Source of the DNA: Pseudomonadota bacterium | GTDB taxonomy: Bacteria > Pseudomonadota > Gammaproteobacteria > Steroidobacterales > Steroidobacteraceae | DNA length: 44,740 nucleotides | NCBI GenBank assembly: GCA_947459825.1 | Contig: CANHFH010000009.1 | Location: forward strand, 1-44,740 | Direction: 5' to 3' | In this document: positions 1 through 44,740 of the stretch, piece after piece | How the letters are laid out: the number at the start of each line of letters is the position of its first letter | Numbering within the stretch: the first letter of the stretch is position 1 | Made by a program: the position numbers and the translations under genes | Notes under the pieces: generated by a model | What the model saw: the letters and a program-made list of their open reading frames with translations, nothing else | Told to the model about the DNA's origin: nothing | Database searches by the model: none

Positions 1-1074
1 GCCGCGCCCGCGGGCGCCCGCGTTGTCGACGCGAAGGGACGGCCGGTCACCCCGGGCGTCTTCGGCGGACTGACGCGCAGCGGTCTCGAGGAGATCGGCC
101 TCGACAGCGCCAACGGCGACCACTCGCAGCGCCTCGGCCAGATGCGCCCCGAGTTCGATGTGACCCAGGCCTGGAACCCCGACGCGCAATCGCTGGTGGT
201 GCACCGCATGAACGGCGTCACCTTCACGGTGCTCACGCCCGGGTCGGCGGCCGGCGGCAGCATCGTCGCCGGTCAGGGCGCTCCGGCGAGCCTCGTCGGC
301 CGCGAGGCGCTGGCGCCGCGCGCGATGTTCATCGACCTCGGCGGCGATGCCAACGACCTCTCGGGCGGCAGCCGCGCGGCGCAGTTCATGCTGCTGCGGC
401 AGGCGCTGGTGGAGGCGCGCGCGCCGAACCTCGTCATGGTGCACGACGAGCGGTTGCTATCGCCCTCGGGCCGGCAGGTGCTGCTCGAGTTCCTTAAAGG
501 CGGCGGCATCTTCGTGTTCGACGTCGACCGCGCGGTCGACATCCGACGCGCCGTGGAGTTCGCGCAGCAGGAGAAGATGCGGGTGGTGATCCGCGGCGGT
601 GCCGAGGCCTGGCGCGTCGCGCCGGAGCTCGCCGCGGCGCGCATACCGGTGATCATCGATCCGCTCGAGAACCTCCCGTCCAGCTTCGACGCCGTCGGCG
701 CGACCATGTACAACGCCGCGCGGTTGCATGCCGCCGGCGTGACGGTGGTCATCTCGATGCGCAGCCCCGACATCGACGATGCGGGCAAGACGCGCCAGGC
801 CGCGGGCAACGCGGTCGCGCACGGCCTGCCGTGGGCCGCCGCCTTCGCCGCGATCACGCGCATACCGGCGGAGATCTTCGGCGTCGGCGACCGCTTCGGC
901 ACGCTGGCCCCGGGGCGCGTGGCCGACCTCGTGCTGTGGTCGGGCGACCCGCTCGAGGTGAGCAGCGTCGCCGAGCTCGTGGTCGCCGACGGGCAGGTGC
1001 AGTCGGGCGTGTCCCGGCACACGCTGCTGCGCGACCGCTATCTCGAGCGCGTGCGCCGCGGCGAAGCGCGCTGA
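1..1074 (+). CDS. Amidohydrolase-family protein, metal site apparently lost (5' partial)
   Basis: The frame is open from the first base, so the start lies outside the window; about 357 residues are visible. The C-terminal part is typical of the amidohydrolase superfamily (imidazolonepropionase/dihydroorotase type): a VVIRGGAEAW stretch, AHGLPWAAAFAAIT, then GTLAPGRVADLVLW and a last strand with VVADGQ. Where catalytic members have a PGxIDxHxH motif, this protein reads VTPGVFGGLTRSG, and the usual next histidine region reads FDVDRAVDIR. Several metal ligands are therefore missing. Such degenerate copies are known to sit beside an intact paralogue, which could lie upstream. A thiolase starts 22 bp downstream. 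Family assignment is fairly sure; catalytic loss is inferred. Confidence 0.75.
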   Translation, partial: AAPAGARVVDAKGRPVTPGVFGGLTRSGLEEIGLDSANGDHSQRLGQMRPEFDVTQAWNPDAQSLVVHRMNGVTFTVLTPGSAAGGSIVAGQGAPASLVGREALAPRAMFIDLGGDANDLSGGSRAAQFMLLRQALVEARAPNLVMVHDERLLSPSGRQVLLEFLKGGGIFVFDVDRAVDIRRAVEFAQQEKMRVVIRGGAEAWRVAPELAAARIPVIIDPLENLPSSFDAVGATMYNAARLHAAGVTVVISMRSPDIDDAGKTRQAAGNAVAHGLPWAAAFAAITRIPAEIFGVGDRFGTLAPGRVADLVLWSGDPLEVSSVAELVVADGQVQSGVSRHTLLRDRYLERVRRGEAR

Positions 1075-1096
1075 ACGGAAGAAGAGGTATAGAGCC

Positions 1097-2389
1097 ATGC
1101 TCGTCGGCAGCGCAGCACGCCCGGTCGCCATCATCGGCGGCACCCGCATCCCGTTCGCACGCGCTCATGGTGCGTATGCGGCGGAGGGCAACCAATCGAT
1201 GCTGACGGCCGCGCTGCGCGGCCTCGTCGAGCGGAACCGACTGCAGGGCGCGCGGCTCGGCGAGGTGGCGGCGGGCGCCGTCCTCAAGCACACCCGCGAC
1301 TTCAACCTCGCGCGGGAGTGCGTGCTCGACTCGGGGCTCGATCCGCAGACGCCGGCCTTCGACCTGCAGCGTGCCTGCGGCACCAGCCTCGAAGCGGCCA
1401 TCGCCATCGCCAACAAGATCGCGCTCGGCCAGATCGACGCCGGGATCGCGGCGGGCGTCGATACCGTCAGCGACGCGCCGGTGGTCTATCCGCGCGAGTA
1501 CCAGCAGCTGCTGCTGCGCGCGTTCCGCGGCCGCAGCGCTTGGGCACGCATCAAGCCGTTCTTCGGCCTGCGTCCGCGCCACTTCAAGCCGCAGGTGCCG
1601 GATGCCGGCGAGCGGCGGACCGGGCTGTCGATGGGCGAGAGCTGCGAGCTGATGGCTAAGCGCTGGGGCATCGCCCGCGCGGCGCAGGACCAGCTGGCCG
1701 CCGAGAGCCACCGCCGCGCTGCGGCCGCGTGGCAGGACGGTTTCTTCGAGGACCTCGTGACGCCGTTCGCCGGTCTCACGCGCGACGACAATGTCCGCGG
1801 CGACTCGACGGTCGAAAAGCTCGCAGGCCTGCGCACCGCCTTCGACCGCTCGCCCACCGGCACGCTCACCGCAGGCAACAGCACGCCGCTCACCGACGGT
1901 GCGGCGGCGGTGCTGCTCGCGAGCGAGGACTGGGCGCGCGCGCGCGGCCTGCCTGTGCTCGCGCGCCTCACCTTCGGCAAATCCTGGGCGGTCGATTTCG
2001 CGGGCGGCCACGAGGGCCTCTTGATGGCGCCGGTCTACGCGGTGTCGGCGATGCTCAAGGACGCCGGTCTCGCGCTGCAGGACTTCGACTACTACGAGAT
2101 CCACGAAGCGTTCGCGGCGCAGGTGCTGTGCACCCTCGCCGCCTGGGAGTCGGCGGAGTTCTGCCGCGAGCGCCTCGGTCGCGATTCTCCGCTCGGCGCC
2201 CTCGACCGCGGCAAGCTCAACGTGAAGGGCAGCAGCATCGCGGTCGGCCATCCGTTCGCGGCCACCGGCGCGCGCGTGCTGGCGACGACGGCGAAGCTGC
2301 TGTCGCAGGACGCGACCGCGCGCCGCGGGCTCATCTCGGTGTGCACCGCCGGCGGCATGGGCGTGACGGCGATCGTGGAGCGGGTATGA
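1097..2389 (+). CDS. Acetyl-CoA C-acyltransferase (thiolase), FadI-like
   Basis: A 430-residue protein of normal length for FadI-type thiolases, which cleave 3-ketoacyl-CoA in fatty acid oxidation. Visible catalytic elements are the nucleophile Cys94 in QRACGTSLEA, His335 in EIHEAFAA, His384 in GHPFAATGAR and Cys415 in CTAGGMG. The NSTPLTDGAAAVLL segment is the usual thiolase core. The ATG is supported by an AGAGG Shine-Dalgarno about 10 nt upstream. The gene follows the amidohydrolase by 22 bp and may be cotranscribed with it, but no FadJ-type partner is present in the window. A biosynthetic thiolase role cannot be excluded. It converges on dut, and a small hairpin overlaps both stop codons. 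Confidence 0.88.
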   Translation: MLVGSAARPVAIIGGTRIPFARAHGAYAAEGNQSMLTAALRGLVERNRLQGARLGEVAAGAVLKHTRDFNLARECVLDSGLDPQTPAFDLQRACGTSLEAAIAIANKIALGQIDAGIAAGVDTVSDAPVVYPREYQQLLLRAFRGRSAWARIKPFFGLRPRHFKPQVPDAGERRTGLSMGESCELMAKRWGIARAAQDQLAAESHRRAAAAWQDGFFEDLVTPFAGLTRDDNVRGDSTVEKLAGLRTAFDRSPTGTLTAGNSTPLTDGAAAVLLASEDWARARGLPVLARLTFGKSWAVDFAGGHEGLLMAPVYAVSAMLKDAGLALQDFDYYEIHEAFAAQVLCTLAAWESAEFCRERLGRDSPLGALDRGKLNVKGSSIAVGHPFAATGARVLATTAKLLSQDATARRGLISVCTAGGMGVTAIVERV

Positions 2390-2403
2390 CCGCCGTAGCG
2401 GTC
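2388..2403. terminator. Short hairpin between convergent thiolase and dut
   Basis: GACCGC and GCGGTC arms around a CGTA loop form a perfect 6-bp stem that overlaps the stop codons of both convergent genes. There is no T tract on either side, so it is at most a weak or factor-assisted bidirectional terminator. Confidence 0.3.
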
Positions 2404-2867
2404 TAGCGCGTCCCCGAACTCCCGAAGCCGCCCGCGCCGCGGGCGGTGGCGATGAAATCTTCGACCACCTCGAAGGCGACCTGCACCACCGGCACCACCA
2501 CGAGCTGCGCGATGCGCTCGCCGGGCTGCACGGTGTACGCCGTGCTGCCGCGGTTCCAGCAGGAGACCATCAACGGCCCTTGGTAGTCCGAATCGATGAG
2601 GCCGACGAGGTTGCCGAGCACGATGCCGTGCTTATGGCCGAGCCCCGAGCGCGGCAGGATCACGGCGGCGAGACCGGGATCGTCGATCCAGATCGAGAGA
2701 CCGGTGGGCAGCAACTCCGCGCGGCCCGGCGCGAGCTCGAGCGGCGCATCGAGACAGGCACGCAGGTCGAGCCCCGCGGAGCCGTCGGTGGCATAGGCCG
2801 GGAGCGGGAATTCCTTGCCGAGGCGCGGATCGAGCAGCCGGACCTTGAGCGGACGGGTGGTGGTCAT
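2403..2867 (-). CDS. dut: dUTP diphosphatase (dUTPase)
   Basis: A 154-residue trimeric-type dUTPase that hydrolyses dUTP to dUMP and pyrophosphate, keeping uracil out of DNA and feeding dTMP synthesis. All five family motifs are visible: GSAGLDLRA (29-37), [10 protein letters not shown] (72-81), GLIDSDYQG with the catalytic Asp (89-97), PGERIAQ (115-121) and the Gly-rich C-terminal arm [10 protein letters not shown] that closes over the active site. The start has no Shine-Dalgarno, but GATAAT ends 6 nt before the ATG, suggesting a leaderless mRNA. In many gammaproteobacteria dut sits next to coaBC; here it is alone between a thiolase and the D-amino-acid operon. Confidence 0.95.
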
Positions 2868-2873
2868 GCAGCG

Positions 2874-2879
2874 ATTATC
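2874..2879 (-). promoter_or_regulatory. -10-like GATAAT just upstream of dut
   Basis: On the minus strand GATAAT is followed by 6 nt and then the dut ATG. A transcript starting about 7 nt after this hexamer would begin at the start codon, i.e. be leaderless. No good -35 box is visible. Confidence 0.45.
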
Positions 2880-2903
2880 GGCGATGCGCCGCGCTGAAGC
2901 GAA

Positions 2904-3887
2904 TCAGCCCCACAACGCCGGCGTCGGCACGCCGATGCGCCCGTCCTCGTAGACGATCGGGTGGTCGCAGTCGGCCGACTGCAGCAGCGGGCCGTCGAGG
3001 TCCACGAAATCGCAGCGCTGCGCGACGAGGGTCGCCGGCGCCATGGAGAGCGAACTGCCGACCATGCAGCCGACCATCAAGCGGAAGCCGAGAGCCAGCC
3101 CGGCGTCCGCGCAAGCGAGCGCCTCGGTGAGCCCGCCCGTCTTGTCGAGCTTGATGTTGAGTACCTGGTACCTGCCGACGAGGCGCGGCAGCGAGGCGCG
3201 GTCGACGAAGGCTTCATCGGCGGCCACCGGCACCGGCAGCGCGACCCCACGCAAGCAGTCGTCCTCGCGCGGATCGCAGGGCTGCTCGAGCAACGCGACG
3301 CCGAGATCGGCCAGATGCGGCGCATGGCGCTGCAGGTCGGCCGCGCCCCAGGAGGTGTTGGCGTCGACGATCAGCCGCGCGCGCGGCGCTTCCTCGTGGA
3401 CGATGCGCACCGGATCGAGGCCGTGCCCGCGGTCGGTCTTGACCTTCAACACCTCGAACTCCGCGTGGGCGCGTACGGCTGCGCGCAACGCCGACTCATC
3501 CATGATGCCGAGCGTGAACGCGGTCGGCCGCGGCCCGGGCGGCGACAACCCCGCGACCTGCCATGCAGGCAGACCGCGCTGCTTGGCCTCGAGGTCCCAT
3601 AGCGCGCAGTCGAGCGCGTTGCGCGCGCCGCCGGCGGGCAGCAGGTCCTGCAGCGCCGCCCGCGACAGGCCGGCTTCGAGCCGCTCGTGGACGGCGTCGA
3701 TCTGTCCGCGCATCGAGGCGATGGTCTCACCGGCATAGTCGACGCCGATGGCCTCGGCCCGGCCGCTGCGGCCATTCTCGTCGGTCAGTCGCACCTGCAG
3801 ACAGGCGATGTCGTACGCGGTGTCGCGCGCGATGGTGAACGGCACCGTCAGCGGCCAACGGACCTCGGTGACCTCGAGACGGATCAT
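2904..3887 (-). CDS. N-acetyl-D-glutamate racemase / dipeptide epimerase, DgcA-like (enolase superfamily)
   Basis: A 327-residue enolase-superfamily protein of the muconate-lactonizing subgroup. Visible active-site elements are the KVK pair (Lys148, Lys150), metal ligands Asp175 (IVDANTSW), Glu201 (LLEQP) and Asp224 (AADEAF), and the opposite lysine region NIKLDKTGG (Lys246/Lys249). Similar proteins epimerise L-Ala-D/L-Glu dipeptides. Those paired with a DUF1611 gene have been described as N-acetyl-D-glutamate racemase (DgcA). The ATG overlaps the stop of the DgcN-like gene by 4 nt (ATGA), so the two are translationally coupled, and the pairing favours the DgcA role. A longer in-frame reading into the upstream gene is a frame coincidence. 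Substrate is inferred. Confidence 0.82.
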   Translation of the reverse strand: MIRLEVTEVRWPLTVPFTIARDTAYDIACLQVRLTDENGRSGRAEAIGVDYAGETIASMRGQIDAVHERLEAGLSRAALQDLLPAGGARNALDCALWDLEAKQRGLPAWQVAGLSPPGPRPTAFTLGIMDESALRAAVRAHAEFEVLKVKTDRGHGLDPVRIVHEEAPRARLIVDANTSWGAADLQRHAPHLADLGVALLEQPCDPREDDCLRGVALPVPVAADEAFVDRASLPRLVGRYQVLNIKLDKTGGLTEALACADAGLALGFRLMVGCMVGSSLSMAPATLVAQRCDFVDLDGPLLQSADCDHPIVYEDGRIGVPTPALWG

Positions 3888-4888
3888 GTGGTCGCGAGCC
3901 GCACCACGGGCGTGAGGTCCGAGCGCAGCGGATCGACGGCCGGCAGGCCATGGCGGCGGGCCGTCGCCTCGAGCAGCGCCGCGGCGTCGGCCTCCGCCAT
4001 CTTGGAGGTGTTGAGCGCGATACCGACGAAACGCGCTGCCGGGTTCACGCGGCGCGCGTGACGCAGATGCAGGTCCATGACCTCTTCGAGCGGCGGGATC
4101 GGGAAATCCGGGTGGTCTTCGATGTGCAGACGCGCGGGGTCGTGGCACAGCACCAGCGCGTCCGGCTGCGAGCCGTGCAGCAGGCCGAGCGAGACGCCCG
4201 CATAGCTCGGGTGCAGCAGCGACCCCTGCCCTTCGATGAGGTCCCAGTGCTCGGGCGCGTTGGCGGGCGACAGCCACTCGGCCGCGCCGGCGATGAAATC
4301 CGCGACCACCGCGTCGATGGCGACGCCGGCGCCGCTGATGAGGATGCCGGTCTGCCCCGTCGCGCGGAAGGTCGCGGCGTGGTCCGCCGCCTGGAACGCG
4401 CGGGTGAGCGCGAGCGCCGTGTACTTCTTGCCGAGCGCGCAGTCGGTGCCGACCGTGAGCAGCCGCTTGCCGCTGCGGCGCACACCTGTACCGACCGGGA
4501 AACGCAGCTCGCTGTGCCGCACATCGTGCAGCGTGCGACCGCAGCGTGCGGCGGTATCGCGGATCGCATCGACCGAGCCGAGCCGGGTGTGCATGCCGCT
4601 GACGATGTCGAGCCCCGCCTCGATCGCTTCGCAGATCGGCGCGATCCACTGCGGCGAGATCTTGCCGCCGACCGGCGCGATGCCGATCAACATCGAGCGG
4701 GCGCCCTGTGCGACAGCCTCGGCGGGCGTCAGGCGCGGCAGACCGATGTCGACGGTGCCGCCCGGCAGGCTCCACTGCGCGACGCAGGCCTCCGGGCGCC
4801 ATTGCCGCACGCCGAACGCCGTCTTGGCGTTAGAGTCGTTGCGCTCGTCGCCGAGGAAGAGGAGATACGGCAGCCGGATGACGCTCAT
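3884..4888 (-). CDS. DUF1611 protein, DgcN-like D-glutamate N-acetyltransferase
   Basis: A 334-residue DUF1611-family protein. It has an N-terminal domain with PVGGKISPQW and a C-terminal P-loop-like segment, GTDCALGKKYTA (147-158), followed by FRATGQTGIL and EGQGSLLHPSYAG. Family members paired with a DgcA-type racemase have been described as acetyl-CoA:D-glutamate N-acetyltransferases in a D-Glu catabolic route. The chosen ATG (4888) overlaps the upstream aminoacylase stop by 4 nt; a start 75 nt further upstream would lie inside that gene and lacks family similarity. The acyl donor and acceptor here are inferred from family and context. Confidence 0.8.
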   Translation of the reverse strand: MSVIRLPYLLFLGDERNDSNAKTAFGVRQWRPEACVAQWSLPGGTVDIGLPRLTPAEAVAQGARSMLIGIAPVGGKISPQWIAPICEAIEAGLDIVSGMHTRLGSVDAIRDTAARCGRTLHDVRHSELRFPVGTGVRRSGKRLLTVGTDCALGKKYTALALTRAFQAADHAATFRATGQTGILISGAGVAIDAVVADFIAGAAEWLSPANAPEHWDLIEGQGSLLHPSYAGVSLGLLHGSQPDALVLCHDPARLHIEDHPDFPIPPLEEVMDLHLRHARRVNPAARFVGIALNTSKMAEADAAALLEATARRHGLPAVDPLRSDLTPVVRLATT

Positions 4889-6417
4889 GGCTGCACGCCC
4901 GTCGGCTTGCGCAACGCCTTGCCCGGCCGGCTGCCGGTGGGCTGGCCACCGTCCACCACCCATTCGCCTGAGTTCATGACGGCAAGGATACCGGTCGGTG
5001 GCGCCTCCGGGTCCTCCACGGTCGCGTTGTCGATCACCGTCGCGGGGTCGAAGAGCACGAGGTCGGCGACGAGACCGGGCGCGATGCGGCCGCGGTCGGT
5101 GAGACCGATGTAGCTCGCGGCGAGCCCGGTCATCTTGTGCACCGCGGCCTCGAGCGACAGCGCACCCTGCTCGCGCACATAACGGCCGAGGATGCGCGGG
5201 AAGGTGCCCGCGCCGCGCGGATGCGCACCATGCAGCTCGCCGTCGCTGCAGAACGCGATCCGCGGATGCGCCACGAACCAGCGCACATCCTGCTCGCTCA
5301 TGGAGGTGCCGATGATGCTCTCCATCTCGCCACCGGCGACCAGCTCGCCCATCGTCTCGCGCACGAGCCGCATGTAGGCGTCGACCTCGCTCACGCCCCA
5401 GACCGCGGCGATCTCGGTGATGGTCTTGCCGGCGAGCTTGGGGTCGGGCGTGTAGCGCGCGAGACGGATGTTGGCCGCGCCGCCGTTGTTGGCGAGCCCG
5501 GCGGCGACCTTCTCGGGGTTGAAGAACTGCCGGTCGGTGACGAGCACGCGGAGGGTCGAGTGCCAGTAGGTGTAGGGATAGACATCGGCGCGCAGGTCGA
5601 TGCCCTCGCGCGCCGCGCGCTCGAAGTACGCGGGCATGCGCTGCACCGCAAGGCCCCAGGTGGAGGGCGTGCCGAGCTTGATGTGGGTGATCTGCACCGG
5701 CAGCTTCGCCTCGCGGCCGATGCGCAGCAGTTCGTCGAAGGCCTCGAAGACGCGCGGACCTTCATCACGCACATGCGAGATGTAGATGCCGCCCGCGGCG
5801 CCCGCGATCTTGGCGAGCTCGATGACCTCGTCGGTGGTGGAGAAGATCGCGGCTTCGTATTCGAGACCGGACGACAGGCCGAAGGCGCCCGCAGCCATCT
5901 CGGCCGCGAGGATCCGTCTCATCTCGGCGAGCTCTTCGGGCCGCGACGGGCGGAAAAGGCCTCGACCCATCACCTGAGCGCGCACCGTGGCATGACCGAC
6001 CATGCTCGCGACGTTGACGGCGCGCGGTGCGGCATCGAGCCGGGCGAACCAGTCGCGCAACGGATACGCCGATTCGCCGTCCTGCCCGACGAGCATCGTG
6101 GTGATGCCCTGCAGCGTCTGGGTGGCGGCGTCGGGGTCGGCGAGCAGGCCGCGGTCGGCATGGCTGTGGACATCGATGAAACCCGGCGCGAGCACGAGCC
6201 CGCGCGCATCGCGCAGCGCTTCACCCGGCAGCGGCGCGAGCCGCGGCGCGACCTCGGCGATGCGGTCGCCGCGGATGCGGACATCGGCGATGAAGGACGG
6301 TCCGCCGGTGCCGTCGACCACGCGGGCCTGCTGCAGGAGCACATCCGCCGCGGCCGCAGGGCTCAACGCAGCGCAAAGGACCGATCCGACGATGACGAGC
6401 GCGAGCCGCAATGCCAT
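4885..6417 (-). CDS. Exported N-acyl-D-amino-acid deacylase (D-aminoacylase)
   Basis: A 510-residue amidohydrolase starting with a signal peptide (hydrophobic core LALVIVGSVLCAALS, AAAA before residue 25), so it probably acts in the periplasm. Metal-binding features are GFIDVHSHAD (His84, His86), YISHVRDE, VQITHIKLG and SDGELHGAHPRGAGTFPR, all typical of N-acyl-D-amino-acid deacylases that release D-amino acids from N-acyl forms. The ATG has a GAGGAGGT Shine-Dalgarno 6 nt upstream. The stop overlaps the DgcN-like start (ATGA), making a coupled three-gene operon with DgcN- and DgcA-like proteins. Acyl-chain and amino-acid specificity cannot be read from sequence. Confidence 0.87.
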   Translation of the reverse strand: MALRLALVIVGSVLCAALSPAAAADVLLQQARVVDGTGGPSFIADVRIRGDRIAEVAPRLAPLPGEALRDARGLVLAPGFIDVHSHADRGLLADPDAATQTLQGITTMLVGQDGESAYPLRDWFARLDAAPRAVNVASMVGHATVRAQVMGRGLFRPSRPEELAEMRRILAAEMAAGAFGLSSGLEYEAAIFSTTDEVIELAKIAGAAGGIYISHVRDEGPRVFEAFDELLRIGREAKLPVQITHIKLGTPSTWGLAVQRMPAYFERAAREGIDLRADVYPYTYWHSTLRVLVTDRQFFNPEKVAAGLANNGGAANIRLARYTPDPKLAGKTITEIAAVWGVSEVDAYMRLVRETMGELVAGGEMESIIGTSMSEQDVRWFVAHPRIAFCSDGELHGAHPRGAGTFPRILGRYVREQGALSLEAAVHKMTGLAASYIGLTDRGRIAPGLVADLVLFDPATVIDNATVEDPEAPPTGILAVMNSGEWVVDGGQPTGSRPGKALRKPTGVQP

Positions 6418-6436
6418 GCCCCACCTCCTCGCCGGA

Positions 6437-6442
6437 AGTCTA
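6437..6442 (-). promoter_or_regulatory. Possible -10 (TAGACT) of the D-amino-acid operon
   Basis: On the minus strand TAGACT lies 19 nt upstream of the aminoacylase ATG, preceded directly by TG. The start site would give a short leader that includes the Shine-Dalgarno. No convincing -35 is present, and the 70-bp repeat lies immediately upstream. Confidence 0.3.
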
Positions 6443-6449
6443 CACCGGG

Positions 6450-6519
6450 GGCCGCGCGTTTCCGGCGATCCGCCGAGTTTCACCGCTGGTCGCAGGGGGG
6501 CCGGGCCACGCATGCTGCG
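6450..6519 (+). repeat. 70-bp direct repeat, copy A
   Basis: This segment recurs at 7379-7447 with only a few substitutions and one indel. The conserved core includes TCCGCCGAGTTTCACCGCTG, then GTCGCAG, a run of six G, and CCACGCATGCTGCG. Copy A contains a small hairpin, CGGCG-ATC-CGCCG. The two copies bracket the fused toxin-antitoxin gene. No coding function is visible. It may be a dispersed genomic repeat; genome-wide copy number is unknown from this window. Confidence 0.85.
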
Positions 6520-6550
6520 GGCGGCAAGGTCGAGGGATGATTCCAGAAAC

Positions 6551-6570
6551 ATATGATGCTAAAGTCATAT
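6551..6570 (+). promoter_or_regulatory. Inverted repeat at the toxin-antitoxin start (putative operator)
   Basis: ATATGA (6551-6556) and TCATAT (6565-6570) are a perfect 6-bp inverted repeat with an 8-nt spacer. It overlaps the first codons of the HigB-like gene and is AT-rich in a GC-rich region. Its position fits autoregulation by the XRE antitoxin. Confidence 0.45.
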
Positions 6571-7338
6571 CGGGTCGATGCGTGGACGGTCCGCTTCGCA
6601 CCGGACTTCGACGCCGAATTCTCCCGACTTGCGGCCCCGGTGCAGGTCGAGCTGCTGGCGCAGGCGAAGCTCGTCGAACGCTTCGGGCCGGCTCTCGGAC
6701 GCCCGCGGGTCGATACCTTGAAGGGGTCGAGGCACTCCAACATGAAGGAGCTGCGTTTCGACGCGGGAGGGAGCGTGTGGCGCGTGGCCTTCGCCTTCGA
6801 CCGCCGGCGGCAGGCGATCCTGCTCGTGGCAGGCGACAAGTCGGGTGTCGGCAGCGGACGCTTCTACCGTCGGCTGATCGCCGCGGCGGATGCGCGTTTC
6901 GACGCCCATCTGGCGCGCGGCAGGGCGGGAGCCGGCGGGACGGGATCATGGGAGAAGGACATCATGGGACGGACCTTGGACGAGATGATCGCGAGACTGC
7001 CGGCGTCACGCCGACGCGCGGTGGCGCGGCGCGCCGCGGATCTCATCGCGGAGGAGCTTTGCCTGCGCGACCTGCGACGGTCGCTCGGCGTCACACAGAC
7101 CGAGCTCGCACGCCGCCTCGGAAAGGGCCAGGACGCCGTGTCCCGCATCGAGATGCGCGACGATCTTCTGCTGTCGACCTTGCGGGAGTACGTCGCCGCG
7201 ATGGACGGCGAGCTCGAGCTGACCTGCCGCTTCAAGGACCGCGGCGCTGTGCGGCTCGTCACCTCGAGGGTCGAGGCGCCGGAGCGGGGTCGCAAGCGAC
7301 CGCGGCGACGGCAAGGCACCCGTCTGGCCACCGCGTAG
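6553..7338 (+). CDS. HigB-like toxin fused in frame to HigA-like XRE antitoxin
   Basis: One 261-residue frame holds two proteins normally encoded separately. Residues about 10-122 match the Gp49/HigB group of RelE-like mRNA interferases: [35 protein letters not shown] and RFDAHL. Residues 138-260 match the partner antitoxin with a Cro/XRE helix-turn-helix (about 178-200) in [18 protein letters not shown], followed by [20 protein letters not shown] 15-residue Gly/Arg linker joins them, with no stop codon. An internal ATG at 6964, preceded by GGAGAAGG about 6 nt upstream, could make free antitoxin. Start is ATG 6553 or 6556. The gene lies between two 70-bp repeats. It may be a true fusion or the result of a lost stop. 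Confidence 0.8.
6964..7338 (+). CDS. Alternative internal start giving a free HigA-like antitoxin
   Basis: ATG 6964 within the fused frame follows a strong Shine-Dalgarno (GGAGAAGG) and would yield a 124-residue XRE-family antitoxin starting [12 protein letters not shown], the normal N-terminus of this family. Translation from here would let the cell make antitoxin in excess of the fusion. This is the same frame as the fused gene, listed separately because the internal ribosome site decides how the module works. Confidence 0.6.
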
Positions 7339-7378
7339 CGACGACGCCGACCGTTTCGAGCGGTCACGACCGATCGGC

Positions 7379-7447
7379 GGCCGCGCATTTCCGGGAATCC
7401 GCCGAGTTTCACCGCTGGTCGCAGGGGGGCGCGCCACGCATGCTGCG
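7379..7447 (+). repeat. 70-bp direct repeat, copy B
   Basis: Second copy of the element at 6450-6519, same orientation, about nine-tenths identical, including the run of six G and CACGCATGCTGCG end. It finishes 3 nt before the radC start codon, so its last bases form the immediate upstream region of radC. Confidence 0.85.
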
Positions 7448-7450
7448 CCC

Positions 7451-8137
7451 ATGCCCATCGTCCGCTCCATCCGCCACTGGCCCAGCGCCGAGCGTCCGCG
7501 CGAGAAGCTGCTGACGCGCGGCGCGGCGGCGCTGTCGGACGCGGAGCTGCTCGCGCTGATCTTCGGCACCGGCGCGCGCGGCGTCGGTGCGCTCGACTTC
7601 GCACGCGACCTGCTCAATGAATTCGGTTCGCTGCGCGGATTGCTCGCGGCGGGTGCCGACCGCGCGCTCGCGGCGCCCGGGCTCGGCCCGGCGCGGGTGG
7701 CGCTGCTGCAGGGCGCGCTCGAGCTCGCGCGCCGCCATTACGGGGCGGCGATGCGCGCCGGCGAGCCGCTGCACTCCCCCGCCGACACGCGGCGCTTCCT
7801 CACCGCCCAGCTGCGCGACCGGCCCTACGAGGTGTTCTGCTGCCTCTACCTCGACAACCGCCACCGCCTGATCGCCTTCGAGGAACTGTTCCGCGGCACC
7901 ATCGACGGCGCAGCGGTGCACCCGCGCGAGGTGCTGCGACAGGCGCTCGCGCACAACGCCGCGGCGCTCATCCTCGCCCACAACCATCCTTCGGGGGTCG
8001 CCGAGCCGAGCCACGCGGACGAGCTCATCACCACACGGCTGCGCGACGCGCTCGCCCTGGTCGACATCCGGGTGCTCGACCACCTCATCGTCGCCGGGCC
8101 GGAAGCCGTCTCGCTCGCCGAGCGGGGCCTGCTCTGA
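7451..8137 (+). CDS. radC: RadC family JAB-domain protein
   Basis: A 228-residue RadC protein of usual length. Residues 1-100 hold the N-terminal helix-hairpin-helix-like region ([20 protein letters not shown] and APGLGPARV). The C-terminal JAB1/MPN-like metal-binding domain carries HNHPSG (177-182) and Asp190 in PSHAD. RadC was named for DNA repair but its biochemical role remains uncertain. The gene order radC, rpmB, rpmG, mutM is conserved in gammaproteobacteria, here interrupted by a VapBC pair. There is no Shine-Dalgarno; the upstream bases belong to repeat copy B. Confidence 0.93.
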
Positions 8138-8147
8138 AGGACCCGTT

Positions 8148-8176
8148 TTGACATGACATCATGCGGTGCTTACAGT
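8148..8176 (+). promoter_or_regulatory. Promoter of vapBC1, predicted leaderless
   Basis: A perfect TTGACA (8148-8153), a 17-bp spacer and TACAGT (8171-8176) are followed by 6 nt and the antitoxin ATG at 8183. The predicted transcription start coincides with the start codon. Confidence 0.7.
8152..8163 (+). promoter_or_regulatory. Operator palindrome in the vapBC1 promoter
   Basis: CATGA-CA-TCATG is a perfect inverted repeat in the spacer between -35 and -10, where binding of the ribbon-helix-helix antitoxin would block RNA polymerase. Confidence 0.5.
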
Positions 8177-8182
8177 CAGGAC

Positions 8183-8431
8183 ATGGTCCGCACCCAGATC
8201 CAGCTCACCGAAGCACAGGCCCGGAAGCTGCGCGCCTATGCGCGGCAGCACGACCTCTCGCTCGCAGAGGTGATCCGCCGCTGCGTCGAGAAGGGCCTCG
8301 CCGACGAGGCCGAGGACCGCGCTGCGCTGTATGAACGGGCGGCCGCATTGGTCGGGCGTCTCCCTGACCGGCGCGGCGCCAAGGACCTCGCGGGCCGGCA
8401 CGACCGTCATCTGGACGACGCTTTCGGATGA
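8183..8431 (+). CDS. Ribbon-helix-helix antitoxin (VapB-type)
   Basis: An 82-residue protein beginning MVRTQIQLTEAQARKLRAYA, a typical ribbon-helix-helix DNA-binding N-terminus (strand about 2-8, then two helices with SLAEVIRRCVEKGL), followed by an acidic C-terminal tail that would cover the toxin. The ATG at 8183 was chosen over an upstream one at 8153 because the latter lies inside the -35 box. Its stop overlaps the start of the PIN toxin by 4 nt (ATGA), the usual order of antitoxin then toxin. It probably binds the palindrome in its own promoter. Confidence 0.82.
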   Translation: MVRTQIQLTEAQARKLRAYARQHDLSLAEVIRRCVEKGLADEAEDRAALYERAAALVGRLPDRRGAKDLAGRHDRHLDDAFG

Positions 8432-8829
8432 CCGCGGTCTTCGCGGACACCTCGGGTCTGCTGGCCCTGCTCAACGACCGCGACGAGCATCATGCGGCGG
8501 CGGCGCGCGCTTTCCGACGGCTGCAGGGGCGACAGGCGCCGTTGGTGTGCACTTCCTACGTGCTGGTCGAGATCTACGCGCTCCTCGGCCGTCGCATGGG
8601 CGTCGATGCGGTACGGGCGTTCCGCGCCGATTTCGCGCCGTTGCTGGAGGTGGTCTGGGTGGACGCGACGCTGCACGAAGCCGGGCTCGACCTGCTGCTC
8701 AAGCAGCGGCGACGGCAACTGAGTCTGGTCGATGCCGTATCCTTTGTGGTGATGACCCAGCGGCGGCTCGACGAGGTCTTCGCCTTCGACCCGCACTTCG
8801 AGCAGGAAGGGTTCACCCTCCTCCGCTGA
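8428..8829 (+). CDS. PIN-domain toxin (VapC-type RNase)
   Basis: A 133-residue PIN-domain protein. The acidic metal-binding residues are all present: Asp7 in FADTSGLLAL, Glu48 in VLVEIYALL, Asp102 in SLVDAVSFVVMT and Asp121 in FAFDPHF, which predicts an active ribonuclease, in VapC proteins usually directed at tRNA or rRNA. It overlaps the antitoxin gene by 4 nt and shares its promoter. This module sits between radC and rpmB, two genes normally adjacent, which points to insertion of the module. Confidence 0.87.
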   Translation: MTAVFADTSGLLALLNDRDEHHAAAARAFRRLQGRQAPLVCTSYVLVEIYALLGRRMGVDAVRAFRADFAPLLEVVWVDATLHEAGLDLLLKQRRRQLSLVDAVSFVVMTQRRLDEVFAFDPHFEQEGFTLLR

Positions 8830-8883
8830 GCGCATCCACCAGGCCCTCCAGGACGCCCCCGGAGCCGTCCCGGACGCCCCCGG

Positions 8884-8912
8884 TTGCCGAGCGGCCCCGG
8901 GACTGGTATAAA
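8884..8912 (+). promoter_or_regulatory. Promoter of rpmB-rpmG
   Basis: TTGCCG (8884-8889), a 17-bp spacer and TATAAA (8907-8912) form a good sigma-70 promoter about 70 nt before rpmB, giving a leader of roughly 60 nt. Confidence 0.6.
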
Positions 8913-8981
8913 TGCCGCCCTTTTGACGGACGCCCCGGCGGCCGTCTGGTCGTAACCACTTGATCTGAAAGGCTTCTTACC

Positions 8982-9218
8982 ATGTCGCGCGTCTGCGAAC
9001 TCACTGGCAAGCGCCCCACCACGGGCAACCGCGTCTCGCACGCGAACAACAAGAAGCGCCGCCGCTTCCTGCCGAACCTGCACACGCAGCGTTTCTGGCT
9101 GGAGGGCGAGAAGCGTTGGGTGTCGCTGCGCGTCAGCACCAACGCCCTGCGCACCATCGAGAAGAACGGCCTGGACGCGGTGGTCGCCGACCTGCGCGCC
9201 AAGGGCATGAAGATCTGA
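8982..9218 (+). CDS. rpmB: 50S ribosomal protein L28
   Basis: A 78-residue L28 of normal length starting [20 protein letters not shown] and ending LRAKGMKI. It has a single cysteine (Cys5), so it is the zinc-free form. It is cotranscribed with rpmG, which starts 16 nt downstream, as in most gammaproteobacteria, from the promoter at 8884-8912. Confidence 0.97.
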
Positions 9219-9234
9219 GCCGGAGACCGAAGCC

Positions 9235-9390
9235 ATGCGCGAAAAAGTGAAGCTGCTGTCGACCGCCGGCACGGGCCATTTCTATGTGGCCATGAAGAAC
9301 AAGCGCCTCCATCCCGAGAAGATGGAGACGAAGAAGTACGACCCGGTCGTGCGCAAGCACGTGTCGTACAAGGAAACGAAGATCAAGTAA
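9235..9390 (+). CDS. rpmG: 50S ribosomal protein L33
   Basis: A 51-residue protein, [17 protein letters not shown] at the N-terminus and [11 protein letters not shown] at the end, clearly L33. It has no cysteine and is the zinc-independent type. A GGAGACC Shine-Dalgarno lies just upstream of the ATG. It directly follows rpmB, and a strong hairpin lies 6 nt after the stop. Confidence 0.97.
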
Positions 9391-9396
9391 GGGCGT

Positions 9397-9418
9397 GGCG
9401 TGCCCGATCGGGCACGCC
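9397..9418 (+). terminator. Perfect 9-bp hairpin after rpmG
   Basis: GGCGTGCCC and GGGCACGCC arms enclose a GATC loop. The stem is strong but is followed by CCCATCCCCC rather than a T tract, so it is either a non-canonical terminator or an mRNA-stabilising 3' structure that separates the ribosomal genes from mutM. Confidence 0.45.
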
Positions 9419-9450
9419 CCATCCCCCACCCGCATCGACGGTCCCCCGTC

Positions 9451-10280
9451 ATGCCGGAACTCCCTGAGGTCGAGACCACGCGCCGCGGCGTCGAGCCGCA
9501 TGTCGTCGGACATCGCGTGCGCGCGCTCTTCGTGCACGAACCGCGGCTGCGCTGGCGCGTGCCGGCATCGCTGCCCGCGAAGGTCCATGGCGCCACGGTG
9601 CTCGCCGCCGAGCGGCGGGCCAAATACCTGCTGTTCCGGCTCGAGGGCGGCGCGCTGCGCGCGCCCGCGACGCTGCTCGTACATCTCGGCATGTCGGGCA
9701 ATCTGCGCGTGCTGCCCGCGGCGACGCCGCGCCTCACGCACGACCACTTCGACCTCGTGCTCGACTCGGGCGAGACGCTGCGCTTCAACGATCCGCGGCG
9801 TTTCGGATCGCTGCATCTCGTCGAGGGCGACCCCGCGGAGCACCCGCTGCTGCGGCATCTCGGACCAGAGCCGCTCGAGGAGGGCTTCGACGGCGGCACG
9901 CTGTGGCGCGCCTCCCGCAAGCGGCGCATCGCCGTCAAACAATTCATCATGGACGCCAAGGTGGTGGTGGGCGTCGGCAACATCTACGCGAGCGAGGCGC
10001 TGTTCCGCGCCGGCATCCGCCCAGGGCGGCAGGCGCGCGGCCTGACGCGCACCGAGTGCGACCGCCTCGCCGCCGCGATCCGCACGGTGCTCGCCAAGGC
10101 CATCGAGGTCGGCGGCACGACGCTGCGCGACTATGTCGGCGTCGACGGCAACCCGGGCTATTTCCGTCAGAAGCTGTTCGTCTACGAACGCATGGGCGAA
10201 CCCTGCCGCAAGTGCGGCACGGCGGTGCGCCAGCGCGTGCAGGGCCAGCGCTCGACCTACTGGTGCCCGGCGTGCCAGAA

Positions 10281-10284
<4 letters not shown>
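9451..10284 (+). CDS. mutM: Formamidopyrimidine-DNA glycosylase
   Basis: A 277-residue bifunctional glycosylase/AP lyase that removes 8-oxoguanine and formamidopyrimidines. The N-terminus MPELPEVETTRRG places the catalytic Pro2 and Glu3 after Met removal, which fixes the start; a GTG 51 nt upstream would destroy this. The H2TH region lies around NIYASEALFRAGIRP, and the C-terminal zinc finger has the four cysteines CxxC...CxxC (CRKC and CPAC). Its stop overlaps the AlkA-like gene (ATGA), forming a base-excision repair pair. Position next to rpmBG and near coaD is conserved in gammaproteobacteria. Confidence 0.96.
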
Positions 10285-12101
<1,817 letters not shown>

Positions 12102-12108
12102 GGAATGA

Positions 12109-12114
12109 AGAGTA
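12109..12114 (-). promoter_or_regulatory. -10-like TACTCT upstream of rsmD
   Basis: On the minus strand TACTCT is separated by 7 nt from the GTG start of rsmD, which has no Shine-Dalgarno. The geometry predicts a leaderless rsmD-coaD transcript. No strong -35 is seen. Confidence 0.35.
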
Positions 12115-12135
12115 CCCGAGCGGCAGGCGGCGGAC

Positions 12136-12633
12136 CTAACCGCGGGGCCGTACCGATGCCGCCTGCAGCGACACCTGCTTCTTGCCGCCGGCCACCGACT
12201 GGCGGCCGACCTCCATGAAACCGAAGGCGCGATGGAAGCGCTCGGAGGCGGGGTTCGGCGGTTCGATGTCGTACTCGCAGGTGACCCAGGGCAGCTGCGA
12301 CCGGGACGCATGCGCGAACACCGCCTCGTAGAGCGCGCGGCCGAGCCCACGACCTTGCGCCGCGGCGGCTACCACGACCCGATCGACATACAGGAAACGC
12401 GCGTAGCGGGTCCCGAAGAAAAGGTAGTTCGGGCTGTCGTAGTCCCGCCCCTCGCGCAGGGCGAGCACGAAGGCCACCACCTGCCGCCCGTCTTCGATGA
12501 CCTGATGGAGGTCGGCCTGCCGATGGAGATGCGCGAGACGCGCCGGCGTCAAGGGACTCAGGAAGCGCTCGGACTCGAGGTTGAGGGCGAGGATCGCCGG
12601 GAAATCCTGGGGCGTGGCGGGTCTCAGCGTCAT
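12136..12633 (-). CDS. GNAT-family N-acetyltransferase
   Basis: A 165-residue GNAT protein starting MTLRPATPQDFPAILALNLE. The acetyl-CoA pyrophosphate-binding motif is RVVVAAAAQGRGLGRALYEA (85-104), followed by CEYDIEPPNPASERFHRAFG, the usual last motif. The substrate is unknown. An alternative ATG at 12687 would add 18 residues, but the family begins at the chosen Met. It lies 34 bp upstream of rsmD on the same strand and diverges from the MAPEG gene. Confidence 0.8.
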   Translation of the reverse strand: MTLRPATPQDFPAILALNLESERFLSPLTPARLAHLHRQADLHQVIEDGRQVVAFVLALREGRDYDSPNYLFFGTRYARFLYVDRVVVAAAAQGRGLGRALYEAVFAHASRSQLPWVTCEYDIEPPNPASERFHRAFGFMEVGRQSVAGGKKQVSLQAASVRPRG

Positions 12634-12793
12634 GTCGACCGGGTCGCGAGGGATCTGGGGGCGCGCTCCTTCGCGATCATCGCGCATCCCTCAAGCGTCA
12701 TGCAACCGATGCAGGCCACCCGCGCATCGGTTGCGCATGCCGAGGTCGTGGGCGAATATGGCTGCGAGAAGAAGAATATCAGGGGGCTCCGTC

Positions 12794-13180
12794 ATGACCG
12801 TCGAACTGACCTGGCTCGTCTACGCCTGCGTATTCACCGTGCTGATGTGGGTGCCGTACATCCTCAACCTGATCGCCGTCCGCGGTCTTTCGCAGGCCGT
12901 GGGTTACCCGACCGACCCCAAGCCCATCGCGCCCTGGGCGCAGCGACTGAAGGCCGCGCACTACAACGCCGTCGAGAACCTCGTGGTGTTCGCGGCGCTG
13001 ATCCTCGTCGCGCATGTGGCGGGCGCGAACGGTCCGGCCACCGCCACCTGCGCGATGGTCTATTTCTGGGCGCGCGTCGTGCACGCCGCTGCCTACACCT
13101 TCGCCATCCCATGGGTGCGCACGCTCGCGTTCGCGGTCGGCGTCGGCGCGATGCTCTGCATCGCAGCGCAGCTGGTCTAG
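12794..13180 (+). CDS. MAPEG-family membrane protein
   Basis: A 128-residue integral membrane protein with about four hydrophobic segments (near 6-26, 50-75, 80-100 and 104-126). The AHYNAVENLVVFAALIL segment is the signature of the MAPEG family (microsomal glutathione transferase-like). Bacterial members are mostly uncharacterised and may conjugate glutathione to hydrophobic compounds. The ATG at 12794 follows AGGGGG about 8 nt upstream; an in-frame start 213 nt upstream would lie inside the divergent GNAT gene. Confidence 0.8.
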   Translation: MTVELTWLVYACVFTVLMWVPYILNLIAVRGLSQAVGYPTDPKPIAPWAQRLKAAHYNAVENLVVFAALILVAHVAGANGPATATCAMVYFWARVVHAAAYTFAIPWVRTLAFAVGVGAMLCIAAQLV

Positions 13181-13218
13181 ACCGGGCCACGGCGTCGACC
13201 GCGGTGGCGCGGCCGGTG

Positions 13219-13224
13219 TAGCAT
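13219..13224 (+). promoter_or_regulatory. -10-like TAGCAT upstream of the PH-domain gene
   Basis: TAGCAT is followed by 7 nt and the GTG start at 13232, again the spacing expected for a leaderless transcript. Confidence 0.35.
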
Positions 13225-13231
13225 CGCCCGC

Positions 13232-13633
13232 GTGCGCTTGCGCTCGAAGATCGACGGCTGGTTGAGGGCGGTGATGCTCTCGTCCATCGTCGTGCTCGTG
13301 GGCGCGCTGTCGATGGCGCGCCTGCAGGAGGGCGCCCTGCCGCTCGCGCTGCTGGTACCGGTGCTGCTGCTCGGGGTCGGCCTGCCGCTCTGGGTCCTCA
13401 TCGGCACGCACTACACCTTCGTCCGCGATGAGCTCATCGTGCGCTCGGGGCCCTTTCGGTGGCGCATCCCGCTGCGCGACATCAGGTCCGTGACGCCGAC
13501 CCGGGACATGCAGTCGGGTCCTGCGCTGTCGCTCGATCGGCTGCGTATCGACTACGGCAAGGGACGCGCCGTCCTGGTCTCGCCTGCCGAAAAAGACGCG
13601 TTTCTGCAAGCGATCGATGGACATCGGACGTGA
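13232..13633 (+). CDS. Bacterial PH-domain membrane protein (PF06713-like)
   Basis: A 133-residue protein with two N-terminal transmembrane helices (about 13-31 and 35-57) and a C-terminal small beta domain: YTFVRDELIVRSGPFRWRIP, then LRDIRSVTPT and SLDRLRIDYGKGRAVLVSP. This matches the bacterial PH-like domain family that includes DUF1200. Function is unknown. The start is GTG without a Shine-Dalgarno. It converges on the next membrane protein gene, 27 bp apart. Confidence 0.72.
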   Translation: MRLRSKIDGWLRAVMLSSIVVLVGALSMARLQEGALPLALLVPVLLLGVGLPLWVLIGTHYTFVRDELIVRSGPFRWRIPLRDIRSVTPTRDMQSGPALSLDRLRIDYGKGRAVLVSPAEKDAFLQAIDGHRT

Positions 13634-13660
13634 CGCGCGCGTGGACTTGAGGCAAGCCGT

Positions 13661-14071
13661 TCACCGGACCGCTCCACCCTGGGCCGACCAGACGACGAGC
13701 GGGATGAAGGTCAGCGCAGCCAGCCCGTAGGCGAGCCGGTTCCCCGTGCGGGGATCGAAGTCCCGCCAGATCTGCGCCCAAGGCTTGCGCGCGAGCCACC
13801 GGCCGACCGCGAGGTCGAAGCCGGCCATGAACGCGGCGAGCACCCACCCCAGGCCGAGATGCGCGGCAGCCGTGTCGAGCCCTACGCCGGGGACGAACGC
13901 CCAGCAGAGCGCGAACGCGAGCAGCGTGCCCGTCACGCCCGCGAGCTTGATCGCACGCGCCTCGCCGAGACGGGGTGCGACGAACGCGATCCGGATCATC
14001 CCGTGTACGGTCTCCGCAGCGGCAAGAGCCAGGCAGAGCATGACGACGCGGGACAGGGATGCTTCTTCCAT
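13661..14071 (-). CDS. Small integral membrane protein, unknown function
   Basis: A 136-residue protein with four probable transmembrane helices (about 7-30, 42-62, 70-89 and 111-130). Charged residues KPWAQIWRDFDPRTGNRL lie before the last helix. I recognise no family. The ATG has a strong Shine-Dalgarno, AGGAGA, 7 nt upstream. It diverges from ftsY with 56 bp between the start codons. Confidence 0.65.
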   Translation of the reverse strand: MEEASLSRVVMLCLALAAAETVHGMIRIAFVAPRLGEARAIKLAGVTGTLLAFALCWAFVPGVGLDTAAAHLGLGWVLAAFMAGFDLAVGRWLARKPWAQIWRDFDPRTGNRLAYGLAALTFIPLVVWSAQGGAVR

Positions 14072-14115
14072 CGATGTTCTCCTGCTTGCCGTGCCTGATG
14101 TTACGCGGCCGCTGC

Positions 14116-14121
14116 TAAACT
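14116..14121 (+). promoter_or_regulatory. -10-like TAAACT upstream of ftsY
   Basis: TAAACT is followed by 6 nt and the ftsY ATG, which has no Shine-Dalgarno. Leaderless initiation is predicted; the -35 is poor. Confidence 0.4.
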
Positions 14122-14127
14122 CGCGCC

Positions 14128-15069
14128 ATGTCCGACGACGCGAAACCCGGTCTGTTCCAGCGTCTGCGCGCCGCGTTCTCGCGCGGCGGTGAGACGCTGG
14201 GTGCAGGTCTCGGCGCGATCCTCGGCGGCCGCAAGATCGACGCCGCAGCGCTCGAGGAGCTCGAGACGCGGCTGCTGCAGGCCGACTGCGGCATGGCGGT
14301 CACCGAGGAGCTCATCGAAGGGCTGCGCAAGCGCGTCGCGCGCCAGCAGCTGGGCGATGTCGCGGCGCTGCTCGCGGCGCTGCGCGAGGACATCACCGCG
14401 CTGCTGACGCCCGTGGCGCAGCCGCTCGTCGTCGACCGCGCGCACAAGCCCTACACCATCCTCGTGGTCGGCGTGAACGGTTCCGGCAAGACCACCACCA
14501 TCGGCAAGCTCGCGCAGCGTTTCGGCGCGGAAGGCCTCAAGGTGGTGCTCGCGGCGGGCGACACCTTCCGCGCGGCAGCGGTCGAGCAGATCGAGATCTG
14601 GGCGACGCGCACCGGCGCGCAGCTCGTCTCGCAGGCCGCGGGCGCGGACCCGGCCGCGGTGGCCTTCGATGCGGTGCAGGCGGCCAAGAGCCGCGGCGCC
14701 GATGTACTGATCGCCGACACCGCGGGGCGGCTGCAGGCGCAGGCGCAGCTGATGGACGAGCTCCGCAAGGTCCGGCGCGTCATCACCAAGGCCGACCCCG
14801 CCGCGCCGCATGAGGTGCTGCTGGTGCTCGACGCCACGCAGGGACAGAACGCGCTCGCGCAGGCGCAGCAGTTCCATGCGGCGGTGGGCGTCACGGGGCT
14901 CGTGCTCACCAAGCTCGACGGCACGGCGCGCGGCGGCATCGTGCTCGCCATCGCGCGACAGCTGAAGCTGCCGATCCGCTACATCGGCCTCGGCGAACAG
15001 GCCGGGGACTTCGCGGAGTTCGACCCGGCGGCGTTCGCGCGCGCCTTGGTCGACGGCCCCGCGACCTGA
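14128..15069 (+). CDS. ftsY: Signal recognition particle receptor FtsY
   Basis: A 313-residue SRP GTPase that docks ribosome-SRP complexes at the membrane. N domain about 1-100; G domain with P-loop GVNGSGKTT (115-123), DTFRAAAVEQ, DTAGR and TKLDGTARGG. The N-terminal A domain is very short compared with E. coli FtsY, as in many non-enteric bacteria. It is followed by ftsE and ftsX, the conserved gammaproteobacterial order. Confidence 0.96.
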   Translation: MSDDAKPGLFQRLRAAFSRGGETLGAGLGAILGGRKIDAAALEELETRLLQADCGMAVTEELIEGLRKRVARQQLGDVAALLAALREDITALLTPVAQPLVVDRAHKPYTILVVGVNGSGKTTTIGKLAQRFGAEGLKVVLAAGDTFRAAAVEQIEIWATRTGAQLVSQAAGADPAAVAFDAVQAAKSRGADVLIADTAGRLQAQAQLMDELRKVRRVITKADPAAPHEVLLVLDATQGQNALAQAQQFHAAVGVTGLVLTKLDGTARGGIVLAIARQLKLPIRYIGLGEQAGDFAEFDPAAFARALVDGPAT

Positions 15070-15071
15070 GG

Positions 15072-15077
15072 CATACT
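15072..15077 (+). promoter_or_regulatory. -10-like CATACT upstream of ftsE
   Basis: CATACT lies in the 14-bp gap after the ftsY stop and ends 6 nt before the GTG of ftsE, which has no Shine-Dalgarno. It could give a leaderless internal transcript of ftsEX. Confidence 0.3.
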
Positions 15078-15083
15078 GGCGTC

Positions 15084-15776
15084 GTGATCCAGTTCGACCG
15101 CGTCACCAAGCGATATCCCAACGGCCGCGAGGCGCTGCGTGAGGTGTCGCTGCGCGTCGAGCCGGGCGAGTTCGTGTTCCTCACCGGCCGCTCGGGCGCC
15201 GGCAAGAGCTCCATCCTGAAGCTCATCGCGCTGCTCGAGCGCCCGACCCGCGGCACCGTGGTCGTGAACGGCCAGGACACCGGTTCGCTGCCCTTACGCG
15301 CGGTGCCCGCGTACCGGCGGCGGCTCGGCGTCGTGTTCCAGGACCATCAGCTGCTGATGGACCGACCGGTGTACGACAATGTCGCGCTGACGCTGATGGT
15401 CGCCGATACGCCGTTGCGGGACATCGACAAGCGTGTGCGCGCCGCGCTCGACCAGGTCGGGCTGCTCGAGCAGGAGCGTGCGCTGCCCTCGGAGCTCTCG
15501 GTCGGCGAGCAGCAGCGCGTCGGCATCGCGCGCGCGGTGGTCGGCAAGCCGGCGGTGCTGATCGCCGACGAGCCGACCGGCAACCTCGACCACGCGCTCG
15601 CGCTCGATGTCATGCGCCTCTTCCGCCGCTTCCAGGAGGTCGGCGTGACGGTGGTCGTCGCGACCCATGACCTGTCGCTGGTCGACGGGTTCGGGCAGCG
15701 CAGCATCCATGTCGACGGCGGCCAGGTCGTCGAAGGCGGCGGCGCGCTGCGATCCACGCCGCGGGCTGCACCGTGA
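15084..15776 (+). CDS. ftsE: Cell division ATP-binding protein FtsE
   Basis: A 230-residue ABC ATPase that, with FtsX, controls septal peptidoglycan hydrolases. Walker A is GRSGAGKS (35-42), Q-loop FQDHQL, Walker B VLIADEPTGNLD (158-169) and the switch His in VATHDLS. The ABC signature reads LSVGEQQRV: the second position of the usual LSGGEQQ is Val140 instead of Gly, an unusual change in a residue that contacts ATP across the dimer. Start is GTG. Its stop overlaps the ftsX start (GTGA). Confidence 0.95.
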   Translation: MIQFDRVTKRYPNGREALREVSLRVEPGEFVFLTGRSGAGKSSILKLIALLERPTRGTVVVNGQDTGSLPLRAVPAYRRRLGVVFQDHQLLMDRPVYDNVALTLMVADTPLRDIDKRVRAALDQVGLLEQERALPSELSVGEQQRVGIARAVVGKPAVLIADEPTGNLDHALALDVMRLFRRFQEVGVTVVVATHDLSLVDGFGQRSIHVDGGQVVEGGGALRSTPRAAP

Positions 15777-16699
15777 GCTCGCCCGTGACCTGGGTGACGC
15801 GCCATCTGCAATCGATGCTCGCGGCGCTCGGCCGCCTGCTGCGACGGCCGCTCTCCACGCTGCTGACCACGCTCGTGATCGCGGTCGCGCTCGCGCTGCC
15901 CGCGGGCCTCTGGCTCGTGGTCAAGAACGCCCGCACCGCGACCGGCGACCTCGCGACCGCGGTGCAGGTCACGGCCTACATGAAGGTCGGCACGCCGATC
16001 GCCCGCGCGGACCAGCTCGCGCGGCAGCTGCGCGAGCGGCCGGAGGTGGCCTCGGTGCGCGTCATCCCCGCCGAGCAGGCGCTCAAGGAGTTCCGCGAAT
16101 ACTCTGGCTTCGGCACCGCGCTCGATGCGCTCACCGACAACCCGCTGCCGCATGCGCTCGTGGTGCAACCGCGCGTCGAGCAGCGCGACGGCGGGACCAT
16201 CGAGCGGCTGCGCGCCTCGCTCGCGGGGACGCCGGATGTCGACACCGTGCAGGCCGACGCCGAATGGGCGCGCCGTCTCGCGGCGCTGCTCGATGTGCTG
16301 CGCACGCTCTTCCTCGCCGCCGCCGGGCTGCTGGCGGTGGGCGTGCTCGCGGTCATCGGCAACACCATCCGGCTCGAGATCGGCGCGCGCCGCGAGGAGA
16401 TCGAGGTCACCAAGCTCGTCGGCGGGTCGGATGCCTTCGTGCGTCGCCCGTTCCTCTACGCGGGGCTCTTCCAGGGGCTCTTCGGTGGTCTGCTCTCGCT
16501 CGGACTCGTGGCGCTCGTCATCGCCGCGGTCGAGGCGCCCATCGCGCGGCTCACCGCGCTCTACGGCGGCCGCTTCCGGCTCGGCGGTCTGTCGCTCGAG
16601 GAAGCGGGCATCGTGCTGCTCGTCGGCGCATCGCTCGGCCTCATCGGCGCGTGGATCGGCGCGGCGCGGCATCTCTCACGGATCGAACCGCGGCCCTGA
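15773..16699 (+). CDS. ftsX: Cell division protein FtsX
   Basis: A 308-residue ABC permease-like protein. It has a cytoplasmic N-terminus, a first transmembrane helix at about 32-52, a periplasmic domain (about 60-170, with VTAYMKVGTPIARADQLARQ and FREYSGFG) that in E. coli recruits the hydrolase activator EnvC, and three more helices towards the C-terminus. The segment RLEIGARREEIEVTKLVGGS is typical of the FtsX/MacB fold. GTG start coupled to ftsE by a 4-nt overlap. Confidence 0.95.
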   Translation: MSSPVTWVTRHLQSMLAALGRLLRRPLSTLLTTLVIAVALALPAGLWLVVKNARTATGDLATAVQVTAYMKVGTPIARADQLARQLRERPEVASVRVIPAEQALKEFREYSGFGTALDALTDNPLPHALVVQPRVEQRDGGTIERLRASLAGTPDVDTVQADAEWARRLAALLDVLRTLFLAAAGLLAVGVLAVIGNTIRLEIGARREEIEVTKLVGGSDAFVRRPFLYAGLFQGLFGGLLSLGLVALVIAAVEAPIARLTALYGGRFRLGGLSLEEAGIVLLVGASLGLIGAWIGAARHLSRIEPRP

Positions 16700-16740
16700 G
16701 CCTGTCGCCCATCCGGGGGTGGACAGCCTGCTGCCCGATA

Positions 16741-16758
16741 CGTACATTTATCTGTACA
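16741..16758 (+). promoter_or_regulatory. YefM-type operator (CGTACA/TGTACA pair)
   Basis: CGTACA (16741-16746) and TGTACA (16753-16758), 12 bp apart, lie just upstream of yefM. The E. coli YefM-YoeB operator is built on TGTACA-core palindromes, so autoregulation by the YefM-YoeB complex is likely. Confidence 0.6.
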
Positions 16759-16774
16759 TATCTGGAGGCGCTCG

Positions 16775-17038
16775 ATGGACACTCTCACCTACACGCTCGC
16801 GCGCGCCACGCTCGCCGACACCATGAACAAGGTCTGCGAGAGCCACGAACCGGTGATCATCACCCGCCAAGGCGAGGCCTCGGTGGTGATGATGTCCCTA
16901 GACGACTACAAATCTTTGGAGGAGACGGCACATCTGCTGCGCAGCCCGCGCAACGCGCGGCGCCTCCTCGAGGCCATCCAGGAACTCGAGGCGGGCGGCG
17001 GCGAAGCTCGCGGCCTCGACGACGACGCGGCGCGCTGA
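16775..17038 (+). CDS. yefM: Antitoxin YefM (Phd/YefM family)
   Basis: An 87-residue antitoxin with the Phd/YefM N-terminal DNA-binding fold: TYTLARATLADTMNKVCESH, then PVIITRQGEASVVMMSLDDY and YKSLEETAHLLRSP, which is close to canonical YefM. The acidic C-terminus would neutralise YoeB. A GGAGG Shine-Dalgarno lies 7 nt before the ATG. The toxin gene follows after 11 nt. The pair is inserted between ftsX and rpoH, which are normally neighbours. Confidence 0.93.
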   Translation: MDTLTYTLARATLADTMNKVCESHEPVIITRQGEASVVMMSLDDYKSLEETAHLLRSPRNARRLLEAIQELEAGGGEARGLDDDAAR

Positions 17039-17049
17039 CACGCGCTGCC

Positions 17050-17304
17050 GTGCAGATCGTCTTCGCGACGCGCGCCTGGGAGGACTACCTCCACTGGCAG
17101 CGCACCGACCGCAAGGTCGTCGAGCGAATCAACACCCTCGTCCGGGAGATCGCGCGCGACCCCCATCGCGGCATCGGCAAACCCGAGCTGCTGCGTCATG
17201 CGCTCGCCGTATGGTGGTCACGACGCATCGACGACACCCACCGCATCGTCTACCGGGTCGAGGATGGGCGCCTGCTGATCGCCCAACTGCGCCATCACTA
17301 TTAA
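17050..17304 (+). CDS. yoeB: mRNA interferase toxin YoeB
   Basis: An 84-residue RelE-superfamily toxin that cleaves mRNA at the ribosomal A site. It matches YoeB closely: WEDYLHWQRTDRKVVERIN, GKPELLRH, WWSRRIDDTHRIVYRV and the terminal LRHHY that carries the catalytic His and Tyr. The start is GTG at 17050; there is no ATG near and no Shine-Dalgarno, so translation is probably coupled to yefM, 11 nt upstream. Confidence 0.92.
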   Translation: MQIVFATRAWEDYLHWQRTDRKVVERINTLVREIARDPHRGIGKPELLRHALAVWWSRRIDDTHRIVYRVEDGRLLIAQLRHHY

Positions 17305-17347
17305 CCCATTGAATATTAAAGATAAATAGATTGAACTCCGGGCGGAT

Positions 17348-17374
17348 TTAGCACTCCAAACCACAGAGTGCTAG
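17348..17374 (+). promoter_or_regulatory. CIRCE element upstream of rpoH (HrcA operator)
   Basis: TTAGCACTC-N9-GAGTGCTAG matches the CIRCE consensus (TTAGCACTC-N9-GAGTGCTAA) at every position but the last. It lies 20 nt before the rpoH ATG. HrcA binding here would repress rpoH until heat shock. The preceding 40 bp are AT-rich and probably hold the promoter. Confidence 0.85.
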
Positions 17375-17394
17375 ACTGATTGGGAGGTATAGCA

Positions 17395-18276
17395 ATGACC
17401 GCCAACGCCCTCATCGCCCGCTACTCCGACGCCGCCCTCTCCGGGCCGCTCGGCAGTCTCGATGCCTACCTGGAGCGCGTATCACGCGTGCCCGTGGTCT
17501 CGCGCGAGGAAGAGCAGACGCTCGCACGCCGCTTCCGCGACGAAGGCGATGTCGAGGCGGCGCGTGCGCTCGTGCTCTCCCACCTGCGCTTCGTGGTGCA
17601 CATCGCGCGCGGCTACACCGGCTACGGCCTGCCGGTCGGCGACCTCGTGCAGGAAGGCAATGTCGGTCTCATGAAGGCCGTGAAGCGCTTCGACCCCGCC
17701 CTCGGCGTGCGGCTCGTGTCCTTCGCGGTCCACTGGATCCGCGCCGAGATCCACGAATATGTGCTGCGCAACTGGCGCCTGCTGAAGGTCGCCACCACCA
17801 AGGCGCAGCGCAAGCTGTTCTTCAACCTCCGCCGCATGAAGAAGAACCTCGGCTGGCTGTCCGCCGACGAGACCGCCATCGTCGCGCGCGAGCTCGGCGT
17901 GGAGCCTTCGGAGGTGACCGAGATGGAGCGGCGTCTGAGCGCGCGCGACATCGCGTTCGACGCCTCGCCCACCGATTCCGAGGACGAAGACACCCACAAT
18001 CCGGCCGCCTACCTGCCCGCGCCCGACGCCGACCCTGCGCAGCAGGTCGAGGACGCCGAGTGGGAGGACGCCTCGCACGCCGGTCTCGCGCGCGCGGTCG
18101 CCTCGCTCGATGCCCGCAGCCGCGACATCCTCGCCAGCCGTTGGATGGCGGGCGATACCGAGAAGGCGACGCTGCACGACCTCGCCGCCAAGTACGGCGT
18201 GTCGGCCGAGCGCATCCGCCAGCTCGAAGCGAACGCCATCAAGAAGCTGCGGACGCTGATGCTCGAGACGGCCTGA
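17395..18276 (+). CDS. rpoH: RNA polymerase heat-shock sigma factor (sigma-32)
   Basis: A 293-residue sigma factor. Region 2 is seen in [40 protein letters not shown] and [17 protein letters not shown]. The RpoH box follows at 138-146 (QRKLFFNLR), which identifies it as sigma-32. Region 4 helix-turn-helix is [23 protein letters not shown] 17395 is set by a GGGAGG Shine-Dalgarno 8 nt upstream. It sits downstream of ftsEX as in E. coli, with a YefM-YoeB pair between. A CIRCE element upstream suggests HrcA control in addition to any RNA thermometer. Confidence 0.96.
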
Positions 18277-18325
18277 GGCCGTCGCCGTGTCGGTCACCGC
18301 GCGCACCGCGCGCGGGCGCCGTCCC

Positions 18326-18859
18326 TCAATCGACCCCTTGTTCCGGCGCCGGCGGCGTCGTCGCCTTGGCGTAGCCGCGCGGGCGGATCGCCACGGTGTT
18401 GACGACGCGCGTGCACCGCGTGCCGTCGGCGAGGAAGTAACCGTATTCGAACGACGGCGTGCTGCGGCCGTCGCGCGCCAACTCCTCGCCGATGCGTGAC
18501 TCGAGCTCGGGCGGGAAATCGAAGCGCAGTTCGAGGTCGGTGCTGCCGCCGAGCTCGAAGTCCATGTGCATGGCGCGCGTCCAGGTGGAATATCCGGGGA
18601 ACACGCGCGCGCAGGCGAGCGCCGCGATCGGATCGGCGAGCGCCGCCTGGTAGCCGCCGAACATCACGCCGCCCGGGTTGCGCGAGATGGCGTTGAGCGG
18701 CAGACGGATGCGTACGCGGCGCCACTGCGGACCGATCTCCAGCACCTTGATGCGCATGAACATGAACGGCGGGTACCACTCCAACAGCCTGCCGTCCGAC
18801 ATCCAACGATGCTCGGACATGTAGCGCATGAGACGCTGCATAAGGCGCGGTCGGCTCAT
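18326..18859 (-). CDS. Hotdog-fold thioesterase-like protein (DUF4442)
   Basis: A 177-residue protein with hotdog-fold features: PPFMFMRIKVLEIGPQWRRV, NAISRNPGGVMFGGYQAALA and MHMDFELGGSTDLELRF. This matches DUF4442/PaaI-like thioesterases, whose substrates are usually acyl-CoA or acyl-ACP. The ATG at 18859 overlaps the deacetylase stop by 4 nt, so the two are coupled. It converges on rpoH with a 49-bp gap containing only GC-rich inverted repeats. Confidence 0.75.
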   Translation of the reverse strand: MSRPRLMQRLMRYMSEHRWMSDGRLLEWYPPFMFMRIKVLEIGPQWRRVRIRLPLNAISRNPGGVMFGGYQAALADPIAALACARVFPGYSTWTRAMHMDFELGGSTDLELRFDFPPELESRIGEELARDGRSTPSFEYGYFLADGTRCTRVVNTVAIRPRGYAKATTPPAPEQGVD

Positions 18860-19746
18860 CTTGCAGCCTCCTCGAAGACGACCGCATGCAAAGCCGCGGT
18901 GCGCTCGGCCGACGCGGCATAGCCGCCGGCCAAGGTGATGACGAGCGGCAACCCCGCCGCGCGCGCCCAACCGAGCACGCGCCGCTCGCGCGCGCGCAGG
19001 CCGTCGTCGGTGAGCGCGAAGCGACCGTAACGGTCGCCCGCGACCACATCGACGCCCGCGAGATAGAACACCAGATCCGGCGCGAAGCCGGCCGTGAGCT
19101 GCGGCAGGTGGGCATCCAGCGCCGCGAGGTAGGCCTCGTCGTCCGTGCCGTCGGGCAGCCCGACATCGATGGTGGAGCGCATCTTGCGCGCAGGATAGTT
19201 GCGTTCGCCGTGCATCGAAAAGGTGCGCACCGTATCGTCGCCCTCGAAGATGGCGGCCGTGCCGTTGCCCTGGTGCACATCGAGGTCGACGATCAGCGCG
19301 CGGCGGACCTCACCCTCGGCCTGCAGGCGGCGGATGGCGACCGCGACATCGTTGAGCACGCAGAAGCCCTCGCCGTGATCGGCGAAGGCGTGGTGCGTAC
19401 CGCCCGCGAGGTTGCCGGCGACGCCATCTGTGAGCGCAGCGCGCGCGGCGAGCAGCGTCCCTTGGACCGCCAGCCGCGACCGGCGCAGCAGCCGCGGGGT
19501 CCAAGGCACACCGAGCGCGCGCACCTCGGCGGCGGTGAGGCCATCGCAGTAGAGCCGGTCGAGGTAGTCCGCCGTGTGCACGCGCGCGAGGTCCTCGCGC
19601 TCCGCCTCATCCGGCACGATCTCGTCGCCGTCGCACAGCAGGCCCGCGGCGCGCAGCCGCTCGCGCACCAAGGGGTACTTCGCCATCGGGAAGGGATGGC
19701 CGTCAGGCAGCGGCAGGAAGTAATCGGGGTGGTGGCTGGCTTTCAA
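18856..19746 (-). CDS. Histone deacetylase-family protein (class IV-like)
   Basis: A 296-residue zinc hydrolase of the HDAC/acetoin-utilisation/acetylpolyamine amidohydrolase superfamily. Key features are His118-His119 (GGTHHAF), the zinc site DLDVHQGNG (Asp156, His158), Asp233 in GVDVVAGD and the GGY loop near the C-terminus. Family members deacetylate proteins, polyamines or small amides. The start is taken as TTG at 19746, which gives the family N-terminus (KASHHPDYFLPLPDGHPFP); GTG further upstream is possible. Coupled to the DUF4442 gene. Confidence 0.85.
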   Translation of the reverse strand: MKASHHPDYFLPLPDGHPFPMAKYPLVRERLRAAGLLCDGDEIVPDEAEREDLARVHTADYLDRLYCDGLTAAEVRALGVPWTPRLLRRSRLAVQGTLLAARAALTDGVAGNLAGGTHHAFADHGEGFCVLNDVAVAIRRLQAEGEVRRALIVDLDVHQGNGTAAIFEGDDTVRTFSMHGERNYPARKMRSTIDVGLPDGTDDEAYLAALDAHLPQLTAGFAPDLVFYLAGVDVVAGDRYGRFALTDDGLRARERRVLGWARAAGLPLVITLAGGYAASAERTAALHAVVFEEAAR

Positions 19747-19849
19747 GATGGGTCGGAATCGGCTACAAACGGTCGGCGTCCGCGGGCCATTCCCTCGCGG
19801 CCGGCGACGCACACTCTACACCGGCGGCGAGGCCGCGCCCGGAGCCCGG

Positions 19850-21211
19850 ATGAACGCGACCACCAAGCCCGACATCCCGCCCTACCCCAACCAGGCCTAC
19901 GCCTGGTACGTGGTGGTGGTGCTGCTACTCGCCTACATCATCGCCTTCATCGACCGCGAGATCATCAACCTGCTGGTGCCCGACATCAAGGCATCGCTCG
20001 GCATCAACGACACGCAGATGAGCCTCCTGATGGGCGGCGCGTTCGCGATCTTCTACACCTTCTTCGGGCTGTTGATCGCGTGGTTCGCGGACCGCGGCAA
20101 CCGCCGCGGACTGCTGTTCGCCGGCATCATCTTCTGGAGCCTCGCGACCATGGCCTGCGGGTTCGCGGTCACCTTCCCGCTGCTCTTCTTCGCGCGCGTC
20201 GCGGTGGGTGCGGGCGAGGCCACGCTCAACCCCTGCGCGCTGTCGATGCTGAAGGACTACTTCCCGCCGGAACGCGTGGGGCGCGCCATCGGTCTCTACA
20301 CGGCGGGCGTGTCCACCGGTCTCGGCATCGCCTCGATCATCGGCGGCATGATCTACCCCAAGCTGCGCGCGGCGGGCCCCGTCGAGTGGCCGATCTTCGG
20401 GGTGCTCGAGCCCTGGCAACAGATGTTCATCTGGGTGGGCGCACCCGGCATCCTCGTCGGCCTGCTGCTGCTGACGGTGCGCGAACCGGCGCGACGCGAG
20501 TACCTCGAGACCGGCCGCAAGCCGGAGGCGAGCACGCTGTGGCAGACCTTCGCGCATGTCTTCAAGCGCTGGCGGGCGTTCATCCTGCTGTTCGTCGCGC
20601 TCTCGGGTCTCGCGATCATGGCCTACGGCGTCGGCGCCTGGATCCCGGAGTTCCTGCGCCGCACCTACCAGCTCTCGGACGCCGAATACGGCTACTGGCT
20701 GCAGGTGCGCGGCTATGTCTCCATCGCCGCCGGGCTCGTCGGTGTCGTGGTGGGCGGCTGGCTCTGCGATGTCTTCCAGAAGCGCTACGAGGACGGTTAT
20801 GTGCGGGTCTGCCTCGGCTCGTTCGTGTTCCTCGCCATCGGCTACTGCGCGTTCGTGCTGATGCCGACGCCGGCGCTCGCGGTCGCGATGCTGGTGCCGG
20901 CCACCCTCGGCGCCGCAGCGCCCACCGCTGCGGGCGCGGCCGCCGTGGTCGCCATCGCACCGCCGTCGATGCGCTCGCAGGTCATCGCGATGTACTACTT
21001 CGTGCTCAACGCCATCGGCTTCTTCATCGGTCCCACCTCGGTGGCCCTGCTGACCGACTACGTGTTCGGCGACGAGTCGCAGCTGCGGTACTCGATGCTG
21101 GTGGTGGCGGTGGTGGTGTCGATCGGCGGCGCGCTGCTGCTCACCTGGTGCCTGCCGCACTTCCGCGCTGCGGTGCGCGAATCGCGCCAGTGGACGACGC
21201 GGACCGCCTGA
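19850..21211 (+). CDS. MFS transporter, spinster-like
   Basis: A 453-residue major facilitator protein with 12 predicted transmembrane helices. The first reads AYAWYVVVVLLLAYIIAFID, followed by a motif A-like WFADRGNRRGLLFAG and RVAVGAGEATLNPCALSML. These are typical of the spinster-like (Spns) subgroup, frequent near steroid- and lipid-degrading genes. Substrate unknown. ATG 19850 is chosen because the frame upstream is not hydrophobic. The next gene may be cotranscribed (75-bp gap). Confidence 0.85.
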   Translation: MNATTKPDIPPYPNQAYAWYVVVVLLLAYIIAFIDREIINLLVPDIKASLGINDTQMSLLMGGAFAIFYTFFGLLIAWFADRGNRRGLLFAGIIFWSLATMACGFAVTFPLLFFARVAVGAGEATLNPCALSMLKDYFPPERVGRAIGLYTAGVSTGLGIASIIGGMIYPKLRAAGPVEWPIFGVLEPWQQMFIWVGAPGILVGLLLLTVREPARREYLETGRKPEASTLWQTFAHVFKRWRAFILLFVALSGLAIMAYGVGAWIPEFLRRTYQLSDAEYGYWLQVRGYVSIAAGLVGVVVGGWLCDVFQKRYEDGYVRVCLGSFVFLAIGYCAFVLMPTPALAVAMLVPATLGAAAPTAAGAAAVVAIAPPSMRSQVIAMYYFVLNAIGFFIGPTSVALLTDYVFGDESQLRYSMLVVAVVVSIGGALLLTWCLPHFRAAVRESRQWTTRTA

Positions 21212-21286
21212 ACGCTAGACTGGCACCCGAAGGGGACGCGTCCGTCCCGCCGCACTCGACGACACGCAAAACGCAAGGATCAGACC

Positions 21287-22057
21287 ATGGCCAACACCCC
21301 TGCCGACCCGAAGCTCCCCATCCTGCAGCGCGACCACCGCAGCGTGATGGGCAAGGTGCTCTACACCAGCCGCAAGCCCGAGCGCATGGGCCAGGAACGC
21401 GGGCGTGAGTTCTTCCGCATCGATGTGCACGCCGACGGCACCCGCACCTGCACCGCGCACTGCGAGATCGACGACCGGCCGTCCGTGATGCGCGACATCA
21501 CCTATTCGCTCGACAAGGACTGGAACCCGACCGACTGCTTCGTGCGGCTCTCGGTCGGCAGCCGGTTCATGGGCTCGGGCTGGTTCCGCTTCCATCCGCG
21601 GTACGCCGAGTGCGAGACCTTCACCTCGCTCGAGGGCCGCGTCTCGCAGCGCATGGAGCTCGCGACGCCGCTCGCCACCTTCCAGAACCACGCCATCGCC
21701 TGCGACGCCTGGCACCTGCGGCTCATCGACCAAAGAAAACCGGGCGAGGTGCAGCGCATCGCGCAGATGCTGCTCTCCTCGCCGGACCACCGCGGCGCGA
21801 CGGGACCGATGCTGTTCTCGATCGGCCTCAACATCGTGTTCGTGGGCGCGGAGAAGGTGACGGTCGGCGCGGGCACCTTCGATGCGCTGCATTTCCAGTT
21901 CGTGGCCAACCCAGAGCTGCCGCAGGAACACCCGCCCTACGATGTCTGGTGCACGGCCGACGGCGAGTACCTCTTCCTCAAGGGCCAGGTCGCGGGCTAC
22001 ATGCAGACCTACTACGAGCTCGTCGAGCTGTCGCGCGGCCCCCACTGGGGAAACTGA
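21287..22057 (+). CDS. Conserved hypothetical protein, DUF3108-like
   Basis: A 256-residue soluble protein without signal peptide or transmembrane segments. It contains RTCTAHCEIDDRPSVMRDIT, GSGWFRFHP, GTFDALHFQF and DVWCTADGEYLFLKGQVAGY. The later part, a beta-rich fold with a tightening GTF-A-H-F motif, resembles DUF3108/LolA-like proteins, but I do not recognise a function. ATG has AAGGA upstream. It follows the MFS gene by 75 bp, with a possible -10 (TAGACT) in the gap, and is followed by the putative small RNA region. Confidence 0.6.
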   Translation: MANTPADPKLPILQRDHRSVMGKVLYTSRKPERMGQERGREFFRIDVHADGTRTCTAHCEIDDRPSVMRDITYSLDKDWNPTDCFVRLSVGSRFMGSGWFRFHPRYAECETFTSLEGRVSQRMELATPLATFQNHAIACDAWHLRLIDQRKPGEVQRIAQMLLSSPDHRGATGPMLFSIGLNIVFVGAEKVTVGAGTFDALHFQFVANPELPQEHPPYDVWCTADGEYLFLKGQVAGYMQTYYELVELSRGPHWGN

Positions 22058-22072
22058 GGAAAATCAAGCTTC

Positions 22073-22088
22073 TGTGACGCGTGTCGCA
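22073..22088 (+). promoter_or_regulatory. CRP/Clp-like site upstream of the putative small RNA
   Basis: TGTGA-N6-TCGCA differs from the CRP consensus TGTGA-N6-TCACA at one position. Its centre is about 52 bp upstream of the predicted RNA start. It could be chance in this GC-rich DNA. Confidence 0.3.
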
Positions 22089-22098
22089 CAGACGACAC
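22081..22098 (+). promoter_or_regulatory. Inverted repeat 1 upstream of the putative small RNA
   Basis: GTGTCG and CGACAC arms with a 6-nt spacer form a perfect inverted repeat. Its centre is 32 bp, about three helical turns, from that of the second inverted repeat, so the same protein could bind both on one face of the DNA. Confidence 0.35.
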
Positions 22099-22112
22099 TT
22101 CCCATCGCCGCC

Positions 22113-22130
22113 GCGAAGTGTATACTTCGC
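22113..22130 (+). promoter_or_regulatory. Promoter -10 (TATACT) within a 7-bp inverted repeat
   Basis: TATACT (22121-22126) is embedded in GCGAAGT-GTAT-ACTTCGC, a perfect inverted repeat. A weak -35 (TTCCCA) sits 16 bp upstream. Protein binding here would directly occlude the promoter. Confidence 0.5.
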
Positions 22131-22132
22131 CT

Positions 22133-22438
22133 TACGCGTTGCAGTGAGCCAACCCTTAAGTGGTTGAATCTCAAGGCAAAGCGGGAGAGTGATGCTTTCC
22201 TGCACTTGGTCTCCTCCGGGCACAAACCCGGCCGATACAAGGCGCATACAACGCACAATCTCCGGCGATCGACGCGGGCACGGGACGGACGCCGCCTCAT
22301 TTTGGCGACGCCCGAGGGATCCGAAAGGCTCCCGACCGGATGGATTAGCGCCCGCGGAGCGGCTCCTTTGCAGCCGCCGTACAGCGACCGACCGGCGAGC
22401 GTCGACGAATACAACCCCGCGCGAGCGGGGTTTTTTTT
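22133..22438 (+). ncRNA. Putative orphan small RNA, about 305 nt
   Basis: This gene-free interval starts after a TATACT promoter and ends with a strong intrinsic terminator. No convincing protein reads through it on either strand. Local hairpins are visible: CAACC/GGTTG around CTTAAGT, CCGGG/CCCGG around CACAAA, and GCGGCT/AGCCGC around CCTTTGC. Several GGA motifs occur, so a CsrB/RsmZ-type role is conceivable but the motifs are too few for a typical CsrB. The hallmark sequences of tmRNA, RNase P RNA and SRP RNA are absent. Limits are approximate. Confidence 0.5.
22413..22438 (+). terminator. Strong Rho-independent terminator
   Basis: AACCCCGC and GCGGGGTT arms around a GCGA (GNRA) tetraloop form an 8-bp stem, followed directly by eight T. 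It is the best intrinsic terminator in the window and ends the putative small RNA on the plus strand. Confidence 0.9.
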
Positions 22439-22465
22439 GGTCTCGGATCGCCCGCTGCGCCGGGA

Positions 22466-23251
22466 TCAGGACTTGGGCTTGAGCAGCGTGTCGCGCAGAC
22501 GGCGCGCGCTGTCGGCGACCGGTCCGGTCGGCGCGATGGTGAGCGTCTTGTCGATCATCGCGAGGGCCTTCGGGGCGTCACCGGCACGCTGATGGGCACC
22601 GGCGATCCGCAGGTAGCCGAGCGCCAGCAGGTCGCGCTGTTCCGCGCCGGCGGGCACCAGCGGTCGCAGACGGGCCTCGGCCGCCTCGAACTTGCGCTCG
22701 TACGCCAGCACGCGGCTGACCATCACCGCGCCGCGCCATGGGTCGAGCTTCGCGTAGGCCTCGGCGGTCGCCATCGCCTTGCGGGCGCCGCCGCCCACCA
22801 CCGCCGGCGCGGCGAGGTAATACATCACCAGATCCGAGCGCATGTCGTGGTCCGCCGGCGCGAGCTGCACAGCCTTCTCGAAGGAATCTTTGATACGACC
22901 GGCGTAGCGCATCCCGGCCACCATGCCGCTCGTCATCGCCTCGCCGCCGTAGAGCCGGCCGAGGGCGCTGTGGCACCAGGCCGAGCGCGGACGATCGACG
23001 ACGCAGCGTTCGGTCATCGGGATGGCCGCCGCGCGCTTGGCCTTGTCGCCCACCGAGACCGACGCGAGGTACCACAACGCCACATCGTCGTCTGGCGCGC
23101 GGGTCAGACGCTCGCGCGCCAGACGCTCGATCTCGGCGGGCTTGCCGTCGCGGCGCAGCGCGTCGAACGCCGCATCGCCGGCCGAGGCGGGCTGCACGGT
23201 AGACCATGCGGCGGCCGCCGCGAGGACCGCGGCCCACGAAGCCCGCGGCAT
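22466..23251 (-). CDS. Exported TPR-repeat protein
   Basis: A 261-residue protein with an N-terminal signal peptide (hydrophobic WAAVLAAAAAW, cleavage near PASA-GDA) followed by tetratricopeptide-like repeats: LARERLTRAPDDDVALWYLA, SALGRLYGG, SFEKAVQLAPADHDMRSDLV and ALGYLRIAGAHQRAGDAPKA. It is probably a periplasmic scaffold protein; no enzymatic domain is seen. ATG 23251 was chosen because the signal peptide starts there and the ORF upstream overlaps the lipoprotein gene in another frame. It begins 1 nt after the lipoprotein stop, so the two are coupled. Confidence 0.72.
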   Translation of the reverse strand: MPRASWAAVLAAAAAWSTVQPASAGDAAFDALRRDGKPAEIERLARERLTRAPDDDVALWYLASVSVGDKAKRAAAIPMTERCVVDRPRSAWCHSALGRLYGGEAMTSGMVAGMRYAGRIKDSFEKAVQLAPADHDMRSDLVMYYLAAPAVVGGGARKAMATAEAYAKLDPWRGAVMVSRVLAYERKFEAAEARLRPLVPAGAEQRDLLALGYLRIAGAHQRAGDAPKALAMIDKTLTIAPTGPVADSARRLRDTLLKPKS

Positions 23252-23252
23252 C

Positions 23253-23888
23253 TCAGCGCTGCTCGCCGAGCCCCGCGCGCAGGGCCGCGACCATGCTGCC
23301 CTTGTTGGCGAAATCCCAGTCGCCGCCGAACCCGATGTCGGCGACGACGAAACGACCGTTCTCCTCGCGGAGCAACACCGTATCGGTCCAGGTCGTGCCC
23401 TTGCCGCCGCCGGCCGGATCCGAGACATGGGTGAGCGCGACCGGCACGCGCAGATCGCCGAGCCGGCCGCCCGGCGCGGCCGTGCCGGAGACCGGCGTGC
23501 CGACGGCATAGCTGCTCGGACCCTCGAACAGGCTCGAGAACAGATCGCCGTCGGTGAACGGCGGCTTCTCGGTGGGCGCCGCTGCCCGGGCTGCGGCGCG
23601 CGCCGCGTCGGCGCGTTGCAGCAGACCGATGAGCTCGGACGACAGCAGCGGCGCGAGCACGGCGCGCTGGGCCTCGGTGGGCGCGCCGCTCGGGCGCTGC
23701 GCCGCGAGCGCGGCATAGAAGTCGGCGACCACCTGCTCCGGTGCCGCGGCGGGCAGCACGGCGGGCGGCGACGCCGCAGCGGGCGCGGTCTGCGACATCT
23801 CCGCGGGCGCGGGCGAGGGGGATCGCCCACAGGCCGCCAGCACGGACACGAGGGCGACAGCGGTGAAGACGACGCGTACGACGTTCAT
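23253..23888 (-). CDS. Putative lipoprotein
   Basis: A 211-residue protein with a signal peptide and a lipobox, LAAC at about residue 20, followed by an Ala/Pro-rich linker (about 22-50) and a globular domain starting [14 protein letters not shown]. The pattern VVADFYAAL resembles DUF3828-like domains. The C-terminal [20 protein letters not shown] segment looks like an NTF2- or SnoaL-type beta sheet. AGGAG lies upstream of the ATG. It is coupled to the exported TPR gene, suggesting a joint envelope role. Confidence 0.68.
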
Positions 23889-23963
23889 GGACAGCTCCTG
23901 TTCGCGGGCGGCGTCCGGGATGACGCCACCCTACCGATCAAGGATAGCAGCGCGCGCGGCCCT

Positions 23964-25448
23964 TCAGGGCAGGTCGGTCGCCCCCATCAGCCAACGGTCG
24001 CACTCGCGCGCGGCGGCGCGACCTTCGGCGATCGCCCATACCACGAGGCTCTGGCCGCGTCGGCAATCGCCGGCGGCGAACACGCCTTCCACGCTGGTGG
24101 AATAGGTCGCGGCGTCGGCGCGGATGTTGCGCCGCTCGTCGAGCTCGAGGCCGAGGTCCTGCGGCAGACCGGTCTCCGGGCCGGTGAAGCCCATCGCGAG
24201 CAGCACGAGCTGCGCCGGCTGGCTGCGCTCGGTGCCGGGCTGCTCGACCGGCACGGACCGGCCCTCCGCGTCCTGCTCCCAGCGGACATCGACGGTGACC
24301 AGTTCTTTGACCTGCCCCTGCTCGTCACCGACGAACCTTTTGACGGTGGTCAGGTAGGCGCGCGGATCCTTGCCGAACTTGGCCGCGACCTCTTCCTGGC
24401 CGTAGTCCATCTTGTAGATCCGCGGCCACTCCGGCCAGGGGTTGTCGGCGGCGCGTTCCGTCGGCGGCTTGGACATGATCTCGAACTGCGTCAGCGTCCG
24501 ACAGCCCTGACGCATCGCGGTGCCGACGCAATCGGTGCCGGTGTCGCCGCCGCCGATCACCACCACATCGAGGCCCTTGGCCTGGATGGGCGCGGTCTTC
24601 GGACCCTTGCCGAGCACGGCCTGCGTCGCCGTCGTCAGGTAGTCCATCGCGAAGTGGACACCGCCGAGGGCGCGGCCCTCGACCGGCAGGTCGCGTGCCT
24701 GCGTGGCGCCGGTGCAGAGCACGACGGCATCGAAATCGCGGCGCATCATCTGCGCCTCGTAGTTGTCGCCGACGTTCGCGTTGCAGACGAACTTCACGCC
24801 TTCCTGCTCGAGCAGCTTGATGCGGCGCATCACCACATCCTGCTTGTCGAGCTTCATGTTCGGGATGCCGTACATCAGCAGACCGCCCGGACGGTCCGCG
24901 CGTTCCAGCACCGTCACCGTGTGGCCCGCGCGGTTGAGCTGCTGCGCGGCCGCGAGCCCCGCCGGACCGGAGCCGACCACCGCCACCCGCTTGCCGGTAC
25001 GCGTCTTGGGCGGCTCGGGCAGCACCCAGCCCTCCTCGAACCCGCGCTCGATGATGGTGTTCTCGATGTTCTTGATGGTGACGGGCGGCGCGTTGATGCC
25101 GAGCACGCACGACCCCTCGCAGGGCGCCGGGCAGACACGGCCCGTGAACTCGGGGAAATTGTTGGTCTTGTGCAGGCGGTCGAGCGCCTCGCGCCACAAC
25201 CCGCGGTAGACGAGGTCGTTCCACTCGGGGATGAGGTTGTTGACCGGGCAACCCGAAGCGCCACCGCTCATCAGCTTGCCGGTGTGGCAGAACGGCACGC
25301 CGCAGTCCATGCAGCGCGCGGCCTGGTTGCGCAGCGACCTCTCGTCGAGGTGGTGGTGGAACTCCTTCCAGTCGCGCACCCGTTCCTTGGGCGATCGGTC
25401 TAGCGGCGACTCGCGAAGGTACTCGATGAACCCGGTCGGCTTGCCCAT
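23964..25448 (-). CDS. gltD: Glutamate synthase (NADPH) small subunit
   Basis: A 494-residue subunit that passes electrons from NADPH through FAD and iron-sulfur clusters to GltB. The N-terminal cysteine clusters are CMDCGVPFC (46-54), Cys67, and CPAPCEGSC (106-114). The FAD-binding motif is [17 protein letters not shown] (about 155-171), and the NADPH site is [13 protein letters not shown] (about 295-307). The C-terminus has [18 protein letters not shown]. It begins 1 nt after the gltB stop, a coupled pair for ammonia assimilation. Confidence 0.96.
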
Positions 25449-25449
25449 G

Positions 25450-30075
<4,626 letters not shown>

Positions 30076-30100
30076 GTTCATCTCCCAACCCCCGGCTCCG

Positions 30101-30129
30101 ACTATAACCACCTGTCCCGGCAGGATTAA
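30101..30129 (-). promoter_or_regulatory. Promoter of gltBD
   Basis: On the minus strand TATAGT (30106-30101) is preceded by TTAATC at 17 bp (30129-30124). The leader would be about 20 nt and includes the gltB Shine-Dalgarno. A CCTG/CAGG inverted repeat lies in the spacer. Confidence 0.5.
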
Positions 30130-30144
30130 AGCGTTGAGGTCGAT

Positions 30145-30176
30145 TTGACTCATATTCATGAGTCACGCAGACTCAT
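30145..30176 (+). promoter_or_regulatory. Promoter-operator of vapBC2 with three half-sites
   Basis: TTGACT (30145-30150), a 17-bp spacer and CAGACT (30168-30173) end 6 nt before the ATG at 30180, again leaderless geometry. GACTCAT (30147-30153), ATGAGTC (30158-30164) and GACTCAT (30170-30176) overlap both boxes. The first two form a perfect inverted repeat. The ribbon-helix-helix antitoxin probably binds them. Confidence 0.6.
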
Positions 30177-30179
30177 GTC

Positions 30180-30452
30180 ATGACGAAGCGGCTCCAGGTG
30201 CTGTTCGACGACGGCGAGTACGCGGCCCTGCAAGCGGCGGCGGCCAGCCGCGGCATGACCGTGGCCGAGTGGGTACGCCAGGCGCTCAACGCAGCGCGCC
30301 GTGAAGCCTCCACCGCCGATATCGACCGCAAGCTCGCCGCGATCCGCGCGGCCGTGCGCCACACCGCGCCGACCGGCCCCATCGAGCGCCTGACCGCGGA
30401 GACCGAACGCGGCTACGCGGCCATGCCGAGCGGTGACAGCGGCGGGTATTGA
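30180..30452 (+). CDS. Ribbon-helix-helix (CopG-type) antitoxin
   Basis: A 90-residue protein starting MTKRLQVLFDDGEYAALQAA and continuing SRGMTVAEWVRQALNAARRE, a ribbon-helix-helix DNA-binding domain. The C-terminal half is a flexible tail expected to contact the toxin. It directly precedes a PIN-domain gene and has half-sites in its promoter. It is not closely similar to the other VapB-type antitoxin in the window, so the two modules were probably acquired separately. Confidence 0.8.
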   Translation: MTKRLQVLFDDGEYAALQAAAASRGMTVAEWVRQALNAARREASTADIDRKLAAIRAAVRHTAPTGPIERLTAETERGYAAMPSGDSGGY

Positions 30453-30480
30453 GCGGGCAGCCACGCCGCAAGCCCACGAT

Positions 30481-30876
30481 ATGGTCTTCATCGACTCCAA
30501 CGTGCCGATGTATCTCGTCGGCACCGCACACCCGAACAAGGTCGACGCACAGCGCCGCCTCGAGACGCTCGTCTCGCAGCGCACGCGGCTCGTCACCGAT
30601 GCCGAGGTGCTGACCGAGATCCTGCACCGCTACACCGCGCTCGAGCGGCGCGGCGGCATCCAGCCCGCGATCGATGCGCTGCTCGGCGTGGTGGATGAGG
30701 TGCTGCCCGTCGACCGCGAGTCCGTCGAGCGCGCCAAACAATTGGTGCTGCAGTACCCGACGCTGCCGGTACGCGCCGCGCTGCACATCGCGACCATGCA
30801 GCGCCACGGCATCGACCAGGTGCTGAGCTTCGATGCAGCTTTCGACCGCGTGCCAGGACTGACGCGCATCCGCTAG
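30481..30876 (+). CDS. PIN-domain toxin, VapC-like, one acidic residue missing
   Basis: A 131-residue PIN-domain protein. Asp5 (FIDSNVPMYL), Glu46 (VLTEILHRY) and Asp118 (VLSFDAAFD) are present. The central motif, normally R-D-A-x-H, reads VRAALHIATM, with Ala99 where the conserved Asp should be. Loss of this metal ligand could weaken or abolish nuclease activity. The start is ATG 30481, 28 nt after the antitoxin stop, without a clear Shine-Dalgarno; a GTG at 30433 would overlap the antitoxin and is an alternative. Confidence 0.8.
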   Translation: MVFIDSNVPMYLVGTAHPNKVDAQRRLETLVSQRTRLVTDAEVLTEILHRYTALERRGGIQPAIDALLGVVDEVLPVDRESVERAKQLVLQYPTLPVRAALHIATMQRHGIDQVLSFDAAFDRVPGLTRIR

Positions 30877-30890
30877 GCGCATCCCCTCGG

Positions 30891-30930
30891 GCAAAAGTTT
30901 TTTGCAATCCGGACGCGGACAGCCTATGTT
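30891..30930 (+). promoter_or_regulatory. Promoter of the methyltransferase gene
   Basis: TTGCAA (30902-30907), a 17-bp spacer and TATGTT (30925-30930) form a sigma-70-like promoter. An inverted repeat GCAAAA-GTT-TTTTGC (30891-30905) overlaps the -35 and could be an operator or the vapC2 terminator. The implied start near 30937 supports ATG 30960 over GTG 30933. Confidence 0.5.
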
Positions 30931-30959
30931 CCGTGCAACGCCGTTGCGGCCTGCACACG

Positions 30960-31628
30960 ATGGGACCTGCGTTGAGCACCCGGAAGGACCGCCAATCCGC
31001 GTTCAGCAGGATCTACGACACCGCGTACTGGGGTGCCGAGCATCTCTCCGGCATGGGCAGCACCGTCGAGGCCACCGCACCGGTGCGCGCGGTGATCGAA
31101 CGGGTCGTCGTCGAGCACGACATCCGCTCGGTGACCGATGTCGCCTGCGGTGACATGGTCTGGATGCCGCTCGTGCTCGAGCGCCTGCGCGAGCGCGGCC
31201 ACCCGGTCGCCTTCACCGGCTGCGACATCGTGCCCTCGCTCATCGAGCAGCACACCGCGAGGTTCCCCGCGCTGCGGTTCCGGCAGCTGGACCTCGTATC
31301 GGAGCCGATACCGCCGGCGGACCTCATCATCTGCCGCGAAGTGCTGCAGCACCTGCCGGTCGATGACATCCTGGCAGCGCTCGCCAACATCTCGGCGAGC
31401 GGCGCGCGCTTCCTGCTCACCACCATCCACCTGCGGCGCCACGGCCTCCGCAACCGCCTCAACATGAAGATCGGGCGCTGCCGCGACCGCAACCTGCTGC
31501 TGCCGCCCTTCGACCTGCCGAACCCGCTCGTGATCTACCCGGACACCGACGGGCAGCGCGACAAGTTCATCGGTCTCTGGGCGCTGCCGTTCGCGGGCTG
31601 GTCCCGCGGCAAGCGCGAGACCGGCTGA
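30960..31628 (+). CDS. Class I SAM-dependent methyltransferase
   Basis: A 222-residue protein with a Rossmann-type SAM fold: SVTDVACGDMVWMPLVLE (motif I, with DVACGD instead of the common DxGxG), FTGCDIVPSLIEQH (motif II), and ADLIICREVLQHLPVDDILA (motif IV to V). The target is unknown. The N-terminal DRQSAFSRIYDTAYWG resembles small-molecule or sugar-modifying methyltransferases. It stands alone with its own promoter after the second VapBC-like pair. Confidence 0.75.
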   Translation: MGPALSTRKDRQSAFSRIYDTAYWGAEHLSGMGSTVEATAPVRAVIERVVVEHDIRSVTDVACGDMVWMPLVLERLRERGHPVAFTGCDIVPSLIEQHTARFPALRFRQLDLVSEPIPPADLIICREVLQHLPVDDILAALANISASGARFLLTTIHLRRHGLRNRLNMKIGRCRDRNLLLPPFDLPNPLVIYPDTDGQRDKFIGLWALPFAGWSRGKRETG

Positions 31629-31670
31629 CGCGATCGCGGCGGGGGATAACGCGAGCATTCCGTTGCAGCT

Positions 31671-31699
31671 TTGACAAACCCTGTCGGTGCTCCTACCGT
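31671..31699 (+). promoter_or_regulatory. Promoter of the exported coiled-coil protein gene
   Basis: A perfect TTGACA (31671-31676) with a 17-bp spacer and TACCGT (31694-31699) precedes the gene by 32 nt. The -10 is a weak match. Confidence 0.4.
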
Positions 31700-31731
31700 C
31701 GTCCGTCCGCTGCACCAGGGGACCAACGGCC

Positions 31732-32325
31732 ATGGAACGACTCGCCCGTGCATCGATCGGTGCGGCGCTTTGCGCGACTTTGGCAGCTCTTCCGCTCACG
31801 CCCGCCCGGGCAGACGACGGTTACGTCATCGTCGCGCCGCGCTGCAACCCCGAACAACTGTATCTCTGCACGGATCCGGCGGAGCGGGTGCGCATGGAGG
31901 CCGAGAAGAAGCGGCTGGACGCGCAACGTCAGGCGGAAGCGCAGGCCGCGGAAGCCGCGCGGCGGCAGCGCGAGGCGGAGATCAAGGACATCATGCGATC
32001 GATGAACCTCCCGCCCGGGCGGGAAGCGGACGCACGGCGCATCTACGAGATGCGGCGGGCGGCGCAGGCGGCCATGCCGAGACTCCCGACCGGACCGGAT
32101 CCGATGAGCGCGCCCGAAACATGCCCGACCCGTCGCGAATACGATGAGGTGGTGATGGTGCGGGGCCAGCGCGAGGCGAGCCGCGAAGCGGCGTTGGCGT
32201 CGGTTACGGCCCAGAGCGGCGTCTCCGATACCCGATGCGACCAGAACGATTTCGGCTGGCAGTGCAGCGGTCAGCGCAAGACCGGGGTCAAAAAATACGC
32301 CTGTGTGGGGAGCGCGGCGCAGTAG
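31732..32325 (+). CDS. Exported hypothetical protein with a charged helix
   Basis: A 197-residue protein with a signal peptide (LARASIGAALCATLAALPLT, cleavage near ARA-DDG). A highly charged Ala/Glu/Arg/Lys-rich helix (about 50-95) is likely a coiled coil. Cysteines at about 38, 46, 131, 167, 175 and 189 could form disulfides in the periplasm. I recognise no family. ATG 31732 follows AGGGGA about 10 nt upstream. It converges on the next gene with 6 bp between stops. Confidence 0.62.
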   Translation: MERLARASIGAALCATLAALPLTPARADDGYVIVAPRCNPEQLYLCTDPAERVRMEAEKKRLDAQRQAEAQAAEAARRQREAEIKDIMRSMNLPPGREADARRIYEMRRAAQAAMPRLPTGPDPMSAPETCPTRREYDEVVMVRGQREASREAALASVTAQSGVSDTRCDQNDFGWQCSGQRKTGVKKYACVGSAAQ

Positions 32326-32331
32326 CGGCGC

Positions 32332-32925
32332 CTAGAACCCCGTGCCGCCGGTCTGATCGCAGCTGACGCGCAGCACCGTCATCGCGTAGCCCATCCGCGC
32401 CGCGAGGTCCGCGGACGGCAGGCCGAATCGATGGCTCAACTGCGCGTCTCCTCGCGGCGTCTCGGCCACCACGACATCGGCACCGTCGACCTCCACGGTG
32501 ACGATCCGGCGCCAATCCATGCTCTGGGTTGCGTCGCCGGTCTCGATGTCGCTGAGGCTCGATGGCGCCACAGTCGTAGGCATGGTGTTCTTGTGACGGA
32601 AAGCCGTGCTGCAACGTGAACTCGACTCGACATCCCACAGCGGCGCGACCGTCCTGTCGTACCAGACCATGCGCGGCTGGTCTCCTGACTCGTCGATGAA
32701 GAAGCTCTTCTCGAAAGTCATCTGATATCCGTTGTAGCTGTTCTTAAACATGTACCGGTAGGCGTAGGTCATCTGACCCAAGCCGGCGATCTGCGCGATG
32801 AATCGCTGCGCGTTCTCGGCGGTCTGTTCTTGGGCACGCGCAGCGCCCGAAAACACCGAAGCAGCGACCAGCGCCGGCACAAGGATATTGCGGGATGAAG
32901 ATGGCGTCACAACGCAAATTACCAT
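32332..32925 (-). CDS. Exported hypothetical protein
   Basis: A 197-residue protein with a signal peptide (ILVPALVAASVFSGAARAQ). The mature part contains FIAQIAGLGQMTYAYRYMFK, KSFFIDESGDQPRM and RRIVTVEVDGADVVVAETP, a probable beta-rich fold, and two cysteines. No family is recognised. Its start has no Shine-Dalgarno. It may be the last gene of a minus-strand unit with the 38-codon ORF and the SDR gene upstream. Confidence 0.6.
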   Translation of the reverse strand: MVICVVTPSSSRNILVPALVAASVFSGAARAQEQTAENAQRFIAQIAGLGQMTYAYRYMFKNSYNGYQMTFEKSFFIDESGDQPRMVWYDRTVAPLWDVESSSRCSTAFRHKNTMPTTVAPSSLSDIETGDATQSMDWRRIVTVEVDGADVVVAETPRGDAQLSHRFGLPSADLAARMGYAMTVLRVSCDQTGGTGF

Positions 32926-32958
32926 GGGCGGACACCGACGGCGAACCCGCGCTGCGGA

Positions 32959-33075
32959 TCAACGCCGCGGCATCAGCACCGACCAGTCGATCTCGAGCAC
33001 GAGCGGCAGACGCATGAAGCGCGGGAAGCCGAGAGCGGCGCTGGCCGCGATGCGGGCCCGTTGCAGGAGGATCAT
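32959..33075 (-). CDS. Possible 38-residue small protein
   Basis: A short ORF starting 3 nt after the SDR stop codon on the same strand. It encodes MILLQRARIAASAALGFPR followed by FMRLPLVLEIDWSVLMPRR. It is basic and hydrophobic, and could be a small membrane-associated peptide. There is no clear Shine-Dalgarno, so expression would depend on coupling. No family is recognised. Confidence 0.3.
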   Translation of the reverse strand: MILLQRARIAASAALGFPRFMRLPLVLEIDWSVLMPRR

Positions 33076-33078
33076 GCG

Positions 33079-33810
33079 CTAGAACGGGATCGCCTGGCCG
33101 TCCCAGGCGAAGAGCCGTCCGCTGTCGGCCGGGTTCAGGCGGTCGAGGACACCGAGCATGGCGCGCGCAGACCTCGTCGGCGTGAAGAGCTTCGCCGGAT
33201 CGACACCGCCCTGGAACGGCTGCGACAGCGGCGTATCGACGGTGCCGGGATGCAGCGCGACGCAGAGCGCGCCCGGATTGCGCTGGCGCAGTTCCACGGC
33301 GCAGGTGCGGACGAGCATGTTGAGCGCCGCTTTCGAGGCGCGGTAGGCGTGCCAGCCGCCGAGCCGGTTGTCCTCGATGGAACCGACGCGCGCCGAGAGA
33401 CAGGCGAACGCCGACTTCGCGTCGCGGCGCAGATGACCGAGCGTGTGCTTGGCGATCAACGCAGGCCCCGTGGCGTTGATCGCGAAGGCCTCGGCGAGCG
33501 CCGCAGCATCGAGGCTGCGCCAGCTCTTCTCCGGACGCAGCGTCCCGGTGTGCAGCACGCCGGTGGCGACGATCACGAGATCGAGCGGGCCGTCAGCGGC
33601 GGCGGCCGCAGCGACCGCGGCGATGCTCGCTTCATCCCGCAGATCGAAACGCCACGGCGCCTCCGCGCTGCGCGCCGCGGCGTACACGCGCGCCACGCGC
33701 GGATGCGTGCCGAGCTCGGCCGCGAAAGCCGCGCCGATGCCGCCGCCCGCGCCGAACACGAGCGTGCGCAGGCCGGGAGCGAAGCTCTCGAGGGCGGGGA
33801 TATCGGTCAT
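33079..33810 (-). CDS. Short-chain dehydrogenase/reductase (CsgA-like)
   Basis: A 243-residue SDR oxidoreductase. The NAD(P)-binding motif is FGAGGGIGAA (19-28), followed by VIVATGVLH in place of NNAG, AINATGP, and the catalytic Ser/Tyr/Lys region SARVGSIEDN and YRASKAALN. PGTVDTPLSQPF follows as in the C-factor/CsgA-like group. Substrate unknown. ATG 33810 gives the normal SDR N-terminus; the frame upstream is unrelated. Confidence 0.83.
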   Translation of the reverse strand: MTDIPALESFAPGLRTLVFGAGGGIGAAFAAELGTHPRVARVYAAARSAEAPWRFDLRDEASIAAVAAAAAADGPLDLVIVATGVLHTGTLRPEKSWRSLDAAALAEAFAINATGPALIAKHTLGHLRRDAKSAFACLSARVGSIEDNRLGGWHAYRASKAALNMLVRTCAVELRQRNPGALCVALHPGTVDTPLSQPFQGGVDPAKLFTPTRSARAMLGVLDRLNPADSGRLFAWDGQAIPF

Positions 33811-33925
33811 GAAGCGGTCCGCGGGCGGCGCCTGTCGGGCTGGGCGTCCACGGTATTGCATCGGACCCGTTCCCGCCATATTTTGATACCCGTCAGACCT
33901 GCACCCATGATCTCCCGGGGGTCCC

Positions 33926-35539
33926 ATGCGCAAGTCGTTCGTCGTGCTGCTGCTCCTGTTGTCTTCGGCCACGGCGCGGGCCGAGTGGCTGGAAGCCTCG
34001 ACCGACCACTTCGTCATCTACGGTGAGACCAGCGAGCGCAACATGCGCCGCTTCGCCGAGCAACTGGAGCGGTTCGACGGGGCGATGTCGACCGTGTCAG
34101 GCATCCCACGCACGAAGCCGACCCGATCGGCGCGGGTGACGGTGTACATCGTCGGCAGCGACCAAGACCTGCGGAAGCTCTATGCACAGAACGGAGCCGA
34201 CGCCCGGAACATCGGCGGGTTCTACTCCCCACGCCTCGAAGGGCCCGTGGCATTCGTGCCGAGGGTGCTCGCTGCACGCAGCGGCGACTCCGACCTGGAC
34301 TTCTCCACCATCGTCCTGCTGCACGAGTACGCCCACCACTTCACCCTCTCCAACAGCCGCTTCACGCCGCCGCGTTGGCTCACCGAAGGATCGGCCGAGT
34401 TCTTCGCCTCGGCGGGCTTCGCCTCGGACGGCTCAGTCACCCTCGGGCGTCCGGCCAACCACCGCGCACCAGAGCTGTTCAGGGCGCCCGATGTCACGGT
34501 CATCGACCTCGTGGACCAGGATCATTACGAGAAGCGCAAGGGCAAGGACCGGCGGTACGACGCCTACTACGGCCGGGCGTGGCTCCTTTTCCACTACCTC
34601 ACCTTCGAGCCGGCACGCCGAGGTCAACTCGCCGCATATGTCAAGGCGCTGACGACCGGCACCCCTTCCCGCCAGGCGGCGGAATCGGCGTTCGGCGACC
34701 TCGTGAAACTCGACCGGGAGATCGACAGCTACATGACGCGGCGCAGCCTGCAGATCCTCACGATCAAGGGCAGTGCGCTGCCGACAGGCGAGATCGCCAC
34801 GCGGGTCCTGCGTCCCGGCGAAGCGGCGGTGATGCCGGTCGTGATGCGGTCGAAACGCGGTGTCGGCTCCGAGGAGACGGCTCGCAGCATCGTCGCCGAC
34901 GCCCGCGCGGTCGCGGCCCGCTTCCCGGCGGATGCAGCCGTGCTCGCGGCCCTCGCGGAGGCCGAGCACGACGCAGGCAACGATGACGCGGCGATCGCCG
35001 CTGCGGACGCCGCGCTCGCCATCGACCCTGCGAACGTCAATGCGCATCTCCGCAAGGGCTATGCCCTCTTCGACAAAGCGCAGCGCTCGCGAGACGTGAC
35101 CGCGATGCGGGACGCCCGCCGCGCGTTCGTGGCCCTCAACAAGGTCGAGAACGACCACCCCGTACCGCTGTACCGTTTCTATCTGAGCCATGTGTCCATC
35201 GGGGCGGAGCCGACCGCCAACGCCATCGCGGCGCTGGAACAAGCCGCCGGAATCGCGCCTTACGCGCGCGAGGTATCTCTGGCCTTGGCCCATCGTCGGT
35301 TGGTGGAAGGCAGGTTCGCCGAGGCGCGCATCGCCTTGCAGCCGATCGCCTTCAACCCGCACGGCGGGCCGCTCTCGGCGAAGACCAGGGAGTTCATGGG
35401 GTTGATCGACGCGGCGGCCGAGGCGGGCGACACCTCGACGCTCGCGGGACAACTGCGTTCCCTCGTCTCTGCCGATGACGGAGACGAAGCCGGTCCGGGC
35501 GCGTCCGACGGACCCGTCAAGCCCGCCGGGGAGCCTTGA
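33926..35539 (+). CDS. Exported DUF1570/TPR protein with HEYAHH metallopeptidase motif
   Basis: A 537-residue protein with a signal peptide (VVLLLLLSSATARA). Residues 133-138, HEYAHH, form a zinc-peptidase HExxH motif, and TEGSAEFF (153-160) supplies a possible third Glu ligand, as in gluzincin-like DUF1570 proteins. The C-terminal half (about 310-500) contains tetratricopeptide repeats such as NDDAAIAAADAALAIDPANV and AHLRKGYALFDKAQRS. Peptidase activity in the periplasm is inferred from the motif only. It diverges from the SDR gene. Confidence 0.75.
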   Translation: MRKSFVVLLLLLSSATARAEWLEASTDHFVIYGETSERNMRRFAEQLERFDGAMSTVSGIPRTKPTRSARVTVYIVGSDQDLRKLYAQNGADARNIGGFYSPRLEGPVAFVPRVLAARSGDSDLDFSTIVLLHEYAHHFTLSNSRFTPPRWLTEGSAEFFASAGFASDGSVTLGRPANHRAPELFRAPDVTVIDLVDQDHYEKRKGKDRRYDAYYGRAWLLFHYLTFEPARRGQLAAYVKALTTGTPSRQAAESAFGDLVKLDREIDSYMTRRSLQILTIKGSALPTGEIATRVLRPGEAAVMPVVMRSKRGVGSEETARSIVADARAVAARFPADAAVLAALAEAEHDAGNDDAAIAAADAALAIDPANVNAHLRKGYALFDKAQRSRDVTAMRDARRAFVALNKVENDHPVPLYRFYLSHVSIGAEPTANAIAALEQAAGIAPYAREVSLALAHRRLVEGRFAEARIALQPIAFNPHGGPLSAKTREFMGLIDAAAEAGDTSTLAGQLRSLVSADDGDEAGPGASDGPVKPAGEP

Positions 35540-35545
35540 GCCCGC

Positions 35546-36307
35546 TCAAAGATCGCCGTGCAAGGGCCGTAGCGTGATGTTCTCGATGGACGCGTGCGCA
35601 GACAGGGAGAGCGCGTCGATCATCGGCTGCGCGACATCGTCGGCGGTCATCATGCGCGCGACCTGGTCGGGCGGCATCTCGCCCCACATCGGCGTGTAGG
35701 CGGCGCCCGGCCGCACCTCGAGGATGCGGATGCCGTCCTGGCGGCCGTAGAGCTTCATGACATCGAGCAGGCCGCGCTGCGCGTACTTGCTCAGGCAATA
35801 GGTCGAGCTCTGCGCGAACGGCTGCTCCGCGGCGATGGAGGTCACCACCTGGATCTGGCCGCGCATCCCGTCGCGCGGCGTCTGCGCCTTCATGGCGGCG
35901 TAGGTCCTCTGCAGCAGCAGGAAGGTCGCGGTGATGTTGGTCCTCAGCGTGAACTCGAGGTCCTCGGGCGTCTGCTCCAAGAAATCTTTGAACCTGCCGA
36001 CGCCGGCGCAGTGGATCAGCGCATCGATACGCCCATATCGCTCGAGACAGGCCTCGACGGGCTGCAGCGGCTGGTCCGCGAGGTCGCCGGCCACGATGCC
36101 GCAGTCGACGGCATCGCCCTGCAGGGCCGCCTGCAGCGCCGCGAGGTCGGACTGCGTGCGCGCGGCGAGCAGCAGTTTCACCCCTGACGCCGCGGCACCC
36201 GTCCGGGCGCGCGCCCGCGCCGCGAGGCCTTCGGCGACGGCGCGGCCGATGCCCTTGCCGGCCCCGGTGACGAGGATGACGGGCGGCGAGCTTCGCTTAT
36301 CGGGCAT
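35546..36307 (-). CDS. Short-chain dehydrogenase/reductase
   Basis: A 253-residue SDR with LVTGAGKGIGRAV (cofactor site, about 12-24), IHCAGVGRF, RTNITATF, and the catalytic SIAAEQPFAQSSTYCLSKYA segment with Ser, Tyr and Lys. ARTQSDL after the second strand suggests NADPH preference. Substrate is unknown. It overlaps the DUF1570 gene end by none (6 bp gap, convergent) and its start codon lies 26 nt from the divergent PTPS-like gene. Confidence 0.84.
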   Translation of the reverse strand: MPDKRSSPPVILVTGAGKGIGRAVAEGLAARARARTGAAASGVKLLLAARTQSDLAALQAALQGDAVDCGIVAGDLADQPLQPVEACLERYGRIDALIHCAGVGRFKDFLEQTPEDLEFTLRTNITATFLLLQRTYAAMKAQTPRDGMRGQIQVVTSIAAEQPFAQSSTYCLSKYAQRGLLDVMKLYGRQDGIRILEVRPGAAYTPMWGEMPPDQVARMMTADDVAQPMIDALSLSAHASIENITLRPLHGDL

Positions 36308-36320
36308 GACGGGCCTCTGC

Positions 36321-36326
36321 TACGAT
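36321..36326 (+). promoter_or_regulatory. -10-like TACGAT upstream of the PTPS-like gene
   Basis: TACGAT ends 6 nt before the GTG at 36333 and is preceded at 17 bp by TTATCG. The gene lacks a Shine-Dalgarno, so a leaderless mRNA is predicted. Confidence 0.4.
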
Positions 36327-36332
36327 GGACGG

Positions 36333-36827
36333 GTGTCCGAATCCTACGAAATCCGCGTCCGAAAAGATGCGCTGAAGTTCGCCGCCAGCCACATGACGGT
36401 GTTCCCCGACGGCACGAAAGAGTCGCTGCACGGCCACAACTATGTCCCGAGCCTCACGGTGAAGGTGCGCGAGGCCTCCTTCGAGGCCACCATCCCGTTC
36501 TCGCGCCTCAAGGCGGGCATGCGGAAGATCGCCGCGGCCTGGGACGAGAAGGTGCTGGTCGCGACCCGCAACCCGTACCACGAGACGCTGCGGAACGACG
36601 GCCGGGAGTTCGAGTTCCGGCTCTGCGGCAAGCGTTATGTGCTGCCCGCCGATGAGGTGGTGCTGCTCGAGACCGACAACATCTCCTGCGAGACGCTGGC
36701 GCGCGCCTATTTCGACATCTTGAGCGACGAACTCGGCGACGAGCTGCGGTCGCCGAACATCCTCTCGGTCTCCGTGTTCATCGAGGAGACCCCCGGTCAG
36801 GGCGCGGCGTTCCAGCGCGAGCGATAG
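36333..36827 (+). CDS. 6-pyruvoyltetrahydropterin synthase / QueD-like protein
   Basis: A 164-residue PTPS-fold protein. Zinc-binding histidines are His20 (AASHMTVFP), His33 and His35 (LHGHNY). In QueD and PTPS a catalytic Cys lies four residues before HGH (CxxxHGH); here that position is Lys29, with Glu30 next to it. A Glu in this area is known for the PTPS-III type linked to folate synthesis, so the reaction may differ from queuosine QueD. Further features are NISCETLARAYFDILSDEL and SVFIEETPGQGA. Start GTG 36333; ATG 36306 is possible but would overlap the divergent SDR start. Confidence 0.78.
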   Translation: MSESYEIRVRKDALKFAASHMTVFPDGTKESLHGHNYVPSLTVKVREASFEATIPFSRLKAGMRKIAAAWDEKVLVATRNPYHETLRNDGREFEFRLCGKRYVLPADEVVLLETDNISCETLARAYFDILSDELGDELRSPNILSVSVFIEETPGQGAAFQRER

Positions 36828-36867
36828 CCTCGCAAGGGGACGGTCGCATGCAAGGCACCCCGCAGGG

Positions 36868-36873
36868 TAAAAT
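36868..36873 (+). promoter_or_regulatory. -10 (TAAAAT) of the mrp operon
   Basis: TAAAAT lies 25 nt before the leader-peptide ATG and is the only AT-rich hexamer in the gap. The -35 is unclear. The transcript would start near 36880, just ahead of the GGAGGAGA Shine-Dalgarno. Confidence 0.5.
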
Positions 36874-36898
36874 CGAGGTCTCACGGAGGAGACGGATC

Positions 36899-36961
36899 AT
36901 GGCGACCCCGCTCGTGGTCAAGGCGCGCGCTCGGCGTGCCGGCCGGCCCGGATATCGTTGA
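36899..36961 (+). CDS. 20-residue leader peptide coupled to mrpA
   Basis: ATG 36899 is preceded by GGAGGAGA with ideal spacing. The ORF encodes MATPLVVK followed by a basic end, ARARRAGRPGYR, with six arginines and one lysine in 20 residues. Its TGA overlaps the ATG of mrpA (TGATG), and mrpA has no Shine-Dalgarno of its own apart from this arrangement. Ribosomes finishing the leader could restart on mrpA, so the leader may tune Mrp synthesis. It is too short for homology. Confidence 0.6.
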   Translation: MATPLVVKARARRAGRPGYR

Positions 36962-39762
36962 TGCCGCTGCAGCTGCTCGCCGCCCTCGCGCTGCCCTGGC
37001 TCGCCGCGCTGGCGCTCTTCGCGCTGCCGAACGGGCGGCGCAACACCGCTGCCGCGATCGCGGGCGGTGCGACCCTGCTCGCGGCAGGGCTGCTGGCGAT
37101 GCAGGGCCCGGCGGTGTTCGCGGGCGATGTCCCGCGCTTCTCGTGGCCCTGGCTGCCCTTCGAGGGTGCGGGCTTCGGCCTGCGGGTCGATGGCCTCGCG
37201 TGGACCTTCGCCATGCTGGTGCTCGGCATCGGCGCTCTGGTCGTGCTGTATGCACGCTACTACCTCTCCGCCGACGATCCGATGGCGCGCTTCTATGCGC
37301 TGTTCATGGTCTTCATGGGCGCCATGCTCGGTCTCGTCTTGGCGGACAACCTGCTGCTGCTGGTCGTGTTCTGGGAGCTCACCAGCATCTCGTCCTTCCT
37401 GCTGATCGGCTACTGGCAGGACCGCGCCGACGCCCGGCGGGGCGCCCGGCTGTCGCTCACCATCACCGCGCTCGGCGGGCTCGCGTTGCTCGCCGGCGTA
37501 CTGCTGCTCGGCAGCATCGTCGGCAGCTTCCAACTCGATGCGGTGCTCGCCGCGGGCGACACCGTGCGCGCGCATCCGTGGTACGCGCCGACCCTGCTCT
37601 TGATCCTGCTCGGCGCGTTCTCAAAATCGGCGCAGTTCCCGCTGCACTTCTGGCTGCCGCAGGCGATGGCGGCACCGACACCGGTGTCGGCCTACCTGCA
37701 TTCAGCGACGCTGGTGAAGGCCGGCGTGTTCCTGATCGCCCGCCTGCATCCCACGCTCGCCGGCACCGACCTCTGGTTCTATGTCGTCTCGCTGACCGGT
37801 CTCGCGACATTGCTGACCGGCGCCTATATCGCCATGTTCCAGCACGACTTGAAGGGCTTGCTGGCCTACTCGACCATCAGCCATCTCGGGCTGATCACCC
37901 TGCTGTTCGGTCTGTCGACGCCGCTCGCCACCGTCGCCGGGGTGTTCCACATCCTCAACCATGCGGCCTTCAAGGCGTCGCTCTTCATGGCGGCCGGGGT
38001 CATCGACCACGAGACCGGATCGCGGGACATGCGGCGACTCCATGGACTGTGGAGATACATGCCGTTGACCGCCGTGCTGGCGATCGTCGCTTCCGCGGCG
38101 ATGGCCGGCGTGCCGCTCCTCAACGGCTTCCTCTCCAAAGAGATGTTCTTCGTGGAGACGCTGCAGCTCGGTTCGAGGCCGCTTCTGGCGGCGGCGATCC
38201 CGGTGCTCGCCACCGTCGCCGCGGCCTTCTCGGTCGCCTATTCGCTGCGCTTCATCCACGATGTGTTCTGGAACGGCGAGCCGGTCGGCCTGCCGCGGAA
38301 GCCGCACGACCCGCCGTTCTGGATGCTGGTGCCGATCGGCACGCTGGCGGCGCTCTGCCTGCTGGTGGGCATCCTGCCGGCACTGACCGTGGGTCCCCTG
38401 TTGGCCGTCACCGCGACGCCCGTGGTCGGCGGCACGCTGCCCGACTATTCGCTCGCCATCTGGCACGGCTTCAATCTGCCGCTGTTGATGAGCATGCTGG
38501 CGTTGTTCGTCGGGGTCGCCCTGTACTTCATGCTGCAGCGGCTGTTCCGGCTGCATGATCTCGTGCACCTGCCACGCGGCGGTCGCGAGGTCTTCGACGC
38601 CACGGTCGCGGCCGCGGTCCGGGGATCGCGGGCGCTCATCGACCTGCTCGTCAACGGCAGCGTGCAACGCTCGGTGCTGCTGATCACGCTGGCCGCGCTG
38701 GCGCTCGGCCTCTGGACGGTGTTCGCAACACAACCCGCGGCCGTGCCGCTGCCGGTGGCCGCGACCTCGGCGGGTCCGGTGGCCTGGACGCTCTGGCTGC
38801 TCACGCTGTGCTCGCTCGCAGCGCTGATCGTCCGTCACCGCGAACGCCTGGAGGCGTTGGTGTACCTCGGCGTGGTCGGGCTCGCCGTCAGCCTGACCTT
38901 CGGCGCGCTCTCCGCCCCCGACCTGCTGCTCACGCAGCTGCTGGTGGAGGTGGCATCGATCCTGTTGCTGCTGCTCGCGCTGAACTTCCTGCCGCGGCGC
39001 TCATCGCGCACGGATCCGCCTGCGCGGCGCTGGCGTGACGCGGGCCTCGCCCTCGGCGCGGGGGTCGGCATCAGCACGCTCGTCTATGCGGTGCTGTCGC
39101 GGCCGCGGCCGGACTCGCTGGCGCCGTGGTTCCTCGAGAACGCCATCCCCGGCGCCTTCGGCACCAACGCCGTCAACGTGATCCTCGTCGACTTCCGCGC
39201 CTTCGATACGCTCGGGGAGATCACCGTGCTCGGTCTGGCGGCGGTGCTGGTCGCCGCGCTGCTGCCGCGCTTGCGGACGGCGGCGACCGTCGGAACACCG
39301 GGCGCCGGGTCCGAGGCGGGCCGCTCGCTGATGCTCGAGATCACCTCACGGGTGATGCTGCCGCTCACCGCATTGGTGGCGGTCTGGTTCTTCCTGCGCG
39401 GCCACAACCTGCCGGGTGGCGGCTTCATCGGCGGTCTCGTGCTCGCGATCGGCTTGTTGTTGCCCTATCTCGGCAGCGGCGTGGACTGGGTCGAACAGCG
39501 CTCGAAGCCGCGCTTCGAGGCGTGGATCGGCTGGGGTCTCGCCTGTGCGACGGTCACCGGCCTCGTCAGCCTCGCGCTCGACCATCCCTTCCTGACGAGC
39601 GCCTATCTCGCCCCGGTGCTGCCGGTGATCGACAAGGTGCCCATCGCCACGGCGATGTTCTTCGACCTCGGCGTGTTCCTGACGGTCGCCGGCGCCGCCG
39701 CGCTCGCGCTCACACGGCTCGGCCGGCTCTCCGGTGCGCCGGACGACGGAGGGCGGACCTGA
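36961..39762 (+). CDS. mrpA: Mrp monovalent cation/H+ antiporter, fused A and B subunits
   Basis: A 933-residue membrane protein. Residues up to about 650 are the NuoL/ND5-like proton-channel part: FWELTSISSFLLIGYW, FSKSAQFPLHFWLPQAMAAP, SAYLHSATLVKAGVFLIARL and STISHLGLITLLFGLSTP. The MrpA-specific C-terminal part follows, and from about residue 780 comes a complete MrpB-like domain (SRVMLPLTALVAVWFFLRGH, NLPGGGFIGGLVLAIGLLLP, FFDLGVFLTVAGAAAL). This A-B fusion defines group 2 Mrp/Pha systems. It starts in the stop codon of the leader peptide, and its stop overlaps mrpC (TGATG). Confidence 0.94.
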   Translation: MPLQLLAALALPWLAALALFALPNGRRNTAAAIAGGATLLAAGLLAMQGPAVFAGDVPRFSWPWLPFEGAGFGLRVDGLAWTFAMLVLGIGALVVLYARYYLSADDPMARFYALFMVFMGAMLGLVLADNLLLLVVFWELTSISSFLLIGYWQDRADARRGARLSLTITALGGLALLAGVLLLGSIVGSFQLDAVLAAGDTVRAHPWYAPTLLLILLGAFSKSAQFPLHFWLPQAMAAPTPVSAYLHSATLVKAGVFLIARLHPTLAGTDLWFYVVSLTGLATLLTGAYIAMFQHDLKGLLAYSTISHLGLITLLFGLSTPLATVAGVFHILNHAAFKASLFMAAGVIDHETGSRDMRRLHGLWRYMPLTAVLAIVASAAMAGVPLLNGFLSKEMFFVETLQLGSRPLLAAAIPVLATVAAAFSVAYSLRFIHDVFWNGEPVGLPRKPHDPPFWMLVPIGTLAALCLLVGILPALTVGPLLAVTATPVVGGTLPDYSLAIWHGFNLPLLMSMLALFVGVALYFMLQRLFRLHDLVHLPRGGREVFDATVAAAVRGSRALIDLLVNGSVQRSVLLITLAALALGLWTVFATQPAAVPLPVAATSAGPVAWTLWLLTLCSLAALIVRHRERLEALVYLGVVGLAVSLTFGALSAPDLLLTQLLVEVASILLLLLALNFLPRRSSRTDPPARRWRDAGLALGAGVGISTLVYAVLSRPRPDSLAPWFLENAIPGAFGTNAVNVILVDFRAFDTLGEITVLGLAAVLVAALLPRLRTAATVGTPGAGSEAGRSLMLEITSRVMLPLTALVAVWFFLRGHNLPGGGFIGGLVLAIGLLLPYLGSGVDWVEQRSKPRFEAWIGWGLACATVTGLVSLALDHPFLTSAYLAPVLPVIDKVPIATAMFFDLGVFLTVAGAAALALTRLGRLSGAPDDGGRT

Positions 39763-40151
39763 TGGAACTGCTGCTCGCCACCGCGATCGGGGCCATCACC
39801 GCCACGGGGGTCTATCTCGCGCTGCGCTCGCGGACCTTCGAACTGGTGCTCGGCCTCACGCTGATCTCCTACGCGGTGAACCTTTTCATCTTCGCCATGG
39901 GACGGCCGGTCGCGGGTCGCGCTCCGATCCTCCGTGACGGTGTGCCGACCACGCTCGAGCACTACACCGACCCGCTGCCGCAGGCGCTCGTGCTCACCGC
40001 GATCGTCATCAGTTTCGCGATGACGGCGGTGTTGATCGTGATGGCGCTGAAGCTGCGTGAGGTGTCGGGCGGCGACCATGTGGACGGCGGCGACCCGTCC
40101 GGCGACCACCCCACCGATGACGACGGCGGACCCAAGCGGGGTGCACCGTGA
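39762..40151 (+). CDS. mrpC: Mrp antiporter subunit C
   Basis: A 129-residue NuoK-like membrane protein with three helices: LLLATAIGAITATGVYLALR, LVLGLTLISYAVNLFIFAMG and QALVLTAIVISFAMTAVLIV, which carries the typical DPLPQALVLTAIVI motif. The last about 25 residues form an Asp/Gly-rich cytoplasmic tail. ATG shares one base with the mrpA stop and its stop overlaps the mrpD GTG by 4 nt. Confidence 0.94.
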   Translation: MELLLATAIGAITATGVYLALRSRTFELVLGLTLISYAVNLFIFAMGRPVAGRAPILRDGVPTTLEHYTDPLPQALVLTAIVISFAMTAVLIVMALKLREVSGGDHVDGGDPSGDHPTDDDGGPKRGAP

Positions 40152-41689
40152 GACCGGTAGAGGGACTGCTGCCGCATCTGGCGGTGCTGCCCGTGGCGCT
40201 GCCGCTGCTGGCCGGCGCGCTGGCGCTGCTGCTGTCCCGCCACGCGGGCGGGGTACGGGCGATTACGGTGGTCTCGCTGTCGTCGCTGCTCATGATGTCG
40301 CTGGTGCTGCTCGGCCAGACCGCGGGCGGTGCAAGTTGGACCTACATGCTCGGCGACTGGCCGGCGCCTTTCGGCATCGCGATGGCGCTCGACCGGCTCG
40401 CCGCCCTGATGCTCACCGTCACCGCGGTGATGGGGATCGCCTGCCGCTTGGCCGCGGGCAACGAGGGCAGCCGACGCTTCGATGCCTTGCTGCAGTTCCA
40501 GCTCGCAGGGCTGAACGGCGCGTTCCTGACCGCGGATCTCTTCAACCTGTTCGTGTTCTTCGAGGTGCTGCTGGCCGCATCGTATGCCTTGTTGCTCGAT
40601 GGCCAGGGCACGGCGCGGTTGCGGGCTGGTCTGCACTATGTGACCGTGAACCTGCTGGGTTCATCGCTGTTCCTGATCGCCGCCGCGATGTTCTACGGCA
40701 TCGTCGGCACGCTCAACATCGCCGATCTCGATGGCCGCCTCGCGACCTTGCCGGCGTCCGATGTGGGCCTCGCGCAGGTCGCGGGCTTGTTGCTGCTCGT
40801 GGTGTTCGCCATCAAGGCCGCAGCGCTGCCGCTCGGCTTCTGGCTGCCCGGAACCTACGGCGCGGCAGCGGTGCATGTGGCCGTACTGTTCGCGGTCATG
40901 ACCAAGGTCGGCATCTACTCGATCCTCCGCGTGCATGGCGCACTGTTCGAGGCGGTGCCGCAGACGACCTCCGCGGACCTCCCGCTCGCCGGACTCGCAC
41001 TGCCGTGGTTGCTGCCGGCGGGGCTGGCCACGCTGGTGCTGGGCGCAGCCGGGGCGCTGGCCGCGCGCGACCTGCGTGTACTGATCGCATGGCTCGTGGT
41101 GGTGTCGGCCGGTACCTTGCTCGCTGCGCTCGGGCTCGGCACGGTGCCGGCGACCGCCGCCGCGCTCTACTACCTGCCCCACTCGACGTTCGCGGCCGGT
41201 GCGGCGTTCATCGCCGTGGAGTTCATCGCACGCCGTCGGGCCGGTGGATCAGCGACGGGCGCCGCCGACTACCGGATCAACGCTGCACGGCCGGTACGCG
41301 ATGCGCCCTGGGTCGCCGCGCTCTTCTTCGTGACCGCACTGGTCGTCGCGGGACTGCCGCCGGGGTCCGGGTTCATCGCCAAGATCCTGCTGCTCGATGC
41401 CGCGGCCGCGACGCCCGCGCATGCGTGGGTCTGGTCCGTCGTTCTGCTCTGCAGCCTCGTCGTGGTGGTCGCACTGGCGCGCTGTGCGAGCGCCGTGTTC
41501 TGGAGATCCTCGACAGCGGATGCGACGGCGGATGCGACGCCGGTGGAGACGCAAGGCGTCGACCCCGGCGGGCGCGGCATGCTGCTGGCGGCACTGCTGC
41601 TGCTCGGTTCCGGGCTCCTCATGGTGCTGTTCGCGCATCCGGTGTCCGGTTTCCTGCGGCAGACCGCGGCGTCCTTGGGGGCGGCATGA
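40148..41689 (+). CDS. mrpD: Mrp antiporter subunit D
   Basis: A 513-residue NuoN/ND2-like subunit with about 14 transmembrane helices. Visible hallmarks are FNLFVFFEVLLAASYALLLD, LVVFAIKAAALPLGFWLPGT and YGAAAVHVAVLFAVMTKVGI, which include the conserved intramembrane Glu and Lys residues of the proton path. GTG start, coupled to mrpC and mrpE by ATGA/GTGA overlaps. With MrpA it forms the antiporter-like core of the complex. Confidence 0.95.
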   Translation: MRPVEGLLPHLAVLPVALPLLAGALALLLSRHAGGVRAITVVSLSSLLMMSLVLLGQTAGGASWTYMLGDWPAPFGIAMALDRLAALMLTVTAVMGIACRLAAGNEGSRRFDALLQFQLAGLNGAFLTADLFNLFVFFEVLLAASYALLLDGQGTARLRAGLHYVTVNLLGSSLFLIAAAMFYGIVGTLNIADLDGRLATLPASDVGLAQVAGLLLLVVFAIKAAALPLGFWLPGTYGAAAVHVAVLFAVMTKVGIYSILRVHGALFEAVPQTTSADLPLAGLALPWLLPAGLATLVLGAAGALAARDLRVLIAWLVVVSAGTLLAALGLGTVPATAAALYYLPHSTFAAGAAFIAVEFIARRRAGGSATGAADYRINAARPVRDAPWVAALFFVTALVVAGLPPGSGFIAKILLLDAAAATPAHAWVWSVVLLCSLVVVVALARCASAVFWRSSTADATADATPVETQGVDPGGRGMLLAALLLLGSGLLMVLFAHPVSGFLRQTAASLGAA

Positions 41690-42171
41690 AGCGGCTCATC
41701 CCCTATCCGCTGCGCTCGCTGCTGCTGCTGGTCAGCTGGCTGATCCTCAACCAGACGCTGCACCCGGCGCACTGGGTCCTCGGGGCGCTGCTAGGGATCG
41801 CGCTGCCGCTGGCCTTGGCGGCGCTCACGCCGCGCGTCACGACGCTGCGCCGCGCGGGTCTCGCCCTCGCGCTGCTCGGCGTGTTCCTCAAGGACATCGT
41901 GGTCGCCAATTTCGAGGTGGCACGCCGCATCCTCGGGCCCGAGTCGGCCATCCGCCCACGCTTCGTCTGGGTGCCGCTCGATATCACCAACCCCCAGGGC
42001 ATCGCCGTGCTCGCCGCGATGATCACCATGACGCCGGGCACGCTGTCCGTGGACATCACGCCCGACCGTGGCTGGCTGCTGGTGCACGCCTTCAATGTCG
42101 ACGACGAAGCGGCGCTGGTCCGCGACATCCAGCAGCGCTATGAGCGGCCGCTGCGGGAGATCTTCACATGA
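41686..42171 (+). CDS. mrpE: Mrp antiporter subunit E
   Basis: A 161-residue subunit with two N-terminal membrane segments and a soluble C-terminal domain. Typical motifs are FLKDIVVANFEVARRILGP, then ITNPQGIAVLAAMITMTPGT and LSVDITPDRGWLLVHAF. Its start overlaps the mrpD stop by 4 nt, and its own stop overlaps mrpF in the same way. Confidence 0.94.
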   Translation: MKRLIPYPLRSLLLLVSWLILNQTLHPAHWVLGALLGIALPLALAALTPRVTTLRRAGLALALLGVFLKDIVVANFEVARRILGPESAIRPRFVWVPLDITNPQGIAVLAAMITMTPGTLSVDITPDRGWLLVHAFNVDDEAALVRDIQQRYERPLREIFT

Positions 42172-42446
42172 GCCCCGTCATCCAGACCGCCGCGGACATC
42201 GCGCTGGCGATGCTGGCGCTCGCCATGCTGCTCTGCATGGTCCGCCTGCTGCGGGGTCCTTCGATGGCCGACCGCATCCTCGCGCTCGACACCCTCTACA
42301 TCAACAGCCTCGCCGGGCTGATGGTGGCGGGCGTACGCCTCGAGGATCCGACCTTCTTCGATGCGGCGATCGTGATCGGCATGCTCGGCTTCGTCGGCAC
42401 GGTGGCCTTCGCCAAATATCTGCTGCGGAGAGACATCATTGAATAG
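42168..42446 (+). CDS. mrpF: Mrp antiporter subunit F
   Basis: A 92-residue small subunit with three transmembrane helices. The segment RLLRGPSMADRILALDTLYI is the conserved MrpF signature, with the Asp in the membrane region needed for sodium efflux in studied homologues. It overlaps mrpE by 4 nt and mrpG by 8 nt. Confidence 0.94.
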   Translation: MSPVIQTAADIALAMLALAMLLCMVRLLRGPSMADRILALDTLYINSLAGLMVAGVRLEDPTFFDAAIVIGMLGFVGTVAFAKYLLRRDIIE

Positions 42447-42801
42447 CGCGGCTTTGGAGAGCGGGGCTTGGGTGGATTGGATCGTCGCCGTCCTGCTGGT
42501 GGGCGGCGCCGCGTTCGCGCTCGTCGGCTCCTACGGGCTCGCCAAGCTCAGCGACTTCTACAAGCGCCTGCACGGGCCGACCAAGGCGACGACTCTCGGG
42601 GTGGGCGGCGTGCTGCTCGCCTCCTGCATCTTCTTCATGACCGCCGGACGGGGCGGCACCGAGCAGATCCTGGTCGCGCTGTTCCTGTTCATCACCGCGC
42701 CGGTGAGCGCGCATCTGCTGGTGAAGGCGGTGCTGACCCTGAACGCCGCCGACCGTCCGCCGCCGCCGGACGACGGACGACGCGACCGGTCCGTTCAGTA
42801 G
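42439..42801 (+). CDS. mrpG: Mrp antiporter subunit G
   Basis: A 120-residue subunit with three transmembrane helices and the signature GSYGLAKLSDFYKRLHGPTK, then TKATTLGVGGVLLAS. The start is TTG at 42439, supported by GGAGAG 5 nt upstream and lying inside the end of mrpF. It completes a six-gene operon (AB, C, D, E, F, G). Its 3' end overlaps the convergent DsrE-like gene by 7 bp. Confidence 0.93.
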   Translation: MNSAALESGAWVDWIVAVLLVGGAAFALVGSYGLAKLSDFYKRLHGPTKATTLGVGGVLLASCIFFMTAGRGGTEQILVALFLFITAPVSAHLLVKAVLTLNAADRPPPPDDGRRDRSVQ

Positions 42802-43241
42802 ACGAGGACCTTGTCGGCCTCCGAGGCCAGCCTCACCAGTACAGATCGCGTGGCGAACGCCGCCGGCTTGCCCGCGAGGTCGGCATCGGTGAGACCGCGC
42901 GCCTTGCTGGAGTTGCCGGACAGGTGGAAGCGCCCGCCCTTCTCGACGATGGTCTTGTAGTGGTCGGCGAGCTTGCCGGTGCCGAGCCCGGTCACCGAGG
43001 CCATCACGTCATCTTTGAGCAGCAGGACCGCATCGCCGGAGAGAAAGATCTGCACCGGATGCCCTTCCTCCAGCGCCGTCTTCGCCACGAGGAACGCGAG
43101 CGCGGCCTTGGTCGGGTTGTCCTGCCCGACGGTGACCTGGATCAAGAAACGCTGCTTGGCGGGCGGTGCCGCGGCGTCCTGCGCGAGGGCGGCGGTGCTG
43201 AACGGGAGGAGGATCAACAGCAGCGAGGCGAGGTATTTCAT
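42795..43241 (-). CDS. Exported DsrE-family protein
   Basis: A 148-residue protein with a signal peptide (YLASLLLILLPFSTAALAQ) and a DsrE/F-like fold: FLIQVTVGQDNPTKAALAFL, KTALEEGHPVQIFLSGDAVL and GGRFHLSGNSSKARGLTDAD. The position usually held by a sulfur-carrying Cys reads HLSGNSSKARG without Cys, so it is unlikely to be a sulfur carrier. Function is unknown. GGAGAC lies just upstream of the ATG, and TAGCCT preceded by TGC may be its -10. Confidence 0.78.
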   Translation of the reverse strand: MKYLASLLLILLPFSTAALAQDAAAPPAKQRFLIQVTVGQDNPTKAALAFLVAKTALEEGHPVQIFLSGDAVLLLKDDVMASVTGLGTGKLADHYKTIVEKGGRFHLSGNSSKARGLTDADLAGKPAAFATRSVLVRLASEADKVLVY

Positions 43242-43314
43242 GGATTTGTCTCCGGATCGGCTCAGACCCGAGGCTAGCACAGCGCCTTCGAGCGGTCGGT
43301 CGCTGCCCCCCGGT

Positions 43315-43337
43315 CCACCGGCAACCCGAGCCGGTGG
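43315..43337. other. 8-bp hairpin in the gap before the TIR gene
   Basis: CCACCGGC and GCCGGTGG arms enclose a 7-nt loop. It lies in the 261-bp gap between the divergent DsrE-like and TIR-domain genes. No T tract follows, and its role is unknown. Confidence 0.35.
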
Positions 43338-43444
43338 CAGAGACGGCCTCGCTAGCCGACGCGGCCGAGGAGGCACCAAAACGGTGCGGCGCAGCGGCCG
43401 ATGAAACGACCTTCGCGTACAGTGCAATATCGTCACACCGTCGG

Positions 43445-43450
43445 TATAGT
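43445..43450 (+). promoter_or_regulatory. -10 (TATAGT) of the TIR-domain gene
   Basis: TATAGT is a strong -10 match 52 nt upstream of the ATG. The -35 region (around 43422) is poor, which may mean dependence on an activator. Confidence 0.45.
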
Positions 43451-43502
43451 GTTGTGTTGGCGCCGAGTTCTGTTGCGTCAGGCCAGCAACACCGATCTCC
43501 CC

Positions 43503-44740
43503 ATGCCCGACATCTTCCTCTCCTACAGCCGTCTGGATCAGACAGTCGCCCAGCGCTTCGCCGAGGCCTTCCAGCAGGAGGGCTTCAGCGTCTGGTGGGA
43601 TGTGGTGCTGAAGCCGGGCGAAGCCTACGACGAGGTCACCGAGAAAGCGTTGAACGAGGCGAAGGCCGTCGTCGTTCTGTGGTCGAAGAACTCCGTGGGG
43701 TCGCGCTGGGTGCGCGCCGAGGCCACCCAGGGCAACGAGAACAGGACGCTGATCCCCGTGATGATCGAGCCGTGCAAGCGGCCCATCATGTTCGAGCTGA
43801 CGCATACCGCGGACCTTTGCCATTGGACCGGCAGCAAGGATGATCGGGCCTGGCTCGACTACGTCGCCGAGGTACGGGCGTTCGTGCAGCGCCGTACCGC
43901 CGGCGGCGGCGAGCCCGCGCCGACGCCCGCGCCGACGCCCGCGCCGGCGATCGAGCGTCCGGTGCGGGCTGCGGCAGCAGAGGCCAAATCCATCGCGGTG
44001 CTGCCGCTGCAGAACCTGAGCCCCAACCCCGAGAACGCCTACTTCGCCTCGGGCGTCCATGAAGAGATCCTCGATCGTCTGGCCAAGATCTCCGAGCTGA
44101 AGGTCATCGCGCGCGCCGCGGTGCTGCGCTTCAACGACACCACCAAGAGCCCCAGCCAGATCGCCCGCGAGCTGAACGTCAGCACCATCATGGCCGGCAG
44201 CGTGCGGTTCGCCGGCAACAGGGTGCGGATCTCGACACAGCTCATCCGCGCCGCCGACGACACCAATCTGTGGACCGAGACCTATCAGTTCGCGCTCGAC
44301 GACATCTTCGCCGTCCAGTCGGATGTGGCGCAGAAGGTGGCGGCGGCGATGCAGGCCACATTGGCGCCTGCGGAGAAGGCCGACCTCGACCGGCCGGACA
44401 CCGACAACACCGCAGCGTACACGCTCTATCTGCAGCATCGTTACCAGTACGAGACGGAGCTCGCGCGCCCGACGCTGGCGCAGGACGGCTGGATCGAGTC
44501 GGGCATCCGGAGGATGTCGGAGGCGGTGACGCTGGATCCCCGCTACGCCCGAGGCTTCGCCGAGCTCGGCTGGCTGATTTGGTTCAAGGGACAGCTGAGC
44601 CCGTTGGAACAGCGCGACGCCCTGTACGACAAGGCCCTACAGCTCGCGCACAAGGCCGTCGCCATCGACCCGGCCATCTCACGCGCCTATCAGGTGATGC
44701 ACCGCGTGCATTTCCACCGCCGCCAGTGGGACCAGTGGGA
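43503..44740 (+). CDS. TIR domain / TolB-like domain / TPR protein (3' partial)
   Basis: The frame is open from ATG 43503 to the window edge, 412 codons seen. Residues 2-110 form a TIR domain: DIFLSYSRLDQTVAQRFAEA, VWWDVVLKPGEAY, VVVLWSKNSVGSRWVRAEA, with Glu73 at the position of the catalytic Glu of NAD-cleaving TIRs. A Pro/Ala/Thr linker (about 137-150) follows. Residues about 162-290 match the TolB-like domain of COG5616 (SIAVLPLQNLSPNPENAYFA, GVHEEILDRLAKISELKVIA, MAGSVRFAGNRVRISTQLIR). From about 300 on, TPR-type helices appear. No transmembrane segment is visible. This architecture suggests a signalling or stress-sensing protein; NADase activity and a defence role are untested. Confidence 0.85.
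   Translation, partial: MPDIFLSYSRLDQTVAQRFAEAFQQEGFSVWWDVVLKPGEAYDEVTEKALNEAKAVVVLWSKNSVGSRWVRAEATQGNENRTLIPVMIEPCKRPIMFELTHTADLCHWTGSKDDRAWLDYVAEVRAFVQRRTAGGGEPAPTPAPTPAPAIERPVRAAAAEAKSIAVLPLQNLSPNPENAYFASGVHEEILDRLAKISELKVIARAAVLRFNDTTKSPSQIARELNVSTIMAGSVRFAGNRVRISTQLIRAADDTNLWTETYQFALDDIFAVQSDVAQKVAAAMQATLAPAEKADLDRPDTDNTAAYTLYLQHRYQYETELARPTLAQDGWIESGIRRMSEAVTLDPRYARGFAELGWLIWFKGQLSPLEQRDALYDKALQLAHKAVAIDPAISRAYQVMHRVHFHRRQWDQW

Follow-up and report, generated by a model that had tools for sequence, protein, structure and literature searches.

The 44,740-nt stretch of DNA analyzed in this study (the window) carries, at 22064-22465, an interval with a single promoter, a predicted RNA of ~306 nt and a strong terminator. 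The interval lies between the gene of a 256-aa protein on the forward strand (21287-22057) and a convergent gene that begins at 22466 on the reverse strand, and all of its features described below are on the forward strand. The predicted transcript spans 22133-22438, with its start placed from the -10 hexamer TATACT (22121-22126), which sits inside an inverted repeat as the earlier note on this DNA had described, and which aligns with TATACT or TATAAT in most of 17 loci of the genus. A weak -35 (TTCCCA, 22099-22104) precedes it with a spacer of 16, and promoter-like sites number 1 in the interval vs. 0.1 in shuffled sequences. The RNA ends at an intrinsic terminator (22413-22438), the GNRA-capped hairpin of the earlier note, with an 8-pair stem (22413-22432), a GCGA loop and eight T, two of them counted in the stem, that run to 22438. 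One terminator was found in the interval vs. 0.5 in shuffles; a counterpart is aligned in each of the 17 genus loci, and by eye a terminator follows the core in all 14 homologues viewed with their flanks. The set of 17 loci excludes L002, L019 and L020 (chance or terminator-only matches) and L021-L023 (second pieces or unaligned).

Upstream of the promoter, a CRP-like site and two aligned operators had been proposed. The CRP-like site, TGTGA-N6-TCGCA, is present at 22073-22088 with a fixed spacing to the -10 in the genus loci, and GTGA-N6-TC[GT]C is kept in 13 of the 17. The genome has one cNMP-binding match, which scores 290.5 bits with the NCBIfam CRP model (cut-off 266). With CRP encoded and a TGTGA-N6-TCACA-like site conserved, the RNA gene is a candidate for control by CRP. 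The centre of the site lies ~53 nt before the inferred start, which is not a textbook position, and no CRP-like site was seen by eye at the corresponding place in promoters of other genera. The two operators fared less well. Both inverted repeats exist, GTGTCG/CGACAC (22081-22086 with 22093-22098) and GCGAAGT/ACTTCGC (22113-22119 with 22124-22130), and their centres are 32 bp apart, but neither palindrome is conserved in the 16 other genus loci, and the operator reading was rejected for this reason. Arms of the first reach at most 4 of 6 matches in those loci, and arms of the second reach 6 of 7 in L003 and L004 only, with at most 4 in the remainder. Perfect inverted repeats (arm of at least 6, gap of at most 10) number 5 in the interval, compared with a shuffled mean of 1.31, and 5 were reached in 2 of 300 shuffles; such an excess does not make the repeats operators.

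A different upstream element, TGTCG, N8, ACACT (22082-22099), starts 39 nt before the -10 and is common to loci beyond the genus. The CRP-like site of the genus overlaps this TGTCG-like element, while other genera share the TGTCG-like element instead, ~40 nt before the -10, and in some of them it reads TGTCG-N8-CGACA. Of 29 promoters, 19 carry YGTCK at -39 or -40, whereas the 60 offsets counted, with these two among them, average 0.58 each; for this count, -10 boxes were picked by eye, several promoters come from close relatives, and L202 stands in place of L126. We infer that regulators bound just upstream of the weak -35 control transcription; CRP would be the regulator in the genus, and in the family another regulator would read the TGTCG element, perhaps PdsR where pdsRS is adjacent.

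The predicted RNA folds at -128.7 kcal/mol (z -2.21), and 1 of 100 shuffles was equally good. Covariation marks out a core at 22261-22396, closed by P1 (22261-22271 with 22385-22396), in which 11 of 11 pairs have changes on both sides among 36 homologues. Within P1, the 5′ strand of P2 (CGCGGGC, 22273-22279) faces 22350-22356, with both-side changes in 5 of 7 pairs. The P3 hairpin (22287-22313, tip CTCATTTTG) has them in 8 of 8 pairs, two of which are mismatched in the window, and P4 (22316-22333) has them in 5 of 6. P4 is a short, plain hairpin in the window and bears the further hairpins P5-P7 in 28 of the 36 homologues. Between P2 and P1 lies P8 (GCGGCT/AGCCGC, 22359-22377, tip CTCCTTTG; both-side changes in 3 of 5 pairs, as helix 6 of the genus core alignment A2), which by eye ranges from a few to ~80 nt across homologues; both P8 and P5-P7 are variably present. 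Of the model pairs, 33 have letters in the window, and 29 of these are standard there. The most constant letters of the core are CACGG (22279-22283) and CCG (22336-22338), each identical in 36 of 36 homologues; the CGG of the former faces the latter, and their constancy is uninformative on pairing, either way. Of the three local hairpins noted earlier, those of the core have strong comparative support, and the others do not.

The remainder of the transcript forms a 5′ domain (22133-22260) with a CAACC/GGTTG hairpin bearing TTAAGT, a GTGATGC motif and an ACAAC-containing linker. By eye, a CAAC/GUUG hairpin, a GUGAUGC-like sequence and an ACAAC-containing linker recur across homologues, and RNAalifold gives 7 pairs for the domain (12 of the 17 genus loci used). 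The structure of this domain is weakly supported and less certain than that of the core. At L010, L012 and L015 the RNA is shorter (221-223 nt) and lacks most of the 5′ domain.

The earlier note had proposed looking for compensatory changes in related genomes, and these were found. In A2, both-side changes occur in 12 of 26 pairs, the covariation score is 0.380 vs. 0.208 in shuffles, and 94.1% of cells pair vs. 32-46% when the structure is slid along the alignment; further pair types showed no excess in A2 (26 vs. 26.7 in shuffles, with 390 of 500 shuffles as high). Alignment A6 has both-side changes in 9 of 48 pairs. Both A5 and A6 exclude L127, and the search model R2 was built from A6 because MAFFT had misplaced loops in A5. 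The largest alignment, A8, holds 36 of 38 sources (L012 and L049 excluded) and was remade at E 1e-4 because A7 had included three weak matches. In A8, both-side changes occur in 38 of 48 pairs (199 cells), counts that lean towards the R2 structure to which the rows, some of them near-copies, were fitted and that should be read beside the slid control, in which 32-41% of cells pair vs. 92.4% in place. Pairs kept by compensatory changes are expected of a structured noncoding RNA, and they support the reading of the interval as a stand-alone gene for an orphan RNA of ~305 nt.

A protein frame through the interval was considered and rejected, since the open frames of the window are not kept in the genus transcripts. 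All six frames are stopped in 9 of 17 of these, while at least one stop-free frame exists in the other 8 (the window has three), and L003-L005 carry two single-base deletions each relative to the window. Thus, the conserved protein frame that would have told against the RNA gene was not found in any form running through the 17 transcripts.

Neither does the RNA match a catalogued family. The covariance search proposed for the interval was run with Rfam 15, and no family reached its gathering score in the window; four sub-threshold matches were obtained across 10 homologue loci, none of them over the core. The best sub-threshold match, isrK (23.5 bits vs. 50), covers P8 and the terminator, as does a sub-threshold match to Leu_leader, and both were set aside. 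Hallmarks of tmRNA, RNase P RNA and SRP RNA had been reported absent. In line with this, the best of 5 tmRNA (RF00023) matches lies over its cut-off on contig C22 (203.4 bits) and none on C9, RNase P RNA (RF00010) has 3 matches that fall short of the cut-off on C13 and C120, with a contig edge involved, and none on C9, and no SRP RNA match was returned by the window scan. The 6S RNA model (RF00013) matches once in the genome over its cut-off, on C3 and not at the locus. Nothing on this RNA was found by a literature search with most subscription papers and preprints outside its coverage. We class this RNA as a new, uncatalogued family among the orphan structured RNAs, a kind already known.

Homologues were sought with blastn and with three successive models. 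Within the genus, blastn matched 17 of the 23 further genomes, and it also matched one genome of another family, at the terminator only. Promoter, core and terminator align across the 17 genus loci. A terminator-only match in G040 and a 36-base match on C1 of the same genome were taken as chance, and blastn against plasmid and phage collections gave no match. Among 296 genomes of the order, model R1 found 7 from other genera besides 9 of the genus, and by eye those 7 share core and terminator. R2 was trained on 7 long-form homologues, one of them (L018) from the window's genus, with the window excluded. It recovers the window at E 1.2e-9, with other matches down to 1.9e-47, and matched 29 of the 296 genomes, all within the same family; in a sample of 369 genomes of the class, its sole match was in the genome of the window. 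The training set of R3 comprised 36 homologues, the window among them. In the genus, R3 detected a homologue in 20 of 23 further genomes; in the family, it did so in 86 of 217 genomes (own included), spread over 10 of 25 genera, and in 46 of the 114 of good quality. It gave one match per genome except in G011, where a second stands at 4.6e-4. Absences with R3 are not final, as filters were stricter whenever more than 40 genomes were searched and some genomes are incomplete; a laxer search of 38 hitless genomes, 29 of them of the family, yielded one likely member (G205, E 3e-4, beside an rpoH-like gene by eye) and two matches at E 0.04 and 0.07 that were left uncounted. With this reservation, the RNA appears dispensable in the family, since R3 misses 131 of the 217 genomes. 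As far as sampled, the RNA family is confined to part of one gammaproteobacterial family (Steroidobacteraceae-like). Two records titled Klebsiella pneumoniae (L040 and L049) have contigs that carry the RNA and the gene order of the genus, and they are therefore probably mislabelled.

The genes around the RNA recur in part. Ten of 14 extended loci have rpoH upstream and/or a convergent gltD downstream; the RNA is on the rpoH strand wherever rpoH was seen (5 loci) and convergent with gltD wherever gltD was seen (7), although gltD may be several kb away. The immediate upstream neighbour at L168 and L169 is rpoH. By eye, a PdsS-like kinase ends just upstream of the RNA in 7 of the 14 loci, and in several genera the RNA stands just behind pdsR-pdsS; in the one pdsRS pair tested, the regulator exceeded the TIGR03787 cut-off and the kinase fell below that of TIGR03785. 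The gltD and gltB genes of the window (23964-30159, reverse strand) are ~35-37% and 43-47% identical, respectively, to their counterparts close to the RNA in other genera, as if, judging from these identities, the pair had been exchanged for another type. The 256-aa protein encoded at 21287-22057 is 88-94% identical to four other copies in the genus, is related to sequences in many proteobacterial records (179 stretches, of which the best 80 were kept), and matched nothing in Pfam or NCBIfam at E 0.001. A tie between its gene and the RNA was rejected; R1 matched 19 well, plus one at E 0.11, among the contigs of the best 80 relatives.

PdsR is a candidate regulator where pdsRS is adjacent. In genus g34, PdsR exceeds the cut-off in 31 genomes, of which 29 carry the RNA, whereas none of the 27 genomes lacking such a PdsR does; one linked loss may account for this pattern. 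In the family, 35 genomes have both RNA and PdsR, on one contig in 30. A further 51 carry the RNA but no PdsR above the cut-off, and 26 show the converse. These 51 and 26 genomes argue against PdsR as sole regulator and make the link between PdsR and the RNA look like one of neighbourhood. Behind pdsS in 8 PdsR-positive, RNA-free stretches (two incomplete), the best match of an unfiltered search was at E 0.044. One locus with pdsRS and no match to the RNA, L194, has at ~2972-3391 a stretch of ~390 nt behind pdsS with a terminator and many GGA by eye, perhaps another sRNA; at L197 (~3160-3800), an AbrB-like/PIN-domain toxin-antitoxin pair is apparent by eye between pdsS and gltD.

Taken as a whole, these data make it likely that the locus is a free-standing gene for a structured noncoding RNA of an uncatalogued family, which would serve as a structure-dependent regulatory RNA and probably bind protein. 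We favor a structure-dependent, probably protein-bound RNA because conservation weighs on the folded core. More specifically, the RNA may act through this core, most plausibly as a protein-bound regulatory ribonucleoprotein and not as a loosely folded antisense RNA, a part of the proposal that we hold tentatively, at somewhat less than even confidence. The main rival is antisense action, owing to the twin tips seen in the genus. By this account, the tips of P3 and P8, with CUCNUUUG-like loops, pair with Shine-Dalgarno sequences and block translation of several mRNAs, and the rest of the RNA is scaffold. Among the 17 genus loci, 13 have CTC-N(1-2)-TTTG in P3, 12 have CTC-N-TTTG in P8 and 10 have both, and the RNA has its own promoter and terminator. 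However, L013 and L018 lack the motif in both tips, by eye P3 tips outside the genus are often AACUU(U/G)U and some homologues there have a very short P8, and the letters constant in 36 of 36 homologues lie mainly in the core. A trans-acting, base-pairing sRNA seems to us a rather unlikely, though serious, alternative.

Scattered GGA motifs had led the earlier note to leave room for a role in sequestering RsmA/CsrA, in the manner of an RsmY/CsrB-like sponge. The window does have some GGA triplets, 3 ANGGA vs. 1.41 expected, and a putatively controlled promoter, but a count over 15 of the 17 homologues of the genus puts GGA below expectation (67 vs. 90.5 in shuffles), minimum-energy folds leave 8 of these fully unpaired, and ANGGA number 16 vs. 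18.9 expected, such that the relatives do not share the window's excess. This counts against sequestration and leaves a sponge highly improbable. Even less credible is a cis element that serves a neighbouring gene as its leader or antisense RNA. At several loci a gene does start at most a few hundred bases away, in some cases on the strand of the RNA, yet the RNA ends in a terminator, the next gene of the window is on the other strand, and the downstream neighbour and its strand vary between loci, which is incompatible with a leader. A bolder extension of the favored structured, probably protein-bound RNA is that it forms the core of an undescribed class of ribonucleoprotein or catalytic RNA, with the constant CACGG/CCG as the active or binding site, and that pdsR-pdsS was the original control circuit, lost later in some lineages that retained the RNA under the control of CRP and a further regulator; we regard this as speculative and improbable.

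Few bacterial RNAs of this size are known to show so much covariation, and a number of those that have been studied proved to be ribonucleoproteins or central regulators. A lineage seen in freshwater MAGs carries an RNA that is missed by every Rfam 15 model, and that offers a family, a consensus fold and constant letters to mutate, while its neighbourhood of rpoH, pdsRS and gltBD suggests where to look. Among known systems, 6S RNA (RF00013) is likewise a stand-alone structured regulatory RNA, but the fold here is branched. Spot 42 is a CRP-controlled sRNA, and RNAs of its type resemble the present one in having a CRP-like site beside a stand-alone RNA gene; here, however, the site lies ~53 nt before the inferred start and was seen at that place only in the genus, and no Rfam match links the two. 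OLE RNA is described as having an intricate fold, constant letters and an unresolved function (PMC9723947). The RNA characterized here shares with OLE and other large orphan RNAs the intricate fold with constant letters, but OLE is ~600 nt long vs. ~300-400 nt here, the hosts here are Gram-negative, and the present RNA has no Rfam match. Finally, the gltD motif (SRC-18-1) is a riboswitch candidate of Selenomonadales and Veillonellales that is located directly upstream of gltD (PMC8632094). Both are structured RNAs near gltD, but the RNA described here ends in a terminator and points against gltD.
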